Positions 1-64,000 are shown, numbered from the stretch's first letter. The stretch is DNA of 64,000 nt from Rhodospirillales bacterium (GCA_018666775.1 JABIXC010000003.1:124001-188000), one strand, 5' to 3'. Notes: generated from the sequence alone by a model not told the origin. Program-made: numbers and translations.

Positions 1-285
1 GGTAATGGCTTCGATGCATTGCTTGATGCCATAAAAAGTGCCGCTTCTAAGGGGATTGATGTGTCGCCAGGATCGGCGCCCCTGACCCGAATGCGCCATC
101 GCACCGCGCTGGTTGAGGCCCTTGAGGCCCTTGATCGGATCGAAACGCCGATGCGGGCCGATAGCCCGGAACTTTTGGCTGAAGACCTGAGGCTTGCAGC
201 CCGCGCTGTTGGGCGGATTACGGGCACTGTGGATGTTGAAGACGTGCTGGACCTTATTTTTTCCGAATTTTGTATCGGGAAATAA
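1..285 (+). CDS. mnmE: tRNA modification GTPase MnmE, C-terminal fragment
   Basis: The open frame enters from the left edge and ends in a TAA, so only the last 94 residues are present. They form the C-terminal helical part of MnmE: a stretch with HRTALVEALEAL, then AEDLRLAARAVGRITG, then the terminal FCIGK motif whose cysteine is diagnostic for the family. MnmE works with MnmG to install the carboxymethylaminomethyl group on wobble U34 of certain tRNAs, using a formyl-folate cofactor bound by its N-terminal domain (outside this window). It lies 100 bp upstream of mnmG, in the usual alphaproteobacterial order, so the identification is secure although the GTPase domain is not seen. Confidence 0.95.
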   Translation, partial: GNGFDALLDAIKSAASKGIDVSPGSAPLTRMRHRTALVEALEALDRIETPMRADSPELLAEDLRLAARAVGRITGTVDVEDVLDLIFSEFCIGK

Positions 286-319
286 CCCAAAGGTCGGCAT
301 GTTGAGCCGGACGTTGAGG

Positions 320-335
320 TGTTTCACGTGAAACA
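320..335. promoter_or_regulatory. parS centromere site 1 (perfect palindrome)
   Basis: The 16-bp palindrome TGTTTCACGTGAAACA lies between mnmE and mnmG and matches the consensus parS of chromosomal ParB. It is 2 kb from an identical second copy inside rsmG and 3.5 kb from parB. Role: nucleation of ParB loading and CTP-dependent sliding, for origin segregation. Seen directly in the sequence; the function follows from established knowledge of parABS. Confidence 0.93.
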
Positions 336-385
336 TCGCCCGAAAACCTTTGACAGGGTTAAATCAAGGGGGTAAGCCCGCAACC

Positions 386-2293
386 ATGACACAATTACAT
401 GACAAATATGACGTGGTGGTCATAGGCGGTGGCCATGCCGGGTGCGAGGCTGCGGCTTCCGCTGCCCGTATGGGTGCATCGACGCTTCTTGTCACCCATC
501 GCATTGAAAGCGTTGGCGAGATGTCGTGCAATCCTGCAATTGGCGGCCTTGGTAAGGGCCATTTGGTGCGCGAAATTGATGCGTTGGATGGCCTTATGGG
601 CCGGGCCATTGATCGCGCCGGCATCCAGTTTCGCATCCTAAACCGGTCAAAAGGCCCAGCGGTCCGGGGGCCTCGGGCTCAGGCGGATCGGGCGCTTTAT
701 CGCAATGCCATTCAGGATTTGCTGGGGGAGCTGGAAAACCTGGATATTATGGGTGAAGCGGTTGATGACTTGATTTTGGATCAGGGCCGTATTGCGGGGG
801 TTCGGACCGAAAAGGGCCGCGACATTGCCGCAGGCGCGGTTATTTTGACCACCGGGACGTTTCTTCGGGGTTTGATCCATCTGGGTGAAGAAACAACCCC
901 CGGCGGCCGGGTAGGCGATGCACCCGCGCTTGGCCTTTCAAAGACGCTGTTGCGTTTCGGGTTTGCTTTGGGGCGCCTTAAAACAGGGACGCCACCGCGC
1001 CTTGATAAGCGAACCATTGATTTTTCAGGGCTTGATGTTCAGCCAGGCGATCACCCGCCAGAGCCATTTTCTTCCCTGACTGATCGGATCACGACGCCGC
1101 AAATCCCCTGCCATATCACCACGACAACCCCTGAAACCCATGATTTGATCCGGGCCAACCTTGATCGCGCACCCATTTATTCCGGCCAAATTCTAAGCAA
1201 AGGCCCAAGGTATTGCCCGTCTATAGAAGATAAGGTGGTTCGCTTTGCCGATCGTGAGCACCATCAGATTTTTCTGGAGCCAGAAGGGCTGGATGATCCC
1301 ACAATCTATCCAAATGGCATTTCCACATCTCTGCCGAGAGACGTCCAAGAGGGCCTTTTGAAAACCATTCCGGGTTTGGAGCGGGTTGAAATGTTCCGCC
1401 CCGGTTACGCCATTGAATATGATTATGTTGATCCAAGAGAACTATCCCATAGCCTTGAAACCCGCAGAATTCCTGGGCTTTTTCTAGCAGGGCAAATTAA
1501 TGGCACAACCGGGTATGAAGAAGCCGGAGCACAGGGGCTGGTTGCTGGAATCAATGCGGCGCGCAAGGTTTCCAATGATGGACTGAGCCCTGAAAGTGCG
1601 TTCATTCTTGATCGGGCAGAAGCCTACACCGGGGTCATGATCGACGATTTGGTGACCAAGGGCGTGAGCGAGCCGTACCGAATGTTTACGTCCCGAGCCG
1701 AATACAGGCTGCATCTTCGGGCTGATAATGCCGACCAGCGCCTGACGGAAAAGGGCAATGCCATTGGCTGTGTTGGCCCAATTCGCGCAGAAGCCTATCG
1801 GTTCAGGGCATCTCATTTGGCGGATGCACGGGCTTTACTGGAAACGCTTTCTGCTTCTCCGAAGGTGCTTGAAAGCCACGGCATTCATGTTGCTGGCGAT
1901 GGCGTTCGCCGTACCGCGGCCAGATTGCTGGCCAACGGTGATATCAGCCTTGATCGATTGAAAGGCCTGTGGCCTGAGCTTTCCAAGATTGATCCAAAGG
2001 TAACGGCTCAGGTGGAGACAGATTGCCGGTATGCGGTTTATCTGGATCGCCAAAACGCTGATGTTGCTGCGTTCCGCCGTGACGAAGCCCTTGGAATCCC
2101 GGCCGATCTTGACTATGGAACAATTGGCAGCCTGTCTAATGAAGTGCGCGAAAAATTGGAACGGGTCCGCCCCGAAACTCTTGGCCATGCATCCCGGATT
2201 CCCGGGATAACGCCCGCAGCCCTGACCGCACTTTTGGGCCATGTCCGCCGCTTGAAAGCGACGGGTCGCGGCACTTCTGCTGCTTCGGCATAG
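386..2293 (+). CDS. mnmG: tRNA uridine-5-carboxymethylaminomethyl synthesis enzyme MnmG
   Basis: The 635-residue protein opens with the FAD Rossmann motif [14 protein letters not shown] and contains the family signatures [25 protein letters not shown]-like [11 protein letters not shown], and [16 protein letters not shown]. The C-terminal helical domain that binds MnmE is present (around [20 protein letters not shown]). It acts with MnmE on tRNA wobble U34. The ATG at 386 is preferred: it has AAGGGGG about 14 bp upstream and begins just before the FAD motif; an in-frame TTG at 350 would add 12 residues. Length and motifs match full-length MnmG. The parS site in its leader may place the promoter region within a ParB-spread zone. 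Confidence 0.97.
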
Positions 2294-2308
2294 TGGGGGC
2301 CTTCTTAA

Positions 2309-2965
2309 ATGGCCAATAACCCAATCGACACCCCATACGGTGAGAATGATTTTTCCCGAGATGTAAATGTTTCACGTGAAACATTGGATGCTTTGATCCG
2401 GTATCACGATCACGTCGTAAAATGGCAAAAAGTCGTAAATTTGGTGGGTCCTGAGAGTTTGGGCTACATCTGGCACCGCCATATTCTGGATTCAGCACAG
2501 CTTTTGCCCTTGCTGCCAAAGAAAGATAAACCCGTTATCCTTCTTGATTTGGGCAGTGGTGGTGGATTTCCAGGACTGGTTCTGGCGATTTTAGCGGCGG
2601 GGCAGGGTCTGGATTTGGCGGTTCATTTGGTGGAATCAAATGGTCGAAAATGTTCTTTTTTGCGGGAAACAGCGCGGGTTTGTGGGGTTAATGTTGAAAT
2701 CCATCGCCAACGCCTCGAACAAATTTCACCTTTTGAAGTAGATGTCATCACAGCACGGGGGTTTGCGCCCTTGCCAAAACTCCTTGATTTGGCAGAACCC
2801 TTTCTGACCTTGTCTGATCCTTTGGCATTGCTGCTTAAAGGGCGAACCTGTGATCAGGAATTGACCGCAGCGCGAAAAAATTGGAAGATAGAGGCTGACA
2901 CAATCCCCAGCGAAAGCGACCCAGAGGGGGTCGTCCTGAGGATTAAAGGCATAAAACGTGGATGA
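2309..2965 (+). CDS. rsmG: 16S rRNA (guanine-527-N7) methyltransferase RsmG
   Basis: A 218-residue class I SAM methyltransferase that methylates G527 of 16S rRNA. Visible signatures are the N-terminal NVSRETLDALIRYHDHVVKWQKVVNLVG segment (shortened: NVSRET then NLV), the W-H-R-H-ILDS motif, and the SAM-binding LLDLGSGGGFPGL. The start ATG at 2309 is 15 bp after the mnmG stop. The codons for NVSRET contain the second perfect parS palindrome, so DNA-level and protein-level selection coincide here. The stop codon lies inside the start region of parA (8-bp overlap), which suggests translational coupling. Confidence 0.96.
   Translation: MANNPIDTPYGENDFSRDVNVSRETLDALIRYHDHVVKWQKVVNLVGPESLGYIWHRHILDSAQLLPLLPKKDKPVILLDLGSGGGFPGLVLAILAAGQGLDLAVHLVESNGRKCSFLRETARVCGVNVEIHRQRLEQISPFEVDVITARGFAPLPKLLDLAEPFLTLSDPLALLLKGRTCDQELTAARKNWKIEADTIPSESDPEGVVLRIKGIKRG
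2368..2383. promoter_or_regulatory. parS centromere site 2, embedded in rsmG coding sequence
   Basis: A second perfect TGTTTCACGTGAAACA, in frame within rsmG where it encodes part of the NVSRET motif. Because the palindrome is intact to the base despite codon degeneracy, selection on the DNA site is likely. parS copies around gidA/gidB are well known in bacteria. Confidence 0.92.
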
Positions 2966-3836
2966 ATCCACCGAAAATACACAGAATATAGAAAATCCAG
3001 AGCCTAAAGAGCCTCATGGAGCGGGGGACAGTGCGGAATCCGTTCTGACATCGGTGTCCAGGGCACGGATCATGATTATTGCCAACCAAAAAGGCGGGGT
3101 TGGTAAAACAACCACGGCTATAAATCTGGCAACGGCGCTTGCAGCAGTGGGTTCCCGGGTTTTGGTACTCGATCTTGATCCTCAGGGCAATGCCTCAACA
3201 GGGCTTGGAATTCCCCATAATCGGCGGAAAAAGGGCACGTATGACCTTCTGACCGGAGAGGCGAAAGTCTTCGATGCCGCAATTTCAACCGATGTCCCGG
3301 GCCTGGATGTGGTGCCCAGCACCGTGGATCTGGCGGGCATTGAATTGGAGCTGATTGATATGGAGCGCAGGGAATATCGCCTGCGCGATGCCCTGGCAGG
3401 GGGTGGCGGGGATTATGACTACATTCTGGTCGATTGCCCGCCGTCTCTTAGTCTTTTGACCCTGAACGGACTTGTTGCAGCGGATGCCGTGCTGGTTCCC
3501 TTGCAGTGTGAATTCTTCGCCCTTGAAGGGCTGACCCATCTATTGAAAACCATTGAGCGGGTGCGTCAAAGTCTGAACCCAACCCTTGAACTACAAGGAG
3601 TGGTATTGACCATGGCTGATACACGCAACAACTTGACAAATATGGTGGCATCCGATGTTCGGGACTTTTTGGGGAGCAAAGTTTATGACACCATCATTCC
3701 CCGCAATGTTCGGGTTTCAGAGGCGCCATCCCATGGCAAGCCAGTGCTGCTTTATGATTTTAAGTGTCCGGGGTCCCAAGCCTATATTCAGCTTGCCCGG
3801 GAAGTTATCAAGCGCGAGGAGGCGCGGGTTGCATGA
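2958..3836 (+). CDS. parA: Chromosome-partitioning ATPase ParA (Soj family)
   Basis: A 292-residue deviant-Walker ATPase. After an acidic, low-complexity tail of about 38 residues come the Walker A motif KGGVGKTTT (about residues 45-53), LDLDPQGNASTGLG, and the Walker B-like DYILVDCPPSL. It binds DNA nonspecifically as an ATP dimer and moves ParB-parS complexes, driving origin segregation. The start is a GTG overlapping the rsmG stop; an internal ATG (MIIANQ) would remove the tail but lacks clear support. The end overlaps parB in an ATGA. Confidence 0.96.
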   Translation: MDESTENTQNIENPEPKEPHGAGDSAESVLTSVSRARIMIIANQKGGVGKTTTAINLATALAAVGSRVLVLDLDPQGNASTGLGIPHNRRKKGTYDLLTGEAKVFDAAISTDVPGLDVVPSTVDLAGIELELIDMERREYRLRDALAGGGGDYDYILVDCPPSLSLLTLNGLVAADAVLVPLQCEFFALEGLTHLLKTIERVRQSLNPTLELQGVVLTMADTRNNLTNMVASDVRDFLGSKVYDTIIPRNVRVSEAPSHGKPVLLYDFKCPGSQAYIQLAREVIKREEARVA

Positions 3837-4804
3837 GTAGCGATGATCCAGAATTGGGCTCAGAAACGGGTCCCGAAGCTGGGAACAATCCTCAGTCTGA
3901 ACCCATTCCCGGGGCAAAACCCGCAAAGCGCAATCTTGGCCGGGGGCTGGCTGCGTTGTTTGGTGAAGAAGAAGCGGATTATGCAGAGATTGACAAGCTC
4001 CGGACGTCACGGCGCATGCCTGTTTCCCAGTTACAACCAAGCCCCTTGCAGCCACGGCGCAATTTCCGCGCAGAAGATTTGCAGGCACTGGTTAATTCCG
4101 TTCGTGAAAAAGGCGTGCTTCAGCCACTTTTGGTGCGACGCGTTGCAGGCGATAGCGAACGATTTGAAATCATTGCGGGTGAGCGCCGCTGGCGGGCGGC
4201 CCAGCTGGCCCAGGTCCATGATGTTCCTGTCGTGGTGCGCGACATGGATGATGCAGAAGCGTTGGAAATTGCCCTTGTGGAAAATATCCAACGCCAGGAT
4301 TTGTCGCCCCTTGAAGAAGCCGATGGCTATCAGCGTCTGATGAATGATTTTTCCCACACCCAGGAAGATTTGGCGCGTGCGGTTGGAAAAAGCCGCCCCC
4401 ATATTGCGAACATGCTTCGCTTGCTTGGGTTGCCAGACCCGGTGAAAGAAATGGTGGATGATGGCAGGCTGAGTGCGGGCCATGCCCGGGCGCTATTGAG
4501 CGCACATAATCCCATAGCGCTTGCCCATGATGTTTTGAAGCGCGGACTTAATGTTCGCCAAACTGAAAAACTGGCATCTCAGGAAAAATCATCGAAAGCG
4601 ACGGTGCCAAAAAAAGCAGCGGCGAAATCTGGTGGGAAAGATGCCGATACATTGGCGCTGGAACATGATCTATCGACCCTTCTGGGCCTTAAGGTCGCGA
4701 TATCCCTGAAGGGTGAAGCAGGCGATATCTCCATACATTTTGAAACCCTTGAACAGTTGGATGATGTTTTGCATCGTCTCAAACGCACCCCACCCAGTTC
4801 CTAA
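3833..4804 (+). CDS. parB: Chromosome-partitioning protein ParB (Spo0J family)
   Basis: A 323-residue ParB. The N-terminal CTP-binding/ParB domain has the NIQRQDLSPLEEA and AGERRWRAAQLA boxes. The central helix-turn-helix (TQEDLARAVGKSRPHIANMLRLL, split across about residues 180-202) reads parS. A lysine/alanine-rich linker precedes the C-terminal dimerisation domain. The start ATG at 3833 overlaps the parA TGA and has GAGGAGG about 13 bp upstream; upstream in-frame starts inside parA are not needed. Its cognate parS sites are at 320 and 2368. Confidence 0.97.
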   Translation: MSSDDPELGSETGPEAGNNPQSEPIPGAKPAKRNLGRGLAALFGEEEADYAEIDKLRTSRRMPVSQLQPSPLQPRRNFRAEDLQALVNSVREKGVLQPLLVRRVAGDSERFEIIAGERRWRAAQLAQVHDVPVVVRDMDDAEALEIALVENIQRQDLSPLEEADGYQRLMNDFSHTQEDLARAVGKSRPHIANMLRLLGLPDPVKEMVDDGRLSAGHARALLSAHNPIALAHDVLKRGLNVRQTEKLASQEKSSKATVPKKAAAKSGGKDADTLALEHDLSTLLGLKVAISLKGEAGDISIHFETLEQLDDVLHRLKRTPPSS

Positions 4805-4827
4805 AATATCAATAAGTAATTGATATT
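4805..4827. repeat. AT-rich inverted repeat between convergent parB and holA
   Basis: AATATCAAT (4805-4813) and its exact complement ATTGATATT (4819-4827), separated by 5 bp, sit right after the parB stop and 10 bp before the holA stop. The stem is A/T-only apart from one pair and there is no long T-run, so it could be a weak bidirectional transcription end, but that is not shown. Confidence 0.45.
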
Positions 4828-4836
4828 AAACGATAA

Positions 4837-5883
4837 TTATGACCTTTGACCGTGCCGTGCTGCATTGGCGATCTGCATGAGAACGCGCGCTGAGATCAGG
4901 TGAGCGGGCTGGCCCGTAGATTTGCACCGTATTTCGGCATCTGTTAACAGGCCCAACGCCGCGGTTAGGCGAGGAAGGGTCCAGGTCCGCGTCTGTGCTC
5001 TAAAACGATCCGCGAGCTTGAAAAAAACAGGGGGTCTCAGGGATTTCATGGCGCTTCCAATGTCAGACCCTTTGTGGGCCTGGCTGCACACTAAATGGAG
5101 GCGTTGAAAATGACGCTGCGCTGCGCGGAGAATTGCAATGGGGCTTTGGCCTTCCTGGGATGCACGCGCCAGGGCCTGATCAAGCGCTCCAAGGTCACCA
5201 CTGGCAGCAGCATAAATTGCCTCATCAATATCTGAACTGCCACCGCTGCCAACCACGGCCAGACAATCTTCTAACGTGACGTCTAATTTCCCGGCGCAGT
5301 ATAGGGCAAGCTTTTCCAGCTCGCGGCGGGTGAGCTGTCGATCTGTACCAAGATGGCCAGCTAACCATGATCGGGCATCGCCATCGAGCTTCAGTCCGTG
5401 ATCGCGCAAAGCATCCGTGATAACGCGTTCAAGCCCGGCACCTTCATCCAGGTAGCAGGCAATTGCAGCACAGGATTCATTTCCTTCAAACAAACGCCGA
5501 AGGCTGGAACGCGGAGAAAGCTCTGCGGCCTCTACGATTAAAAGAGAAGGGGCCGGCGCGGGACATTCAGAAAGCCGATTAACGGTTTCAGTGATAATGG
5601 TGGAAAGGCCATCGACGGCATTCTTTAGATGCACGGCACGGCGACCACCACCAAAGGGAAGAGCCAGGGCTTCGTCGGCAAGCCGGGCGGGATCATTGCG
5701 CAACTCTGGCGGGGTGAGTTCAGAAATAAGAAAAGGATCGTTTACGACATTGGTAATTTTAAGAATGGCAAATCTGGCGCGTTCCCGGATCAACCCTGAA
5801 TCGGGACCGTAAAGAAGAATGGCCCGGGTGTCATCGCCAAGGGTATTGATAAAATCATCAGCACGGGCGGGTGAAATTTTCAT
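4837..5883 (-). CDS. holA: DNA polymerase III delta subunit HolA
   Basis: A 348-residue clamp-loader subunit. The N-terminus has the family pattern: [15 protein letters not shown], then AILLYGPDSGLIRERA, where a Walker-like region has lost the lysine as usual for delta. The central SSLRRLFEGNESCAAIACY and the C-terminal helical collar follow. It opens the beta clamp during loading. The start codon overlaps the stop of lptE (ATGA), and both follow leuS. The operon leuS-lptE-holA is a conserved arrangement in proteobacteria, which supports all three calls. Confidence 0.93.
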   Translation of the reverse strand: MKISPARADDFINTLGDDTRAILLYGPDSGLIRERARFAILKITNVVNDPFLISELTPPELRNDPARLADEALALPFGGGRRAVHLKNAVDGLSTIITETVNRLSECPAPAPSLLIVEAAELSPRSSLRRLFEGNESCAAIACYLDEGAGLERVITDALRDHGLKLDGDARSWLAGHLGTDRQLTRRELEKLALYCAGKLDVTLEDCLAVVGSGGSSDIDEAIYAAASGDLGALDQALARASQEGQSPIAILRAAQRHFQRLHLVCSQAHKGSDIGSAMKSLRPPVFFKLADRFRAQTRTWTLPRLTAALGLLTDAEIRCKSTGQPAHLISARVLMQIANAARHGQRS

Positions 5884-6539
5884 GGATTTTGTGGGGTTCC
5901 ATATCCGGGTTGGGCGGGGAAATTTAGATTGCCATAGGAATCAAGAGCCGGGTTATTGCTTGGCCCGGCTGGCGCTGGTTTTGCCCTTGCCGCATTTGCC
6001 TTGTTCAAATGGACTAGAAAAACAGCCGTCCGATTTTTGATGTTGTTACTAAGGTCTTTCGTGCCACGTTGAACAGCATTTTGTTCAGAGACAATTGAGG
6101 CAAATCGGGATTCAAGAACATTGTAGCTATTGGTGCTGACGGCCTGGCCTGAATGAATCACCTTGCCAGATTTTTTATCATAGAGCTCAAACTGTGCATT
6201 AAGGATCAGGTTGTTGCGGGTAGTGGTTTCGTCTTTCCGGATGCCAAGACCCTGGATGCTTTTTGTTAAATTAATTTTAAGCCGCCATCGTGGGTTTGCA
6301 GATTTGCCACGCATGTGCATTTTCTTTGTAAGATACTGATATAAAAGCTGCCCTTCGCGTTCCTTGATGGGATCAATTTGTATGGCCGCCAAAAGGGCAT
6401 TATTGGCAGCATTCTGGCGCTCACCATAAAGGGGTTGAAACCCACAGGCGGCAACAAACAAACAGGCAGTGATTACCGTTGGCCATTGCAGGCCTGTCAC
6501 AAAAAAACGAATTGGTTTTTGGGGTTTAAACCACGACAT
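5880..6539 (-). CDS. lptE: LPS assembly lipoprotein LptE
   Basis: A 219-residue lipoprotein: short basic N-terminus, hydrophobic signal segment, and lipobox [13 protein letters not shown], with the cysteine expected to be lipidated. The CGFQPLYG start of the mature protein is characteristic of LptE. It would plug the outer-membrane LPS translocon LptD. The ATG at 6539 overlaps the end of leuS by 14 bp and places the lipobox about 30 residues in; longer in-frame starts fall inside leuS. The C-terminal tail is rich in Pro, Asn and Gly. Confidence 0.88.
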
Positions 6540-9099
6540 TGATAACCCGATTTGGAACGACAATAATTTTACGCACTGTTTTATCACCGATTGCGGTGCG
6601 GACATTTTCCAGTGCCATGGCCCCATCTTCTGCCAGTTTTTGATCTGCATCCAGTGGTAATTCCAAAGTGCCGCGAAGCTTTCCATTGACCTGAACAGAA
6701 ATGGTTACGCTTTCATCAATGACCAGAGCGTTATCCGCAACGGGCCAGGGCGTTTCTACCAACGGCGTTGTGTGGCCAAGGTTGGACCATAATTCTTCGG
6801 CAATATGGGGAATGAACGGTGCCGCCAATTGCACGAGAACTTCAAGCCCTTCACGGCGCACAGCGCGGGTAGGATCATCTTCACCCTTCAAGTCACCAAT
6901 GACATTTGAAAATTCACGGATGTGGGCAACGGCGCGGTTGAACCGCAATTTTTCAAGATCCCCTGTGACATCAACGATTGCCTTGTGGGTTGCGCGCCGT
7001 GCTTCAAGGGCATCGCCCTTACAAGCTTCAAGGGCGGATGATTCCCCGGGTTTGGTGATGATCGCTTCATCAACCATGCGCCAGAGACGGTTCAGATAAC
7101 GCCATGCGCCATCAATACCAGAATCGGTCCAGTCAAGATCACGTTCAGGGGGAGAATCTGAAACGATGAACAACCGCACGGTATCGGCACCATAGGATTT
7201 TATAATGGCTTCGGGGTCCACCACATTCTTGCGTGACTTGGACATCTTTTCCGATCGGCCAATGGTAACCGGTGTTCCGTCACTGGTCGTGGGATTTTTG
7301 TCATTGCCGTCACGCTGCACCTCTTCGGGGTATAACCAGCGGCCATCTTGGGCACGATAGGTTTCATGGCAGACCATGCCCTGGGTCAAAAGACCGTCAA
7401 AGGGTTCATCGATAGAAAGATAGCCACAATGCTTCAAGGCTCGGGTGAAAAACCGTGAATAAAGTAGATGCAAGACAGCGTGCTCAATGCCCCCGACATA
7501 TTGATCAACAGGCAGCCAGTATTCGGCGGCTTCTTTGTCGATAGGGTCTTGGGCCTTTGGCGCACAATAGCGGGCAAAATACCACGATGATTCAAAGAAG
7601 GTATCAAAGGTATCTGTTTCGCGTTCACTGTCATGGCCGCATTTTGGGCAGGCCACATTTTTCCATGTTGGATGACGCAAAAGTGGATTGCCCGGGGAAT
7701 CGAAATCCACATCTTCGGGCAAGGTTACGGGCAGGTCCTTATCCGGCACACCGACAGGTCCGCAATCGGGGCAATGAATAATGGGGATGGGACATCCCCA
7801 ATACCGCTGGCGTGAAACCCCCCAATCGCGCAGGCGATAGGTGGTTTCCAACGCGCCCATTCCTTTTTCAGAAAGCGTTTTTGCGGCCAGGGTTTTTGCC
7901 GCTTCGACGCCCAACCCATCCAGAAAATCAGAATGGGCAAGAATGCCATCCCCGGTATAGGCCTCGCTATCAACGACAAACGCATTTGCATCTGTATCTT
8001 CGGGGATAACCACCGGCAGGATGGGAAGGTCATATTTCCGCGCGAAATCAAGATCACGCTGGTCGTGGGCGGGGCAGCCAAAAATGGCCCCGGTGCCATA
8101 ATCCATCAAGACAAAATTGGCGACATAGACCGGCAATGTTTCCCCAGCCTTGAAGGGGTGGTGCACGGAAAGCCCGGTATTAAAGCCCTGTTTTTCTGCC
8201 GTTTCTACGGCAGCTTCCGATGTGCCCATGCGGTTGCATTCCGCAATAAAGGCCGCCAGTTCGGTATTATCGGTGCTTAAGGTGTCGGCCAGGGGATGGT
8301 TGGGGGAAATGGCAACGAAGGCGGCCCCAAAAAGGGTGTCGGGCCGGGTGGTGAAGACTTCCAGGGTTTCATCGCGCTCTCGCAGGCGGAATTTAACCCG
8401 GGCACCGTTGCTGCGCCCGATCCAGTTTTCTTGCATGATTTGGACCCGATCGGGCCAGCGTTCCAGCTTGGCCAGATCATCCAGTAATTCATCTGCAAAG
8501 GCGGTAATGCGTAGAAACCATTGATTTAATTTACGTTTTTCTACTTCTGCACCGCTGCGCCAGCCTTTGCCATCAATCACCTGTTCGTTGGCAAGCACTG
8601 TGTTGTCCACAGGATCCCAATTGACCCAGGATTCCCTGCGATAGGCCAGCCCTGCTTCCATGAAGGCCAGAAACATTTTCTGTTCGTGGACGTAATAATC
8701 GGGGTCACAGGTGGCAATTTCACGGTCCCAATCAATGGATAACCCCATGGATTTCAGCTGATCTCGCATGGTGGCGATGTTTTCATGGGTCCACTTGGCT
8801 GGATGAACGTTGTTTTCGATGGCGGCATTTTCGGCAGGAAGGCCAAAGGCGTCCCATCCCATGGGATGAAGGATGGCGTGTCCCTGGGCCTTTTTGAAAC
8901 GCGCGATGACATCGCCCAGCGTATAGACCCGGACGTGGCCCACATGAATGCGCCCCGATGGATAGGGAAACATTTCCAGAACGTAACATTTATTGCCAGC
9001 TTGGGGCCGGGATGAAACATCGGGTGTAGAGAAAACCCCTGATGTGTTCCAGGCGGCCTGCCATTTGGCTTCGATGATTTTTGCGTTATAACGTGGCAT
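6526..9099 (-). CDS. leuS: Leucyl-tRNA synthetase
   Basis: An 857-residue class Ia synthetase. It has the HIGH-type motif in [13 protein letters not shown] near residue 45, the CP1 editing domain ([12 protein letters not shown]), two zinc-knuckle-like Cys pairs, the KMSKS loop ([13 protein letters not shown]), and the C-terminal anticodon-binding region ending in [16 protein letters not shown]. It charges tRNA-Leu. First gene of the leuS-lptE-holA operon; the 206 bp upstream separates it from a divergent glycosyltransferase gene. Confidence 0.97.
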
Positions 9100-9305
9100 G
9101 TTGATCGCGGGTGTCGGTGGGAATAAAATTGAATGAAATCAGGTGCAGATTGTCTATTGTCAGGGGGTCTAGCGCAAGGCCTGCTTGTTTGGAAAAATGC
9201 TCAACGGCGTGTCGTCTGATTAGAAATTTGGGCATGATGGTGTCCGTTGTACCAATCGGTGGTTAGGGTATTGGGTAAAAACATTTAGAAACGGGATTTG
9301 GGCCT

Positions 9306-10331
9306 TTGAAAAAGAGAGTTTTATACGTTCTTCAGGAATATCCCCAGCTTTCTGAGACATATATTTACAACGAAATTGAACATGTTTCCCATCTTTATGA
9401 GCTGGAAATATTTGCGCTTAACCACGCGAATCTGCCCTACAAAAATCACCGCGCCTTTACGGTGGGCGGCGATGAGATTGAGCAAAAACTGGATGAAATT
9501 AACACCGCTTTCAAACCGGATGTTGTGCATTTTCACTACCTGACCGTCGCATCCAGGATTTTCCCATTTTGCCAACACTACAATCTTCCCTTCACAATTC
9601 GCGCCCACAGCTTTGATGTTATGGGGGCAAGTCACAAAGGCAGGGAAGCCCATGTCGCCGATATTGCCAACTATGCTGAGATGTTTAATTCCCCGCTTTG
9701 TCAGGGCGTTCTGATTTTTCCCTTTATGAAGGAATTGTTTCTGGAAGCGGGCGTGGGGGAAGAAAAAATTGTGACAACCTTTCCTGTTGCCGATATCGCC
9801 CGGTTCTATGACACCTCAGAAAATGGCGACCAAATCATCAACATGGGGGCTGCTTTGGGGAAAAAAGATATGGAAAGCTTTCTTCGCCTTGCCGCCCTTA
9901 AACCCGATCTGACCCTCAACCTGCATGCCATTGGGTATTCAAAAACGGCATTGGAGGAAAAAAATGAGGCGCTGGGCGGGCATTGCAATATTATTGACCC
10001 GGTGGAACCCGAAGCCATGCCGGCCGTCTATAAAAAACATCGCTGGCTGGTCTATACGGCAAATGATGTCATGAAAACCGTTGGCTGGCCGGTGGCCGTG
10101 GCGGAAGCGCAAGCCTCGGGGGTTGGGGTCTGTGTTGCCAATATCCGCCCGGATATGGCGGATTACATCGGTGAAGGCGGCGGTGTTCTGTTTGATGATG
10201 TAGAAGAAATCAAAGATTTGATCGCAGGCCCGGTTCCAGAAGAAATGCGCGCGCGTGGCTTTGAATTGTGTTGGCGATCAGACATTGCCACCAATATTGG
10301 GCAACTGAGCGATTTGTGGGACGGGGCTTGA
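9306..10331 (+). CDS. GT4-type glycosyltransferase
   Basis: A 341-residue protein with the two-Rossmann GT-B layout of family 4. The N-terminal half has KKRVLYVLQEYPQLSETYI and DVVHFHYL. The C-terminal half has PVAVAEAQASGVGVCVANI, corresponding to the donor-binding E-x7-E region, followed by GEGGGVLFDD. Acceptor and donor are unknown. The start is a TTG; no ATG lies near the conserved N-terminus. It converges, stop to stop with no gap, on the OGT-like gene. The neighbouring glycosyltransferase genes suggest a role in surface glycan or protein glycosylation. Confidence 0.8.
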   Translation: MKKRVLYVLQEYPQLSETYIYNEIEHVSHLYELEIFALNHANLPYKNHRAFTVGGDEIEQKLDEINTAFKPDVVHFHYLTVASRIFPFCQHYNLPFTIRAHSFDVMGASHKGREAHVADIANYAEMFNSPLCQGVLIFPFMKELFLEAGVGEEKIVTTFPVADIARFYDTSENGDQIINMGAALGKKDMESFLRLAALKPDLTLNLHAIGYSKTALEEKNEALGGHCNIIDPVEPEAMPAVYKKHRWLVYTANDVMKTVGWPVAVAEAQASGVGVCVANIRPDMADYIGEGGGVLFDDVEEIKDLIAGPVPEEMRARGFELCWRSDIATNIGQLSDLWDGA

Positions 10332-12404
10332 TCAGGCTTTTACGGGGGTTACGGAAAACCCTTGGGCCGGCGCGCCTTCCTGATGTTTTTGCCACATGGT
10401 TTCATAGGCGGCCTCTACATGACGGCGCGTTAAATCCGTGTCAAACAGGGGGCAGGAATTCAGGTTTTGTTGCAGGCGCGTGCGAACGTCCTGAAGGGCG
10501 GCATCATCTGTTGCCAGTTTCAGGGCCAGCGCTTCGTAATCTTCCAATGAATTGGTAATCAAATCGGGCATATTTGCGGCATTGAGCAGGCTTGCCGCCA
10601 CCCTTCCAGCAAAGGTGGTGCCTGCGCAGGTTACAACAGGCAGCCCCGTCCACAGCGCATCACTGGCCGTGGTGTGGGCATTAAAGGGCAGGGTATCAAG
10701 AAACAGATCGGCCAGCCGGTGGCGCGCCAAATGATCGGCATGTTTGATGCGGGACGCAAAAACCAGCCTTTGGGGGTCCACACCACGGGCGGCAGCTTCT
10801 TTTTGAAGATTTTCAATGGCCTTGGGGTGACCCACCCAAAGCCAGAAAACGCTGCCTTCCACCTGTTTTAACAGACGCATCCAGATATCAAACATGGCGG
10901 GTAGAATTTTATAATTCTGGTTGAAGGAACAAAAAACAAACCCGTCATCGGGAAGCCCTGCTTCGGCCCGGGTTGGGGTGTGATCAGCAATGGATCGTTT
11001 TGAATCATTGACCTGATAGGAATCGGGTAGATAAACAACATTTTCTGAATAATAGTTTTGCTGGTCTTCGGGGATCACAAAGCGATCGGCAACAATGTAA
11101 TCCATATAGCTGGCCCCAAAAGTTCCGGGATATGCCAACCAGGCGGCCTGGATGGGCGCAGGCCTGAGAGCAAATATTTTTGGCCGGCTATCACGGGTAT
11201 GCCCTTTGCGATCAATGGCGATATCGATTTCGTGATGGCGGATCAATTGTGCAATTTCTTCAGGTGTTTTTTCAGGCACATTGATAAAATGATCAAATGC
11301 CTTTTCCAGTCGGGTTCGCGCATGCCCCGGGCGATCCGGCCCGAAGGAAAAAGCATAGGTTTCAAAACGGCTTAGGTCATGGCTTTCGAACAAGCCTGAC
11401 ATTAAAATGGCCATGGGATGATCGTGGAAATCTGCTGACACATACGCGATGCGAATCCGGTCATGGTTATAGGTTTCCCCTTGCCATAACGGGGCGGGCG
11501 CTTCGGGACAGTCCTGTTGAACAAAGGTTTCCGTGCACCGCAACTGGTTTTCGGGAGAAGCGGAAAGGCCAAGGAAGGTAAAGGGCTGGACAGCGGGTTT
11601 CCCTGAGCGAACCAGTTCTCCTAGAATTTCTATATCCTCATCCAGCGCGTTCCAGTGACAGATGTACATTTTGGTGCTGACCATGGCCCCGGCATTGAAG
11701 GGGTGATCGGGCTTGCGCTTATGAACCTCGGTAAAGTTGTCCAGCGCTTCATCGTAACGGCCAATTCGTTTTAAAATATTGCCACGATTGGCATAAGCCT
11801 CGACCAGATCGGGATTAATGGCCAATGCTTGGCCATAACTTTCAAGGGCTTCTTCAAACCGCTCCAAGCTTTTCAGGGCATTGCCACGGTTGTTGAGTGC
11901 AGGAACAAGCATCGGATCAAGGGCCAGCGCCTGATCCAGACTTTCAAGGGCTTCTTCATATCGGCCAAGGCTTTGCAAAGCATTGGCCCGGTTGTTAAAG
12001 GCTTCGAACAGTTGGGGATTAAGGGAAAGTGCAGTGTCAAAACTTTTTAATGCATCATCGAAACGATTTAAATCCCACAGAACATTGCCCCGATTGTTAT
12101 GCCCGCCTGCAGAATCAGGTTTTAACAATAGGGCTTGATCGTAACTGGCCAATGCCTCTTCAAAGCGCGTTAACGCCACCAGAACATCACCAAGGCCATT
12201 ATGGGCAATGGCCATATCGGGGACTTCATTGATCAGGCCGCGGTATTTCTGCTCGGCCAATTCAGGATTGCCGCCAAGATAGATATGTTCAGCCTCTTCC
12301 CGCTTTGCATCGAGGTCGCGGGCCAATTGTTCAGGGCTAATTTGTTTGGCGCGTTTTGGCCCAGCGACCTTCCAGCCACCGGGTGCAGGGGTATGGTCAT
12401 TCAT
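10332..12404 (-). CDS. TPR-containing O-GlcNAc transferase-like protein (SPINDLY/OGT, GT41)
   Basis: A 690-residue protein. Residues about 35-235 hold roughly five to six TPR units with the repeating pattern A-x-x-NRGN and EEAL-x-S-x-D-x-AL. Residues about 315-690 form a GT41 domain: YVSADFHDHP (H329 aligning with the OGT active-site His), AAWLAYPGTFG, FCSFNQNYK (K499, diphosphate-binding Lys) and FNAHTTASD (D582). By family knowledge it would transfer a sugar from a nucleotide-sugar to Ser/Thr of proteins; bacterial members modify flagellin or other surface proteins. The substrate here is unknown. All expected catalytic residues are present, so it is probably active. Confidence 0.88.
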   Translation of the reverse strand: MNDHTPAPGGWKVAGPKRAKQISPEQLARDLDAKREEAEHIYLGGNPELAEQKYRGLINEVPDMAIAHNGLGDVLVALTRFEEALASYDQALLLKPDSAGGHNNRGNVLWDLNRFDDALKSFDTALSLNPQLFEAFNNRANALQSLGRYEEALESLDQALALDPMLVPALNNRGNALKSLERFEEALESYGQALAINPDLVEAYANRGNILKRIGRYDEALDNFTEVHKRKPDHPFNAGAMVSTKMYICHWNALDEDIEILGELVRSGKPAVQPFTFLGLSASPENQLRCTETFVQQDCPEAPAPLWQGETYNHDRIRIAYVSADFHDHPMAILMSGLFESHDLSRFETYAFSFGPDRPGHARTRLEKAFDHFINVPEKTPEEIAQLIRHHEIDIAIDRKGHTRDSRPKIFALRPAPIQAAWLAYPGTFGASYMDYIVADRFVIPEDQQNYYSENVVYLPDSYQVNDSKRSIADHTPTRAEAGLPDDGFVFCSFNQNYKILPAMFDIWMRLLKQVEGSVFWLWVGHPKAIENLQKEAAARGVDPQRLVFASRIKHADHLARHRLADLFLDTLPFNAHTTASDALWTGLPVVTCAGTTFAGRVAASLLNAANMPDLITNSLEDYEALALKLATDDAALQDVRTRLQQNLNSCPLFDTDLTRRHVEAAYETMWQKHQEGAPAQGFSVTPVKA

Positions 12405-12496
12405 GAAAACGTGGCCTTTTTCTACCCAAAATCCTGACTTCGTATGATTTTAGCGGGATCAGGGCTTGTCGGAAAGGCGCGATTTTGAGCGGGATG

Positions 12497-13087
12497 TTAT
12501 TTGAACTGGGTCGCGCGGATGGTGCGGGCTTTGGACAGAATGACATTTTCGAGCTTGGCTTCCGCGACAGCCGATGCGCGGTGGGGGTCCATTTTTGCTT
12601 TTCCGGTGCCTTTGGGGCGGACATAAAGGGCAATTTTGATGTTATCTGTGCGCAATTGGCGGCCCAGAATATAAGCCGTGACCCGGTATTGGCTGCCAGG
12701 TTCTTCTTCCAGGGTAAACCAATCGGTAATAATGACACCGCCAAAGGGGTCCGCACTTTCAAGCGGGCCTAAAGACAGGGTCTCCAGCGTTGCACGCCAT
12801 AGATAATAATTGACGGTGGCGAATCCTTCGCCGGCCGCTGCTCCACCCCGCTTTTTGGGCCCTCCGATAGAAAGTTCCCCAAACACCGTTTCATCCCCAC
12901 CTTCTAATTCCTCCAGACGCTGGCGCTGGAATTTGTCAGAACTGACGGTTGGATAATCATATTCGTAGTTTGCACCCTCATTTCCGGAACAAGCGGAAAG
13001 CCCGGCCAGAACTCCGGCGAGCACCCCGGCCAAAATAAAGGGGGCCAGAAAAGAGGTGGCGCAGGTTTTAAATCGATGGAGTGTCAT
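12497..13087 (-). CDS. DUF3576-family lipoprotein
   Basis: A 196-residue predicted lipoprotein: basic start, a repetitive hydrophobic segment (LAGVLAGVLAG) and a lipobox LSAC. The mature part has features I associate with the alphaproteobacterial DUF3576 family (NYYLWRATLETLSLGPL, ADPFGGVIITDW). Function unknown; probably envelope-located. The ATG at 13087 is chosen over an in-frame TTG at 13102. It lies downstream of the porin gene, separated from it by a strong terminator. Confidence 0.75.
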   Translation of the reverse strand: MTLHRFKTCATSFLAPFILAGVLAGVLAGLSACSGNEGANYEYDYPTVSSDKFQRQRLEELEGGDETVFGELSIGGPKKRGGAAAGEGFATVNYYLWRATLETLSLGPLESADPFGGVIITDWFTLEEEPGSQYRVTAYILGRQLRTDNIKIALYVRPKGTGKAKMDPHRASAVAEAKLENVILSKARTIRATQFK

Positions 13088-13099
13088 GAAACGCTGTTC

Positions 13100-13137
13100 C
13101 AATAAAGAAATGGCAGGCTAGATATTCTAGCCTGCCA
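13100..13137 (-). terminator. Rho-independent terminator of the porin gene
   Basis: TGGCAGGCTAGA and TCTAGCCTGCCA form a perfect 12-bp stem with a 3-nt loop. On the minus strand it is followed by TTTCTTTATT. It lies about 40 bp past the porin stop and overlaps the start area of the DUF3576 gene, so that gene probably has its own promoter or depends on read-through. Confidence 0.85.
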
Positions 13138-13179
13138 CTCTCTCTAGGTCCAGAAGGACCAGAAGGTATTAAAAGACGC

Positions 13180-14346
13180 CTAGAACTTGGCGCCAATCTT
13201 GACGAGGGCAACGGTGCCGTCGTTGGAGTTGGTTGTAGCAGTTGCATCCGCATCCATATCAAACTTGGCAATACCTGCAGCAATCTTAAGACCGCCACCA
13301 AGGTTGTAGCCAACGCTCAACGAAGTCTGCTTGTAATCATCATTAAAAGCAGTTTCGGTTGCCGTGAGTTCTGATTGGAGATGGGTCAAGGCAATGGTCA
13401 TACGGCCAGTTTTGTATGCCGCACCAACCATAAAGGCCTTTTCATCGCTGCCCTTTGCATAGTCATGCTGATTACGATCAACATAAGACGCTGCAACTGA
13501 CCATGGGCCTGTAGAGACCCGGCCACTGATACGGTAGGACTGGTTAGGATCGGTACCTGTGCTTTCGCCTTCGCCGCGGGTGAAGTTGCCGACGACTTCA
13601 AACTTTGCACCACCAGCTTTACCCTTGTAGCCGATACTGGCTTCATGGAATTCAGCTTCGGTCGCAGAATTACGTTCTACTTCGGAACCGGCAGCTGCCG
13701 TGTTTGGCACGTAGGAATAACCAGCCTGGAAGCCATTTACACGGGGGGTGTAATAGGTGATCTTCGTGGCATCGGATGAATCCGTTGCGTTATCCTTGTC
13801 TTTGCCACCATCAAGCCGTTCGCCTGAAGTATCAGCATAGATGCCGAAATCAGCCGTGCCGATGGCTTCGATTTTGCCTGGGCCAGCATACATCTTGTCG
13901 GCGGCGCCATCTTGGCCACCAATTTCAAGCTTGCCCCAAGAACCGGAGAGCCAGATGTTGACTTCGTCAGTAGCAACCTTGGAAGCATTGATTTTTTGGC
14001 TATCGGAGGTGGTGTCAGAATTCTGCTTGGCAGATGAATCGTTCATGATGTCTTCAAAATAGGCGCCCCACTTCAGGCCGCTATCGGTCTTACCCGATAC
14101 TTTGTAGCGAATTTCGCCATACTGAACGATATTGAAGCCATCGGCCCCTGATGTTCCGCCTGAGCCACCAAAGGTTGGTGTGCCGGTCGTGCCCTGTGAG
14201 GCATTCTGGTCGCCGAAACCCATGTAGGTGTTAACATAGCCCGAGATCTTGAGCTTAGGCTTGTCAGCCGCATCAGCGGTCGTGGCAGCAATGGCGCCAA
14301 CGGCGCAGATCGCGGTTGACGCGATAAGTGCTTTCTTAAAATCCAT
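13180..14346 (-). CDS. Outer-membrane porin (general Gram-negative type)
   Basis: A 388-residue protein with a clear Sec signal peptide (MDFKKALIASTAICAVG... cut near ADAAD). It consists of alternating beta-strand segments such as KISGYVNTYMGFGD, GLKWGAYFEDIM, LEIGGQDGAADKMY and MTIALTHLQSEL, and ends in a C-terminal phenylalanine (KIGAKF), the outer-membrane insertion signal. It resembles the alphaproteobacterial 16-stranded trimeric porins. Likely strongly expressed: a recognisable promoter lies upstream, an AGGGG ribosome-binding site precedes the ATG, and a strong terminator follows. Confidence 0.9.
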   Translation of the reverse strand: MDFKKALIASTAICAVGAIAATTADAADKPKLKISGYVNTYMGFGDQNASQGTTGTPTFGGSGGTSGADGFNIVQYGEIRYKVSGKTDSGLKWGAYFEDIMNDSSAKQNSDTTSDSQKINASKVATDEVNIWLSGSWGKLEIGGQDGAADKMYAGPGKIEAIGTADFGIYADTSGERLDGGKDKDNATDSSDATKITYYTPRVNGFQAGYSYVPNTAAAGSEVERNSATEAEFHEASIGYKGKAGGAKFEVVGNFTRGEGESTGTDPNQSYRISGRVSTGPWSVAASYVDRNQHDYAKGSDEKAFMVGAAYKTGRMTIALTHLQSELTATETAFNDDYKQTSLSVGYNLGGGLKIAAGIAKFDMDADATATTNSNDGTVALVKIGAKF

Positions 14347-14807
14347 TGTTTATTACCCCTAATTAGGTTTTTGTTTAAGACAGTTCTGTCATTAGGCCGC
14401 GCATACAGAGCGGCCCTATTGATTAACTATCCCGGAAGCGCTTGTAATGCAAAGATAAGATGTCCTTTGTGGTAAAAATTCACAGAACAGTTGCATAAAT
14501 GCCACAATTACAAACCGGCGGATTTTAGGAAAAAGCCAGGTAAAATGTTGTAAAAATATCACATATCACTAGATGTGGTTAATTTTCATGCCAAGACCAC
14601 AATAAATTGAAGGCCAAGGCATTTTCCCACGTTTGCTGTTGCGACATTGACGCGTGCAGGGGGAAATGAGGGATAATTTGGCGGAAATTAGGTGAAAGCG
14701 GTTGCGGGTTTAGTTTTCTCCTGCTGTTATCAGTGACCAACAGGATAAAATGGCCGATAGATCCGGCAGGTTTGGCAGATTTTATAGGTTTTATAGGTTT
14801 ATTTGAT
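14347..14807. other. Divergent intergenic region, porin / TPR-glycosyltransferase
   Basis: About 460 bp, AT-richer than its flanks. It holds the probable porin promoter (14424-14452). Close to the right-hand gene is a tandem TTTTATAGG repeat (about 14780-14797). A widely spaced TGTGGT/ACCACA pair near 14575-14610 may be chance. I see no ORF with coding character and no RNA gene. Confidence 0.6.
14424..14452 (-). promoter_or_regulatory. Probable sigma-70-type promoter of the porin gene
   Basis: On the minus strand TTGCAT (-35) and TAGTTA (-10) are separated by 17 bp. This would start transcription near 14417 and give a leader of about 70 nt. The match is moderate, and no experimental evidence is available. 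Confidence 0.42.
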
Positions 14808-16379
14808 ATGCCAATTTCTGATTCAGACGCTTTGCCCCCAAATCAGTCCGCACCCTCGGTCGAGGCGATGGGGGAACAAGCCGCCACGCATCATGGGGCG
14901 GGGCATCTGGATCAGGCAAAAGAAGCCTATGGCAAGCTGCTGCTTGCGTATCCAGACCATGCCCTTTCCCATAATAACCTTGGCGATGTTTTGCTGGCAT
15001 TGAACCAACCCCAAGAGGCCCTGAACAGCTATGATCGGGCGCTTGCACTTAAACCAACATCGGCGGGGGGCCACAGCAACCGCGGCAATGCGCTCATGGA
15101 CCTTGATCGTGTTGAGGACGCCCTTGCCAGCTTTGATACAGCCCTTTCCCATGACCCCGATCTGGTTGCAGCCCTGATTAATCGCGGCAACGCGTTGATG
15201 GCGCTGGAGCAATATGAAGCAGCGGTAGAAAGTTGTGAAAAAGCGCTGGCACTGGCACCAAATTTTCCCGAAGCCCTGCACTGCCTTGGCTCCGCATTGC
15301 TAAAACTTATGCGATACGAAGCGGCGGTGGAAAAACTCAACGCGCTCGTTACGCTGGCCCCGGAAAACACGGCTGCTAAAAAAGATCTAAAGCAGGCATG
15401 TTTTTTACTTAGCCTGTCCTATCTGTATCAGGGGAATTTCAAAGAGGGCTGGCCCTTGTATGAAGCCCGCCCCAAAACGTTAGAGCTTGCCGACAGCGAC
15501 TGGACAAAAAAGATGTCTGTTCCGCAATTTGATGGCGAGAATTTGGATAGCCTTGCGGGTAAAAATATACTGATCCAGACGGAACAGGGCCTTGGTGATG
15601 AAATCATGCACGCTTCCATCCTCCCTGATTTTTTGGCGCAGCATAAAAGGGTCACCCTGGCCGTCGATATTCGGTTGGCAGGATTGTTTCAGCGGTCCTT
15701 CCCGGATTGCCGCGTTTGTGGCCGTCGGGGGGGCATCCCTTATGGAATTTTGACCTCCGAATTTGATACCCGCATCCTTATCGGTTCGCTTGATCGTTTC
15801 TTCCGCAATCGCGCAGAAGACTTTCCGCAACGCACGTATTTGGTGGCAGATCCGGTTCGTCGTGCAACCGTGCGCGCGCGCCTTGATGCGCTTGGGCCGG
15901 GGCGTAAGATCGGCGTTATGTGGCGTGGCGGGGTTGGTGGCGCCGAAGAGGGGCGACGATCAATGGATTTGGCGGATATGACACTATTGTTGGAAAAGGG
16001 CAGTGCCTCCAGCGTGCACTGGATATCATTGAACCACTTGGAATCGGCAGGTGAAGAAACGGATCAATTGGACAAGGACACGGGTATCCGGGTGCATCAC
16101 TGGCCAGAAATAACGGAAGCCCGTGATTATGATGAAACGGCGGCGCTTATCAGCGAACTTGATGCCGTGGTGTCTGTTACAGGGACAGTATTGCATTGTG
16201 CGGGTGCCCTTGGTGTTGAAACCCATGTTCTCGTGGCGTTTTACCCCGAATGGCGTTATGCCCCCCATCAAGGTTCTAAAATGCTGTGGTATGGGTCGAC
16301 CAATCTGTACCGACAAACAGAACAATCGTTGGATGGCTGGCCTTTGGATGAAATTGCTAAATCCCTTGGTTTGGGGTGA
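14808..16379 (+). CDS. TPR protein with C-terminal glycosyltransferase-like domain (copy 1)
   Basis: A 523-residue protein. The N-terminal part carries about four to five TPR units (for example SHNNLGDVLLALNQPQEAL and GHSNRGNALMDL). The C-terminal half has the GT9/GT-B-like pattern EQGLGDEIMHASILPDF, RKIGVMWRGG and a final SVTGTVLHCAGALGVETHVL. Substrate unknown. ATG 14808 is preferred; a GTG at 14733 would add 25 residues encoded partly by a tandem repeat. Neither has a strong ribosome-binding site. The C-terminal domain is clearly paralogous to that of the next gene, so the pair arose by tandem duplication. Confidence 0.75.
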   Translation: MPISDSDALPPNQSAPSVEAMGEQAATHHGAGHLDQAKEAYGKLLLAYPDHALSHNNLGDVLLALNQPQEALNSYDRALALKPTSAGGHSNRGNALMDLDRVEDALASFDTALSHDPDLVAALINRGNALMALEQYEAAVESCEKALALAPNFPEALHCLGSALLKLMRYEAAVEKLNALVTLAPENTAAKKDLKQACFLLSLSYLYQGNFKEGWPLYEARPKTLELADSDWTKKMSVPQFDGENLDSLAGKNILIQTEQGLGDEIMHASILPDFLAQHKRVTLAVDIRLAGLFQRSFPDCRVCGRRGGIPYGILTSEFDTRILIGSLDRFFRNRAEDFPQRTYLVADPVRRATVRARLDALGPGRKIGVMWRGGVGGAEEGRRSMDLADMTLLLEKGSASSVHWISLNHLESAGEETDQLDKDTGIRVHHWPEITEARDYDETAALISELDAVVSVTGTVLHCAGALGVETHVLVAFYPEWRYAPHQGSKMLWYGSTNLYRQTEQSLDGWPLDEIAKSLGLG

Positions 16380-16428
16380 TTGGCGACAATTCGTTTCATC
16401 ACCTATTCTAAAAATGCTAAAAAAAACC

Positions 16429-18279
16429 ATGTCTCAATCAACTACACACTCTGAACAACTGGCCAAACAACTAGAAGAAGCCCAGGCGTTACACCAAAAG
16501 GGTGACGTTAAAGCCGCGCTTGATGGATATCGTGCAATTTTGAAGCGCGACCCCAAAAACTTTGCGGCCCTGTTTTTTTGTGCCATGGCAGAGGCTCAGC
16601 TTGAAAAATTGACCGATGCAAGGCGGTCCATTCGCCGTGCCATCAAGGTTCGCCCCGAAAGTGCTGATGCCCACAATGCCGAAGGCAACGTCTTAATGTC
16701 CCAAGGGAAGCTCGAGCACGCCGTAAAATGTTTCGAAACCGCACTGAAATTTAACAGCGATTTGTTTATTGCACGCTACAACTTGGGCAATGCGCTGAAG
16801 GCCGAAGCACGGTTTGAAGAAGCCATAGAAAATTATCAAAAGGCGATCGCCCTTCGTCCTGATTTCTGGGAAGCGCACAACAATTTGGGCACGACCTACG
16901 AACGATTGGAACGTTGGGAAGAAGCTATTGATAGTTTTCGCTCAGCCCTAGGTTTGAAGCCCTCTTACGAAGAGGCGTTCTTCAATATGGGCAATGTTCT
17001 GTGCAAGGCTGAACGTTATGAAGAAGCGGTAGAAAATTATTCAAAGGCCCTAGCCCTTGATCCCGATTATACAGGCGCGCAATACAATTTGGCGAATGCC
17101 CTGAAGGAAATGCAGCGTTTCAAAGAAGCCATTGTGGCCTATGAAAAGGCCTTGGCTCGGGATCCAAAAATGTCTGAGGCTCACAATAATATAGGCCTTT
17201 GCAATATTGCTTTGATGCGCTTCGAAGATGCTGTTGAAAGTTTCAAGCGCGCCCTTGCAATCAATCCTAAAACTGCTTTCGCCAAATTTAACTTGGGCTC
17301 TGCACATTTTTTTCTGTGTGATTATGAACAGGGTTGGCTTGGTTATGAAGGCCGCGACCCTCAAAATAAGGACCCAAAAAATGGCTGGTTGCGGGGCCCC
17401 AAAGAAGATTGGTGGTTAGGAGATGCGGACATGGTCCGCCGTCCATTTGGCGCAGCCATCGAGGGTAAAAATTTGCTGGTTCAGGGAGAACAGGGGCTGG
17501 GAGATGAAATTATGCTGGCGTCAATGATCCCCGATGTCTTAGACGCGGTAAAAAATGTGATAATTACCATCGAGCCAAGATTGGTTGGTTTGTTCCAGCG
17601 GTCGTTCCCTCAGTGTCAGGTGGTTTCTCGATTAGGCAAAGAATCACCCCTGCCTAAAAATTATGATGAAACATACCGGGTTTTTTTGGGTTCATTGGGT
17701 CAGATATTTCGCAACCGCCTGGAAGACTTTCCTCGTAAATCTTATTTGCTGGCGGATCAATCTCGCCGCACAGCGCTGCGGGCACGGCTGGATACGTTGG
17801 GGCCGGGGAAAAAAACTGGCATTATGTGGCGTGGTGGAATCGGTGGAAATACTGAGATGAAACGGTCGCTCAGTCTTGCTGATATGGTGCCATTGTTGTC
17901 ATCATTGGTATCCAAGGGGGGACACTGGATATCGCTCAGCCATCTTTCAGAGGCGGCAGATGAAGTGGAACAATTGTTCAAAAATACGGGCATCCAAGTC
18001 CATCACTGGCCAGATGTGACAGAGGCTAAGGATTACGATGAAACCGCCGCGTTGCTTAGTGAACTTGATGTGGTGGTTTCAACGACAGGAACGGTGGCCC
18101 ATTGTGCGGGCGCGCTGGGGGTTGAGGCTCATGTGATGGTGCCGAATTTGCCAGGGTGGCGGTATGCGCAGTGTCTCGGGCCAGTTATGCCGTGGTATGG
18201 ATCGATGGTGCTGCATCGCCAGACCAAAGACGGTGTATGGCCTTTCAAAGAAATTACCAAGGCCATTGGGCTTGCGTGA
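16429..18279 (+). CDS. TPR protein with C-terminal glycosyltransferase-like domain (copy 2)
   Basis: A 616-residue protein, 49 bp after copy 1. It has a longer solenoid of about seven to eight TPRs (HNAEGNVLMSQGKLEHAV, RYNLGNALKAEARFEEAI and so on). The C-terminal domain has EQGLGDEIMLASMIPDV, KTGIMWRGGIGG, WISLSHL, and STTGTVAHCAGALGVEAHVM, matching copy 1 nearly motif for motif. By analogy with OGT-type enzymes the TPRs would present protein acceptors, but this is inference. ATG 16429 or the in-frame ATG 16414 could be the start; no clear ribosome-binding site decides. Confidence 0.77.
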   Translation: MSQSTTHSEQLAKQLEEAQALHQKGDVKAALDGYRAILKRDPKNFAALFFCAMAEAQLEKLTDARRSIRRAIKVRPESADAHNAEGNVLMSQGKLEHAVKCFETALKFNSDLFIARYNLGNALKAEARFEEAIENYQKAIALRPDFWEAHNNLGTTYERLERWEEAIDSFRSALGLKPSYEEAFFNMGNVLCKAERYEEAVENYSKALALDPDYTGAQYNLANALKEMQRFKEAIVAYEKALARDPKMSEAHNNIGLCNIALMRFEDAVESFKRALAINPKTAFAKFNLGSAHFFLCDYEQGWLGYEGRDPQNKDPKNGWLRGPKEDWWLGDADMVRRPFGAAIEGKNLLVQGEQGLGDEIMLASMIPDVLDAVKNVIITIEPRLVGLFQRSFPQCQVVSRLGKESPLPKNYDETYRVFLGSLGQIFRNRLEDFPRKSYLLADQSRRTALRARLDTLGPGKKTGIMWRGGIGGNTEMKRSLSLADMVPLLSSLVSKGGHWISLSHLSEAADEVEQLFKNTGIQVHHWPDVTEAKDYDETAALLSELDVVVSTTGTVAHCAGALGVEAHVMVPNLPGWRYAQCLGPVMPWYGSMVLHRQTKDGVWPFKEITKAIGLA

Positions 18280-18285
18280 TCTTGC

Positions 18286-18939
18286 CTAATTCTTTTTAGC
18301 TTCGCCGCCCGCTTCGGCCAGGCGCTTTTTCTTGGTCTCTGTATCTTCCATAAATTCTTCAAACACGGCATCATCTGTGGGCACGTAATGGAAAAATGCC
18401 TGACCACAATGTTGGCCCAGAAAGACATCGCGCCAATGGGGGGCGGAACAACCGGGGTACAGCATGCCTTGGCCCGGCTGCAGATTAAAAATGATTTCTG
18501 TTTCGGAATCATCGGCCTTGCGGTCCAGCGCGCCCAATGCCCAAGCTTGGCCAGGTTTCAGAAAATCGTTGTAATCATAGCCAAAGCAAACCGATACGCT
18601 AACGAAACAGGCCCCCCGGTCTACATGGATATCCAGCTTGTCGCCCATGCCATAAAGCCGGGCATAGCGATAGGTTTCAACAATATCAAAATCCAGAAAG
18701 GGCCGGATGTGCTGTTTTAATTTTTCGGCCAATGGCGCCATCGGGGGCAGATTGTAATAACACACGGCACCGGGATAGGTTTTGTCGGGCTCACCATGTT
18801 TTTTCTGAATGTCAGGATCTTTTAGCATGGCGTAGGCATCCGCTGCCTCAGCGGTGGTGAAAGGCTCTATCTGTTTGACGGGCACGGGATAGCGTTCATA
18901 TTCGCTGATGATGGGGAGGCGTTGTTTGTAAAATTTCAT
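18286..18939 (-). CDS. Putative Fe(II)/2-oxoglutarate-dependent oxygenase (I)
   Basis: A 217-residue protein. Candidate iron ligands are H105 and D107 in KLDIHVDRGACFVSVSVCFG and H168 in GCSAPHWRD, followed by GQAFFHYV. This is the HxD...H jelly-roll pattern of 2OG oxygenases. The substrate is not evident. The C-terminus is a charged tail rich in Lys and Glu. It ends 7 bp from the end of the convergent TPR-glycosyltransferase gene and follows another 2OG oxygenase by only 7 bp, so the two are co-transcribed. Confidence 0.7.
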   Translation of the reverse strand: MKFYKQRLPIISEYERYPVPVKQIEPFTTAEAADAYAMLKDPDIQKKHGEPDKTYPGAVCYYNLPPMAPLAEKLKQHIRPFLDFDIVETYRYARLYGMGDKLDIHVDRGACFVSVSVCFGYDYNDFLKPGQAWALGALDRKADDSETEIIFNLQPGQGMLYPGCSAPHWRDVFLGQHCGQAFFHYVPTDDAVFEEFMEDTETKKKRLAEAGGEAKKN

Positions 18940-18946
18940 CTCTTCC

Positions 18947-19525
18947 TCACGCGCATATCCATGAAACCAGTGATTTTCTTAAGCCCGTTTCAACCGGTGC
19001 CACACGATGGCACAATTTGGAATCAAAAATTGCCATGTCGCCCGCTTTGGAAAAATCATCCAGCGGGGTTCCCACGGTGTTGGTCCCGTTGGGAAACATG
19101 GAAATTTCAAAATTCCCACCGGTGAATTCATCGCGACCATTCAGCAAGATGGACACAGAAAGTTTGCGGGATTTTCCGACAAAGCGTTTACCAAGCGGCA
19201 AGTCATAACGATTGTAACTGCGCCTGAAGGTATCGATATGCCAATCGTGAAACCCCTTTTGACCATAGGCTGTGTACTGAATATTTTCATATTCCCAGGT
19301 GCCGGGGTCAACTTCGCCAATTTGCTTCAGGGCTTCTTTGATGTGGGGATGGATTAAATCAAAACCCTTGGTTCCATAATCAATCCAGTGCAGGTCGCAA
19401 TCGCGGGTGGAATAATCATCTTCTTCAACCGTGGCACCTTTTTGCGCAGGAATATCGGCAACAATGGTTTCAACCATGTCGATGAAGGGTTGATCGAAAG
19501 CGCCTTTAAGAACCTGATACAGCAT
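18947..19525 (-). CDS. 2OG-Fe(II) oxygenase, prolyl-4-hydroxylase-like (II)
   Basis: A 192-residue protein with a complete catalytic set: H96 and D98 in FHDWHIDTF, H173 in KLCHRVAPV, and the 2-oxoglutarate-binding R183 in GLRKSLVSW. The LSVSILLNGRDEFTGGNFEI segment is typical of the PiuC/prolyl-4-hydroxylase-like group. The ATG at 19525 has GAGGGGG upstream and gives the usual short N-terminus; it overlaps the end of the preceding gene by 20 bp. Substrate unknown: it may be a protein side chain or a small molecule. Confidence 0.82.
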   Translation of the reverse strand: MLYQVLKGAFDQPFIDMVETIVADIPAQKGATVEEDDYSTRDCDLHWIDYGTKGFDLIHPHIKEALKQIGEVDPGTWEYENIQYTAYGQKGFHDWHIDTFRRSYNRYDLPLGKRFVGKSRKLSVSILLNGRDEFTGGNFEISMFPNGTNTVGTPLDDFSKAGDMAIFDSKLCHRVAPVETGLRKSLVSWICA

Positions 19526-20357
19526 TAAGGGCCCCCTCAAAACGTAAGCCCGCTTTTGCGTTATCCGGTGTTGTGGTTTCATTGATGGGGTTTCTTGGCA
19601 TCGGGAGCGGGGAAAGCTGGATGTGGGATAAAAATTCGCTGGCTTGTTCCAATGCTGCTTGTGGTTCCATGTCTGCACGCATATCAGCGTTATGAACGCC
19701 GGCTTCGGCCAGCATCCACAGGTAATCAACGGGGCGCACCCCAATGATGCCGATGGCCATGTGCACAGATGGGCCGTCATAGGCACAGGCATCGTGATAA
19801 ACGCCACGGGGCAGCACAAAACAATCCCCAGCTTCTACCGTAAAACGGGTTCGTTCCGGGATAACTTCACCGGGTTCAGCAACCAGCCGGGTTTCATTGG
19901 TGGTTAAAGGATTGTCTTGAACCTTGTCATAAATGGCCCATTCCTTGTGGCCGTATAGTTGGGCGACGACAACCGTATGGGGATCGCAATGGGGCGCAAA
20001 CCCTTTTCGTGCGCCGGGGGTGATGTACAGGTTTTGTTGGGCCAGCCAGTCACCGGGAAATTCGGTGTGGGCATCAATAATATTGGCGACGCCCCGGGTC
20101 AGGCCAATATCGTTGACGACCACGGAAACCTGATTGCTCAATATGTCGGCAACCATTCCATTGAACCAGCCGGTATCGGCCCCAATGTTCAAGCCGGGCG
20201 TCAGGTTGTTGCCTTCACGGAAGATGGCAATGCGTTCTTTGAGGTGGCGTTCATCGGCAAGGGTGCAGTTGACCGCATCGGTCATGCAGCCAAGTTCAGC
20301 TGTGCTTAGGTGGAAAACCGCCATATCGGAATCTTTTACAGGCTGGGCTTCACTCAA
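19506..20357 (-). CDS. JmjC/cupin-type Fe(II) oxygenase-like protein (III)
   Basis: A 283-residue protein with a double-stranded beta-helix core. GFAPHCDPHTVVVAQLYGHKEW supplies H123 and D125, and VLPRGVYHDA supplies H188, the JmjC/Cupin_4 iron-binding triad seen in ribosomal oxygenases such as RoxA. It lies first in a three-gene run of oxygenases with overlapping or tight junctions. The substrate is unknown; the family hydroxylates proteins, but other JmjC members act on small molecules. Confidence 0.75.
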   Translation of the reverse strand: MSEAQPVKDSDMAVFHLSTAELGCMTDAVNCTLADERHLKERIAIFREGNNLTPGLNIGADTGWFNGMVADILSNQVSVVVNDIGLTRGVANIIDAHTEFPGDWLAQQNLYITPGARKGFAPHCDPHTVVVAQLYGHKEWAIYDKVQDNPLTTNETRLVAEPGEVIPERTRFTVEAGDCFVLPRGVYHDACAYDGPSVHMAIGIIGVRPVDYLWMLAEAGVHNADMRADMEPQAALEQASEFLSHIQLSPLPMPRNPINETTTPDNAKAGLRFEGALNAVSGS

Positions 20358-20476
20358 GGTGGGCCTCCTGGGGTTGGCCGTTACGTCTCCACCCTCTACA
20401 GATAATCCCTGCCCCCATCGGGGTCAATAACCGGGGTCTATTTTTTTGGGATGATTTTTAATGAAACCGGGCGTTC

Positions 20477-21106
20477 TTATTGCGCGAGGGCACCGATTCC
20501 TGCAATCCCGCACGCATCTGCACCTTTAAGGCGCCGCGCAGTATTGGCATCAATTCCGCCTAAGGCATAGACCGGTATGGGACTGGCTTGGGCCAGCGCT
20601 GAAAACTTTAAGGAACCAAGGGTCCGCGCACCCGGATGGCTTTTGGTTTTAAAGACCGGGGATAAAAGCGCTATATCAGCACCGGCGCGCGAAGCCGCAA
20701 TCAGGGATGCAACATCATGGCACGATGCGGTTATGATCCAACGTTTGCGCGGCCTTATCATCCGGCCACCCTTTTTCATCTGCCATTGTGGAATGTGTTG
20801 CCCATCGGCCTGAAGACGCAGGGCAAATTGGGCTGGGCCTGAAACAATGAAGCGCAAGCCCCGCTGGCGGCACGCATCCCTAATTTTTTGGCCTAATGCA
20901 ACACTGCCCTGATCCAAATTCGTTGCCCCAGGTCGATAAATAACCCCTGCTCCTGCGGGCAAATTTTCCAGAACTGAAATCGGGTTGGGCAGGCGATCAG
21001 GATCGGTCATCAAAATCAGCGGCGCCATGGATCGGGTCCGGGACAAATGTTTGCGCGCCTGAAAATTGAGATGCATCGCAGTCTTTGCTATGGTCATGAT
21101 GGCCAT
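20477..21106 (-). CDS. Thiamine-phosphate synthase/TenI-like protein
   Basis: A 209-residue protein of the ThiE/TenI TIM-barrel superfamily. It has SCHDVASLIAASRAGADIALLSPVFKTKSHPGA (shortened: ALLSPVF-TKSHPG), PVYALGGIDANTARRL and a final GIAGIGALAQ. These are the phosphate-binding features of the family. N-terminal similarity to true ThiE is weak, so it may be TenI-like rather than a thiamine-phosphate synthase; no other thiamine gene is adjacent. Divergent from yggS, with 29 bp between start codons. Confidence 0.7.
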   Translation of the reverse strand: MAIMTIAKTAMHLNFQARKHLSRTRSMAPLILMTDPDRLPNPISVLENLPAGAGVIYRPGATNLDQGSVALGQKIRDACRQRGLRFIVSGPAQFALRLQADGQHIPQWQMKKGGRMIRPRKRWIITASCHDVASLIAASRAGADIALLSPVFKTKSHPGARTLGSLKFSALAQASPIPVYALGGIDANTARRLKGADACGIAGIGALAQ

Positions 21107-21135
21107 TTATATTTTGCCTTGATTGGATTTGCCTC

Positions 21136-21855
21136 ATGAAAACCAGTGACGTGCCAAATGCGGAAATAACGACCGCTGAAGAAATTTCTGAAAATCTGCA
21201 TAAGGTTCGTGCCCGCATTGATGAAGCTGCCCGCGCCGCTGGGCGCAAGAGCGAAGATATCACCCTTGTTGCTGTCAGCAAGGGCCATGATGAAGCCGCC
21301 ATTCGTGCAGCGCTAGACGCAGGCCAAAGGGTGTTTGGCGAAAACCGGGTCCAAGAGGCCCAAGCCAAGTGGCCGACACTTAAAGCAACCTATTGCGATG
21401 CGCGGGTGCACTTGATCGGGCCGTTGCAAACTAACAAGACAGCCGATGCGCTCGAATTGTTCAATTGCATTGAAACCGTTGATCGCGCACGCCTTGGGTC
21501 AAAAATTCGCCTTGAACTGGATCGTTCAGGAAAACCGTCCCCCGATTTTTTACTGCAGGTTAATACGGGGGAAGAACCGCAAAAAGCGGGCGTCGCGCCC
21601 GGGGATGTGGATGCCATGGTTAAGGCCATGACAGATGAACATGGCCTAACCCTATCAGGGTTGATGTGCATCCCGCCGGCAACAGAAGAACCGGCAATGC
21701 ACTTTGCCCTGCTTGCAAAACTTGCGGCGCGGAACAACCTTCAAACCCTTTCTATGGGGATGAGCGGTGACTTTGAAACGGCCATTGCTTTTGGGGCAAC
21801 CCATGTTCGGGTTGGGACGGCGATCTTTGGGACGCGTGTTCCTAAATCTGGCTAA
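21136..21855 (+). CDS. YggS-family pyridoxal-phosphate homeostasis protein
   Basis: A 239-residue PLP-binding TIM-barrel protein (PLPBP). The PLP lysine is in LVAVSKGHD, and FGENRVQEAQAKW, HLIGPLQTNK, LLQVNTGEEPQKAG, GLMCIPP and LSMGMSGDFETAIAFGATHVRVG are all hallmarks. It buffers free PLP and affects amino-acid metabolism. Its TAA overlaps the stop codon of the convergent YkuD gene. Confidence 0.93.
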   Translation: MKTSDVPNAEITTAEEISENLHKVRARIDEAARAAGRKSEDITLVAVSKGHDEAAIRAALDAGQRVFGENRVQEAQAKWPTLKATYCDARVHLIGPLQTNKTADALELFNCIETVDRARLGSKIRLELDRSGKPSPDFLLQVNTGEEPQKAGVAPGDVDAMVKAMTDEHGLTLSGLMCIPPATEEPAMHFALLAKLAARNNLQTLSMGMSGDFETAIAFGATHVRVGTAIFGTRVPKSG

Positions 21856-22388
21856 TCAGACTCCGTGATTTCAATGTCATCATTGGGCCCGGTAGCTTCA
21901 ATCAATTCAACCAGCATTTTTTTTTCCAATGCAATGCAGCCTTCCGTTGGCAGAACTTTGGAAGTTAGCGCATCCGTTTTTGAGACATGAATGAAGATCG
22001 CGCTACCTGCATTTTTGATGGGTGGATTGTCGTTATGTCCGATGACGACGACCATGTCGTAAAGGCAATCTTCGCGCCACATTTGTTCAGCGCTGGATGA
22101 AAAAGGAAATTGGATGGCTGTGTTGTAGGCCGGGTCTGATGGGTCGTCACACCAGCCGTCGTTTGGTTTGATGATTTGTGTGTGAAGGCTGGTTTGGGGC
22201 AAGGCCATTCGATCTGATCGATACAAAACTTTGCGCAGGGCGAAAACGCCAATGGGGGTTTGGCCATCGCCCTCTTGTTTGTGTGCGCTAACACCACCGC
22301 GCCCCAGAACACAGGGCACCAGATTGTCGTTCCAGGAAAGGGTGCCAAAATTGGCCCCTTGCCCATGGGGGGTCACGCGAATTCGCAT
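21852..22388 (-). CDS. L,D-transpeptidase family (YkuD) protein
   Basis: A 178-residue protein with the YkuD pattern: DMVVVIGHNDNP, GSAIFIHVS (catalytic His) and the nucleophile region PTEGCIAL (Cys). Such enzymes make 3-3 peptidoglycan crosslinks or attach lipoproteins. No signal peptide is visible: it starts MRIRVTPHGQG, so export is unclear, and a role in the cytoplasm or on another substrate is possible. Lone gene, convergent with yggS. Confidence 0.85.
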   Translation of the reverse strand: MRIRVTPHGQGANFGTLSWNDNLVPCVLGRGGVSAHKQEGDGQTPIGVFALRKVLYRSDRMALPQTSLHTQIIKPNDGWCDDPSDPAYNTAIQFPFSSSAEQMWREDCLYDMVVVIGHNDNPPIKNAGSAIFIHVSKTDALTSKVLPTEGCIALEKKMLVELIEATGPNDDIEITESD

Positions 22389-22428
22389 GTCTAGGTTATA
22401 GCCTTCGGGGTTGCGTTCAGGAAAGCGC

Positions 22429-23415
22429 TTAGCGGCGCAAACCGGTTGAGACCAGGCCGGCTGGAATTCCCGCTGGCGTCCCTAAAGGCGCACCATTAGA
22501 GGTGGCGCCCGTAATTTCACCCCGCAGTTTGGCCCCATCGCCATAAGCAGTGGTTGCCTTGGCCATGACCTGGGCCGTCAGGCCCTTGGGCCCAGAAACC
22601 GGTGCTGTGGGAATCTGCGTATCGCTGCGGGCGGTATTCATCATTTTTACCCAGGCATTGTTGTTGATGTTGCCGCCGGGCCTGAAATAGGGGGAATTGC
22701 CACTTTTCATGGAATGCATCAGTCCGGGATTGGCCGCCAATGCCCGGGCTGGCGGCAGGAAGCTATTTCCCTTGCCAGAGATATTGCCCTTAAGCGTCCC
22801 AATGGAATCCCCCGAAGCTTGTTTTTTGAGGGTGCTGATGAGGTTTTGCATGTGCTGGTCTGTGGCCGCAGGCGAAAGATCCTTCAGGGCCGGTGTTTGA
22901 ATGGCGTGTGGCATCTTGGTTGGAAGTTTTGGCGCGTGTTGAACAAATTGTTGCGGACCAGCAATGACATTGGTTGCGATGTTTGTGCCCGTATCGCGCC
23001 CCTGGCCGGTAATTTCGGCTACATCTGTGCCGCTGTTTTCGGCGATATCTTCGTCTATTTGGCCATTTTCATCGAACAAAGTGGCGATATGCTCATTGAC
23101 ATCCTTGCCGCTGATTTCTTCAACCACCGTATCGACGATAGAGCCGATTAACCCCGGGATGCCGCCAAACAGGCTGCCGCCGGCGGCCTTGGCGGCTGAT
23201 CCAATTTCATCACCCGTGATGGCACGGTACAGGGTGTTGACGAGGGGGATGTGCTGCAAGGGGTTGATGGTGTCCAGAATATCGGCAAAGCCGAATTCCT
23301 TGTCCTGCCATGGCTGAGCACCCTTCGCCTCGGGTTCTTTTCCGGGAACAAGGCCGTTAAGGGCCCCAAGGGCCGGTGGTTGGGTGTTCAGGATTTGGGA
23401 CAAGGGCACACTCAT
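22429..23415 (-). CDS. Conserved protein of unknown function
   Basis: A 328-residue protein I cannot assign. The N-terminal third has a distinctive FGFADILDTINPLQHIPLVN segment followed by a Gly/Ala-rich stretch (GGSLFGGIPGLIGSIVDTVVEEI) that could be an amphipathic or membrane-associated helix. The remainder is low-complexity, rich in Gly, Asn, Pro and Ser, and probably disordered. No signal peptide. I recall similar N-terminal segments in other Rhodospirillales hypothetical proteins, so it is probably real. No functional hint comes from its neighbours. Confidence 0.6.
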   Translation of the reverse strand: MSVPLSQILNTQPPALGALNGLVPGKEPEAKGAQPWQDKEFGFADILDTINPLQHIPLVNTLYRAITGDEIGSAAKAAGGSLFGGIPGLIGSIVDTVVEEISGKDVNEHIATLFDENGQIDEDIAENSGTDVAEITGQGRDTGTNIATNVIAGPQQFVQHAPKLPTKMPHAIQTPALKDLSPAATDQHMQNLISTLKKQASGDSIGTLKGNISGKGNSFLPPARALAANPGLMHSMKSGNSPYFRPGGNINNNAWVKMMNTARSDTQIPTAPVSGPKGLTAQVMAKATTAYGDGAKLRGEITGATSNGAPLGTPAGIPAGLVSTGLRR

Positions 23416-23588
23416 GGTTCAAACGCGTTGTTGCCTTTGAAGTACGCAAGGTTGATGCCAGAAAAAACCCCAATGAATTCAATGCCTAAAAATTTATGCG
23501 CGCCGCAAACCCGGTAGAAAATGCCCCTATTTCGGCGCTTTAGGCAGATTTTTCGCTTGTATGGTGGGAGATCGACAGGGCCCGTGTC

Positions 23589-24758
23589 CTAGAACAGGTG
23601 TCCGCCCCGGGCCTTTTTGGTCTGAAGATAGGCCTCGTTATGGGCATTGGTGGGAAACACGTGGGCGACACGTTTTTTTATTTCGATACCGCAACGGGTT
23701 AGGGCTTCTACTTTTTCCGGGTTGTTGGTCATAAGGGAAACCCGGGTAAAATTCAGGTCACGCAGGATCTCGGCTGCTGGCAGATAGATGCGCTCATCGG
23801 CATCAAACCCCAGCTGTTCATTGGCATCCAGTGTATCGGACCCTTGATCTTGAAGATTATAGGCACGCAGCTTGTTGACCAGCCCGATGCCGCGGCCTTC
23901 CTGGGCCAGATAAATGAGAATCCCCGCCCCTGCCGCAGAAATTTCTTCAATGGCACCGCGTAGTTGGTCGCCACAGTCACATCTGAGGCTGCCCAACAGG
24001 TCGCCGGTAAAACATTCGGAATGCAGCCTTGTCAGAACGCTGTCGCCGGGTTTTGGGTCGCCGATAATAATGGCCAGATGTTCAATGCCGCCATCGGTCG
24101 GGCGATAAGCCACGATGCGGGCATCTTCGGCACCGGCCAACGGCACCCTTGCCTGGCTGACGGGGCGGAGCGACCGCGCAGCGCGCTGATCGTATTCGAC
24201 GATGTTTTGGGCAGCAACGATGAAAAAATCATTGGATTGGGCAAATGTTTTGCCACCATTTTCTGATTCTGAAATGGTTGCGACCAGGGCTGCGGGCAGC
24301 AAACGGGCGAGTTTTGTCAAATGGACCGCGGCTTCTGCACAAAGGCGCACATGTTGGTCCAGTGCATCAATAACGGGTGGCAACCGGAATGAAACGGTTG
24401 CCCCGGGATCAGCGACATCGCGGACTTCTTGTGCGGCAGAGCCATCGCCAAGTCCCAAAAGAACAGGACCGTCATTGGGATGGTCAATTTTAAGGGCACT
24501 GGCGCGTTGGGGGGTTAAGGCCAGGCATCGGTCCCCTTTGGCCAAAACACCCAATTGATCAAGGCTATGGGGTGTTACGGCTTCGGCGGCCTGAACAATC
24601 AGCGCAACATCTTGGGAATCGTTGATGACAACGAATCCACCACGGCGCAGTTCGGCCACAGCCCGGTCTACGGCAACCAGAGGGTCGGTGCCGCTCGGGC
24701 TTGCCGGTGCATTAGCAGTCGCGGGTTGCGATGATGGGGGCTTTTTTTGATCGGTCAT
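23589..24758 (-). CDS. ribA: GTP cyclohydrolase II with degenerate DHBP-synthase-like N-terminal domain
   Basis: A 389-residue protein. The C-terminal half is GTP cyclohydrolase II: RLHSECFTGDLLGSLRCDCGDQL gives the three zinc cysteines, followed by YLAQEGRGIGLVNKLRAY and the nucleophile region. It starts riboflavin synthesis from GTP. The N-terminal half has the outline of the RibB domain, but the acidic DDEDRENEGD active-site motif is replaced by a VINDSQDVALIV stretch, so 3,4-dihydroxybutanone-phosphate synthesis is probably lost and must be encoded elsewhere. No FMN riboswitch-like element is seen upstream. Confidence 0.92.
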   Translation of the reverse strand: MTDQKKPPSSQPATANAPASPSGTDPLVAVDRAVAELRRGGFVVINDSQDVALIVQAAEAVTPHSLDQLGVLAKGDRCLALTPQRASALKIDHPNDGPVLLGLGDGSAAQEVRDVADPGATVSFRLPPVIDALDQHVRLCAEAAVHLTKLARLLPAALVATISESENGGKTFAQSNDFFIVAAQNIVEYDQRAARSLRPVSQARVPLAGAEDARIVAYRPTDGGIEHLAIIIGDPKPGDSVLTRLHSECFTGDLLGSLRCDCGDQLRGAIEEISAAGAGILIYLAQEGRGIGLVNKLRAYNLQDQGSDTLDANEQLGFDADERIYLPAAEILRDLNFTRVSLMTNNPEKVEALTRCGIEIKKRVAHVFPTNAHNEAYLQTKKARGGHLF

Positions 24759-24953
24759 TGATCTGGTGTCTGATAGGCCTTGGCTAGAGATTAAGCTGGC
24801 GGTTAATACGTTAAAACAGTGTGTATCACGGGTCTAAACAAAAGGCGATAGGGGCCACATCTTAGCTGTTTTCCTATCCTTCCACATTGTTTCGGCTATG
24901 ATCGGCACAGTCTAAAGCAGGATTGATACGAATTAGAGAATATAGGGTGAACT

Positions 24954-25637
24954 ATGGCCGGTAAACGCGTTCTTCTTGTCGATGATGACACAGAACTGGT
25001 AAACGCCCTTGCAGAACAGCTCCATCTGCATGAGGAATTTGAGACCACGGTTAAGCACACCGGTGGCGAAGGTCTGGAAGCAGCAAAGAATGATCGCTTT
25101 GATGCCCTGATTTTGGATGTTGGCTTGCCGGATATGGATGGGCGTGATCTTTGCCGTCTGATGCGCCGCCATGGGGTCAAAGCCCCGATTATTATGCTGA
25201 CGGGCCAAGATTCAGAAGCCGACACCATTCTGGGCCTGGATTCCGGCGCCAATGATTATGTCACCAAACCGTTCAAGCTGGCTGTTTTGCTGGCACGTCT
25301 CAGGGCACAATTTCGCCAGCATGAATTCAGCGAAGAAGCCGTGTTTGCCATTGGCCCCTACAGGTTTGAGCCCGCCCGCAAAATTCTGGTTGATGAAAGC
25401 GACAAAAAAATTCGCCTGACCGAAAAAGAAACCGCCATTCTGAAATACCTGTATCGCACGGGCAATCAAGCGGTTAGCCGGGATAAATTACTGGATGAGG
25501 TTTGGGGCTACAACGCGGGCATCACGACCCATACGCTGGAAACCCATATTTACCGGTTGCGGCAAAAAATTGAAATTGATCCATCCAATGCCGAAATTCT
25601 GATCACAGAAAAAGGCGGCTATCGTCTCGGCTCTTAA
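24954..25637 (+). CDS. OmpR-family response regulator, probably CenR-type
   Basis: A 227-residue two-domain regulator. The receiver has the acidic pocket (LLVDDD), phospho-acceptor D55 in LILDVGLPDMDG, MLTGQ and YVTKPF. The C-terminal winged helix (IRLTEKETAILKYLYR, TTHTLETHIYRLRQKI) binds DNA. No sensor kinase is adjacent. The setting next to xthA-lolA-ftsK and the strong receiver conservation suggest the essential alphaproteobacterial envelope regulator CenR, but this assignment is from context and memory. Start ATG 24954 has AGGGTGA upstream. Confidence 0.88.
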   Translation: MAGKRVLLVDDDTELVNALAEQLHLHEEFETTVKHTGGEGLEAAKNDRFDALILDVGLPDMDGRDLCRLMRRHGVKAPIIMLTGQDSEADTILGLDSGANDYVTKPFKLAVLLARLRAQFRQHEFSEEAVFAIGPYRFEPARKILVDESDKKIRLTEKETAILKYLYRTGNQAVSRDKLLDEVWGYNAGITTHTLETHIYRLRQKIEIDPSNAEILITEKGGYRLGS

Positions 25638-25647
25638 CACACGGCAT

Positions 25648-26457
25648 TTATGATTTAAGGGTCACCATGACGGGCACATGGTCCGATGGTCGTGGCCATC
25701 CGCGTACGTCGCGTAGAATTTCTACAGCTTTGACATCTTTGGAAAGTGCTGGGGTAACCCAGATATGATCAAGGCGCCGCCCCTTGTCGGCGGTGTTCCA
25801 ATCTTTTGCCCGGTAACTCCACCAGGAATACAGGATTTTTTCTGGCCCAAAAAACTGACGCACCGCATCAACCCAATCGTGCGAGCCTTGCAATCGATCC
25901 AGCCGTTCCACTTCCACGGGGGTATGGCTGACAACTTTTAAAAGTTGTTTGTGGGACCAGACATCGCTTTCAAGGGGGGCAATGTTTAAATCCCCAACCA
26001 GAACCATTTTGTTCTTGGCACTTGCCTTGGCGGCTTTTCGTTTTGAAAACCAGGCCGTAATTTCATCCAGAAACCGAAGCTTGTGTGCAAATTTTTCATT
26101 TTGATCGGGGTCGGGAATATCCCCGCCGGCGGGAATATAAAAATTGTGAATCTCAATCCCGCCCTTCAGGGTGGCAACGGCGTGGCGGGCATCAGATTTG
26201 TCACACCATTCAGGTGCCTCAGTGCTTTCAAAAGGAATCTTCGACAAAATCGTGACGCCGTTATAGCCCTTCATGCCCGATGCCAGAATATGTTCCCAGC
26301 CCATTGCCTTCAGGGCGTCATAGGGAAAGACTTTATTTTCTGCCTTGGTTTCTTGCAGGCACAAAACATCGGGCTTTGCTGTTTGGGTCAGGCGTTCGAC
26401 AAGGTCGATACGCAGGCGAACAGAATTGATATTCCAGGTGGCAATCTTAAGGGTCAT
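25648..26457 (-). CDS. xthA: Exodeoxyribonuclease III
   Basis: A 269-residue member of the Exo III/AP-endonuclease family. Motifs are WNINSVR, LCLQETKAE (metal-binding Glu), YNGVTILSK, LVGDLNIAP, GRRLDHIWVT and the terminal PSDHVPVMV (catalytic Asp-His). It repairs abasic sites and 3' blocked ends. Convergent with the response regulator, and 30 bp upstream of lolA. Confidence 0.94.
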   Translation of the reverse strand: MTLKIATWNINSVRLRIDLVERLTQTAKPDVLCLQETKAENKVFPYDALKAMGWEHILASGMKGYNGVTILSKIPFESTEAPEWCDKSDARHAVATLKGGIEIHNFYIPAGGDIPDPDQNEKFAHKLRFLDEITAWFSKRKAAKASAKNKMVLVGDLNIAPLESDVWSHKQLLKVVSHTPVEVERLDRLQGSHDWVDAVRQFFGPEKILYSWWSYRAKDWNTADKGRRLDHIWVTPALSKDVKAVEILRDVRGWPRPSDHVPVMVTLKS

Positions 26458-26487
26458 GGGGTGATGTAAATCTCTTATGCGTGGGGT

Positions 26488-27150
26488 TTATTCCGAATCA
26501 GTTTTTGGTGCCCTAAATTCAAATAATTTTGAATTTAGGGGCATACCGAATTCTGGGTCAATCAGGGAAACCCGTGTTTCGCCCCCCTGGGAATCGATGA
26601 CTTGCCATTGCAAAAGCTTCAGGGGATTGTCAGAAAAAAGAAATGTAAGAGAGCCCTGTTCCGGTTCATCGCGGTGTACAATGGAGACGCGAATGACGCC
26701 TTTTTCATGGACGTAGCGGGTTACTTTCACATCACCGGAAAGGCGAATTTTTTTGCGCACCAAAAACCCGGCCAGCGTGTCATCGATGGGTGTGTAGCTG
26801 GGGTGCTCCAGTTCCTTGTCATAGAAGATAAACCATCTGCCGTCGGCAATGATCAGGGCCGGTGATGGGGGCGCGTATTCAATGCGCAATCGACCGGGGC
26901 GTTTCATTGCAATGGTGCCCCGTGTAACAGAGCCATCGGCCCCGGCCTGATAAAATTTTGATTGCATGGTGCGAATGGAATCCAGATAACGCTCGACCTT
27001 TAAAAGCGCCTCATGGTTACGCCCCTGTACCGTCTGTGCGGTTGCTGGCCCGGCCAGCCCTAGTAGGCCCGCGAATAGGGCCAAAAAAATGAGGGGTGTG
27101 AAAAATCGGGTCAGGGTCATGGTTGGGATGCTCGGTTCAAAGGATGGCAT
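26488..27150 (-). CDS. lolA: Outer-membrane lipoprotein carrier protein LolA
   Basis: A 220-residue protein with a signal peptide (hydrophobic LIFLALFAGLLGLAGPATAQ). The LolA pattern follows: LDSIRTMQSKFYQ, GTIAMKRPGRLRIEY, DGRWFIFYDKELEHPSY (shortened) and GQGSLTFLFSD-like sequence. It ferries lipoproteins across the periplasm from LolCDE to LolB. ATG 27150 begins 14 bp after the ftsK stop; the long upstream in-frame extension lies inside ftsK and is not real. Alternative ATG 27120 would shorten the signal peptide's basic end. Confidence 0.88.
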   Translation of the reverse strand: MPSFEPSIPTMTLTRFFTPLIFLALFAGLLGLAGPATAQTVQGRNHEALLKVERYLDSIRTMQSKFYQAGADGSVTRGTIAMKRPGRLRIEYAPPSPALIIADGRWFIFYDKELEHPSYTPIDDTLAGFLVRKKIRLSGDVKVTRYVHEKGVIRVSIVHRDEPEQGSLTFLFSDNPLKLLQWQVIDSQGGETRVSLIDPEFGMPLNSKLFEFRAPKTDSE

Positions 27151-27163
27151 GATCAAGGCGCCT

Positions 27164-29605
27164 CTAAAGGGTGCCGCCGGGCAGGACCTCACGTTTGCCA
27201 GCGTGGTTGGCGGAACTGACGACGCCGTCCGCTTCCATCTGATCCATGATGCGTGCCGCCCGGTTGTAGCCGATTTGCAGATGGCGCTGGATAAAGCTGG
27301 TAGACGCCCTGCGTTCCCGCAGCACCAAAGATACCGCCTGATCATAAAGGGCATCGTTGTTCCCATTGCCCCCTGCCCCGGCACTGATGTCTGCACTTTC
27401 ATCGATGGTGACAGCGTCAATATATTCGGGCTCTCCCTGAGACTTCAGGGCAGCGACAATTTTTTCTACTTCCTGATCTGAAACAAACGGGCCGTGGACC
27501 CGGGTGATGCGCCCGCCCCCTGCCATGTACAACATGTCGCCCTGTCCCAAAAGCTGTTCGGCCCCGCCTTCGCTTAAGATGGTGCGGCTGTCCACTTTGG
27601 AGGTGACCTGGAAACTGACCCGCGTTGGGAAATTCGCCTTGATGGTGCCGGTGATGACATCAACCGATGGCCGTTGGGTTGCCATGATCAGGTGAATGCC
27701 TGCGGCCCGCGCCATCTGGCTCAGGCGTTGTATCGTCCCTTCTATTTCTTTGCCCGCAACCATCATCAGATCGGCCATTTCATCCACCACAACGACGATC
27801 AGGGGCATGGGTTTCAGGTCCAGGGCATGTTCTTCGATGACGGGCTTTCCGGTTTCAGGATCAAATCCGGTCTGGATACTGCGGGTCAGGGTTTGGCCCT
27901 TGTTGCTGGCTTCTGCGACGCGCTGATTATAATTAGCAACATTGCGCACCCCCAATTCAGACATGCTGCGATACCGGTTTTCCATTTCCTTTACGGTCCA
28001 TTTCAGGGCCACCACCGCCTTGCCCGGTTCCGTCACAACCGGTGCCAATAGATGGGGAATGTCGTCATAGACAGACAGCTCCAGCATTTTGGGATCAATC
28101 ATGATGAAGCGGCATTCGTCCGGGGTCAGGCGGTATAGAAGGGACAGGATCATGGTGTTAATGGCGACGGATTTACCAGACCCGGTGGTGCCTGCAATCA
28201 AGAGATGGGGCATGCGGGCAAGGTCTGCCATGACCGGTGCGCCACCAATGTCTTTGCCCAATACCAATGTCAGTTTGGATGCGGTGCGTTCATACGCTTC
28301 AGACGAGAGCAATTCACGAAGCGAAACCATTTCGCGTCGGGCATTGGGCAGTTCAATGCCGATAACATTTTGTCCGGGTACCACGGCAATGCGGACGCTG
28401 ACCGCACTCATGGAGCGCGCGATATCATCGGCGAGACCAATCACCCTTGATGACTTGATGCCCGCAGCGGGTTCCAGTTCATAAAGGGTCACCACGGGGC
28501 CCGGGCGTACTTTCAGGATTTGTCCCTTTACCCCAAAATCTTCCAAAACTCCCATAAGCAACCGGGCATTGGCTTCAAGGGATTCCTTGGCATGTTCAGG
28601 CTCAACCACTTGAACCGGGGGCTCGGCCAAAAGATCAAGGGGGGGCAGTTCGTAATTCCCATCACGAACCAGATCCAGCATCGTCTGGCGGCCTTCATCG
28701 GCTCGGCGGCCCTGGCGTGCGGGGGTTGATCTGGGGGTTACCAATGGTTCTGTGGGCGCTTCTGGCTTGGGTGTTTCTAAAAGGCTTGAAGGGCCGATGT
28801 CTTCATCTGGGGAAAGGGTGACATCTGTTTCGTCAATGTCGATTGCGTTGGGCGCACGATTGGAGCGAAGGCCCATACGGGGTTCTGTCCGGGTCTTTGT
28901 CCGGCCCCAATTTCGAATGCCATTGGCGCCAAAATTACGGCCCATTTGCCAACCCGCTGTGGCACGGGCGCCAAGGAATAGTCCGCCAACCCGGGTGCCA
29001 CGCCACATCGTGCGTCCAAAGGCGCGCCATTCGGCTGGGCTGAAACCAAGGGTGTAAAGGCCCAGCATCAATCCGATGAGAAGAAAGGGCATGCCGATCA
29101 AAACAATGGGTAGGCGCAACCCGGTTTCCCCAATCAACCCGGCCGTTTGGCCCAACACAAGCTGACCCAGATAACCGCCCATGCCCGCACGAAGGCTCCA
29201 ATCAACAGGGGGTGCAAAGCCAGCAGCCCCCATGGCGATAAACAGGAGGGCAAAAGGCATGACCGTAATTTTAAGCCAGGCACGGGGGATGGGCCGTTTG
29301 GTAACCACGCGCCATCCCCAGACCAACATGGCGATGCCGGGCAAACTTGCGGCAATGCCCATGGATTGGAGCCCAATATCGGCACCAATAGCACCCCAAA
29401 TTCCCATGAGATTGGAAACGGTTCCATCAACGGCCTTGTTGAGGGACGGGTCCGTTGATGAAAAGCTGAAGAAAGCAAGCAAGCTTGCCAGGCCAAAAAT
29501 AAACAGGGCCGCCCCCCCCAGCTCGACCATACGACGACGCAGAAAAGCGGCCACGCTTGCGGGAAGAAATGGGATTTTGCTTACATCGGTGGTGGTTCGC
29601 GCCAT
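27164..29605 (-). CDS. ftsK: DNA translocase FtsK
   Basis: An 813-residue protein with four N-terminal membrane segments (about residues 30-190), a short Pro/charged linker, and the RecA-like motor. Walker A is GTTGSGKSV; Walker B is in [14 protein letters not shown]. The C-terminal gamma winged helix ([19 protein letters not shown]) reads polar KOPS sequences. It pumps chromosome ends through the septum and activates XerCD at dif. The linker is short compared with E. coli FtsK, as usual in alphaproteobacteria. Confidence 0.96.
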
Positions 29606-29770
29606 GGCCTCTTTCGATAAGGGTTGGCCTGGTGTTGGCCTGGTGTTGGGCTTTATAGAGGCAAGTCACTGCCCCCACATCTTGTGGGTCAAAACAATGA
29701 ACTCACAATACTATCCTCTGGCGCTGTGGAAAAGCCCCTATTAACGCTATCCCCAAATTGGGCTTGATCA

Positions 29771-29809
29771 CGCAAACAAAAGGCGGCACCCACAAAGGGG
29801 TGCCGCCTT
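29771..29809 (-). terminator. Rho-independent terminator after amtB copy 2
   Basis: AAGGCGGCACCC (29780-29791) pairs with GGGTGCCGCCTT (29798-29809) around a 6-nt loop. On the minus strand the stem is followed by TTTGTTTG. It lies 36 bp beyond the stop of the downstream ammonium transporter. Confidence 0.85.
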
Positions 29810-29844
29810 ATGCTCACGGGGTAGGGCGGGTTAGGGCTAGAGAT

Positions 29845-31155
29845 TTACAGCATATAGCCGCGTTCACCATGGGCACGGATGTCCAGGCCTTCTGCTTCTT
29901 CTTCTTCATCAACCCGAAGCCCGGTTGTGGCTTTGATGATTTTGACAATGATCCAGGTGACGATGGCCGTCCAGGCAACAACGGCGAGGACGCCAATGGA
30001 CTGGACCCAAAACTGGCTGGCGATGGTCAATTTGGACAGGCCAAGCCCGCCAAAGGCAGTTGCCCCCAAGATCGCTGTCAGCAATGTGCCGGTGACACCA
30101 CCCACACCGTGGACAGCAAGAACATCCAGGGCATCGTCGACGCCAAATTTCATTTTGACCAGTCCGACAGACACATAGCAAAGCAGTCCGGCGACCACGC
30201 CAATGACAAGGGCCCCGATGGGTCCAACAAAGCCCGATGCTGGTGTGATGGTGGCTAACCCGGCAATGGCCCCGGTGGTAATACCGACCAGGGTGGGCTT
30301 GCCGTGTTTGGTCCATTCAATCGCCATCCAGACCAACGCGGCGGTGGCGGCCGAAATATGGGTAACCGTAATGGCCATGCCCGCAGCACCGTCGGCTGCC
30401 AATGCCGATCCACCGTTAAATCCAAACCAGCCAACCCACAGCATGGCGGCACCAGACATCACCAGACCGGGGCTGTGGGGTGGGCGCATTTCTGTCGGAA
30501 AGCCGCGACGAACGCCCAATTCCTTGGCAATGATCAGGGCAGCCGTGCCACAGGTGGCATGGACCACAAGGCCACCCGCAAAATCTTGAACGCCAAGTTC
30601 TGCAAGCCAGCCGCCGCCCCAAACCCAATGGGCGACAGGCCCGTATACCAGAACGACCCAGATCGCGGAAAACAACGCCATGGCAGAAAATTTGATGCGC
30701 TCTACATAGGCACCAACGATTAACGCCGGGGTGATGATGGCAAAGGTCATCTGGAACATGAAGAAGACAACTTCAGGCAGGGACCCGGACAAGGTATCGG
30801 GGGTAACGCCCAATAAAAACACCTTTCCCGTCCCGCCGATCCAGCTCTGGAGCGCGCCGCCATCACTGAAGGCAAGGCTGTAGACCCCAACGAGCCACAA
30901 CACGGAAACGATGCAGGCAATGGTGAAACAATGCATCAAAACGCTAAGCACATTCTGGGCACGAACCAGGCCGCCATAAAATAGCGCCAATCCTGGCAGC
31001 GTCATGAACAATACCAAAGCGGTAGAGGTCAATATCCATGCGGTATTGGCGCCATCCATTTTTTGTGCGCCTTGGGCCAAAGCATCAGGTACGGCCATGA
31101 GCGTGGCCGTCATGATCCCCATAATAAGGGCGGCGAGCATGCGTCTTGTTGACAT
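29845..31155 (-). CDS. Ammonium transporter (Amt/MEP family), copy 2
   Basis: A 436-residue protein with a signal-like first segment (ALIMGIMTATLMAVPDALAQ) and about eleven membrane helices. Family motifs include FYGGLVRAQNVLS, DFAGGLVVHATCG (first conserved pore His) and DVLAVHGVGGVTGTL (second pore His). It conducts ammonia/ammonium into the cell and is probably gated by GlnK. It is separated from copy 1 by a terminator and 476 bp, so it has its own promoter. Sequence differs enough from copy 1 to suggest an older duplication or different affinity. Confidence 0.93.
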   Translation of the reverse strand: MSTRRMLAALIMGIMTATLMAVPDALAQGAQKMDGANTAWILTSTALVLFMTLPGLALFYGGLVRAQNVLSVLMHCFTIACIVSVLWLVGVYSLAFSDGGALQSWIGGTGKVFLLGVTPDTLSGSLPEVVFFMFQMTFAIITPALIVGAYVERIKFSAMALFSAIWVVLVYGPVAHWVWGGGWLAELGVQDFAGGLVVHATCGTAALIIAKELGVRRGFPTEMRPPHSPGLVMSGAAMLWVGWFGFNGGSALAADGAAGMAITVTHISAATAALVWMAIEWTKHGKPTLVGITTGAIAGLATITPASGFVGPIGALVIGVVAGLLCYVSVGLVKMKFGVDDALDVLAVHGVGGVTGTLLTAILGATAFGGLGLSKLTIASQFWVQSIGVLAVVAWTAIVTWIIVKIIKATTGLRVDEEEEAEGLDIRAHGERGYML

Positions 31156-31504
31156 TAAATTTCCCCTTGTTCTTCTTCTTCAATTTGTTTTGACGCGCAT
31201 TTATGCACCGCGCCGTTTTGATTTGCCTAAAAACTAATCATTTTGGGATAAAACAGATTTTTGGTTTTATCCGAAACACTTTAAAATTTACCCATATTAT
31301 CAATGTATTAAGGCGATTTTTGCCAAATTCTAGTTGGTCCAGAACGCCCCGGGATTGATCTCCGGTGCCCCGAACCTCTCTAACACATATCAAATATTGT
31401 GCCGAATTTTGAATTCATTGTAATTTCAATAGGTTATTGGAAATATGCCCCCTTGGGAAGGCTTTGAAGCCACCGCGATTTACTGACAATTGCCTAAATT
31501 ATAG

Positions 31505-31545
31505 CCAAAAAGAAAAAAAGGCCCGGAAGTTGTGCTTTCCGGGCC
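31505..31545 (-). terminator. Rho-independent terminator of the glnK-amtB operon
   Basis: GGCCCGGAA (31520-31528) pairs with TTCCGGGCC (31537-31545). Read on the minus strand the stem is followed by a long T-run (TTTTTTTCTTTTT). A classic intrinsic terminator about 90 bp beyond the amtB stop. Confidence 0.9.
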
Positions 31546-31583
31546 AGTTTCGAAGAAGGGGAATAAAATATATCCTCAGGGGT

Positions 31584-31621
31584 CCTCCCCTGCCTCGATA
31601 AATTTACCGGAGCAGGGGAGG
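31584..31621. repeat. Second hairpin immediately after amtB copy 1
   Basis: CCTCCCCTGC (31584-31593) and GCAGGGGAGG (31612-31621) form a 10-bp perfect GC-rich stem with an 18-nt loop, only 10 bp past the stop codon. It has no T-run, so it may protect the 3' end of the mRNA or slow RNA polymerase ahead of the true terminator. Confidence 0.6.
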
Positions 31622-31631
31622 CATAGCTTGG

Positions 31632-32930
31632 TTAGTGAACGCTTTCGCCGTGCTGGGTCTGATCCAGACCCTGCATTTCCTCTTCGTCCGTAACGCGCAG
31701 TCCCATAACCATATCGATCCCTTTAAACAGGATGAGCGAGACAGTGCCGCCATAGGCAATGGTGATGAGGATGGCTTTTAACTGAATCCAGACCTGGGCA
31801 ACGTTGCCTTCCAGGGCGCCGCTGGTTCCACCAATGGTCTTGACTGCGAACACGCCGGTCAGCAATGCGCCGACGATGCCGCCAATGCCATGGATGCCAA
31901 AGCAATCGAGGGAATCATCATAGCCAAGGGTGCGTTTCAGGACCGTGGCACCCCAATAACAGATGATGCCGGAAAGGATGCCGATAAAAAGCGCACCCTT
32001 TGGATCCACAAAGCCAGCAGCCGGTGTGATGGCAACCAACCCGCCAATGGCACCAGATATAATGCCCAACACGGAAGGTTTTCCCCTGAGGACCCATTCC
32101 AGGAACATCCAGGAAAGGGCGGCAGCAGCGGCGGCAATTTGGGTCACGGCCATGGCCATGCCAGCGGTGCCATTGGCAGCGACGGCGGACCCTGCATTGA
32201 AGCCGAACCAGCCAACCCACAAAAGGGCGGCACCAATGACGGACAGGACCAGATTATGGGGCGCCATGTTTTCTACGCCGTATCCATTGCGTTTGCCTAA
32301 AATGATGGCACCTGCAAGGCCTGCGATGCCTGCGTTGATGTGGACCACGGTGCCGCCAGCAAAATCAAGAACGCCATCTTTTGCCAAAAATCCACCGCCC
32401 CAGACCCAATGGGTAATGGGGGCGTAGACGGTGATTAACCACAGGCCAACAAACCACATGAGGGATGAAAACTTTACGCGATCAGCAAGCGAGCCAGCAA
32501 TCAAGGCAGGGGTAATGATGGCGAAGGTCATCTGAAACACCATGAACACAGATTCAGGGATGGTGCCCGAAAGATCGTTAACACCAAGTCCGGTCAGGAA
32601 CATTTTGCTGAGATCGCCAACGAGGGCATTGCCGGCGCTAAATGCCAGTGAATAACCAATGACCATCCAAATGATGGTTGCAAGGCAGGTAATGGCAAAA
32701 CTTTGCATGACGGTTCCCAGCACGTTTTTCTTACGCACCATGCCGCCATAAAAAAGGGCGACACCGGGGATGGTCATCAACAGAACCAGCACGGTTGCGG
32801 TCAGCATCCAGGCGGTATCGCCTGTGTCCAGCTTTGGCGGCGCCGTCTGGGCCAGGGCATCGGTGACGCCGAGGGCCAAACTGGCCACGAGGACAAACAG
32901 GCCCCCGAAAAGATGTTTGAGATTATTCAT
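31632..32930 (-). CDS. amtB: Ammonium transporter AmtB, copy 1
   Basis: A 432-residue protein with a signal peptide (SLALGVTDALAQ) and eleven predicted membrane helices. Conserved pore features are FYGGMVRKKNVL, DFAGGTVVHINAG and DCFGIHGIGGIVGALL. Cytosolic tail GLRVTDEEEMQGLD is the GlnK-docking type. The ATG at 32930 has GGAG 6 bp upstream; a second ATG 15 bp earlier is possible. It follows glnK by about 27 bp, the standard co-transcribed pair, so ammonium uptake is under PII control. Confidence 0.94.
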   Translation of the reverse strand: MNNLKHLFGGLFVLVASLALGVTDALAQTAPPKLDTGDTAWMLTATVLVLLMTIPGVALFYGGMVRKKNVLGTVMQSFAITCLATIIWMVIGYSLAFSAGNALVGDLSKMFLTGLGVNDLSGTIPESVFMVFQMTFAIITPALIAGSLADRVKFSSLMWFVGLWLITVYAPITHWVWGGGFLAKDGVLDFAGGTVVHINAGIAGLAGAIILGKRNGYGVENMAPHNLVLSVIGAALLWVGWFGFNAGSAVAANGTAGMAMAVTQIAAAAAALSWMFLEWVLRGKPSVLGIISGAIGGLVAITPAAGFVDPKGALFIGILSGIICYWGATVLKRTLGYDDSLDCFGIHGIGGIVGALLTGVFAVKTIGGTSGALEGNVAQVWIQLKAILITIAYGGTVSLILFKGIDMVMGLRVTDEEEMQGLDQTQHGESVH

Positions 32931-32957
32931 TGTTTTCTCCTTCATTGCCCATCCCCT

Positions 32958-33329
<372 letters not shown>

Positions 33330-33351
33330 TTATGGGAACGGGTTATTCTTT

Positions 33352-33366
33352 ACAAGTGCCGTGCCG
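33352..33366 (-). promoter_or_regulatory. Candidate sigma-54 promoter of glnK-amtB
   Basis: On the minus strand CGGCACGGCACTTGT resembles the consensus TGGCACG-N4-TTGC with the right GG to G spacing, but the last base of the -12 element is T rather than C. Transcription would begin near 33341, about 45 bp from the glnK ATG. NtrC-controlled expression is expected for this operon, so the match is plausible but imperfect. Confidence 0.38.
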
Positions 33367-33590
33367 GTTTCTGAGAATTTAGGAAAACTGTTTAATATCA
33401 GTTGATTAAAGGGTATGGCAAAGGCGAACATACAATAAAGGCCGCCTAAACGGGGCATAACAGCCTGTTTATTAGGCACAGAAAGATAAACGACTAAATA
33501 TTAATCACCCAGAATGGTTTTGACCCAAGGTGCCGGACGGGGGACACTGTCAGGGACAGGTAAAAGCAATTGTAGGCCTTCAATAGAGCG

Positions 33591-34886
33591 ATGATAAAAG
33601 AACAACAAAAAAGCCAAAAAAGCCCAAAAACGGCTTTAAATGGTGGCAAACCGGCGCCTTGTGATGTTGTCGTCGTTGGTGGGGGCATGGCAGGCATGAC
33701 CTTTGCCGTGGCTCTGGAATCTGCTGGCCTAACCGTTACGGTTGTGGAACGACTTGATCCTGCCGGGTTTGCGGATGCCGGTTTTGATGGCCGGGTTTCA
33801 GCGCTATCATTGGGATCGCGCCAGGTTTTGGAAACCATTGGTTTATGGGAAGCAATGTCTCAGGATGCGGCGCCCATACTGGATATTGACGTGACCGATG
33901 GCGGAACGCCCGCATTCCTGCATTTTGATCACAAAGAACTTCACCCTGCTTCAAATGCCCAGCCCATGGGGCATATTGTTGAAAACCGGATTATCCGTCG
34001 GGCACAAATGGAAAAATTGCCCTCCCTGTCAGGCCTGAAATTTATGGCCCCTGCGGTTGTTAAAAATATTGAACGGGGAAAAACAGGCGCCAAGGTGTGC
34101 CTTGATGATGGCACGGTGATAACGGCGCGATTGGTTGTGGCGGCGGACGGGCGGGCATCACGATTGCGCAACGGCGCAAAAATAAACACGACATCGTGGC
34201 AATATGATCAATCCGCCATTGTGACAACCGTGATCCATGACCAGCCCCATCTGGGTGTGGCGTACGAAAAATTTTTGGCACCAGGGCCCTTTGCGATTTT
34301 GCCAATGACCGATGATTTAGATGGCCATCACCGATCATCGATCGTGTGGAGTGACCGAAGCGATCTGGTCCCGGCATTTTTAAAATTAAATGAATCCGAT
34401 TTTAATGGCGAACTTGCGCGCCGGTTCGGCGACCATCTGGGCCGCGTGTGTGCAACGGGTCCACGCTGGTCTTATCCCTTGGGGCTTAGTCTGGCTGAAA
34501 CGTATATTGCAGATCGCCTGGCATTAATTGGGGATGCGGCCCATGCCATCCATCCCATTGCGGGCCAAGGCCTCAACCTTGGCATCCGCGATGCAGCCGC
34601 GCTCGCAGAGGTGGTGGTGGACGCCTCCAGGCTTGGGCTTGATATCGGTATGAAAACGGTTTTAGAAGATTATCAACACTGGCGCGGTTTTGATGCGGTC
34701 GCATTGGCCGGGGCGACAGATATATTAAACCGGTTGTTCTCAACCAATAATGCGCCCTTGCGTTTGTTTCGGGGTGTGGGGATTGATGTTGTCAATGCCA
34801 TCGGTCCGGCGCGCCGGTTGTTTATGCGTGAAGCCATGGGCATCACCGGCGACCTGCCCCGGTTGGTTCGGGGGGACGTGCTTTAA
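33591..34886 (+). CDS. UbiH/UbiF/COQ6-family FAD-dependent hydroxylase
   Basis: A 431-residue flavoprotein monooxygenase: GxGxxG in VVVVGGGMAGMTFAVALE, the DG-type motif ADGRASRLR, and the second FAD motif ALIGDAAHAIHPIAGQGLNLG. These features are those of ubiquinone-ring hydroxylases. Which ring position it hydroxylates cannot be read from the sequence; in alphaproteobacteria a single enzyme of this family can act at several positions (UbiL/UbiM type). It is convergent with the Trm112 gene. Confidence 0.88.
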   Translation: MIKEQQKSQKSPKTALNGGKPAPCDVVVVGGGMAGMTFAVALESAGLTVTVVERLDPAGFADAGFDGRVSALSLGSRQVLETIGLWEAMSQDAAPILDIDVTDGGTPAFLHFDHKELHPASNAQPMGHIVENRIIRRAQMEKLPSLSGLKFMAPAVVKNIERGKTGAKVCLDDGTVITARLVVAADGRASRLRNGAKINTTSWQYDQSAIVTTVIHDQPHLGVAYEKFLAPGPFAILPMTDDLDGHHRSSIVWSDRSDLVPAFLKLNESDFNGELARRFGDHLGRVCATGPRWSYPLGLSLAETYIADRLALIGDAAHAIHPIAGQGLNLGIRDAAALAEVVVDASRLGLDIGMKTVLEDYQHWRGFDAVALAGATDILNRLFSTNNAPLRLFRGVGIDVVNAIGPARRLFMREAMGITGDLPRLVRGDVL

Positions 34887-34898
34887 AAAATTTAAAGG

Positions 34899-35096
34899 TT
34901 ACGCATCATCCAGCTTGCGGGCTTCATCGGCCAGCATGACAGGGATGCCATCACGGATAGGATAGGCAAGCCCCGCGCGCTTTGAAATCAGCTCTTGGGC
35001 ATTCGCGTCATAATCAAGTGGCCCCTTGGTCAGGGGACAAACAAGAATTTCAAGAAGCTTTGGGTCAACTGTATTGGTGTCGTCAGAGGATGCCAT
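34899..35096 (-). CDS. Trm112-family small protein
   Basis: A 65-residue protein with [34 protein letters not shown], the signature of Trm112/YcaR proteins, which in eukaryotes and archaea activate methyltransferases; the bacterial role is not settled. Only one Cys of the usual zinc cluster remains. It follows a LON-domain gene by 21 bp and a YbbN-like gene, a cluster commonly seen in alphaproteobacteria. Confidence 0.88.
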
Positions 35097-35117
35097 GATC
35101 AGGTTCCATTATAAAAA

Positions 35118-35816
35118 TTAATGCCGGGTGCCAGCACCACCATCGTCTAAAACGCCGGACATTTCCAGCACGGATAGTAATACGTGCATTCTGGCCTCTG
35201 TGTCTTGGGCCTCAAGCAGGGCTTGTTTTTCCGATGCATCAAAGGGGCAAGCCATGGATAGAAACGTTACCAGTTCAGTGGTTTCCATTTTGCGCAGTGT
35301 CGCCCAATCTGGCTGAATGCCCTGTAGGGTAAAGTAATGTTCAAGCGCGCCCAGAAGCCGCGTGCTTGCCGCCCCCCCGGAGGTAGGGGTTTCCATGTCC
35401 GCACGAAAAGGGCCAAAATCCGGGCGCACCCGGCGATAGCCATTTTCAAGGGCGAGTTCATCGGCAATATGAAAACGCGCAATCCCTGAAAGGGTGATTT
35501 GATAACACCCGTCATCGGTTTCGGCGAAGTTGGTGATGCGCCCGGCGCAACCCGTGGGATAAATTTCTGGCCCCACCCGACCGTTCTCTTGTCCGGGTGT
35601 CAGTGGGTTGCGGATGTCAGGGCCACCGATGGGTTGAATCATTCCGATTAAACGGGTTTGGGTTCGGATGGCATCGCGGGTCATGGCAAGATAGCGCGGT
35701 TCAAATATATTCAGTGGCAGCATCCCGCCTGGTAACAGCAACACACCGGCCAGAGGAAAGATCGGAATGATCTCCGCCAGATCTTCGAAACGAGGTGCAA
35801 AAGGATCGTCGCTCAC
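35118..35816 (-). CDS. LON peptidase substrate-binding domain protein
   Basis: A 232-residue protein built of the LON N-terminal domain alone: IIPIFPLAGVLLLPGGMLPLNIFEPRY (shortened: FPL..LLPGG..LPLNIFEPRY), GMIQPIG, YPTGCAGRITNFAETDDGCYQI (shortened) and a helical C-terminus. The AAA+ and protease domains of Lon are absent. Function unknown; possibly a substrate adaptor. It begins 8 bp after the ybbN-like gene. Confidence 0.9.
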   Translation of the reverse strand: MSDDPFAPRFEDLAEIIPIFPLAGVLLLPGGMLPLNIFEPRYLAMTRDAIRTQTRLIGMIQPIGGPDIRNPLTPGQENGRVGPEIYPTGCAGRITNFAETDDGCYQITLSGIARFHIADELALENGYRRVRPDFGPFRADMETPTSGGAASTRLLGALEHYFTLQGIQPDWATLRKMETTELVTFLSMACPFDASEKQALLEAQDTEARMHVLLSVLEMSGVLDDGGAGTRH

Positions 35817-35824
35817 GATGGCCT

Positions 35825-36781
35825 CTAGGAAAATAAAAGCGTTGAAAGGCGGGTGCGTCCATCCTGGGTTAATTCATCATCGCCACCCCAGGCATCAAAC
35901 ATTTTGAACAATTGAAGTCTGGCCGCGCCATCGTTCCATTCGCGGTTGCGGCGAACAAGTTCCAAAAGTTCATCCACGGCACCGGCCCGATCATCGGCTG
36001 CGAACCGTGCCATTGCCAGATCAAACCGTGCTTGATGATCATCAGGGTTTGTCGCCAGCTTCGCTTCGAATTCATCTGTTTCACCGGCATCGCCACTTTG
36101 GGTCGCAAGATCCAATGCACTTTTGGCGGCGACCACATCGGCGTGGCTGGCCTTGTCTTCGGGGATTGAATCAATCAGGCCCTGGGCCGCCTCAATTTCA
36201 CCCGCAGCAATATAACAGCGCGCAAGCCCGGCCAGGGCTTCGACACTTTCATCATCAAGTTCCAAAGCCTGGGCGAACAATTGCATCGCGTTGCCATCAT
36301 CTTTTTTGGCCAACGCTTCTTTGGCCTTCTCGATGATTTGGCCCGCTGTGGGCTCTCCCTGGGTTTCTAACCCGGCTTTGGCCGCGCCTTCGATGACCCG
36401 GTCGAGGAAGGCTTTCAATTCACTTTCCGGCAAGGCACCAGAAAACCCGTCAAGGGGCCGGCCCTGAACGAAGGCATAAACCATCGGGACAGACTGGACG
36501 CGCAATTGTTGGGCCAGCTGTTGGTTATCATCAATGTTGATTTTGACCAGACGCACGCTGCCCCCGGCAGCGGTGACCAGCTTTTCCAACATTGGGCCTA
36601 ATTGTTTGCACGGTTCGCACCAAGGTGCCCAGAAATCTACGATAACGGGGATCTTCTGACTGGCCTCAATGACTTCGGCGGCAAAAGAGGCTGTATCGAC
36701 ATCACGGACCAATGCCCCATTGTCTGTGTTTTCGGCAATGGGCGTCTCGCCGTTACCCGTATCTCCGATTATGGTATTCAT
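35825..36781 (-). CDS. YbbN-like thioredoxin-TPR co-chaperone
   Basis: A 318-residue protein. The N-terminal thioredoxin domain (about residues 30-135) has VDFWAPWCEPCKQLGP with an intact CxxC and the cis-Pro segment VQSVPMVYAF. The rest is TPR-like helices (ALAKKDDGNAMQLFAQAL, ALAGLARCYIAAGEIEAA). This matches YbbN/CnoX, a chaperedoxin that hands proteins to GroEL or DnaK. The CxxC is of the thioredoxin kind (CEPC), so redox activity is plausible. First gene of the three-gene group with the LON and Trm112 genes. Confidence 0.9.
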   Translation of the reverse strand: MNTIIGDTGNGETPIAENTDNGALVRDVDTASFAAEVIEASQKIPVIVDFWAPWCEPCKQLGPMLEKLVTAAGGSVRLVKINIDDNQQLAQQLRVQSVPMVYAFVQGRPLDGFSGALPESELKAFLDRVIEGAAKAGLETQGEPTAGQIIEKAKEALAKKDDGNAMQLFAQALELDDESVEALAGLARCYIAAGEIEAAQGLIDSIPEDKASHADVVAAKSALDLATQSGDAGETDEFEAKLATNPDDHQARFDLAMARFAADDRAGAVDELLELVRRNREWNDGAARLQLFKMFDAWGGDDELTQDGRTRLSTLLFS

Positions 36782-36984
36782 CGTGCTGTAATTTCCTCAT
36801 TTTCTTGGATTTTTGCGTTTTGCGGGCCATTTTGGGTGTTCCACCCTATCAAATGGGGTCCCACGGGCCGAAGGTCAACCAATATGCTTTGTACCATAAC
36901 GTGGTGGATAGGCGGGTAAAAGGTGGGGCAGAGGGCATTTTTTGCAGTTCATTTGCCGTTCTGTGGAAAAGACAGAGAGAGGGC

Positions 36985-37012
36985 TTGCAAAGCCGGGTTC
37001 TTTTATTATGAT
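36985..37012 (+). promoter_or_regulatory. Possible promoter of the tRNA-Gly gene
   Basis: TTGCAA (36985) and TATGAT (37007) with a 16-bp spacer. Transcription would start near 37019, about 50 bp before the mature tRNA. The match is reasonable for a housekeeping sigma factor. Confidence 0.4.
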
Positions 37013-37067
37013 CGCGGGCCTTCCCAATATGGCCAGTTTGGTCATATCCTTTGGGGAAAATATGGAT

Positions 37068-37142
37068 GCGGGCGTAGCTCAGGGGTAGAGCACAACCTTG
37101 CCAAGGTTGGGGTCGAGAGTTCGAATCTCTTCGCCCGCTCCA
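37068..37142 (+). tRNA. tRNA-Gly (GCC anticodon)
   Basis: 75 nt including an encoded CCA. The acceptor stem GCGGGCG (37068-37074) pairs with CGCCCGC (37132-37138). The D arm GCTC...GAGC, an anticodon stem CAACC/GGTTG with loop TTGCCAA (anticodon GCC at 37100-37102), and a T arm with GTTCGAATC are all present. Reads GGC and GGU glycine codons. Confidence 0.97.
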
Positions 37143-37211
37143 ATATTTCTGCCAAACGGGTGCTGTGGTTGCTCGCTACTTGTGGGGGCCCATTTGTGGG
37201 TGATTGTGAAG

Positions 37212-37757
37212 ATGCCTGAATTGATCAGCGAAGAATACCGGCGACAACAGGAAAAACTGCACGAAAACCCGGATTACGGGCTTGCTTCTGTGGTAACGGC
37301 TCCGATGTTAGCGGAACTTGTTGTAAAGAATAACATTCAACACATTCTGGATTATGGGGCAGGCAAGGGCCGACTAGGCGAGATCTGTAAGGAAAAACTA
37401 TCCCCCTGTCCTAAATTTCACCACTACGACCCAGCGATCCCTAAATGGTCGGGGAAACCGGAACCGCGCGAATTGGTTGCTTGCATTGATGTGTTGGAAC
37501 ATATCGAGCCCAATTGTCTCGATAGCGTCTTGGACGATCTTCAGCGTGTTACACAGAAAATCGGTTTTTTCACAGTGCATGGCGGCCCGGCGGGTAAAAA
37601 CCTACCTGATGGACGCAACGCCCATCTTATTCAGGAACGGGCTGGTTTTTGGCTTCCAAAATTTATGGAATGGTTTGAATTGCATATGTTCCAGCGGATC
37701 GATGAAAACCGATTTGTCATCGCCGTTGGCGTATTGGCCCCAAAGCCCAAAAACTGA
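37212..37757 (+). CDS. Small class I SAM-dependent methyltransferase-like protein
   Basis: A 181-residue protein with SAM motif ILDYGAGKGRLGEIC, an acidic second motif (LVACIDVLEHIEP) and FFTVHGGPAGKN. Target unknown. It begins with MPELISEEYRRQQEKLHENP, 70 bp after the tRNA-Gly. Small methyltransferases with this kind of N-terminus are, as I recall, common in phages, and a tRNA 3' end is a favoured integration site, so transfer is possible but unproven. The ATG 37212 is preferred to the longer frame that runs through the tRNA. An intrinsic terminator follows. Confidence 0.72.
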   Translation: MPELISEEYRRQQEKLHENPDYGLASVVTAPMLAELVVKNNIQHILDYGAGKGRLGEICKEKLSPCPKFHHYDPAIPKWSGKPEPRELVACIDVLEHIEPNCLDSVLDDLQRVTQKIGFFTVHGGPAGKNLPDGRNAHLIQERAGFWLPKFMEWFELHMFQRIDENRFVIAVGVLAPKPKN

Positions 37758-37778
37758 TGTCTGTCTGGTTTAGCCTGT

Positions 37779-37810
37779 AACCCCCGATCTCGGGCCAGGG
37801 GTTTTTTTTA
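37779..37810 (+). terminator. Rho-independent terminator after the methyltransferase gene
   Basis: AACCCC and GGGGTT flank a GC-rich inner hairpin, followed by an eight-T run. It lies 22 bp after the stop and isolates the tRNA-methyltransferase unit from the CBS gene. Confidence 0.85.
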
Positions 37811-37862
37811 CTGCCAAATCTGCTACACTCCTCTAACGCTTAACAAGCAGAGGAGGAAAACC

Positions 37863-38291
37863 ATGCTTGTGGATACTGTTCTCCGTTTAAAGGGTAGTAG
37901 CGTTGTTACCGCATCTCCAGAAACGCCTATTGGCGAAATTGCACGCCTGCTTCATGACGCCCGTATTGGCGCCGTGGTTATCAGTGCCGATGATAAAACG
38001 CCCGATGGCATTTTATCCGAAAGGGATATTGTTGCGGCAATCGCCACAGAAGGCTCAACGGCCCTGGACCATAAGGCATCTGAATTGATGACGTGCGAGG
38101 TGATCACCTGTGCGCCCGGTGATGGGGTGGCGGGATTGATGGATGTTATGACCCAAAACCGTATTCGCCATTTGCCAGTGATGGCCAATGGTGCCTTGTG
38201 CGGCATGATGTCTATCGGTGATGTGGTGAAATGCCATGTCGATGAAATCGAACACGAAGCCGAAGCCCTTAGGGCTTACGTCGCACAATAA
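37863..38291 (+). CDS. CBS-domain-pair protein
   Basis: A 142-residue protein consisting of two CBS motifs: SVVTASPETPIGEIARLLHDARIGAVVI with GILSERDIVAAI (first) and TCAPGDGVAGLMDVMTQNRIRHLPVM with GMMSIGDVVK (second). Such stand-alone pairs bind adenine nucleotides and act as energy or redox sensors; the partner is unknown. A strong AGAGGAGG ribosome-binding site precedes the ATG. Confidence 0.93.
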   Translation: MLVDTVLRLKGSSVVTASPETPIGEIARLLHDARIGAVVISADDKTPDGILSERDIVAAIATEGSTALDHKASELMTCEVITCAPGDGVAGLMDVMTQNRIRHLPVMANGALCGMMSIGDVVKCHVDEIEHEAEALRAYVAQ

Positions 38292-38311
38292 GAGCGCAAG
38301 AATTTGGTGTT

Positions 38312-39016
38312 TTAGAATGGCGCGATGATGGTCTTTACAAAGGGGCTTAAAACATTATCGCATAAACAGAGCGCCTTGATCTGGCTCAAGCTCGCGGCAA
38401 TGAACTGGCCATCATAGGGTTGGGCCAGTGCGTCGATATCGGGCACCAGAAGAATCCGGTTTTCATTCGTCTTGCGCCAAAAACGCCCCCCTTCTTCATT
38501 GTGGCTGGCGGTGTATAGGGTAATGACTTCGCCATCATCCAAAAGAAGCTCCCCCAGTGGGGGCAGTTTTCCCTTATGGGCTTGGCGCAGGTTGCTTCGG
38601 GTTGCCTGAATGGTTGGTGAAAGTTGCAGGTAGCCAATATTGCCGGGCTCGGGTTTCGCTTGAAGCAGAAAATATATCTCATCACCCCGTAACCCGCAGG
38701 CAAGGGCGAGGATGCCGCCGTCTGGTTGGGTGATAATGGGTTGGTCCCATTCTGCAACTTCGCGCGCGGTTCCTGCCTTGGTCCGCACACCGTTGATGGC
38801 AAAAAATTGCCCCGATTCATGGCTGAGCGCACCAGATTGAGGATCATTGTGCCAACCATGGAGTTCGGAAAGTGGCACCAGGCTCGCTTCGAATTTAAGA
38901 TTCTCTCGGCGTTGTTCCAGATGATCGATGATGGGTTGCGGATCGGTTGGCTCTGTCTGAGCACTGATGCGCAGACCGTTACGGAAATCATCCAGATTAT
39001 GGATTGGCAGGGTCAT
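38312..39016 (-). CDS. NDP-hexose 2,3-dehydratase family protein (single domain)
   Basis: A 234-residue protein with the family core FLLQAKPEPGN, LQLSPTIQATRSN and a following H-x-G region (about residues 115-150). Well-studied members (TylX3, SpnO, EvaA) carry two copies of the domain in about 460-490 residues; this one has a single copy. In those pathways the enzyme removes the C2 hydroxyl of NDP-4-keto-6-deoxyglucose to give a 3,4-diketo-2,6-dideoxy sugar. It is last in the operon, overlapping the aminotransferase gene by 4 bp. Confidence 0.75.
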   Translation of the reverse strand: MTLPIHNLDDFRNGLRISAQTEPTDPQPIIDHLEQRRENLKFEASLVPLSELHGWHNDPQSGALSHESGQFFAINGVRTKAGTAREVAEWDQPIITQPDGGILALACGLRGDEIYFLLQAKPEPGNIGYLQLSPTIQATRSNLRQAHKGKLPPLGELLLDDGEVITLYTASHNEEGGRFWRKTNENRILLVPDIDALAQPYDGQFIAASLSQIKALCLCDNVLSPFVKTIIAPF

Positions 39017-40125
39017 GACAGGGTTTCCAAAATTTCAAGCAGCGCAGAACACACCTGCTCTTGATCGGCTTTGGCAAATGCTGGGTACATTGGCAGCGAG
39101 AAAATCTCCCGCGCGGCTTTTTCGGTTTCAGGTAGATCGCCCTCTTTATATCCCAATTTGGCGTAAGCCTTCATGGTGTGAATGGGCCAGGGGTAGCTGA
39201 TGTTGAGCATGATATCGCGTTGGGCAAGTGATTCGATAATCGCGTCACGTTTAGGGTGCCGGACGACATAAAGATACCATGCGTGTTGGTTCCCCGGCGC
39301 CGTTGTCGGCAGGACAAGGCCCCCCGATTGCAGGTCTGTTTGGTACCGTGCGGCGATCGCAGTGCGTTGGGCAACCCATGTTTCGATATGGCGGAGCTTG
39401 ATTGAAAGAATGGCGGCCTGAACTTCATCAAGCCGGGAATTATAGCCATTTTCTTCCGCGTAATACCGCCCCTTCATGCCATACATGCGTAAAGACCGGG
39501 CATGTTCCAGCAACGCCGGATCAGATGCGGTGATCATGCCGCCATCACCATAGGCACCCAGAACCTTGGTTGGATAAAATGACCATGCACTTATGTCGCC
39601 AAAGGTTCCGGCGCGCTGGCCATTGTGCGCCGCCCCGGTGCATTGCGCACAATCTTCCAGCACGAAAAGACCATGTTTCTTTGCTGTTGATGTAATGGAG
39701 TCCATGTCGCCGCATTGTCCATAAAGGTGGACGGGTAACACGCATTTTGTTTTCTCTGTCACCGCGCCAGCCAGAAGCCCCGCGTTCATTTGATAGGTGT
39801 CGGGATCAATATCAATAAAGCGTGGGCGTGCCCCGGCCGCGATGATGGCAGCCACGGTTGGCACGGCTGTATTGGCAACGGTGATCACCTCGTCTCCGGG
39901 CCCAATACCAAGTGTTTTTAAGCCCAAAAACAGCGCGTCAGTCCCACTGTTAACGCCGACGCCGGGGGTGTCTAAATTACAAAAATCAGAAAATTCACGT
40001 TCAAATGCCGCGACATGTTCTCCTAAAATAAGGCGGCCTGATTTAAACACACCATCAACAGCGGCAAGAATTTCTTCTCGCAGCTCCTTGTATTCATCAC
40101 GATAGTCCCAAACACCAATGGTCAT
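39013..40125 (-). CDS. DegT/DnrJ/EryC1/StrS-type sugar aminotransferase
   Basis: A 370-residue PLP enzyme of the fold-type I sugar aminotransferases. Evidence: GVNSGTDALFLGLKTLGI, EDCAQCTGAAHNG, the PLP lysine in WSFYPTKVLGAYGDGGMI and YNSRLDEVQAAIL. It would add an amino group at C3 or C4 of the diketo or keto deoxysugar made by neighbours. It shares a TAATG junction with the Gfo/Idh gene upstream and an ATGA with the dehydratase downstream, indicating tight translational coupling. Confidence 0.93.
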   Translation of the reverse strand: MTIGVWDYRDEYKELREEILAAVDGVFKSGRLILGEHVAAFEREFSDFCNLDTPGVGVNSGTDALFLGLKTLGIGPGDEVITVANTAVPTVAAIIAAGARPRFIDIDPDTYQMNAGLLAGAVTEKTKCVLPVHLYGQCGDMDSITSTAKKHGLFVLEDCAQCTGAAHNGQRAGTFGDISAWSFYPTKVLGAYGDGGMITASDPALLEHARSLRMYGMKGRYYAEENGYNSRLDEVQAAILSIKLRHIETWVAQRTAIAARYQTDLQSGGLVLPTTAPGNQHAWYLYVVRHPKRDAIIESLAQRDIMLNISYPWPIHTMKAYAKLGYKEGDLPETEKAAREIFSLPMYPAFAKADQEQVCSALLEILETLS

Positions 40126-41081
40126 TAAACACTCTCTTTTATGTGTGACCGAAGACCATCACAGAACCGGGCATCTTGAAGAAGTGCCGAATGAAATTCG
40201 GCCGATGCATTGGTTTCTATGCCATTCAGAACACGATTGATCATAGCGGTGAAACAATCGCCGGGCGATGATGTGATTGTTTCGAATGCATTGTTTCTGC
40301 GAATTCCAATTTCCAATGCCATGTCTGGCGGCGGGGTAAAAACCCGATCAAGTTTGATGGCAAGCCCATGCCCGGTCCCTTGAATCCAGTTTTGATATTC
40401 CGTGTCAAAACCAAACGTTCCTGAAAAAATTCCGCCACCCGCATATACGGCCGTCACAGAAAACGCTGTTTCTACTTTTTTGTCATCACTGTGGGATAAG
40501 GCGTAACAGGTCATTTCAAGGGGGTCTATTTTAAAAAAATACCGACAAGTTGCCGCGGCATAAGGCCCCAGATCATTGATGGCACCCCCACCATTGGGAT
40601 CATATCGAAAGTTATCTTTGGGCAGGGGTGGAAATGAAAAACAGGCATGTATTCTATAGGGTTGGTTCGGGCCACGAGGAATGGCGGATAGATCCGCAAT
40701 CCGGGGGTGATCCAGAAAGACAGTTGCCTCAGCAAATATGACGTTCTTTGATTCTGCCAATGTAACAAGTCGCTCCGCGTCTTTGAGATTGAGCGTAGCG
40801 GGCTTATCGGCGATGACGTGTCGGCCCGTTTCAAGGGCGGCTTTTATAGCATCTGTATGGGCGCTGTTTTCAAGGGAAACATAAACGATTTCTGCCGCGC
40901 TTTCAGCCAGAGCAACGTCGATGCTGTCATAGACCGTGCCGTCTTGGGAAATCAGGTTTGGTGCGGCGTCTGATTTGTGCCGACTGGCAATATCAATGCC
41001 GTCAATACAGGGGATTGATTTTAATGCCGGGATGACGCGGCGGCTGGCAATTGATGAGCACCCCAGGATAAGCACTCTCAT
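40125..41081 (-). CDS. Gfo/Idh/MocA-family oxidoreductase
   Basis: A 318-residue NAD(P)-binding protein: N-terminal LILGCSSIASRRVIPAL and the family catalytic-region ADKPATLN, with a C-terminal alpha/beta dimerisation domain. In 2,6-dideoxysugar routes, Gfo/Idh enzymes act as the 3-ketoreductase after the 2,3-dehydratase; that role fits here by context. The gene lies 5 bp downstream of the ArnC-like glycosyltransferase gene. Confidence 0.88.
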   Translation of the reverse strand: MRVLILGCSSIASRRVIPALKSIPCIDGIDIASRHKSDAAPNLISQDGTVYDSIDVALAESAAEIVYVSLENSAHTDAIKAALETGRHVIADKPATLNLKDAERLVTLAESKNVIFAEATVFLDHPRIADLSAIPRGPNQPYRIHACFSFPPLPKDNFRYDPNGGGAINDLGPYAAATCRYFFKIDPLEMTCYALSHSDDKKVETAFSVTAVYAGGGIFSGTFGFDTEYQNWIQGTGHGLAIKLDRVFTPPPDMALEIGIRRNNAFETITSSPGDCFTAMINRVLNGIETNASAEFHSALLQDARFCDGLRSHIKESV

Positions 41082-41086
41082 TTAAA

Positions 41087-42076
41087 TCACCGCTCTTGTG
41101 TGTCGGGCGTGTCTGCATGCCCATTTTCTGGGGACACGTCCGAACCAGAAGTTTTTATACGTCGGATGCTTGATTGCGGAAGGGTACCGATGCTCATAAA
41201 CGTTCTGCCCGTATATTCACCGATCAATCCAAGAAATATAAATTGAAGGCCGAAAAAAACCAGCATGACGATCATCAGCGATGCCCAACCGGGGGCGACA
41301 GCACCGCTCATAAAATAATCCAGAACCACATAGGCCGCCCCCAACGAGGACAGTCCGAACAGGCCCAGCCCAATGATCATGCTGATGCGCAGGGGCTGGA
41401 TAGAAAAATTGAACAGGATGTGCATCCACAACCGCACAAGTTTGCGCAGTGTGTAGTTGCTGTTGCCTATGGTTCTTTCAAGGTGGGTCACCGTTATACT
41501 GGCGACGTGGCTGGTATTTTTTAGAATCATTCCCTCAATATAGGGATAAGGGCCATTATAGGCGGCCAATTCACCAACCAATCGCTGGCTCAGACAGCGA
41601 AAGGATGACAGGGTCAGGCCATGGGGTTTATCGAGCAGGAGGTTCGATGTTTTATCGGCCAGCCACCCCCCAAAATTTCGCCACGGGGCATATTTTCTTT
41701 CATCGAAAGCACCAAAAACGGCATCCAAATCGTTTTCTTGCGCGTAAGCATGAAGTTTGGAAATCTCATCTGCGGGTTGTTGTAAATCATCATCCATGGT
41801 GATGACGTAGTCACCGCGGGCATATCGCAATCCGGTTAAAACAGCATTGTGTTCGCCAAAATTTCGGGCCAAATCGATAAACGTAATGGGCAAGGTGGAT
41901 GTTTCGACCAGGGAGTCGCAAATTTGGGCGCTGTCATCTTCGCTGCCGTCATTCACCAATATGACTTCCATGCCGCCCGGGATCGAAATTTTTTCCAGCA
42001 TATTTATCAGCGATGGCACAGTTTCAGCCCCGTTGAAAACGGGAATCACGACACTAATAGTAAGGTTTTCAGCCAA
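41087..42076 (-). CDS. ArnC/GtrB-like polyprenyl-phosphate glycosyltransferase (GT2)
   Basis: A 329-residue GT2 with ISVVIPVFNGAETVP, VNDGSEDDS and the metal-binding MDDDLQQP. The YPYIEGMIL segment, NYTLRKLVRLW and two C-terminal membrane helices (about residues 230-290) are typical of ArnC/GtrB/DPM1 enzymes that charge undecaprenyl phosphate with a sugar on the cytosolic face. The preferred start is a TTG at 42076 (GGGA upstream, begins MAENLTISVVIP); an ATG at 42127 would extend 17 residues into the upstream gene. Confidence 0.88.
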   Translation of the reverse strand: MAENLTISVVIPVFNGAETVPSLINMLEKISIPGGMEVILVNDGSEDDSAQICDSLVETSTLPITFIDLARNFGEHNAVLTGLRYARGDYVITMDDDLQQPADEISKLHAYAQENDLDAVFGAFDERKYAPWRNFGGWLADKTSNLLLDKPHGLTLSSFRCLSQRLVGELAAYNGPYPYIEGMILKNTSHVASITVTHLERTIGNSNYTLRKLVRLWMHILFNFSIQPLRISMIIGLGLFGLSSLGAAYVVLDYFMSGAVAPGWASLMIVMLVFFGLQFIFLGLIGEYTGRTFMSIGTLPQSSIRRIKTSGSDVSPENGHADTPDTQER

Positions 42077-42809
42077 TTTTTTTCCCAACAACAAGTATGG
42101 AGCCTCCAAAAGGGAAGCGCAGTCCACATTTTAGCAAAAAATGTTCAACGCGCATTACAGCGTTGAAGATAACTTCAAGTGCGGCAGGGTAATCCGTAAC
42201 ATCGCTTTTCCCCGCCTGCGTGCTTGAAAACAGTTTCCTGCGTATAACCATCAATGGAAACAGAAGTGTGTTCCAATAAGAGGAATATTCAATCATAAAC
42301 CCGGCATCTTCCAGTATTTTACACAGGCGACGTCTTGTAAAGCGGCGCGCGGTGTAAACGGCGTCGTCATGGTAACTTCGCATCCAGTTATATGCGGGCA
42401 CATGAACAACGAAAATACCCCCCGGGGCAATGCACCTAAAGGCGTCTTTGGCGGCAAGCTCGGGATCGGCCCATTGGTGATAGAGCACATCCGATGAAAT
42501 GATAGCCGAAAAAACATCTTCATCGAACGGCAGCGCATTGACCGACCCAACCAGAGTGACAGCCCCCGATTTTTTCGCAGCGGCCTTTGTGGCATAGGGG
42601 GATGCATCAATGCCAATGGTCTCGGCGGATGGCCGCGTGTCATGGAGAATTTTTAACATCCCGCCGGTGCCACACCCGGCATCCAGAAGACGTTCGCTTT
42701 GGTTTGGGTGATGGCGTTTTATGGCCCAGGCAAGGTTGGTATGCAGGCCGCGATACCACCACATGCTGTCTTCCATCTCAGCCATTTTTTCAAATTCATC
42801 AGGCTGCAT
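42069..42809 (-). CDS. Class I SAM-dependent methyltransferase
   Basis: A 246-residue methyltransferase with motif I LLDAGCGTGGMLKIL and IISSDVLYHQWADPE. It has a membrane-associated or hydrophobic C-terminus. In sugar clusters such enzymes add N-, O- or C-methyl groups; here the target may be the amino sugar, but that is inference. The ATG 42809 (MQPDEFEKMAEM) has AGAGG upstream and fits the family; an upstream in-frame start adds 11 residues. Confidence 0.82.
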   Translation of the reverse strand: MQPDEFEKMAEMEDSMWWYRGLHTNLAWAIKRHHPNQSERLLDAGCGTGGMLKILHDTRPSAETIGIDASPYATKAAAKKSGAVTLVGSVNALPFDEDVFSAIISSDVLYHQWADPELAAKDAFRCIAPGGIFVVHVPAYNWMRSYHDDAVYTARRFTRRRLCKILEDAGFMIEYSSYWNTLLFPLMVIRRKLFSSTQAGKSDVTDYPAALEVIFNAVMRVEHFLLKCGLRFPFGGSILVVGKKIG

Positions 42810-42865
42810 GGATGCCTCTAGGGGCGGCGGCTGGCCACCCATGGATGGCTATATTGATTGAAGGT

Positions 42866-43741
42866 TTATAATTCATCGAGAATGCTGGCAAGGTAGCACC
42901 CGTATTCACTGTCGCGGTATTCATCAACCAGGGCTGAAAATTCTTTTTTGTTTATGAAACCGGAGCGAAAAGCAATTTCTTCGGGACAGGAAATTTTTAG
43001 GCCAGCGCGTTTTTCGATGACCTTGATAAATTCGGAAGCCTCAAGCAATGCTTCGGGCGTGCCACAGTCAAGCCATGCCGTCCCCCGTCCCAGAAGTGAA
43101 ATATCCAGATTGCCCTGCTCAAGAAGGCATCGGTTAACATCCGTGATTTCAAGCTCACCACGCGCTGAAGGCGTTATGGTCTTGGCAACGCTAACAACAT
43201 CACCGCCATAAAAATAAAGCCCGGGCACGGCCCAGTTAGAGGCTGTCGCTTTCGGCTTTTCCACAAGGTTTGTCAGGGCGTCATTTTCATCAAGGGTAGC
43301 AATCCCAAAATTTTCCGGGTCCTTAACCTTGTATCCAAAGATGGTGTTTTTACCGACGTCTTCGGCAATTTTTTGCAGCGCAACGCTTAGGTCGTTGCCG
43401 TAAAATATATTGTCCCCAAGAATAAGCGCGACGGGATCGTTGTCAATAAAGTCTTCTGCAAGAAGGAATGCCTGTGCAATGCCTTCGGGGTTTTTTTGTT
43501 CGACATAAGAAAAACGCAGCCCCCATTTTTTCCCATCCCCAAAAAGCTGTTGAATAAGAGGCAGCGATTCCGGGGAAGATATAATCAAGATATCCTGGAT
43601 CCCTGCCAGCATCAGCGTTGATAGGGGATAATAGATCATTGGTTTATCGTAGACGGGCAGCAATTGTTTGCTGACGACCTTGGTCATTGGGAAAAGACGT
43701 GTTCCCTGCCCGCCAGCCAATATGATGCCCTTATTAAACAT
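42866..43741 (-). CDS. rfbA: Glucose-1-phosphate thymidylyltransferase RmlA
   Basis: A 291-residue nucleotidyltransferase: GIILAGGQGTRLFPMT, KQLLPVYDKPMIYYPLS, LGDNIFYG and VEKPKA. It makes dTDP-glucose, the precursor for the deoxysugar pathway. Ends with a short YLASILDEL. Located 33 bp downstream of rmlB. Confidence 0.96.
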   Translation of the reverse strand: MFNKGIILAGGQGTRLFPMTKVVSKQLLPVYDKPMIYYPLSTLMLAGIQDILIISSPESLPLIQQLFGDGKKWGLRFSYVEQKNPEGIAQAFLLAEDFIDNDPVALILGDNIFYGNDLSVALQKIAEDVGKNTIFGYKVKDPENFGIATLDENDALTNLVEKPKATASNWAVPGLYFYGGDVVSVAKTITPSARGELEITDVNRCLLEQGNLDISLLGRGTAWLDCGTPEALLEASEFIKVIEKRAGLKISCPEEIAFRSGFINKKEFSALVDEYRDSEYGCYLASILDEL

Positions 43742-43774
43742 GGTTGCTTGCTTTCATTAAGGTTGGTGGGACGT

Positions 43775-44836
43775 TTAACGGCCCAACCCAAGTCGGGCAC
43801 CGTCGTATAATTCAACTTTCATCTGTTCCCGCCAATCTTCATTGTCGAGATACCATTGCACCGTCATTTCAAGGCCAGCGTCAAATTTGTGGGATGGCTG
43901 CCAGCCAAGTTTCTTTTTTGTCATTGAGGCATCAAGGGCATATCTGAAATCATGCCCCGGACGATCTTTGATAAAGGTAATTAGAGACTGGTAGTCATCT
44001 GTCCCGGCGCGGGGCTTCATTTTGTCCAGCATCTGGCAAATCGTTTTGGTTATCTCAAGGTTGCTTTTTTCTGCATCACCGCCAAAAACATAGGTATCCC
44101 CGGGCATGCCATTGGCAAGAACATTCAGGAGCCCCGCGACGTGGTCATCAACATAAAGCCAGTCACGGACATTGCTGCCGTCACCATACAGGGGAATGGG
44201 CTGTTCATCCAAAGCCTTGCCAATAATGACGGGAATTAATTTATCGGGAAATTGGAATGGGCCGTAATTATTGGAGGTGTTGGTGACAATGGTTGGAAGG
44301 TTGTACGTTCGGTGCCACGCACGGACCAAATGGTCCGCAGAAGCCTTGCTGGCAGAATAGGGAGAATTTGGGCGGTATGGGCTGGTTGCATCGAAGTGAC
44401 CATTGGCATCAAGACTTCCAAAAACCTCATCGGTGGAAACATGGATGAACCGGAAAGCTTCTTGAGCATCGTTGCCCAAGGTTTCAAAATATTCTGTGGT
44501 AGATTCTAGCAGGTTAAAAGTGCCAATGATATTGGTCTGAATAAATTTTGCCGGGCCATCGATGGATCGATCAACATGGGTTTCGGCCGCCAGATGAACA
44601 ACGGCATCAGGGCATGTGTCAAAAATGATTCTGCGGACATCATCACGATTGGCGATATCAATTTTTTCAAATCTATAATGGGGATTCCCATCGGCGACTG
44701 CAAGTGCCCCGGGGGTGGCCGCATAGGTGAGGCTGTCAATGTTAATAACATCAAGGTCGGGTTGGGCTAATGCGCGTCGCACAAATGCAGATCCGATAAA
44801 ACCTGCCCCCCCCGTTACAAGAATTCGCATAGTCAT
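43775..44836 (-). CDS. rfbB: dTDP-glucose 4,6-dehydratase RmlB
   Basis: A 353-residue extended SDR: TGGAGFIGSAFVRR, HLAAETHVDRSI, the active-site STDEVFGSL and YSASKAS (Tyr-x3-Lys). It converts dTDP-glucose to dTDP-4-keto-6-deoxyglucose. RmlC and RmlD are not found in the window, so the product is not L-rhamnose unless they are elsewhere. ATG 44836 is given; an in-frame ATG at 44830 may be the real start (MRILVTGG). Confidence 0.95.
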   Translation of the reverse strand: MTMRILVTGGAGFIGSAFVRRALAQPDLDVINIDSLTYAATPGALAVADGNPHYRFEKIDIANRDDVRRIIFDTCPDAVVHLAAETHVDRSIDGPAKFIQTNIIGTFNLLESTTEYFETLGNDAQEAFRFIHVSTDEVFGSLDANGHFDATSPYRPNSPYSASKASADHLVRAWHRTYNLPTIVTNTSNNYGPFQFPDKLIPVIIGKALDEQPIPLYGDGSNVRDWLYVDDHVAGLLNVLANGMPGDTYVFGGDAEKSNLEITKTICQMLDKMKPRAGTDDYQSLITFIKDRPGHDFRYALDASMTKKKLGWQPSHKFDAGLEMTVQWYLDNEDWREQMKVELYDGARLGLGR

Positions 44837-44905
44837 TAACCCACATAAAATAAATAAACCTGCACCACAACATACTTCATGATGCCATAGTCTGCATAGT
44901 TATCC

Positions 44906-46423
44906 CTAGCGCAACAAACGATCCAGAGGGCGTCCGCGGCCATCTACGGTTTTGCTGATGGCATAATACAGAACGGCTTCACTGAACCCCATGGCCTTTA
45001 ATTTGGGCATGGGGCCTTTGCTGATGCGCTTTTCGGCTTTGAAAAAATCAGAAGCAATCCGAGGCATGGTATCTGCCGAGATTGTGTTGGCGCTTTGCCA
45101 AACAAGGATTCCAAGCATGAACGTTAATAGGCCGGGAACGACAATAATACTATGGTGTTTGAATGCCCCCTCTCTGGCCATGAGTTTGCCAAGGGTGAGC
45201 AGACATATTCCAAACAGCATTGCGGGCGCGATGACCATAAGCAGCCTGCCAGCAAGCCGTCCCCAGAAATTATATGCCTTAAACCAGGGTTCAAAGAGTT
45301 CGGTGTTTAATTGCGAAATAACACCATAGGTGAGGATCGCAATTGCGAGCCACACAAGAATCAGCAGGATCAAATCTGCCCCAACCGTACCGCGCGCTAA
45401 AAGCCATTTTTGTGTCACTGCATAAAGAGACGTATCCCCCAGCAAAGCGTTGTGCAGGGAAGACGTTTTTAGGACAGCAAAGACCACCGCGCATAGGGCG
45501 ATTGTCCCCCCGATCAAAAAATACAGGGCATTGGTGCCGATCAGGCTATCGAACATGGATTCGCGCAGGACAAAACTTGTCATGCCAACAAGAAGGGCGA
45601 TAGCGATTTTGGGTGTGCGAAAAATTTCCGGACGGAGAACAACATCCATTCCAAATAACAAAGCAAGGAGCATGCCCGACGAGCTTAGATGGATAAAAGA
45701 AAGCAAAATCACCAGCAAATAGGACAGGAAGTATGCGTTGTTCCAGCGTAAGGCGAAGACGCCAATCATAAGGAGGGCAAAGTTGCTGCGCGGTGGGAAT
45801 GAAAGGGGCGAAAACTGTGTTGATGGATGAAGCAACATTTCAATCGTATTTTTTGCCATATCCCAAAAACTATTTTGCAAGACAAGATGCGCAAATGAAT
45901 TGTCTTTCAATGGCAAATAGAATGCGATCCCATACAGAATGATCGTTACCCCCAGTGCCCATGAAAAAACGCTGTTTCTGATAAAGTAAAAAATCCCTAT
46001 CAACAGACTTAATGCGAAGGCAAAAGAGGCAACAAACCCGATCGTAATGGATTGCGCAAGATACATTGGATAGAGCGATGGTATGGGATCAAACAGGGGT
46101 TTGAATACGCGGCTGACCCCATAGTGAATGATGCCAGGAAGCGTATATTCATTTAGATAATCCCGGTGCAAAATCAGGCGCTTCATGGCGTGAGGGCGGG
46201 TTTTTCCTTTTTGTTTAAAGTGCTTAACCGCACGGTTGTTAAGCGCCAGAACTTCTTTTTCATGAAAAACATTAAGACCAGATATATAAAAAAGAAGGTT
46301 GTCGTCACTTCCGCGCGCGCCCGTCGAAATAAAATTGAGGTTCGTCGCAAATCCGGAAATCAGGACAATGGCCAGAATGAGGATTTGCCCGTGGCGGTGG
46401 AGAAATTGTCGTAGGAGGGACAT
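44906..46423 (-). CDS. Multipass membrane protein, GT-C-like candidate
   Basis: A 505-residue protein with about ten or eleven membrane segments. After the first helix comes an exposed loop with GSDDNLLFYISG; an acidic pair at this position is where GT-C glycosyltransferases keep their catalytic Asp. The rest does not match a family I recognise. Position between flippase-like and rmlB genes, in the same operon, suggests the periplasmic transferase of the pathway, but a polymerase or an unrelated role is possible. Start uncertain: ATG 46423, 46432 or 46456. Confidence 0.6.
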   Translation of the reverse strand: MSLLRQFLHRHGQILILAIVLISGFATNLNFISTGARGSDDNLLFYISGLNVFHEKEVLALNNRAVKHFKQKGKTRPHAMKRLILHRDYLNEYTLPGIIHYGVSRVFKPLFDPIPSLYPMYLAQSITIGFVASFAFALSLLIGIFYFIRNSVFSWALGVTIILYGIAFYLPLKDNSFAHLVLQNSFWDMAKNTIEMLLHPSTQFSPLSFPPRSNFALLMIGVFALRWNNAYFLSYLLVILLSFIHLSSSGMLLALLFGMDVVLRPEIFRTPKIAIALLVGMTSFVLRESMFDSLIGTNALYFLIGGTIALCAVVFAVLKTSSLHNALLGDTSLYAVTQKWLLARGTVGADLILLILVWLAIAILTYGVISQLNTELFEPWFKAYNFWGRLAGRLLMVIAPAMLFGICLLTLGKLMAREGAFKHHSIIVVPGLLTFMLGILVWQSANTISADTMPRIASDFFKAEKRISKGPMPKLKAMGFSEAVLYYAISKTVDGRGRPLDRLLR

Positions 46424-46547
46424 TGGAATCATTTCTTTGTGTTTAGGGAAGATCACTCAACGTAGAGGCTTCGTATCATGGAACCAAAATAGAAGTTTTT
46501 TGGTACGAATTCCCAATAAAAAAATCAAACAGGGGTATCAGATGAAT

Positions 46548-47504
46548 TTATTGGCGGGGCTGTATCAGCCAGATCACCCCGCCGGGCAATGTGGTTGCCA
46601 GTAGACCGACCCCAAAAATTAAAGACAAACTAAGCGCTGCTTCGGGTGCGATGCCGGCAAAGCCAAGGAAGAAAGCCATTGCCCCTTCGCGCAATCCCCA
46701 ACCGGCATAAGAAAGTGGAATAACGGAGGCCAGGATGACAGGGGGCACCAATGCCAATGCCAAACCGGGTTCCAGGTAAATCCCAAGCCCAGCTGCCAAT
46801 GCCAAAATGGCAGAGACAGTGAGCAGATGGACCAGGGTAGATAGGAACAGGCATAAAACGGTTTGCCCGCCCGCCAGAAACGTTTTTTTGGAGGCCGTGC
46901 TGATGTCTTTGGCCCAGGTGAACAGGGCACCAATCACAGGCAGGGTAAAAAGCCGTTGCCATAGAGGAATGCGGTGAAACACGATCATTATGCCAACGCT
47001 CGTAAAAACCGCCAGAACAAGGCCGCCCAGTGTTGCTGGCAACCGGCTGTCACCCTCCAGCTCAGTCAGAAAGGGCAGGCCAAAGGTGATGAGAATGACC
47101 AGCCCAACCAGGGCAGCAATTCGGTCAAGGCCAACAGAAACCATGGCGCGCAGCGGTGCGCTGCCGCCTTTGAAAATGTGCCACATTCTAAAGGCATCGC
47201 CTGCTAAATTAGTGGGCAACGCCTGATTTATAAAAAGGCTAATGTAGGTAACCCTGTACACGTCCCAATATTTCATGGGTAATTCCTGGGTTCCAAGGAT
47301 AATTTTCCATCGCCATGCGGTGATGCCAATGGCGATGATTTCCAGCCCAAAGGCCAAGGCAAGGGCGGGTATCGAGATAGATTTCAGCCGTGCGCCCAAC
47401 AGCGCCAGATCAATGTCTGAAAAAACCCAGATAATGAGGCCAGCGGATATGGCGACTTTAATCGCCCCCAAGACCCACGTCTTTTTATTTATGGCCAACG
47501 CCAT
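46548..47504 (-). CDS. Flippase-like (UPF0104/LPG-synthase TM region) membrane protein
   Basis: A 318-residue protein with seven to eight hydrophobic segments. It shows the family pattern: an early WRWKIILG segment, FINQALPTNLAGDAFRMW and SYAGWGLREGAMAFFLG, features of the TIGR00374/LPG_synthase_TM family. Members have been linked to lipid or polyprenyl-sugar translocation. Function here is inferred from context. It overlaps the EamA gene by 16 bp. Confidence 0.85.
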   Translation of the reverse strand: MALAINKKTWVLGAIKVAISAGLIIWVFSDIDLALLGARLKSISIPALALAFGLEIIAIGITAWRWKIILGTQELPMKYWDVYRVTYISLFINQALPTNLAGDAFRMWHIFKGGSAPLRAMVSVGLDRIAALVGLVILITFGLPFLTELEGDSRLPATLGGLVLAVFTSVGIMIVFHRIPLWQRLFTLPVIGALFTWAKDISTASKKTFLAGGQTVLCLFLSTLVHLLTVSAILALAAGLGIYLEPGLALALVPPVILASVIPLSYAGWGLREGAMAFFLGFAGIAPEAALSLSLIFGVGLLATTLPGGVIWLIQPRQ

Positions 47505-48490
47505 TCCATGAGCTCCTGAGGCAGGTCCAGATAGGGCGCAATCATGTCAATGGACACAGCAAGTGCCAGGGCACCCAAAAGTGAGATCACCATACCGACC
47601 ACCATTTTTGCGTCAAATATTTCATGTTCGCGGTTCACCAATGTGCTGAACAGGGTGCGGAAAACAATGGACGTGCGCTGAATGGGCGACACAACCGATA
47701 CAGGGGCAATGGTCAGTGCTGCGTAGCGAAACATTTGAGCAACACATACGGCAACGCCGGAAAAAAGAAACCAGGGCAGGGATTTGCGATCGGTTGCCCT
47801 GATTTCTGAAATACGGCCTTTGGGGATAAGGAAAAGACAAAAAAAGATCGAAGCCGCAAAATAGGAAACAAGTCCGGCAGCCATGCTCTTGTCGCTGTGT
47901 TCAAGGCCTAAGCGCACGAAAATTGGGCTGAGCCCGTAGCCTGTCGCTGTCAGTGCGGCAAAGATGTAGCCTTCCATATATTTTGGTTCGAACTTTTTGG
48001 GGGCATCGGGGTTTTCTTCAGACCCTTTTGCTTCGCTCTCTTTTTTAGCTTTTTGTGCTTTTTTGCGTCGACCCATAACCATGACCGCAGGGCCGATGGC
48101 GATCAAAATCAGTCCTAACACGCGCAAAGGGGTCAATTGTTCGTCCAGCCAGATGATGGCCAGCGTTACGGACATGATCAGGTTCACCTGCTGTACCGGC
48201 CCGGCCAGATTGGCGCCAATGGCTTTGACGGCTCGATACCCACAATACCGTCCCCATACGAAATGAAAGACACCAGCCAGTGAAAGCCAAACATAAGCCA
48301 TGCCATCAAAGGTGAAAATGGCATCAAGCTCACCTGCGACGACAGCAACGATAAAAAACAGGGGAACACCCAGAGGCACGGTGACGGCCAAGGCCTGAAA
48401 CGTCGTGGATGCAATTACCCCCCGGCGTATGCTGGCGCTGTTCAGCCCAAAGGATGCAGCAGAAATAAGGGCATAAAGTGCGCCAAGCAT
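47489..48490 (-). CDS. EamA/DMT-family membrane protein
   Basis: A 333-residue drug/metabolite transporter with ten helices in two EamA repeats, joined by a long charged linker (KKAQKAKKESEAKG...). FHFVWGRYCGYRAVKAIGANLA and GLILIAIGPAVMVMG are EamA signatures. Related small proteins (ArnE/ArnF) flip undecaprenyl-phosphate-aminosugar, so this could be a flippase of the deoxysugar operon; import or export of another metabolite is equally possible. First gene of the minus-strand run of ten. Confidence 0.82.
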   Translation of the reverse strand: MLGALYALISAASFGLNSASIRRGVIASTTFQALAVTVPLGVPLFFIVAVVAGELDAIFTFDGMAYVWLSLAGVFHFVWGRYCGYRAVKAIGANLAGPVQQVNLIMSVTLAIIWLDEQLTPLRVLGLILIAIGPAVMVMGRRKKAQKAKKESEAKGSEENPDAPKKFEPKYMEGYIFAALTATGYGLSPIFVRLGLEHSDKSMAAGLVSYFAASIFFCLFLIPKGRISEIRATDRKSLPWFLFSGVAVCVAQMFRYAALTIAPVSVVSPIQRTSIVFRTLFSTLVNREHEIFDAKMVVGMVISLLGALALAVSIDMIAPYLDLPQELMEWRWP

Positions 48491-48714
48491 GAAAGTGGGA
48501 AACCAGACTTATTGTTGTTATTGCCTTGAAAGGGAGGCGCAGTATCCCTGAAAATGCCCTTCGGGGGAAGGAAAAGCACTAAATATAGGATGTTTGTAGC
48601 AACTTGTGCTTAATTCGCTCGCAATAGAGCATTAACTAAGTTTGTATTATGATTTCCGCTGCTTAGAAGCGTTTGCCATTCGTTAGGGTGGTGTAATGGG
48701 TCGGGAAGACATAA

Positions 48715-51700
48715 ATGGCTAAAAAATTAGAGAACACGACGGGTTTGCTGATTGAGCAAACCGTCAAACAAGCCCGGTTGGGCTTAAAGGGAAGTGCTGG
48801 CGAACGGTTTGAGCTGTTTGCGCAACTTTATTTTACCGGGGTTGTCCACGAAGACATTGCGACACAGACCCCCCAAGACCTTGCAGGCCAGACCCGGTCC
48901 ATTCTGGGGTTTCTCGGCAAGCGCAAACCGGGCCGTGCCTTGGTTCGTGTTTTTAATCCCGAATATGCGCGTGATGGCTGGAACGGTAATCATACCGTTA
49001 TCGAAATAATTAATGATGACATGCCCTTTTTGGTGGATTCGGTAAGAGCGGCCCTGAATTTCCGGGGCTATGGGATCAATTTGGTGATCCATCCCATTAT
49101 TGCTGTGACCCGCGATAAGGCGGGCACCCTTAAGTCCGTGAAGGCTATTTCCGATACCGGAAATAAAGCCAAAAGCAAAGAGAGCTTCCGGGCGGAATCC
49201 ATCATCCATATGGAAATAGATCGCCAAGCAACCGCGTCGGAAATTGCAGAGATAAAACGCGCCCTCAATACCGTAACGGATGATGTGCGCTCTGCGGTTA
49301 AGGGCTGGATGCCCATGCGCAACAAATTGGCTGAGATTATTGATGGCCTGCCCGCCAAAGGCGGCGCCGGTGTAGAAGAGGTCCGGGAATTTTTAAAGTG
49401 GCTTGATGATGATCATTTTACGTTCCTTGGGTACCGTCGCTATGACTTCACCACGGCTGATGCCAAGGGTGAAGGCGCCATTGTTCGCAATTCCGGTCTT
49501 GGCATCTTAAGCAAACCATCAACCCGGGTGTTTACCCTCGATAACAGCGCAGGGTTTGGCAAGGTGCGGCGCCAGTTGGCGGCATCAGAACTGGTTACCA
49601 TTGCAAAGGCCAACCGCCGCTCAACGGTTCATCGCTCGGTCCATATGGATACCATCGGTATTAACATCATGGATGCGCGGGGAAAGACGGTTGGGGAACA
49701 CCGATTTATTGGCTTATTCACATCCCATGCCTATAGCCTGAGCCCGCGGTTTATCCCGCTTTTGCGGCGCAAGATTGAACGGGTTATTGCTAAAACGGGG
49801 CTGAAGCCATCAAGCCATGACGGCAAAGCATTGCTGCATACCCTGGAAACGTATCCTCGTGATGAGTTATTCCAGATTTCTGAAGGCGATCTTTTAGAAA
49901 GCGGATTGGGCATTCTCCACCTTCAGGAACGACAGCGTACTGCGTTGTTCACGCGCAAGGACCCATTTGGCCGGTTTGTTTCCTGTCTCGTCTACACACC
50001 CAAAGAAGAGTTTGGCACACCGCTCAGGGAGCAGTTTGAAACCATCCTTTGTGCGGCCTTTAACGGAACCGTTTCAACTTTTTACACCCATATCGGTGAT
50101 GAGCCATTGGCTCGGGTCCATTTTATCATCAAGACCGATCCCGGGCGCAGCTTGCGCTATGACCACAATCAAATAGAAGCAGACCTTGCTGTCGCTGCGC
50201 GGTCCTGGGCCGATGAACTACGGGACGATCTTGTCGCCGCCCATGGCGAACGCGATGGTCTGATTTTGTTTGATCGATATAAAGATTCGTTTGCCATTGC
50301 TTACCGCGAAAGTTTCAGTGCCACCCAGACAATCCATGACATTGAAAAAATTGAATCTCTGGTGTCCGGTTCTGGTCATGCCCTAAATCTTTATCGCCGC
50401 CAGGGCGCAGAAGGTGACGCGCTGCAGCTCAAAATTTATCAGCAAGATATGCCCATTCCCCTTTCCGATGTTCTGCCCATGCTGGAAAACATGGGGCTTC
50501 GGGTGATGGCAGAAGTTCCTTTCTCGGTTGCCTGTGGCCCGGATAAAACCGTTTGGATTCACGACTTTGAATTGCGTCAGTGTTTATGTCCGGACGAGAA
50601 ACAAAAAGGGCCTGGATTTGCAAAAATAAAAGAAGTGTTCGAAGAGGCCTTTGCCTGCGTCATGCGGGGCGATATTGAAGATGATGGCTACAACCAATTG
50701 GTGCTCGCCGCGGCCCTTGGCTGGCGTGATGTTGTTTTGTTGCGCGCGTATTCAAAATATTTGTGGCAAATACGCGCCCCCTTCAGTCAGGATTATATGA
50801 TCTGCACGGTGGCCTCCAATCCGGGTTTTGCACGGATGTTGGTGGATCTTTTTGTTGCCAGGTTTGATCCCAAAAATCGCAAAAAGGCCGAAGCCCGCGC
50901 GGTGATTTTAAAAGTTAAATACGAAGCAGCGCTGGAAGCTGTCCAAAGTCTGGACGAAGATCGTATTCTTCGCCGCTTTCTCAATCTGGTTTTAATGACC
51001 CTTCGTACCAACTACTACCAACCAGATAGTGCGGATTGTCCTAAATCATATGTTTCATTCAAACTGGCAAGTGATGGCATTGATGATTTGCCACTGCCCA
51101 GGCCTTGGCGCGAAATTTTTGTCTATTCTCCAAGCATGGAAGGTATTCATTTGCGCGGTGGCCCGGTGGCCCGTGGCGGCATCCGTTGGTCGGATCGGCG
51201 TGAAGATTTTCGCACTGAAATCCTCGGCCTGATGAAGGCACAGGTGGTTAAAAACCCTGTGATTGTGCCAACGGGCGCAAAGGGGGGCTTCGTTGTGAAG
51301 CGCCCACCATTGACCGGCGGGCGCGAAGCGTTCCTGGCCGAAGGGATTGAATGCTACAAGGACTTGATGCGGGGCCTTCTCGACATTACCGACAACCGTT
51401 CCGGCGATCATATCATCCCCCCCAAAGACGTTGTTCGCCACGATGGTGATGACCCCTATTTGGTGGTTGCCGCAGATAAGGGCACGGCGACCTTTTCAGA
51501 TATTGCGAATGGTGTCTCCAGAGATTATGGATTTTGGCTGGATGATGCCTTTGCATCAGGCGGGTCCGTTGGGTATGACCATAAAAAAATGGGGATTACC
51601 GCACGGGGTGCCTGGGAATCGGTCAAACGGCATTTCCGTGAAACCGGCAAAAATATTCAGAAGCAGGATTTTACTGTGGTTGGCGTCGGCGATATGGCGG

Positions 51701-53568
51701 GCGATGTGTTTGGCAACGGCATGCTGCTTTCGCGCCACATTCAATTGGTGGCAGCGTTCAACCATATGCACATTTTTATTGACCCCGATCCAGATCCGGA
51801 CAAAAGCTTTGTTGAAAGGCAACGTCTGTTCAAAAAACCGCGATCATCATGGACTGATTATGACAAAAAACTAATCTCAAAGGGCGGCGGCATTTTTGAA
51901 CGCAGTGCCAAATCCATTCCCCTTTCACCGGAATTAAAAAAACTGTTGGGCATTTCGCAGGGAAGCCTTTCCCCAGACGATCTTGTCCGCCACCTGTTGA
52001 TGGCAGAAGTTGATCTTCTGTGGTTCGGTGGCATTGGCACCTTTGTTAAGGCGGCGGGTGAAAACAACGCAGATGCCGGTGATCGCGCCAATGATGGGGT
52101 GCGGATCAATGGTGCAGATCTTCAGTGTAAGGTTTTGGGAGAAGGCGCAAACCTTGGGATTACCCAGGCAGGGCGCATTGAATATGCCCAAAATGGCGGC
52201 CGCCTGAATGCAGACTCGGTGGATAATTCTGCAGGCGTTGATTGTTCGGATCACGAAGTCAATATCAAGATTCTTCTGGGCCAATTGGTGGATTCCAAAA
52301 AGCTGACCATGAAGGCCCGGGACAAACTTTTGAAGTCTATGACAGCAGAAGTATCAAAGCTTGTTTTGCGGGATAATTATCTCCAGACCGCAGCGCTCAG
52401 TATTGCTCAATCACAAGCACCAACGCGCCTGCCAAATGCGGTTCGTCTGATCCGTTCTTTAGAAAAAATAGGCTTGCTTGACCGTGTGGTGGAAGGCCTG
52501 CCTGACGAAGAAGCCCTTGCCCAACTTGATAACGCTGGTGCCGGGTTGACCCGGCCCGAAATTGTTGTGTTGCTGGCCTACGCAAAAATTGCGCTCAAAG
52601 ACGAATTGATGGTTTCCGATCTGCCTGATGATAAATTTTTGGTGGACGATTTGGTCGAATACTTCCCCACACCGATCCGCAAAAACCATAAAAAGGCCAT
52701 CACTGATCACCGGTTGGCACGTGAAATTGTGGCAACATCTATTACCAATCAGATCATAAATCGGGGCGGGTTCACGTTTGTGAACGACCTGAAGGAACGG
52801 TCCGGCTGTGATGCGATTGCCGTCGCACAGGCATTTATCATTGTTCGCGACGCCTTTGACTGTGGCGCGCTCTGGGATGGCATAGAGGCTTTGGATAACA
52901 AGGTTGATGCGGCATTGCAGCTGGATATGTTGCAACAAATTGCTGGGTTCATGGAGCGTGCAACCTTGTGGTTCCTACAAAATGGCGACCATCCACTGGA
53001 TATGGGGATTACAATTGAACTGTATCGCCCGGGGATTAAGGCGTTGGCTAAATCCCTGTCCAAAATTGTTTCCGCTGATGATCAGGCGACGGCCAATGAT
53101 ATGCGCCAAGGCCTTGTTGACCGGGGTGTTCCAAAACCATTGGCGGGCGCGGTTACGGACCTTTCTTTCCTGAACGTTGCCCCGGATATCATCAGGATAT
53201 CGGATGGTAACGTGAGGGAAGTCGCAGCAGGGGCTCAAATTTATTTTGGGGTTGGCCATCGGTTTGGGTTCGATTGGCTGCGGGGTGCAGCACTGCGTAT
53301 GGATTGCCAAACGCCATGGCAGCGCCAAGCCGTCCAAGCCATCGTGGACGATCTTTATGGCCTGCAATATGAAATTGTGGCTCATGTCATGGAGGTGGCG
53401 GGCGACGTTGGTATTGCCGGTGCCATGGTGGATATCTGGGCCGATGATCGAAAAAACCATGTGGCCCGGTGTGAACAAATGTTGGCAGACATGCAGGGCG
53501 CGGCCAACATTGATGTTTCCATGTTGGCGGTTGCACTGCGCCAGTTGCGACAATTGGTAACGGGCTAG
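48715..53568 (+). CDS. gdhB: NAD-dependent glutamate dehydrogenase, large (about 180 kDa) type
   Basis: A 1,617-residue protein. The N-terminal half carries ACT-like regulatory regions; the C-terminal half is catalytic, with GGPVARGGIRWSDR, PTGAKGGFVVKR (substrate Lys), GGSVGYDHKKMGITARGAW (shortened) and the NAD-binding VVGVGDMAGDVFGNG. The length matches the large class found in alphaproteobacteria. It oxidises glutamate to 2-oxoglutarate and ammonium, feeding the TCA cycle. The start ATG is preceded by GGGAAG. Divergent from the EamA gene by 224 bp. Confidence 0.96.
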   Translation: MAKKLENTTGLLIEQTVKQARLGLKGSAGERFELFAQLYFTGVVHEDIATQTPQDLAGQTRSILGFLGKRKPGRALVRVFNPEYARDGWNGNHTVIEIINDDMPFLVDSVRAALNFRGYGINLVIHPIIAVTRDKAGTLKSVKAISDTGNKAKSKESFRAESIIHMEIDRQATASEIAEIKRALNTVTDDVRSAVKGWMPMRNKLAEIIDGLPAKGGAGVEEVREFLKWLDDDHFTFLGYRRYDFTTADAKGEGAIVRNSGLGILSKPSTRVFTLDNSAGFGKVRRQLAASELVTIAKANRRSTVHRSVHMDTIGINIMDARGKTVGEHRFIGLFTSHAYSLSPRFIPLLRRKIERVIAKTGLKPSSHDGKALLHTLETYPRDELFQISEGDLLESGLGILHLQERQRTALFTRKDPFGRFVSCLVYTPKEEFGTPLREQFETILCAAFNGTVSTFYTHIGDEPLARVHFIIKTDPGRSLRYDHNQIEADLAVAARSWADELRDDLVAAHGERDGLILFDRYKDSFAIAYRESFSATQTIHDIEKIESLVSGSGHALNLYRRQGAEGDALQLKIYQQDMPIPLSDVLPMLENMGLRVMAEVPFSVACGPDKTVWIHDFELRQCLCPDEKQKGPGFAKIKEVFEEAFACVMRGDIEDDGYNQLVLAAALGWRDVVLLRAYSKYLWQIRAPFSQDYMICTVASNPGFARMLVDLFVARFDPKNRKKAEARAVILKVKYEAALEAVQSLDEDRILRRFLNLVLMTLRTNYYQPDSADCPKSYVSFKLASDGIDDLPLPRPWREIFVYSPSMEGIHLRGGPVARGGIRWSDRREDFRTEILGLMKAQVVKNPVIVPTGAKGGFVVKRPPLTGGREAFLAEGIECYKDLMRGLLDITDNRSGDHIIPPKDVVRHDGDDPYLVVAADKGTATFSDIANGVSRDYGFWLDDAFASGGSVGYDHKKMGITARGAWESVKRHFRETGKNIQKQDFTVVGVGDMAGDVFGNGMLLSRHIQLVAAFNHMHIFIDPDPDPDKSFVERQRLFKKPRSSWTDYDKKLISKGGGIFERSAKSIPLSPELKKLLGISQGSLSPDDLVRHLLMAEVDLLWFGGIGTFVKAAGENNADAGDRANDGVRINGADLQCKVLGEGANLGITQAGRIEYAQNGGRLNADSVDNSAGVDCSDHEVNIKILLGQLVDSKKLTMKARDKLLKSMTAEVSKLVLRDNYLQTAALSIAQSQAPTRLPNAVRLIRSLEKIGLLDRVVEGLPDEEALAQLDNAGAGLTRPEIVVLLAYAKIALKDELMVSDLPDDKFLVDDLVEYFPTPIRKNHKKAITDHRLAREIVATSITNQIINRGGFTFVNDLKERSGCDAIAVAQAFIIVRDAFDCGALWDGIEALDNKVDAALQLDMLQQIAGFMERATLWFLQNGDHPLDMGITIELYRPGIKALAKSLSKIVSADDQATANDMRQGLVDRGVPKPLAGAVTDLSFLNVAPDIIRISDGNVREVAAGAQIYFGVGHRFGFDWLRGAALRMDCQTPWQRQAVQAIVDDLYGLQYEIVAHVMEVAGDVGIAGAMVDIWADDRKNHVARCEQMLADMQGAANIDVSMLAVALRQLRQLVTG

Positions 53569-53574
53569 GCCGGG

Positions 53575-54882
53575 ATGGGAATGGGGGAATCATCATATAA
53601 ATCCCCTAAATCGTACAAAATGCACAAAACACGACGCGTGCAGGCGGCTTGGTGCCTTTATGATTGGGCAAATTCTTCGTTCCCGGCAGTCATTCTAACC
53701 TTTGTTTTTGCGGCCTATTTCACCCGTTCCGTTTCCGTTAATCCGGTTGAAGGCACGGCTCAGTGGGGGATGGCGATCAGCCTTTCTGCCATCGCAATTG
53801 CCATCATCAGTCCCGTGCTTGGCGCCATTGCCGACAACAATGGCCCGCGCAAGCCATGGCTTGGGGTCTTTACTGTGTTGTGCATTGTGGCAACGGGTTT
53901 TTTATGGATTGTGGAACCCCATCCGGCGTTTGTTTTGCCGGGGCTTATTCTTTTGGGCATTGCCAATTTTGCCTTTGAAACAGCCGTGGTTTTTTACAAT
54001 GCCATGCTGCCCGAATTTACCCCCCGCCCCCTTTTGGGCCGCATGTCGGGCTGGGGTTGGGGGTTGGGCTATGCGGGTGGCCTTGTTTGTCTTGGATTAA
54101 TTCTTCTGGTCTTTATTTATGCAACACCCGCCCCCTTTGGCCTTGATCGATCCGCCCTTGAACATGTGCGCATTGTGGGCCCGGTTGCCGCCCTTTGGTA
54201 TGGCGTGTTTGCCCTGCCGCTGTTTCTGTTTGTGCCCGATTGCCCATCCAGTGGGGTGTCCATTGGCGTGTCTATAAAACGCGGATTGCGGCAACTTGTT
54301 CAAACATTTTGGCGCATACGGGATCACAAGGAAATCATGCGGTTTCTGGTTGGGCGAATGATTTATACCGATGGGTTAAACACCCTGTTTGCCTTTGGCG
54401 GTGTTTATGCCGCCGGCACATGGGGGATGGCCGTGGACGAGGTTATTCTGTTCGGCATTGCCATGAGCCTGACCGCAGGGATTGGGGCCGCAGGGTTTGC
54501 CTGGATCGATGACTGGATCGGCGCAAAGCGCACCATCATCATCGCCTTGTTTGGGCTCATTGTGTTTGGCGGGCTGATTTTTGTGGTGACTTCCAAAGCC
54601 GCGTTTTGGGGTTTGGGGATGGGGCTTGGCATTTTCTTTGGCCCAGCCCAGGCGGCCAGCCGGTCCTTGATGGCACGCATGGCCCCAAAAGAGCTGCGCA
54701 CAGAGATGTTTGGCTTTTATGCGCTTTCTGGCAAGGCGACGGCCTTTATTGGCCCGGCACTTCTGGGGTGGGTGACGGTCATGGCCAATTCCCAAAGGGT
54801 GGGCATGGCAACGGTGCTGATCTTCTTTGTGGTCGGCCTGATCATTATCTGGCCCCTGAAGGAGCCACAAGAGACAGCGTGA
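53575..54882 (+). CDS. UMF1/Atg22-type MFS transporter
   Basis: A 435-residue twelve-helix protein with [35 protein letters not shown] and [13 protein letters not shown], the markers of the UMF1 (Vacuole effluxer Atg22-like) subfamily of MFS. Substrate unknown; the yeast relatives export amino acids. The start at 53575 follows the gdh stop by 6 bp, which suggests co-transcription; an internal ATG at 53620 lies nearer the conserved core. Confidence 0.86.
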
Positions 54883-56484
54883 TCAGTGCCGGAAGTGGCG
54901 CATGCCGGTCATCACCATGGCAAGCCCGGCTTCATCTGCGGCCTTGATAACATCTTCGTCCCGGATGGACCCGCCGGGCTGGATAATCGCTTCGGCACCT
55001 GCTTCTGCCGCCGCTAGAAGGCCATCGGCAAAGGGGAAGAATGCATCCGATGCCACCACGGACCCAATGGCGCGGGTTTGCGCCTCACCGGCGGCTTGGG
55101 CGCCTTCCTGGGCTTTCCATGCGGCGATGCGCGATGAATCAACGCGGCTCATTTGCCCGGCCCCAATGCCTACTGTGGCACCGTCTTTTGCGTAAACAAT
55201 GGCATTGGATTTGACGTGTTTGCAGATGGTAAAGGCAAACAGCAAATCCTTGATCTGATCATCGGTGGGCTGGCGTTTGGTCACAACTTTCAAATCTTCT
55301 GGCCCGATATGGCCCTGATCGCGGCCCTGAAGCAAAAACCCGCCCGCCAGGGTGCGAACGGTCATGCCCGCTGTGTCTGCGCTGGCCATGGCACCTGTGG
55401 CGAGGACGCGGACATTCTTTTTTGCAGATAAAATTTTGCGCGCATCATCGGATATTTCCGGTGCGATCACGACTTCAACAAACAGCTTGGCAATTTCTTC
55501 GGCCATGGGGCCTTCCAGCACCCGGTTGCACGCAATGATGCCGCCAAAGGCAGAGACCGGATCACACGACAGCGCGCGAAGATAGGTGGCCAGCAGGTCG
55601 TCGCCCGTGGCAACGCCGCAAGGATTGGCATGTTTGATAATGGCGACGGCGGGCTGGCTAAATTCACTCACCAGTTCAAAGGCCGCATCGGTATCGTTGA
55701 GGTTGTTAAAGCTTAATTCCTTGCCCTGAATTTGTTCGGCCATGCCCACACCCGGCCGGGGATGGGTGGGGTCTAGATAAAAAGCGGCTTGTTGATGGGG
55801 ATTTTCCCCATAGCGCAGCGTTTGGGAAAGCTTTCCAGAGACGGTGACCCGGTCTGGAAAAGGCGTTCCCAGCGTGTCTGCAAACCAGCCGGAAATGGCG
55901 GAATCATAGGCCGCTGTCCGGGCATAGGCCGATGCGGCCAGTGTTTTTCTGAATTCAAGGCCGGTGGCCCCTTTGTCAGAGGTTTGCTCGCCATCCATTT
56001 CTTGCTTTAAGGCATCATAATCGCCCGTATCGGTAACGACGGAGACAAAGGGGTGGTTTTTTGCCGCCGCCCGGATCATGGCCGGGCCACCGATATCGAT
56101 GTTTTCAACGCAGGTGTCATAATCGGCACCCTTGGCGACGGTTTCTTCGAAGGGATAGAGGTTGATCACAATTAGATCAATGGCCGGGATGCCGTGGGCC
56201 GCCATAGACTCAAGATCGCCCGCATTGTTGCGCCGCGCCAAAATGCCGCCATGGATTGTTGGGTGCAGGGTTTTGACCCGGCCATCCATCATTTCAGGAA
56301 ATCCGGTCACGTCAGACACATCTTTGACGTCCAGTCCCCCATCACGGAGGGCTGCGGCGGTGCCACCCGTAGAAACAAGCTCTACCCCATGGCCAACAAG
56401 GAAGCGGCCCAATTCAATCAGTCCGGTTTTGTCAGAAACACTAAGAAGGGCACGGGTAATGGGGATGGAATCAAAATCAGCCAT
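54883..56484 (-). CDS. purH: Bifunctional AICAR transformylase/IMP cyclohydrolase PurH
   Basis: A 533-residue enzyme doing the last two steps of IMP synthesis. The N-terminal IMP cyclohydrolase domain starts [12 protein letters not shown] and has [13 protein letters not shown] and [12 protein letters not shown]. The C-terminal AICAR transformylase holds [25 protein letters not shown] and the terminal [18 protein letters not shown] 56484 fits family length; a TTG at 56496 with AGAGG upstream is an alternative. It ends right at the stop of the convergent MFS gene. Confidence 0.97.
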
Positions 56485-56534
56485 GGGTGGGTTCAAAAAG
56501 CCTCTGGTTGGATGGTGAAAAAATTGTGGGGCGA

Positions 56535-58481
56535 TTATGGTGTTGCCCGTTTCTGGTTGATGGTTGCTGCATTGCCATGGGACGGCGGCGCGTATTCGGG
56601 AACAAGTCTGGACAGGATAGAAAGGGCATTGGCGCGGTCGTGTTCATTGGCGGCCTTGAAAATTTCATCTAATCCCTTGGTCACTTCAGCCAGTTCAAGG
56701 GCTCTGGGTCTTGCAATCAGGACGCCCGGATACCGGGTGGGCTCGGTTTTTTCTGCTTCATGGAAAAGCTCTTCATTCAGTTTTTCACCGGGTCTCAGCC
56801 CTGTAATTTCAATGGCGATGTCTCTATCCGGTTCAAGGCCAGCCAGTAAAATCATCTGGCGGGCAAGGTCAATAATTTTTACAGGTTCTCCCATATCAAG
56901 AACACAAATGCCACCATTTGCACCATCGTCTTCGGGCCTGAGGGAAGACGCTTCTAATACCAGCTCCACCGCTTCACGGACTGTCATGAAATAGCGGGTA
57001 ATATCAGCGTGGGTCACCGTCAGCGGACCACCATGGGCCAACTGGCGTTGAAACAGGGGCACAACCGATCCGGTGGAACCCAATACGTTCCCGAAACGAA
57101 CGGTTACGAAGTGGGTGGTGTTTTTTGCATCACCCCCGTTTTGGGCCTCCAGGTTCAGGGCCTGACAATAGCTTTCCGCAAGCCGCTTGCTGGCGCCCAT
57201 CACCGATGACGGGTTCACTGCCTTGTCGGTTGAAATCAAAACCATGGTTTCAACGCCCGCTTTGCGACAGGCATCAGCGATGTTGCGTGTGCCCCCGGCG
57301 TTGGTCAGCAGGCCTTCTATGGGCTGGGCCTCGACCATGGGGACATGTTTAAGCGCCGCTGCGTGGAAGACGATATGGGGTTTGGCTTGTTCAACAATAT
57401 TTTCAACCGATTGGCGGTCGCGCACATTGCCCAAAACCGCCTGGGTTTCAAGGCGGCCTGCCCGTTCAGTGATTTCCAGATCGACGGTGTAAAGGGCGAA
57501 TTCGCTGTTATCAACAAGGGTCAGGTGAACGGGCCCCAGATCAGCGATTTGGCGCGCCAGTTCGCTGCCGATGGTGCCGCCAGCGCCGGTTATCAATACC
57601 CTGCGCCCAGCGATAAGCTTTTTCATGGCGTCCCGGTCCAAAACCTGTTGGGCGCGCCCGAGAAGGTCTTCGATGGCAATGGGGCGGGGTTCTACCTTGT
57701 CCATTTGGCCGGTGCGGAAATCCGTGATCCGTGGCAGGCGCGCAAGGGTGACGCCAAAGCCATCGGCCTTTTCCATCAATGCCGTCATGTCGGTGCCAGA
57801 AAAGGCGGGATCGGTAACAATAAAGCGTTGCGGGCGGCGTCCCTTTTGGGTCAGCGTCGCCATAACACGATCAAGGGCATCAAGATTTCCCAACACCTCC
57901 AGCCCGTGGATGTGTCGCCCAATCCGGCTTTCTTTGGCATCAACAATACCCACAGCGCGGTAATGGGCGTTGTCGCCACTATTGGTGGCCCGCAGGAACA
58001 GCTCTGCGCCATCCCCGGCACCAATCAGCAGCACCGGGATGCGTTCAGATTGTGCCATTGTCCCCCCCCGCCCTGTTCTGCCCTTGATCAGGCGGAACAA
58101 AACCCTTGGGCCAGCCAGCAACGCCACCAGCACCAGCCAGTTTATGGCTGTCGCGGAACGGGGCATGGCTTCAAGGCGCGTGACCAGAAACAACACCAGA
58201 AGGAACAGAAGAACGATTGCCGTGACGGCCCGCATAATTTGGGTGATTTCAGGAAGGGATGTATAGCGCCACACGGTCCGATGCAGTTTTAGGGCGATAA
58301 AAATTCCCATGGAAACCAGGGTGAAGACAGCGGTGCCAATGGTGACCAGCTGGACGGAGTGTTCAAGCGGGTTTGTCCCAAGACGAAGATAGAGCGCCAG
58401 GACAAAGGACAGTGCTGCCATGAACCCGTCATGAAACAGCACCAGCCCTGAGCGAATATAGGATCTGAATGTTGGCTTCAT
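56535..58481 (-). CDS. CapD/WbpM/PglF-type NDP-sugar 4,6-dehydratase (membrane)
   Basis: A 648-residue protein: four N-terminal membrane helices (residues about 10-130), a first Rossmann-like domain ([14 protein letters not shown]), and a C-terminal SDR domain with [43 protein letters not shown] and a conserved RFGNVLGS. These are hallmarks of membrane 4,6-dehydratases that begin synthesis of UDP-QuiNAc-type or bacillosamine sugars. It overlaps a small upstream frame by 4 bp. Confidence 0.92.
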
Positions 58482-58672
58482 GGACGGGTGTCGCTTCCGT
58501 CGGATGGTGTTTCGTTTTGCATCTTGTCTCGAATAGTCTGCTTGGGTAAATGGGTCAAATAAGGGCCCTGAATTTGGCGGCTATTTTGGGCCAATCCACG
58601 GGGTGAGTCTATCGGGCCGCTTGCATCAAAGCCATTTTTTTCATTTTTGGGCTCCTGCGTCCGGTTGGGCAT
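58478..58672 (-). CDS. Possible small protein between wecA-like and capD-like genes
   Basis: A 64-codon frame starts within the last 32 bp of the WecA-like gene and ends with a TGA sharing ATGA with the CapD-like start. The arrangement resembles the coupled junctions found elsewhere in this window. The protein is hydrophilic, rich in Pro, Asn, Gln and charged residues, with no motif I recognise. It fills what would be a 159-bp gap, so it may equally be chance. Low confidence. Confidence 0.25.
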   Translation of the reverse strand: MPNRTQEPKNEKNGFDASGPIDSPRGLAQNSRQIQGPYLTHLPKQTIRDKMQNETPSDGSDTRP

Positions 58673-59702
58673 GCGCCATCCAGACCAGCATGATGATCAC
58701 AATGGCCACGGCGCCCGTCAGGCACAGGATATCTCCGATCCAATTGACCACCTGTGCGGAGGTCAGGGCCAAAGCAAACAGCATAATGTTGCCCCGCAAA
58801 ATGAACAGGGTCACCCGGGCGTGGCTAAACCCACGTTGTACGGCATGTTGATAAAAGTGTTCAGAATGGGCCTTCCAGATGGGGGCCTTGTTCATGGCCC
58901 GTCGGACAATGGTAAGGGTGGCATCTGCCAGATAATAGGCAGGCAAAATCAGGGCTGCCAGCCAATAGCCCCACATGGCCAGCATCAACAGCATCCAACC
59001 GGTAATAAACCCCAGTGGAACAGAGCCGACATCACCCAGAAAAACGCGGGCAGGGGACCAGTTCAAAACCAAAAACCCACCCGTTGCGGCGGCCAATGCC
59101 AGCGCAATCAGGGCCATGGCAATGGCAGGCTTTCCGCCATCGCTACCAATCACAAGCATGATGATGAAAACACCCAAACCGATCATCACTGTTTCGGTGC
59201 CGGCCAATCCGTCTATGCCATCCATAAAATTAAACAGATTGATAAACCAAACCCAGGCGATGCCTGTAAGGATGCGGTCGGCCCAAAGTGGCAAGTGACC
59301 CTGTAAGAGCAGATGATTTTCCGGGATCATCGTCAAGACGACGGCGACGGCGACACCGTGCCCGGCCAGTCGCAGCAGGACGGAAAGATGGCCAAGATCA
59401 TCAATCCATGAAATCACGGCTAGCAATACGATCCCGGCCAGCATCGCCCAGACGGCGTTGTTCGTTGGGTCATAGTGCCAATTAATGATCGCAATCAGTG
59501 GGATCAGAATGATTAACACGGCCAGCCCGCCGCCTCTGGGGGTCGGCGTGACGTGGCTTGATCGTGCATTGGGGTGGTCTAAAATGGCGCGTCGCACCAA
59601 ATAGGCGGTTATCCAGCGTGTGATGATCCAGCTGGATGCGAAGATGCCAACGCTGAAAGCGACAGTGAAGGCCATTCCAATTTCTGTCAGCAAGGCATTC
59701 AT
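58641..59702 (-). CDS. WecA/MraY-family polyprenyl-phosphate sugar-1-phosphate transferase
   Basis: A 353-residue protein with about ten or eleven helices and the family motifs NFMDGIDGLAGTE and FLGDVGSVPLGF (catalytic and Mg-binding Asp). The N-terminal RRAILDHPNARSSHVTPTPRGGG and WIDDLGHLS are also typical. It attaches a sugar phosphate to undecaprenyl phosphate, starting a glycan. Start ATG overlaps the heparinase-like gene end by 4 bp (59699-59702). It works with the neighbouring CapD-like enzyme by inference. Confidence 0.92.
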   Translation of the reverse strand: MNALLTEIGMAFTVAFSVGIFASSWIITRWITAYLVRRAILDHPNARSSHVTPTPRGGGLAVLIILIPLIAIINWHYDPTNNAVWAMLAGIVLLAVISWIDDLGHLSVLLRLAGHGVAVAVVLTMIPENHLLLQGHLPLWADRILTGIAWVWFINLFNFMDGIDGLAGTETVMIGLGVFIIMLVIGSDGGKPAIAMALIALALAAATGGFLVLNWSPARVFLGDVGSVPLGFITGWMLLMLAMWGYWLAALILPAYYLADATLTIVRRAMNKAPIWKAHSEHFYQHAVQRGFSHARVTLFILRGNIMLFALALTSAQVVNWIGDILCLTGAVAIVIIMLVWMAHAQPDAGAQK

Positions 59703-61567
59703 TGTTCGCCGACCCGGTTAAGAACCCAACGAATAACAGCGCCGGGTCTGGGCCCCGTTGCGGTAACGCCCCCGGTGACAACAATTTGATTGCACCGTCT
59801 GGTTTCGCCGTCCCCAACATAAACCGAACTTTCCACGGAAACATTTCCGCCATCGGCATGGAACTGCCAGCCCACCCCGGAGGGCAGGCGGAGCAACACC
59901 GAAGCCCCGTCTTGCATGGGGGATGCCGAAATGCCGGGATGGAGATGAAAGCGTAAATGAAAACTGCGGGGACGACCGCGTCGCCAAGGCCACAAGCGAC
60001 CTGATTTTTCATTTTGGTTTTTGCGGGCATAAATGCGTGCAGGGTTTTGTCCGCCTGGGGGAAGAAGAATATCTTCACCCCGCAATTCTTCGCCGCCTGC
60101 AGCCAGCCATAATTTGCGCTCATGAATAAGCCCAAAGCCACGCACGTAACCATCGTGGCGTCCTTCAAGCCAGGTGGCACCGTTGTCTTCACTGCGGCGC
60201 TTGGTTACAGATTCTGGGTGTTTTCCAATTTCACTGCCGCGCCCCGGGGCCTCAAAAATTTCCGTGGAATTGGTTTCGCCAATGCTTAGCGTCGAATGCG
60301 CCGCCGTTGCCCTGAGCCCTTGTCGCCAAGATGCCCCAAGACCGGGCCCCCCCCCGCAATTGACGATCAGGCGTTCCTTGCCGATGCTCATTTCAAAGGA
60401 AAGGGTTCCAGCAAAAACATGGTCCCGTGCCCCATTGGGCGGGGGTGCACCAACATCGGCGATGATTAAGGTTCGATTGGCGGTGATGCGTTCAAAGCCG
60501 GAATGGGGTGCCGATGCATGGGGTTTGCCCGGTGCATCGGCGCGGCTTAACACCATATCGATTAACCACGCTTCGCCCTCATCGGAATCGTTGAACAGGG
60601 CCAACCCACCGTCACCATGGCGGAAAAATCGCAGCATCGGTGCCATGCGATCAATGGCATTCTGGACGCCATGGGGGGGAAGGTGTCCAGAATCAATCAG
60701 GGCCGCGCGGATATCCACCAGATCGCGAAGGATGGCAAATTGCTGCGCGGGGCTACGTTCATGATGGCCTCCATCTCCTAGAATTTGCCGAGAAAGCTCT
60801 TTCTCAAGACGGCCAAGGATGCGCTGGAGCTGGCGGTCATTTCCAAAAAGGGCACTGGCGGCAAAAACCTGGCCTTTCAAAACAGAAAGGCGCCGTGCCC
60901 CCGCAAGACCGTCTCCCCAGGCACCATTTCCCAAACGTAAAAGATGGCGTGATTGGTGGGAAAGGCTTTTCAGGAATGCATCCATAAATTCAGGACCTGC
61001 CCCCTGGCAGAGAAAGTCTGCACTGGAAATCCAGGCGCTGACGCGGGCGCTGAGAATATCGGGCCGCCATGAAAACCGGTGCCATGTCCCCTGAGCTGAT
61101 ATCCAGTCCGATATCAGCCGGCGGGCTTCAATCCGTGTTGCCTCTCCGCCCGCAACCCGAAGATCGCGCAGCCACCCAAATTTGTGCAATTCCGATCGCC
61201 ATGCCGGGCCATAGGTTTCGGTTTCCCATAACCCATTATGGCCCCCATTATTTATTGTGGGCTCACACTGATGGGAATGCCCTGCAAACGAAAATGTGCC
61301 GCCGGTGATGTCGCGTCCGCGATCGGCATTGCCGGGCCATGGATCGATGGGGATGAAACAAAATTTGCTGGCAACCCGGCCCCGGAGGGTAAAAGTGTGG
61401 AAAGACGTCCCATAAAACAGGGATTTTACCCCATAAATCAATGCTTTAAGGTTGCGCACAATGGGCCGCTTGGCCACTGCAAGATGCCAGCCAGAGGGCG
61501 GATTTTGGAGCTTTTTGGGGGTGTTCGCTAAATCGGGCGGATGGTTTGTGGGGGCTGGCCCAGACAT
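59699..61567 (-). CDS. Heparinase II/III-family protein
   Basis: A 622-residue protein. The first half is alpha-helical, with NGLWETETYGPAWRSELHKF and ADFLCQGAGPEFMDAFLKSL (toroid-like). The second half is beta-rich and resembles the Hepar_II_III domain: LIVNCGGG, ATAAHSTLSIGETNSTE (short forms). This protein is commonly linked to rsmB and purH in alphaproteobacteria. No signal peptide is obvious, and true lyase activity is not established for this group. It may process an envelope glycan. Confidence 0.85.
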   Translation of the reverse strand: MSGPAPTNHPPDLANTPKKLQNPPSGWHLAVAKRPIVRNLKALIYGVKSLFYGTSFHTFTLRGRVASKFCFIPIDPWPGNADRGRDITGGTFSFAGHSHQCEPTINNGGHNGLWETETYGPAWRSELHKFGWLRDLRVAGGEATRIEARRLISDWISAQGTWHRFSWRPDILSARVSAWISSADFLCQGAGPEFMDAFLKSLSHQSRHLLRLGNGAWGDGLAGARRLSVLKGQVFAASALFGNDRQLQRILGRLEKELSRQILGDGGHHERSPAQQFAILRDLVDIRAALIDSGHLPPHGVQNAIDRMAPMLRFFRHGDGGLALFNDSDEGEAWLIDMVLSRADAPGKPHASAPHSGFERITANRTLIIADVGAPPPNGARDHVFAGTLSFEMSIGKERLIVNCGGGPGLGASWRQGLRATAAHSTLSIGETNSTEIFEAPGRGSEIGKHPESVTKRRSEDNGATWLEGRHDGYVRGFGLIHERKLWLAAGGEELRGEDILLPPGGQNPARIYARKNQNEKSGRLWPWRRGRPRSFHLRFHLHPGISASPMQDGASVLLRLPSGVGWQFHADGGNVSVESSVYVGDGETRRCNQIVVTGGVTATGPRPGAVIRWVLNRVGEQ

Positions 61568-61582
61568 GGGCGCGTTCCGTAT

Positions 61583-62248
61583 TCAGGCCGCGCCGCGCAG
61601 GCGGGCAATGTTGGCGGCATATGCATCGGGGCCACCGGCAAAGGTGGCCGTTCCTGCAACCAGAAGATCGGCCCCGGCCGAGACGGCGCGTTTTGCGGTT
61701 TCCGCATTAATCCCACCATCAACTTCTAAATCGATGTTGCGACCTGTTGCATCAATACGTTTTCGAATTGCTTCGATCTTGGACAGTTGGGAATCGATGA
61801 ATGCTTGTCCGCCAAAGCCTGGGTTAACGCTCATGACAAGGATCAAATCGACATCGTCGATGACGTTGTCGATAACATCGACTGGTGTTGCCGGGTTAAG
61901 GGCAATGCCTGCTTTTTTGTCGAGCGCATGAATTTGTTGCAGGGTGCGGTGTAAATGGGGCCCGGCTTCGGGGTGGACGGTTATGATGTCCGCCCCCGCA
62001 CTGGCAAATGCTGGCACATAACAATCAACGGGTGAGATCATCAGATGGACATCAAAGGGTAGGTCTGATGTATCGCGCAGTGCGCCGATGACATCGGGTC
62101 CAATGGTGATGTTGGGAACAAAGTGCCCGTCCATAACGTCGACATGGATAAAATCCGCACCGGCTTTGGTAACGGCCTTGATCTCGTCGCCCAGCCGCGC
62201 AAAATCGGCGGCAAGGATGGAGGGGGCTATGCGAACAGGGTTAGGCAC
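61583..62248 (-). CDS. rpe: Ribulose-phosphate 3-epimerase
   Basis: A 221-residue TIM-barrel enzyme: [56 protein letters not shown] and [12 protein letters not shown] carry all the metal-binding and catalytic His/Asp residues. It interconverts ribulose-5-phosphate and xylulose-5-phosphate. It follows rsmB by 5 bp, so it is co-transcribed. Confidence 0.97.
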
Positions 62249-62253
62249 AACGC

Positions 62254-63603
62254 TTACCTAGCAGCTTCGTTTAAACGCTGCAAGCGTGCGGCATAAAATC
62301 CGTCCATGCCACCTTTTTCTTCTAAATGCATGGGCAAAGTCCTGAGATCGCCTGAAGGGGTGATGAGTGTTTCCATTCCACCGATAGTATCGGCGCTAAG
62401 GGGGGTGCGGGTAAAGTCCGGATGACGATCAAGAAAGCCTTCAATCCGCTTTTCACCCTCTGTTGGGTCCAAAGAGCAGACAGCATACACAATATCGCCG
62501 CCCGGTTTGACCGAACGCGCAGCGGTTGCCAGCAGGCGGTTTTGCAGATCGCCCAACGATGCGGCATCATTTTTGCTTTTGATGTGGGGAATGTCGGGGT
62601 GGCGGCGCAAGGTGCCCGTGGCCGTGCAGGGCGCGTCCAGCAGAACACCATCAAATAAGGTATCGGGTTTAAAGCGCCCCCCATCTTCATTGATCAAATT
62701 GGCTTTAAGGCCTGTACGTTCTAGGTTCTCGCCAACGCGGCGCAGCCGGTTTTTGGAAACATCCAATGCCGTGACGTCTGCCCCCATGGCTGCCAATTGC
62801 AATGTTTTGCCACCAGGTGCGGAACAAAGATCAAGAATGGTTTTCCCCTTAACATCTCCAAACAACCGCGCTGGCAATGCGGCCCCGGCGTCTTGAATCC
62901 ACCACGCCCCTTCTTCAAAGCCGGGCAAATCCGGGATGGCCCCGCCGGGTGCGCGGCGCAGGCTGCCGGTTGGCAAAATTTCGGCTTCAAGGCGTTCGGC
63001 CCAGATTTCTGCGCTTTTTTGGTCTTTAAGGGTGATATCCAGCGGCGCTTCGGTCATGTGAACGCGGGCGATGCGTTGACAGGCATCGGCACCAAAATCA
63101 CGTTCAAGCGATTGCCACAACCAATTGGGGGTGTTGAGCCGGGGCCCGTCCAGTTGATTAAGGGCATCTTCGCCATCGCGCACAATGCCGCGCAGGATGG
63201 CATTGACCAGCCCCTTGAAGCGCCCGCCTGCGATCGTGGCGGCAATGGTGACAGCGGTATCTACTGCCGCATGGGCCGGGGTTTTGAGAAATAATAATTG
63301 CACGATGCCAAGGGCCAGCAGGTGGTGCACCTTGGACGCGCTGTTGGGCAGCGCTTTTTTAAGCCGCGCATCGATCAGTGCATTAATTTCACCATCGTGA
63401 CGCAGACAATCGGTGACAAGCAAACGGGCGAACGCCCGGTCACGTTTTTCCAGTGCACCAAATTCAGGATGGGATTCAAGGGTAACCTCAAGGGGGGTTT
63501 TTCGGTCGAGAATTCGGCATAGCGCATCAAGGGCAACCTTTCTTGGGTTCCCGGTGGTTTTGGCGCTGGTGTTGGTGCCAGTGTTGGCAGTTGTCGTGGA
63601 CAT
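62254..63603 (-). CDS. rsmB: 16S rRNA (cytosine-967-C5) methyltransferase RsmB
   Basis: A 449-residue protein. The N-terminal NusB-like domain begins [19 protein letters not shown]. The C-terminal methyltransferase has [34 protein letters not shown] (catalytic Cys) and [15 protein letters not shown]. It methylates C967 of 16S rRNA. It shows about 70 bp separation from the htpX gene. Confidence 0.95.
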
Positions 63604-63672
63604 GGGCTATTTGACCATAAATTGGTGGAAGCGGAAAGGCAGGCATGTTCGGGGCTGAATTAATTCCCGGAC

Positions 63673-64000
63673 TTAATCCCAGGGCGTTTCGGTTTCTTGT
63701 GGCGGCTTTGCCCCCGCCATTTCACGCAGTAGGCGCACCCGGGTTTCGGTGGCGGGATGGGTGGAAAACAATCCATCCATCATATGGCCATGGAGTGGGT
63801 TGATAATAAACAGATGGGCCGTGGCAGGATTTTCTTCTGCCCTTTGGTTATCGACCCCGGCGGCAATGGTATGAATGCGTTCCAGTGCGGATGCAAGCCA
63901 TAAGGGGTGGCCGCAAATTTCTGCACCCATGCGGTCGGCGGCGTATTCGCGAGTGCGTGAAATGGCCATCTGCACCAGCATGGCCGCCATCGGTGCCAGC
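63673..64000 (-). CDS. htpX: Protease HtpX homologue, C-terminal fragment
   Basis: The frame runs off the right edge; the last 108 residues are present. They hold [17 protein letters not shown], containing the third zinc ligand (Glu), LASALERIH, and the terminal [19 protein letters not shown]. HtpX is a membrane metalloprotease in envelope-protein quality control. The HEXXH motif lies outside the window. Its linkage with rsmB is common in alphaproteobacteria. Confidence 0.92.

Follow-up and report, generated by a model that had tools for sequence, protein, structure and literature searches.

A candidate nine-gene locus for synthesis and lipid-carrier export of a dideoxy amino sugar in a Rhodospirillales bacterium

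Two lipid-carrier systems of envelope glycosylation are relevant to the locus described here: the Arn system, in which UDP-L-Ara4N, ArnC and ArnT serve the modification of lipid A, and the Gtr system, in which GtrA, GtrB and a Gtr-specific protein act on the O-antigen. The sugar chemistry has its counterparts in actinomycete pathways for 3-amino-2,3,6-trideoxyhexoses, a class known above all from antibiotics of actinomycetes. Such antibiotics are also the best-known setting of amino-sugar chemistry involving a 2,3-dehydratase (PMC8987622), and angolosamine synthesis offers a precedent with RmlA, RmlB, a 2,3-dehydratase, a 3-aminotransferase, a 4-ketoreductase and an N-methyltransferase (PMC9452638). 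The dehydratase EvaA has its active site in pocket A, whereas its pocket B is a remnant of duplication and has no activity (PMC8987622). No paper linking a 2,3-dehydratase to undecaprenyl carriers was found in the open-access literature searched.

The locus lies in a stretch of 64,000 nucleotides from a Rhodospirillales bacterium (GCA_018666775.1 JABIXC010000003.1:124001-188000), hereafter called the window. On balance, its nine genes at 38312-47504 would make a dTDP-derived 3-amino-2,3,6-trideoxy-D-hexose of the D-acosamine or angolosamine type and export it on a lipid carrier to the envelope. The broader assignment, to some amino sugar of the 2,6-dideoxy class that is loaded on a polyprenyl lipid, is likely; the periplasmic steps and the acceptor are those that we infer.

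Layout and limits of the locus

Ten ORFs were recovered with the boundaries given in a preliminary description of this DNA; all are encoded by the minus strand, and the spacing between neighbours ranges from -59 to +124 nt. The gene assignments proposed there agreed with Pfam and NCBIfam for nine of the ten, the exception being the protein encoded at 44906-46423. All ten genes had been taken as one system, with the EamA permease (47489-48490; Pfam) as a flippase candidate. The nine genes at 38312-47504 stand as such a unit, but EamA had to be removed from it. The EamA ORF overlaps the PF03706 gene by 16 nt, and of 11 genomes from the bacterium's family, 9 carry an EamA gene. In one genome of the family (G009) the order is a YbbN-like gene, tRNA-Gly, a dioxygenase-like ORF, EamA (55% identity), a phosphatase-like ORF and gdhB (dioxygenase-like and phosphatase-like being names assigned by eye), with no sugar genes between tRNA-Gly and gdhB; G010 shares the interval from tRNA-Gly to gdhB but lacks EamA there. 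As EamA stands near gdhB in G009 where sugar genes are absent, it is an inherited gdhB neighbour that probably has no dedicated part in the system.

The nine genes are extra content in the Rhodospirillales genome, located between the EamA-gdhB pair and the region of a tRNA-Gly(GCC) gene (37068-37142, plus strand), which marks the side of the variable interval with the lower coordinates. Since their G+C content is close to that of the flanks, there is little sign of recent transfer. Promoter scans gave no signal above shuffled sequences, and the terminator-like sites (24 versus a mean of 15) marked no clear operon boundary.

In a search for co-conservation, neither the ten-gene nor the nine-gene set was found in any other genome searched, but modules of it recur in a spirochaete, considered below, and in two genomes of the bacterium's own family (G001 and G002). 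In both of the latter, homologues of the methyltransferase and GT2 genes (46-48%) adjoin one another and are accompanied by an aminotransferase gene; in G002, RmlA and RmlB are present as well, as is a large membrane protein. This cassette carries an SDR in place of the dehydratase and the Gfo/Idh protein, and its aminotransferase differs in type from the dehydratase-linked one of the window, as judged from the tree.

Sugar synthesis and the position of the amine

RmlA (42866-43741; glucose-1-phosphate thymidylyltransferase) and RmlB (43775-44836; dTDP-glucose 4,6-dehydratase) scored 411 bits against TIGR01207 and 443.6 bits against TIGR01181, respectively. Both values exceed the NCBIfam equivalog cut-offs (361 and 365), in agreement with the dTDP-sugar start proposed previously, and the two enzymes, whose identity these cut-offs show, supply dTDP-4-keto-6-deoxyglucose. 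RmlC and RmlD had been described as missing. RmlD is indeed absent within the locus, and RmlC is absent both there and, in a PF00908 search that gave matches in 11 of 14 control genomes, from the whole 98%-complete genome. Without RmlC the genes do not make up a dTDP-L-rhamnose pathway; as the genome thus has no L-series epimerase of the RmlC family, a D-sugar is expected. The 2,3-dehydratase would very probably remove the C2 hydroxyl to give a 3,4-diketo-2,6-dideoxy sugar, which the aminotransferase would aminate at C3, as its clade suggests. Reduction of C4 may fall to the Gfo/Idh protein, and N- or O-methylation might be carried out by the class I SAM methyltransferase (42069-42842; Pfam). 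The latter is encoded next to the GT2 gene also in relatives, and a PDB search revealed no resemblance to characterised sugar methyltransferases.

The aminotransferase (39013-40125) belongs to the DegT family according to Pfam and NCBIfam, as had been claimed. Against solved structures it scored 302 bits with DesV, 290 with QdtB, 197 with perosamine synthetase and 156 with ArnB; DesV, QdtB and WbpE are its nearest characterised matches of known structure. These three are C3 aminotransferases, and perosamine synthetase and ArnB are C4 enzymes. The daunosamine enzyme DnmJ is presumably very similar to the window protein. In the tree, whose sample was gathered mostly via dehydratase neighbourhoods, the protein fell into a clade (99/96) of enzymes encoded near 2,3-dehydratases in actinomycetes, on a Serratia plasmid and in the spirochaete; the top matches of an unselected plasmid search were likewise dehydratase-linked. 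The sets of S. clavuligerus and Kitasatospora comprise a dehydratase, an SDR, an aminotransferase and a 3,5-epimerase but no Gfo, which is the classical set for a 3-amino-2,3,6-trideoxy-L-sugar, and the Serratia plasmid set includes an EvaC-type C-methyltransferase. The preliminary description had given the product as a 4-amino (or 3-amino)-2,6-dideoxy sugar. The amino-dideoxy class can be retained; as both the dehydratase-linked clade and the nearest characterised relatives point to amination of C3, a 3-amino-2,3,6-trideoxy-D-hexose is favoured over a 4-amino product.

The case for a 4-amino sugar comes from the Gfo/Idh oxidoreductase (40125-41081; Pfam), a predicted ketoreductase. By far its best solved match was KijD10 (112 bits; next match 54), and in the alignment it keeps the Lys and Tyr of KijD10 at chain positions 120 and 204, which we take to be the catalytic residues. 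KijD10 is a 3-ketoreductase, and an enzyme of this type would place the amine at C4, so that the aminotransferase would yield a 4-amino-2,4,6-trideoxy-D-hexose of the forosamine type. Dehydratase-Gfo-aminotransferase triples also occur on phage contigs, where the aminotransferase belongs to another class. We nevertheless consider a 4-amino product unlikely, as the window aminotransferase is placed in the C3-type, dehydratase-linked clade, its clade mates occur in sets without Gfo, and the window and spirochaete Gfo proteins form a clade of their own (99/100) with a long stem, in a tree whose deep branches are weak. For the favoured 3-amino sugar, a role of the Gfo/Idh protein as 4-ketoreductase would fit best, given the presence of a C3 aminotransferase and the analogy with angolosamine synthesis; it is the weakest step of the pathway.

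The one-domain 2,3-dehydratase

The 2,3-dehydratase (38312-39016) scored 163.4 bits against PF03559 (cut-off 25). Glutamates E139 and E190 of EvaA pocket A correspond to its E123 and E174 and are invariant in 24 sequences, and the earlier assignment is thereby confirmed. Also supported was the remark that the gene combination is unusual for an alphaproteobacterium: of 385 genomes sampled from the class, 2 contained PF03559 (G009 and G135 gave weak matches, which fell short of the cut-off and were disregarded), and among 398 sampled from the phylum it was detected in the window's own genome only. The protein consists of a single domain of 234 aa instead of two tandem Nudix-like domains. All other dehydratase ORFs examined have two domains; at about half the usual size, it is the smallest 2,3-dehydratase seen in this analysis.

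In a test for a clean chimera with an N-half front and a C-half back, the last third of the protein proved intermediate between the two profiles (score 11.1; lowest N-half 49.7, highest C-half 1.8), and it contains a C-half-like EEGGRF motif. These features may reflect either loss of the second half or recombination between repeats, and the one-domain form was possibly created by the latter. A pre-duplication ancestral dehydratase was also considered and rejected; the protein was positioned between the N-half and C-half clades in a first tree and among the N-halves when more sequences were included.

Its long branch (1.3-1.5) and the loss of 5 of 32 residues invariant among 23 relatives, two of them adjoining the catalytic glutamates, imply that the enzyme could be impaired. 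Together with the missing second domain, they might indicate a decayed half-size dehydratase in a locus whose present product is a simpler 6-deoxy amino sugar. Such a sugar is presumably what the cassette of G001 and G002 makes, which combines the methyltransferase-GT2 pair with an aminotransferase but has no dehydratase. Such decay is improbable, however, in view of the following: (i) the reading frame is open and overlaps the aminotransferase gene by 4 nt; (ii) both catalytic glutamates and 27 of the 32 invariant columns are kept; (iii) the AlphaFold2 model is confident (pLDDT 85.7), and a PDB fold search with it returned EvaA as best match (TM 0.77; listed non-EvaA matches at most 0.46); (iv) EvaA, too, has no activity in its pocket B; (v) the aminotransferase encoded in the window belongs to the dehydratase-linked type, whereas those of G001 and G002 do not. 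An active one-domain dehydratase, as required for the 3-amino sugar, would offer a means of testing the role of the second EvaA domain. It is possible, if short of probable, that this locus both equips a Gram-negative envelope with a 3-amino-2,3,6-trideoxy-D-hexose via an ArnC-like route and shows the inactive second domain to be dispensable.

Proposed lipid-carrier steps and comparison with known systems

The glycosyltransferase gene (41087-42127) encodes a GT2 domain followed by two C-terminal transmembrane helices (Pfam, NCBIfam). The nearest solved structures were ArnC (129 bits) and then GtrB, in keeping with its earlier description as ArnC/GtrB-like; against the NCBIfam ArnC equivalog it scored 147 bits and did not reach the cut-off of 529. 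Homology begins at residue 21-22 of the ORF, and the GTG start at 42127 is therefore probably too far upstream; TTG at 42076 is probably the true start, in which case the ORF would share 8 nt with the end of the methyltransferase gene, stop codon included. Membership of this family makes it very probable that the enzyme would transfer the sugar to polyprenyl phosphate. That the operon instead decorates a secreted, antibiotic-like small molecule, as its actinomycete-type chemistry might suggest (PMC8987622), is very improbable, since its genes include no polyketide or peptide synthase and its GT2 is of the polyprenyl-phosphate type, a kind of GT2 that was not seen in the actinomycete dehydratase loci.

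Two membrane proteins could complete the route to the envelope glycan. The PF03706 protein (46548-47504; 148 bits, cut-off 33) might, speculatively, act as flippase of the lipid-linked sugar. Equally speculative is a role as final transferase for the 505-aa polytopic protein (44906-46423), which matched no Pfam, NCBIfam or PDB family and whose GT-C-like layout was recognised by eye only; its AlphaFold2 model, run without an alignment, had a pLDDT of 45.6, too low for use, and the one homologue found, a distant one (28-30%) in G096, has a GT2 gene as its immediate neighbour. If the proposed function is correct, the Gram-negative surface repertoire gains a highly deoxygenated amino sugar, and with it an envelope modification that is basic and hydrophobic and has, in principle, a parallel in the Ara4N of lipid A.

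A related gene arrangement was found in Spirochaeta sp. LUC14_002_19_P3 (L019), where the genes form a single run (GT2-GtrA-dehydratase-Gfo-aminotransferase); all but GtrA have counterparts in the window, with 58% identity for the aminotransferase. The spirochaete differs in its two-domain dehydratase, in the presence of GtrA (PF04138), in the absence of a methyltransferase from the run and in the location of RmlA and RmlB elsewhere, on another contig. In two of three further genomes of its phylum (loci L122 and L123), a gene for a GtrB-like GT2 lies no more than a few kb from dehydratase and Gfo genes, and neither a GtrB-like GT2 nor Gfo was seen beside the dehydratase in the loci of Kordiimonas, Pseudomonas, Roseococcus, Hoeflea, an acidobacterium and G110.

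With the actinomycete pathways to angolosamine, daunosamine and epivancosamine the window shares RmlA, RmlB, a 2,3-dehydratase, a related aminotransferase, a reductase and a methyltransferase. Unlike them, it has a one-domain dehydratase, a Gfo/Idh protein in place of an SDR 4-ketoreductase, no epimerase, and a lipid-carrier rather than a natural-product glycosyltransferase. The Arn system resembles the locus in that an amino sugar made at the nucleotide level is passed by an ArnC-type GT2 to undecaprenyl phosphate, with flipping and transfer afterwards, as would apply in the window. It differs in that the window uses a dTDP route through a 2,3-dehydratase, contains no Arn-type UDP-sugar oxidation or deformylation enzymes among its ten genes, has PF03706 where Arn has ArnE/F, and encodes a GT2 well below the ArnC cut-off. 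The GtrB-like GT2 and the candidate specific membrane transferase recall Gtr systems, whereas the window operon has no GtrA, in contrast to the spirochaete version, and carries its own sugar synthesis. The locus is probably a variant of Arn/Gtr-type glycosylation, in which a sugar made by chemistry of the antibiotic type reaches the envelope on a lipid carrier.

Variable interval between tRNA-Gly and gdhB

Within the family, the content of the interval between tRNA-Gly and gdhB (37068-48490 in the window) was found to differ. The nine sugar genes occupy it in the window, while in the same-family genome G009 it holds a dioxygenase-like ORF, EamA and a phosphatase-like ORF; in a further member, G010, EamA is missing from it. 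A Pfam search with the window ORF at 37212-37757 returned no matches. A homologue of this ORF (32%) is located immediately upstream of gdhB in the family genome G001 (L091:4154-4603).

Parallel cassette in the same family

Genomes of the same family also carry a parallel cassette (L055:7081-15365; L054), which comprises MT-GT2 (MT, class I SAM methyltransferase), a small DMT transporter, an aminotransferase, an SDR, RmlA, RmlB and a membrane protein of 562 amino acids. As judged by eye, the SDR has N at the position where the tyrosine of the YxxxK motif is expected.

2,3-Dehydratase genes in phages and other bacteria

Tailed-phage contigs (L097, L100-L108) encode a two-domain 2,3-dehydratase, a Gfo/Idh protein and an aminotransferase in constant order (e.g., L100:7676-11086 and L104:7995-11351). 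On L100 this triple is flanked by tail sheath/tube genes on one side and topoisomerase II genes on the other. No description of a dideoxy amino sugar made by a phage was found in the literature searched.

On a Serratia plasmid (L073:5382-11239), genes for a 2,3-dehydratase, an EvaC-type C-methyltransferase and an aminotransferase of the window kind adjoin ketosynthase genes. In three genomes from the phylum of Spirochaeta sp. LUC14_002_19_P3 (L122, L123 and L124), the 2,3-dehydratase gene adjoins Gfo. A GtrB-like GT2 is encoded close by in two of the three, one of which additionally has GtrA and an aminotransferase of a different class.
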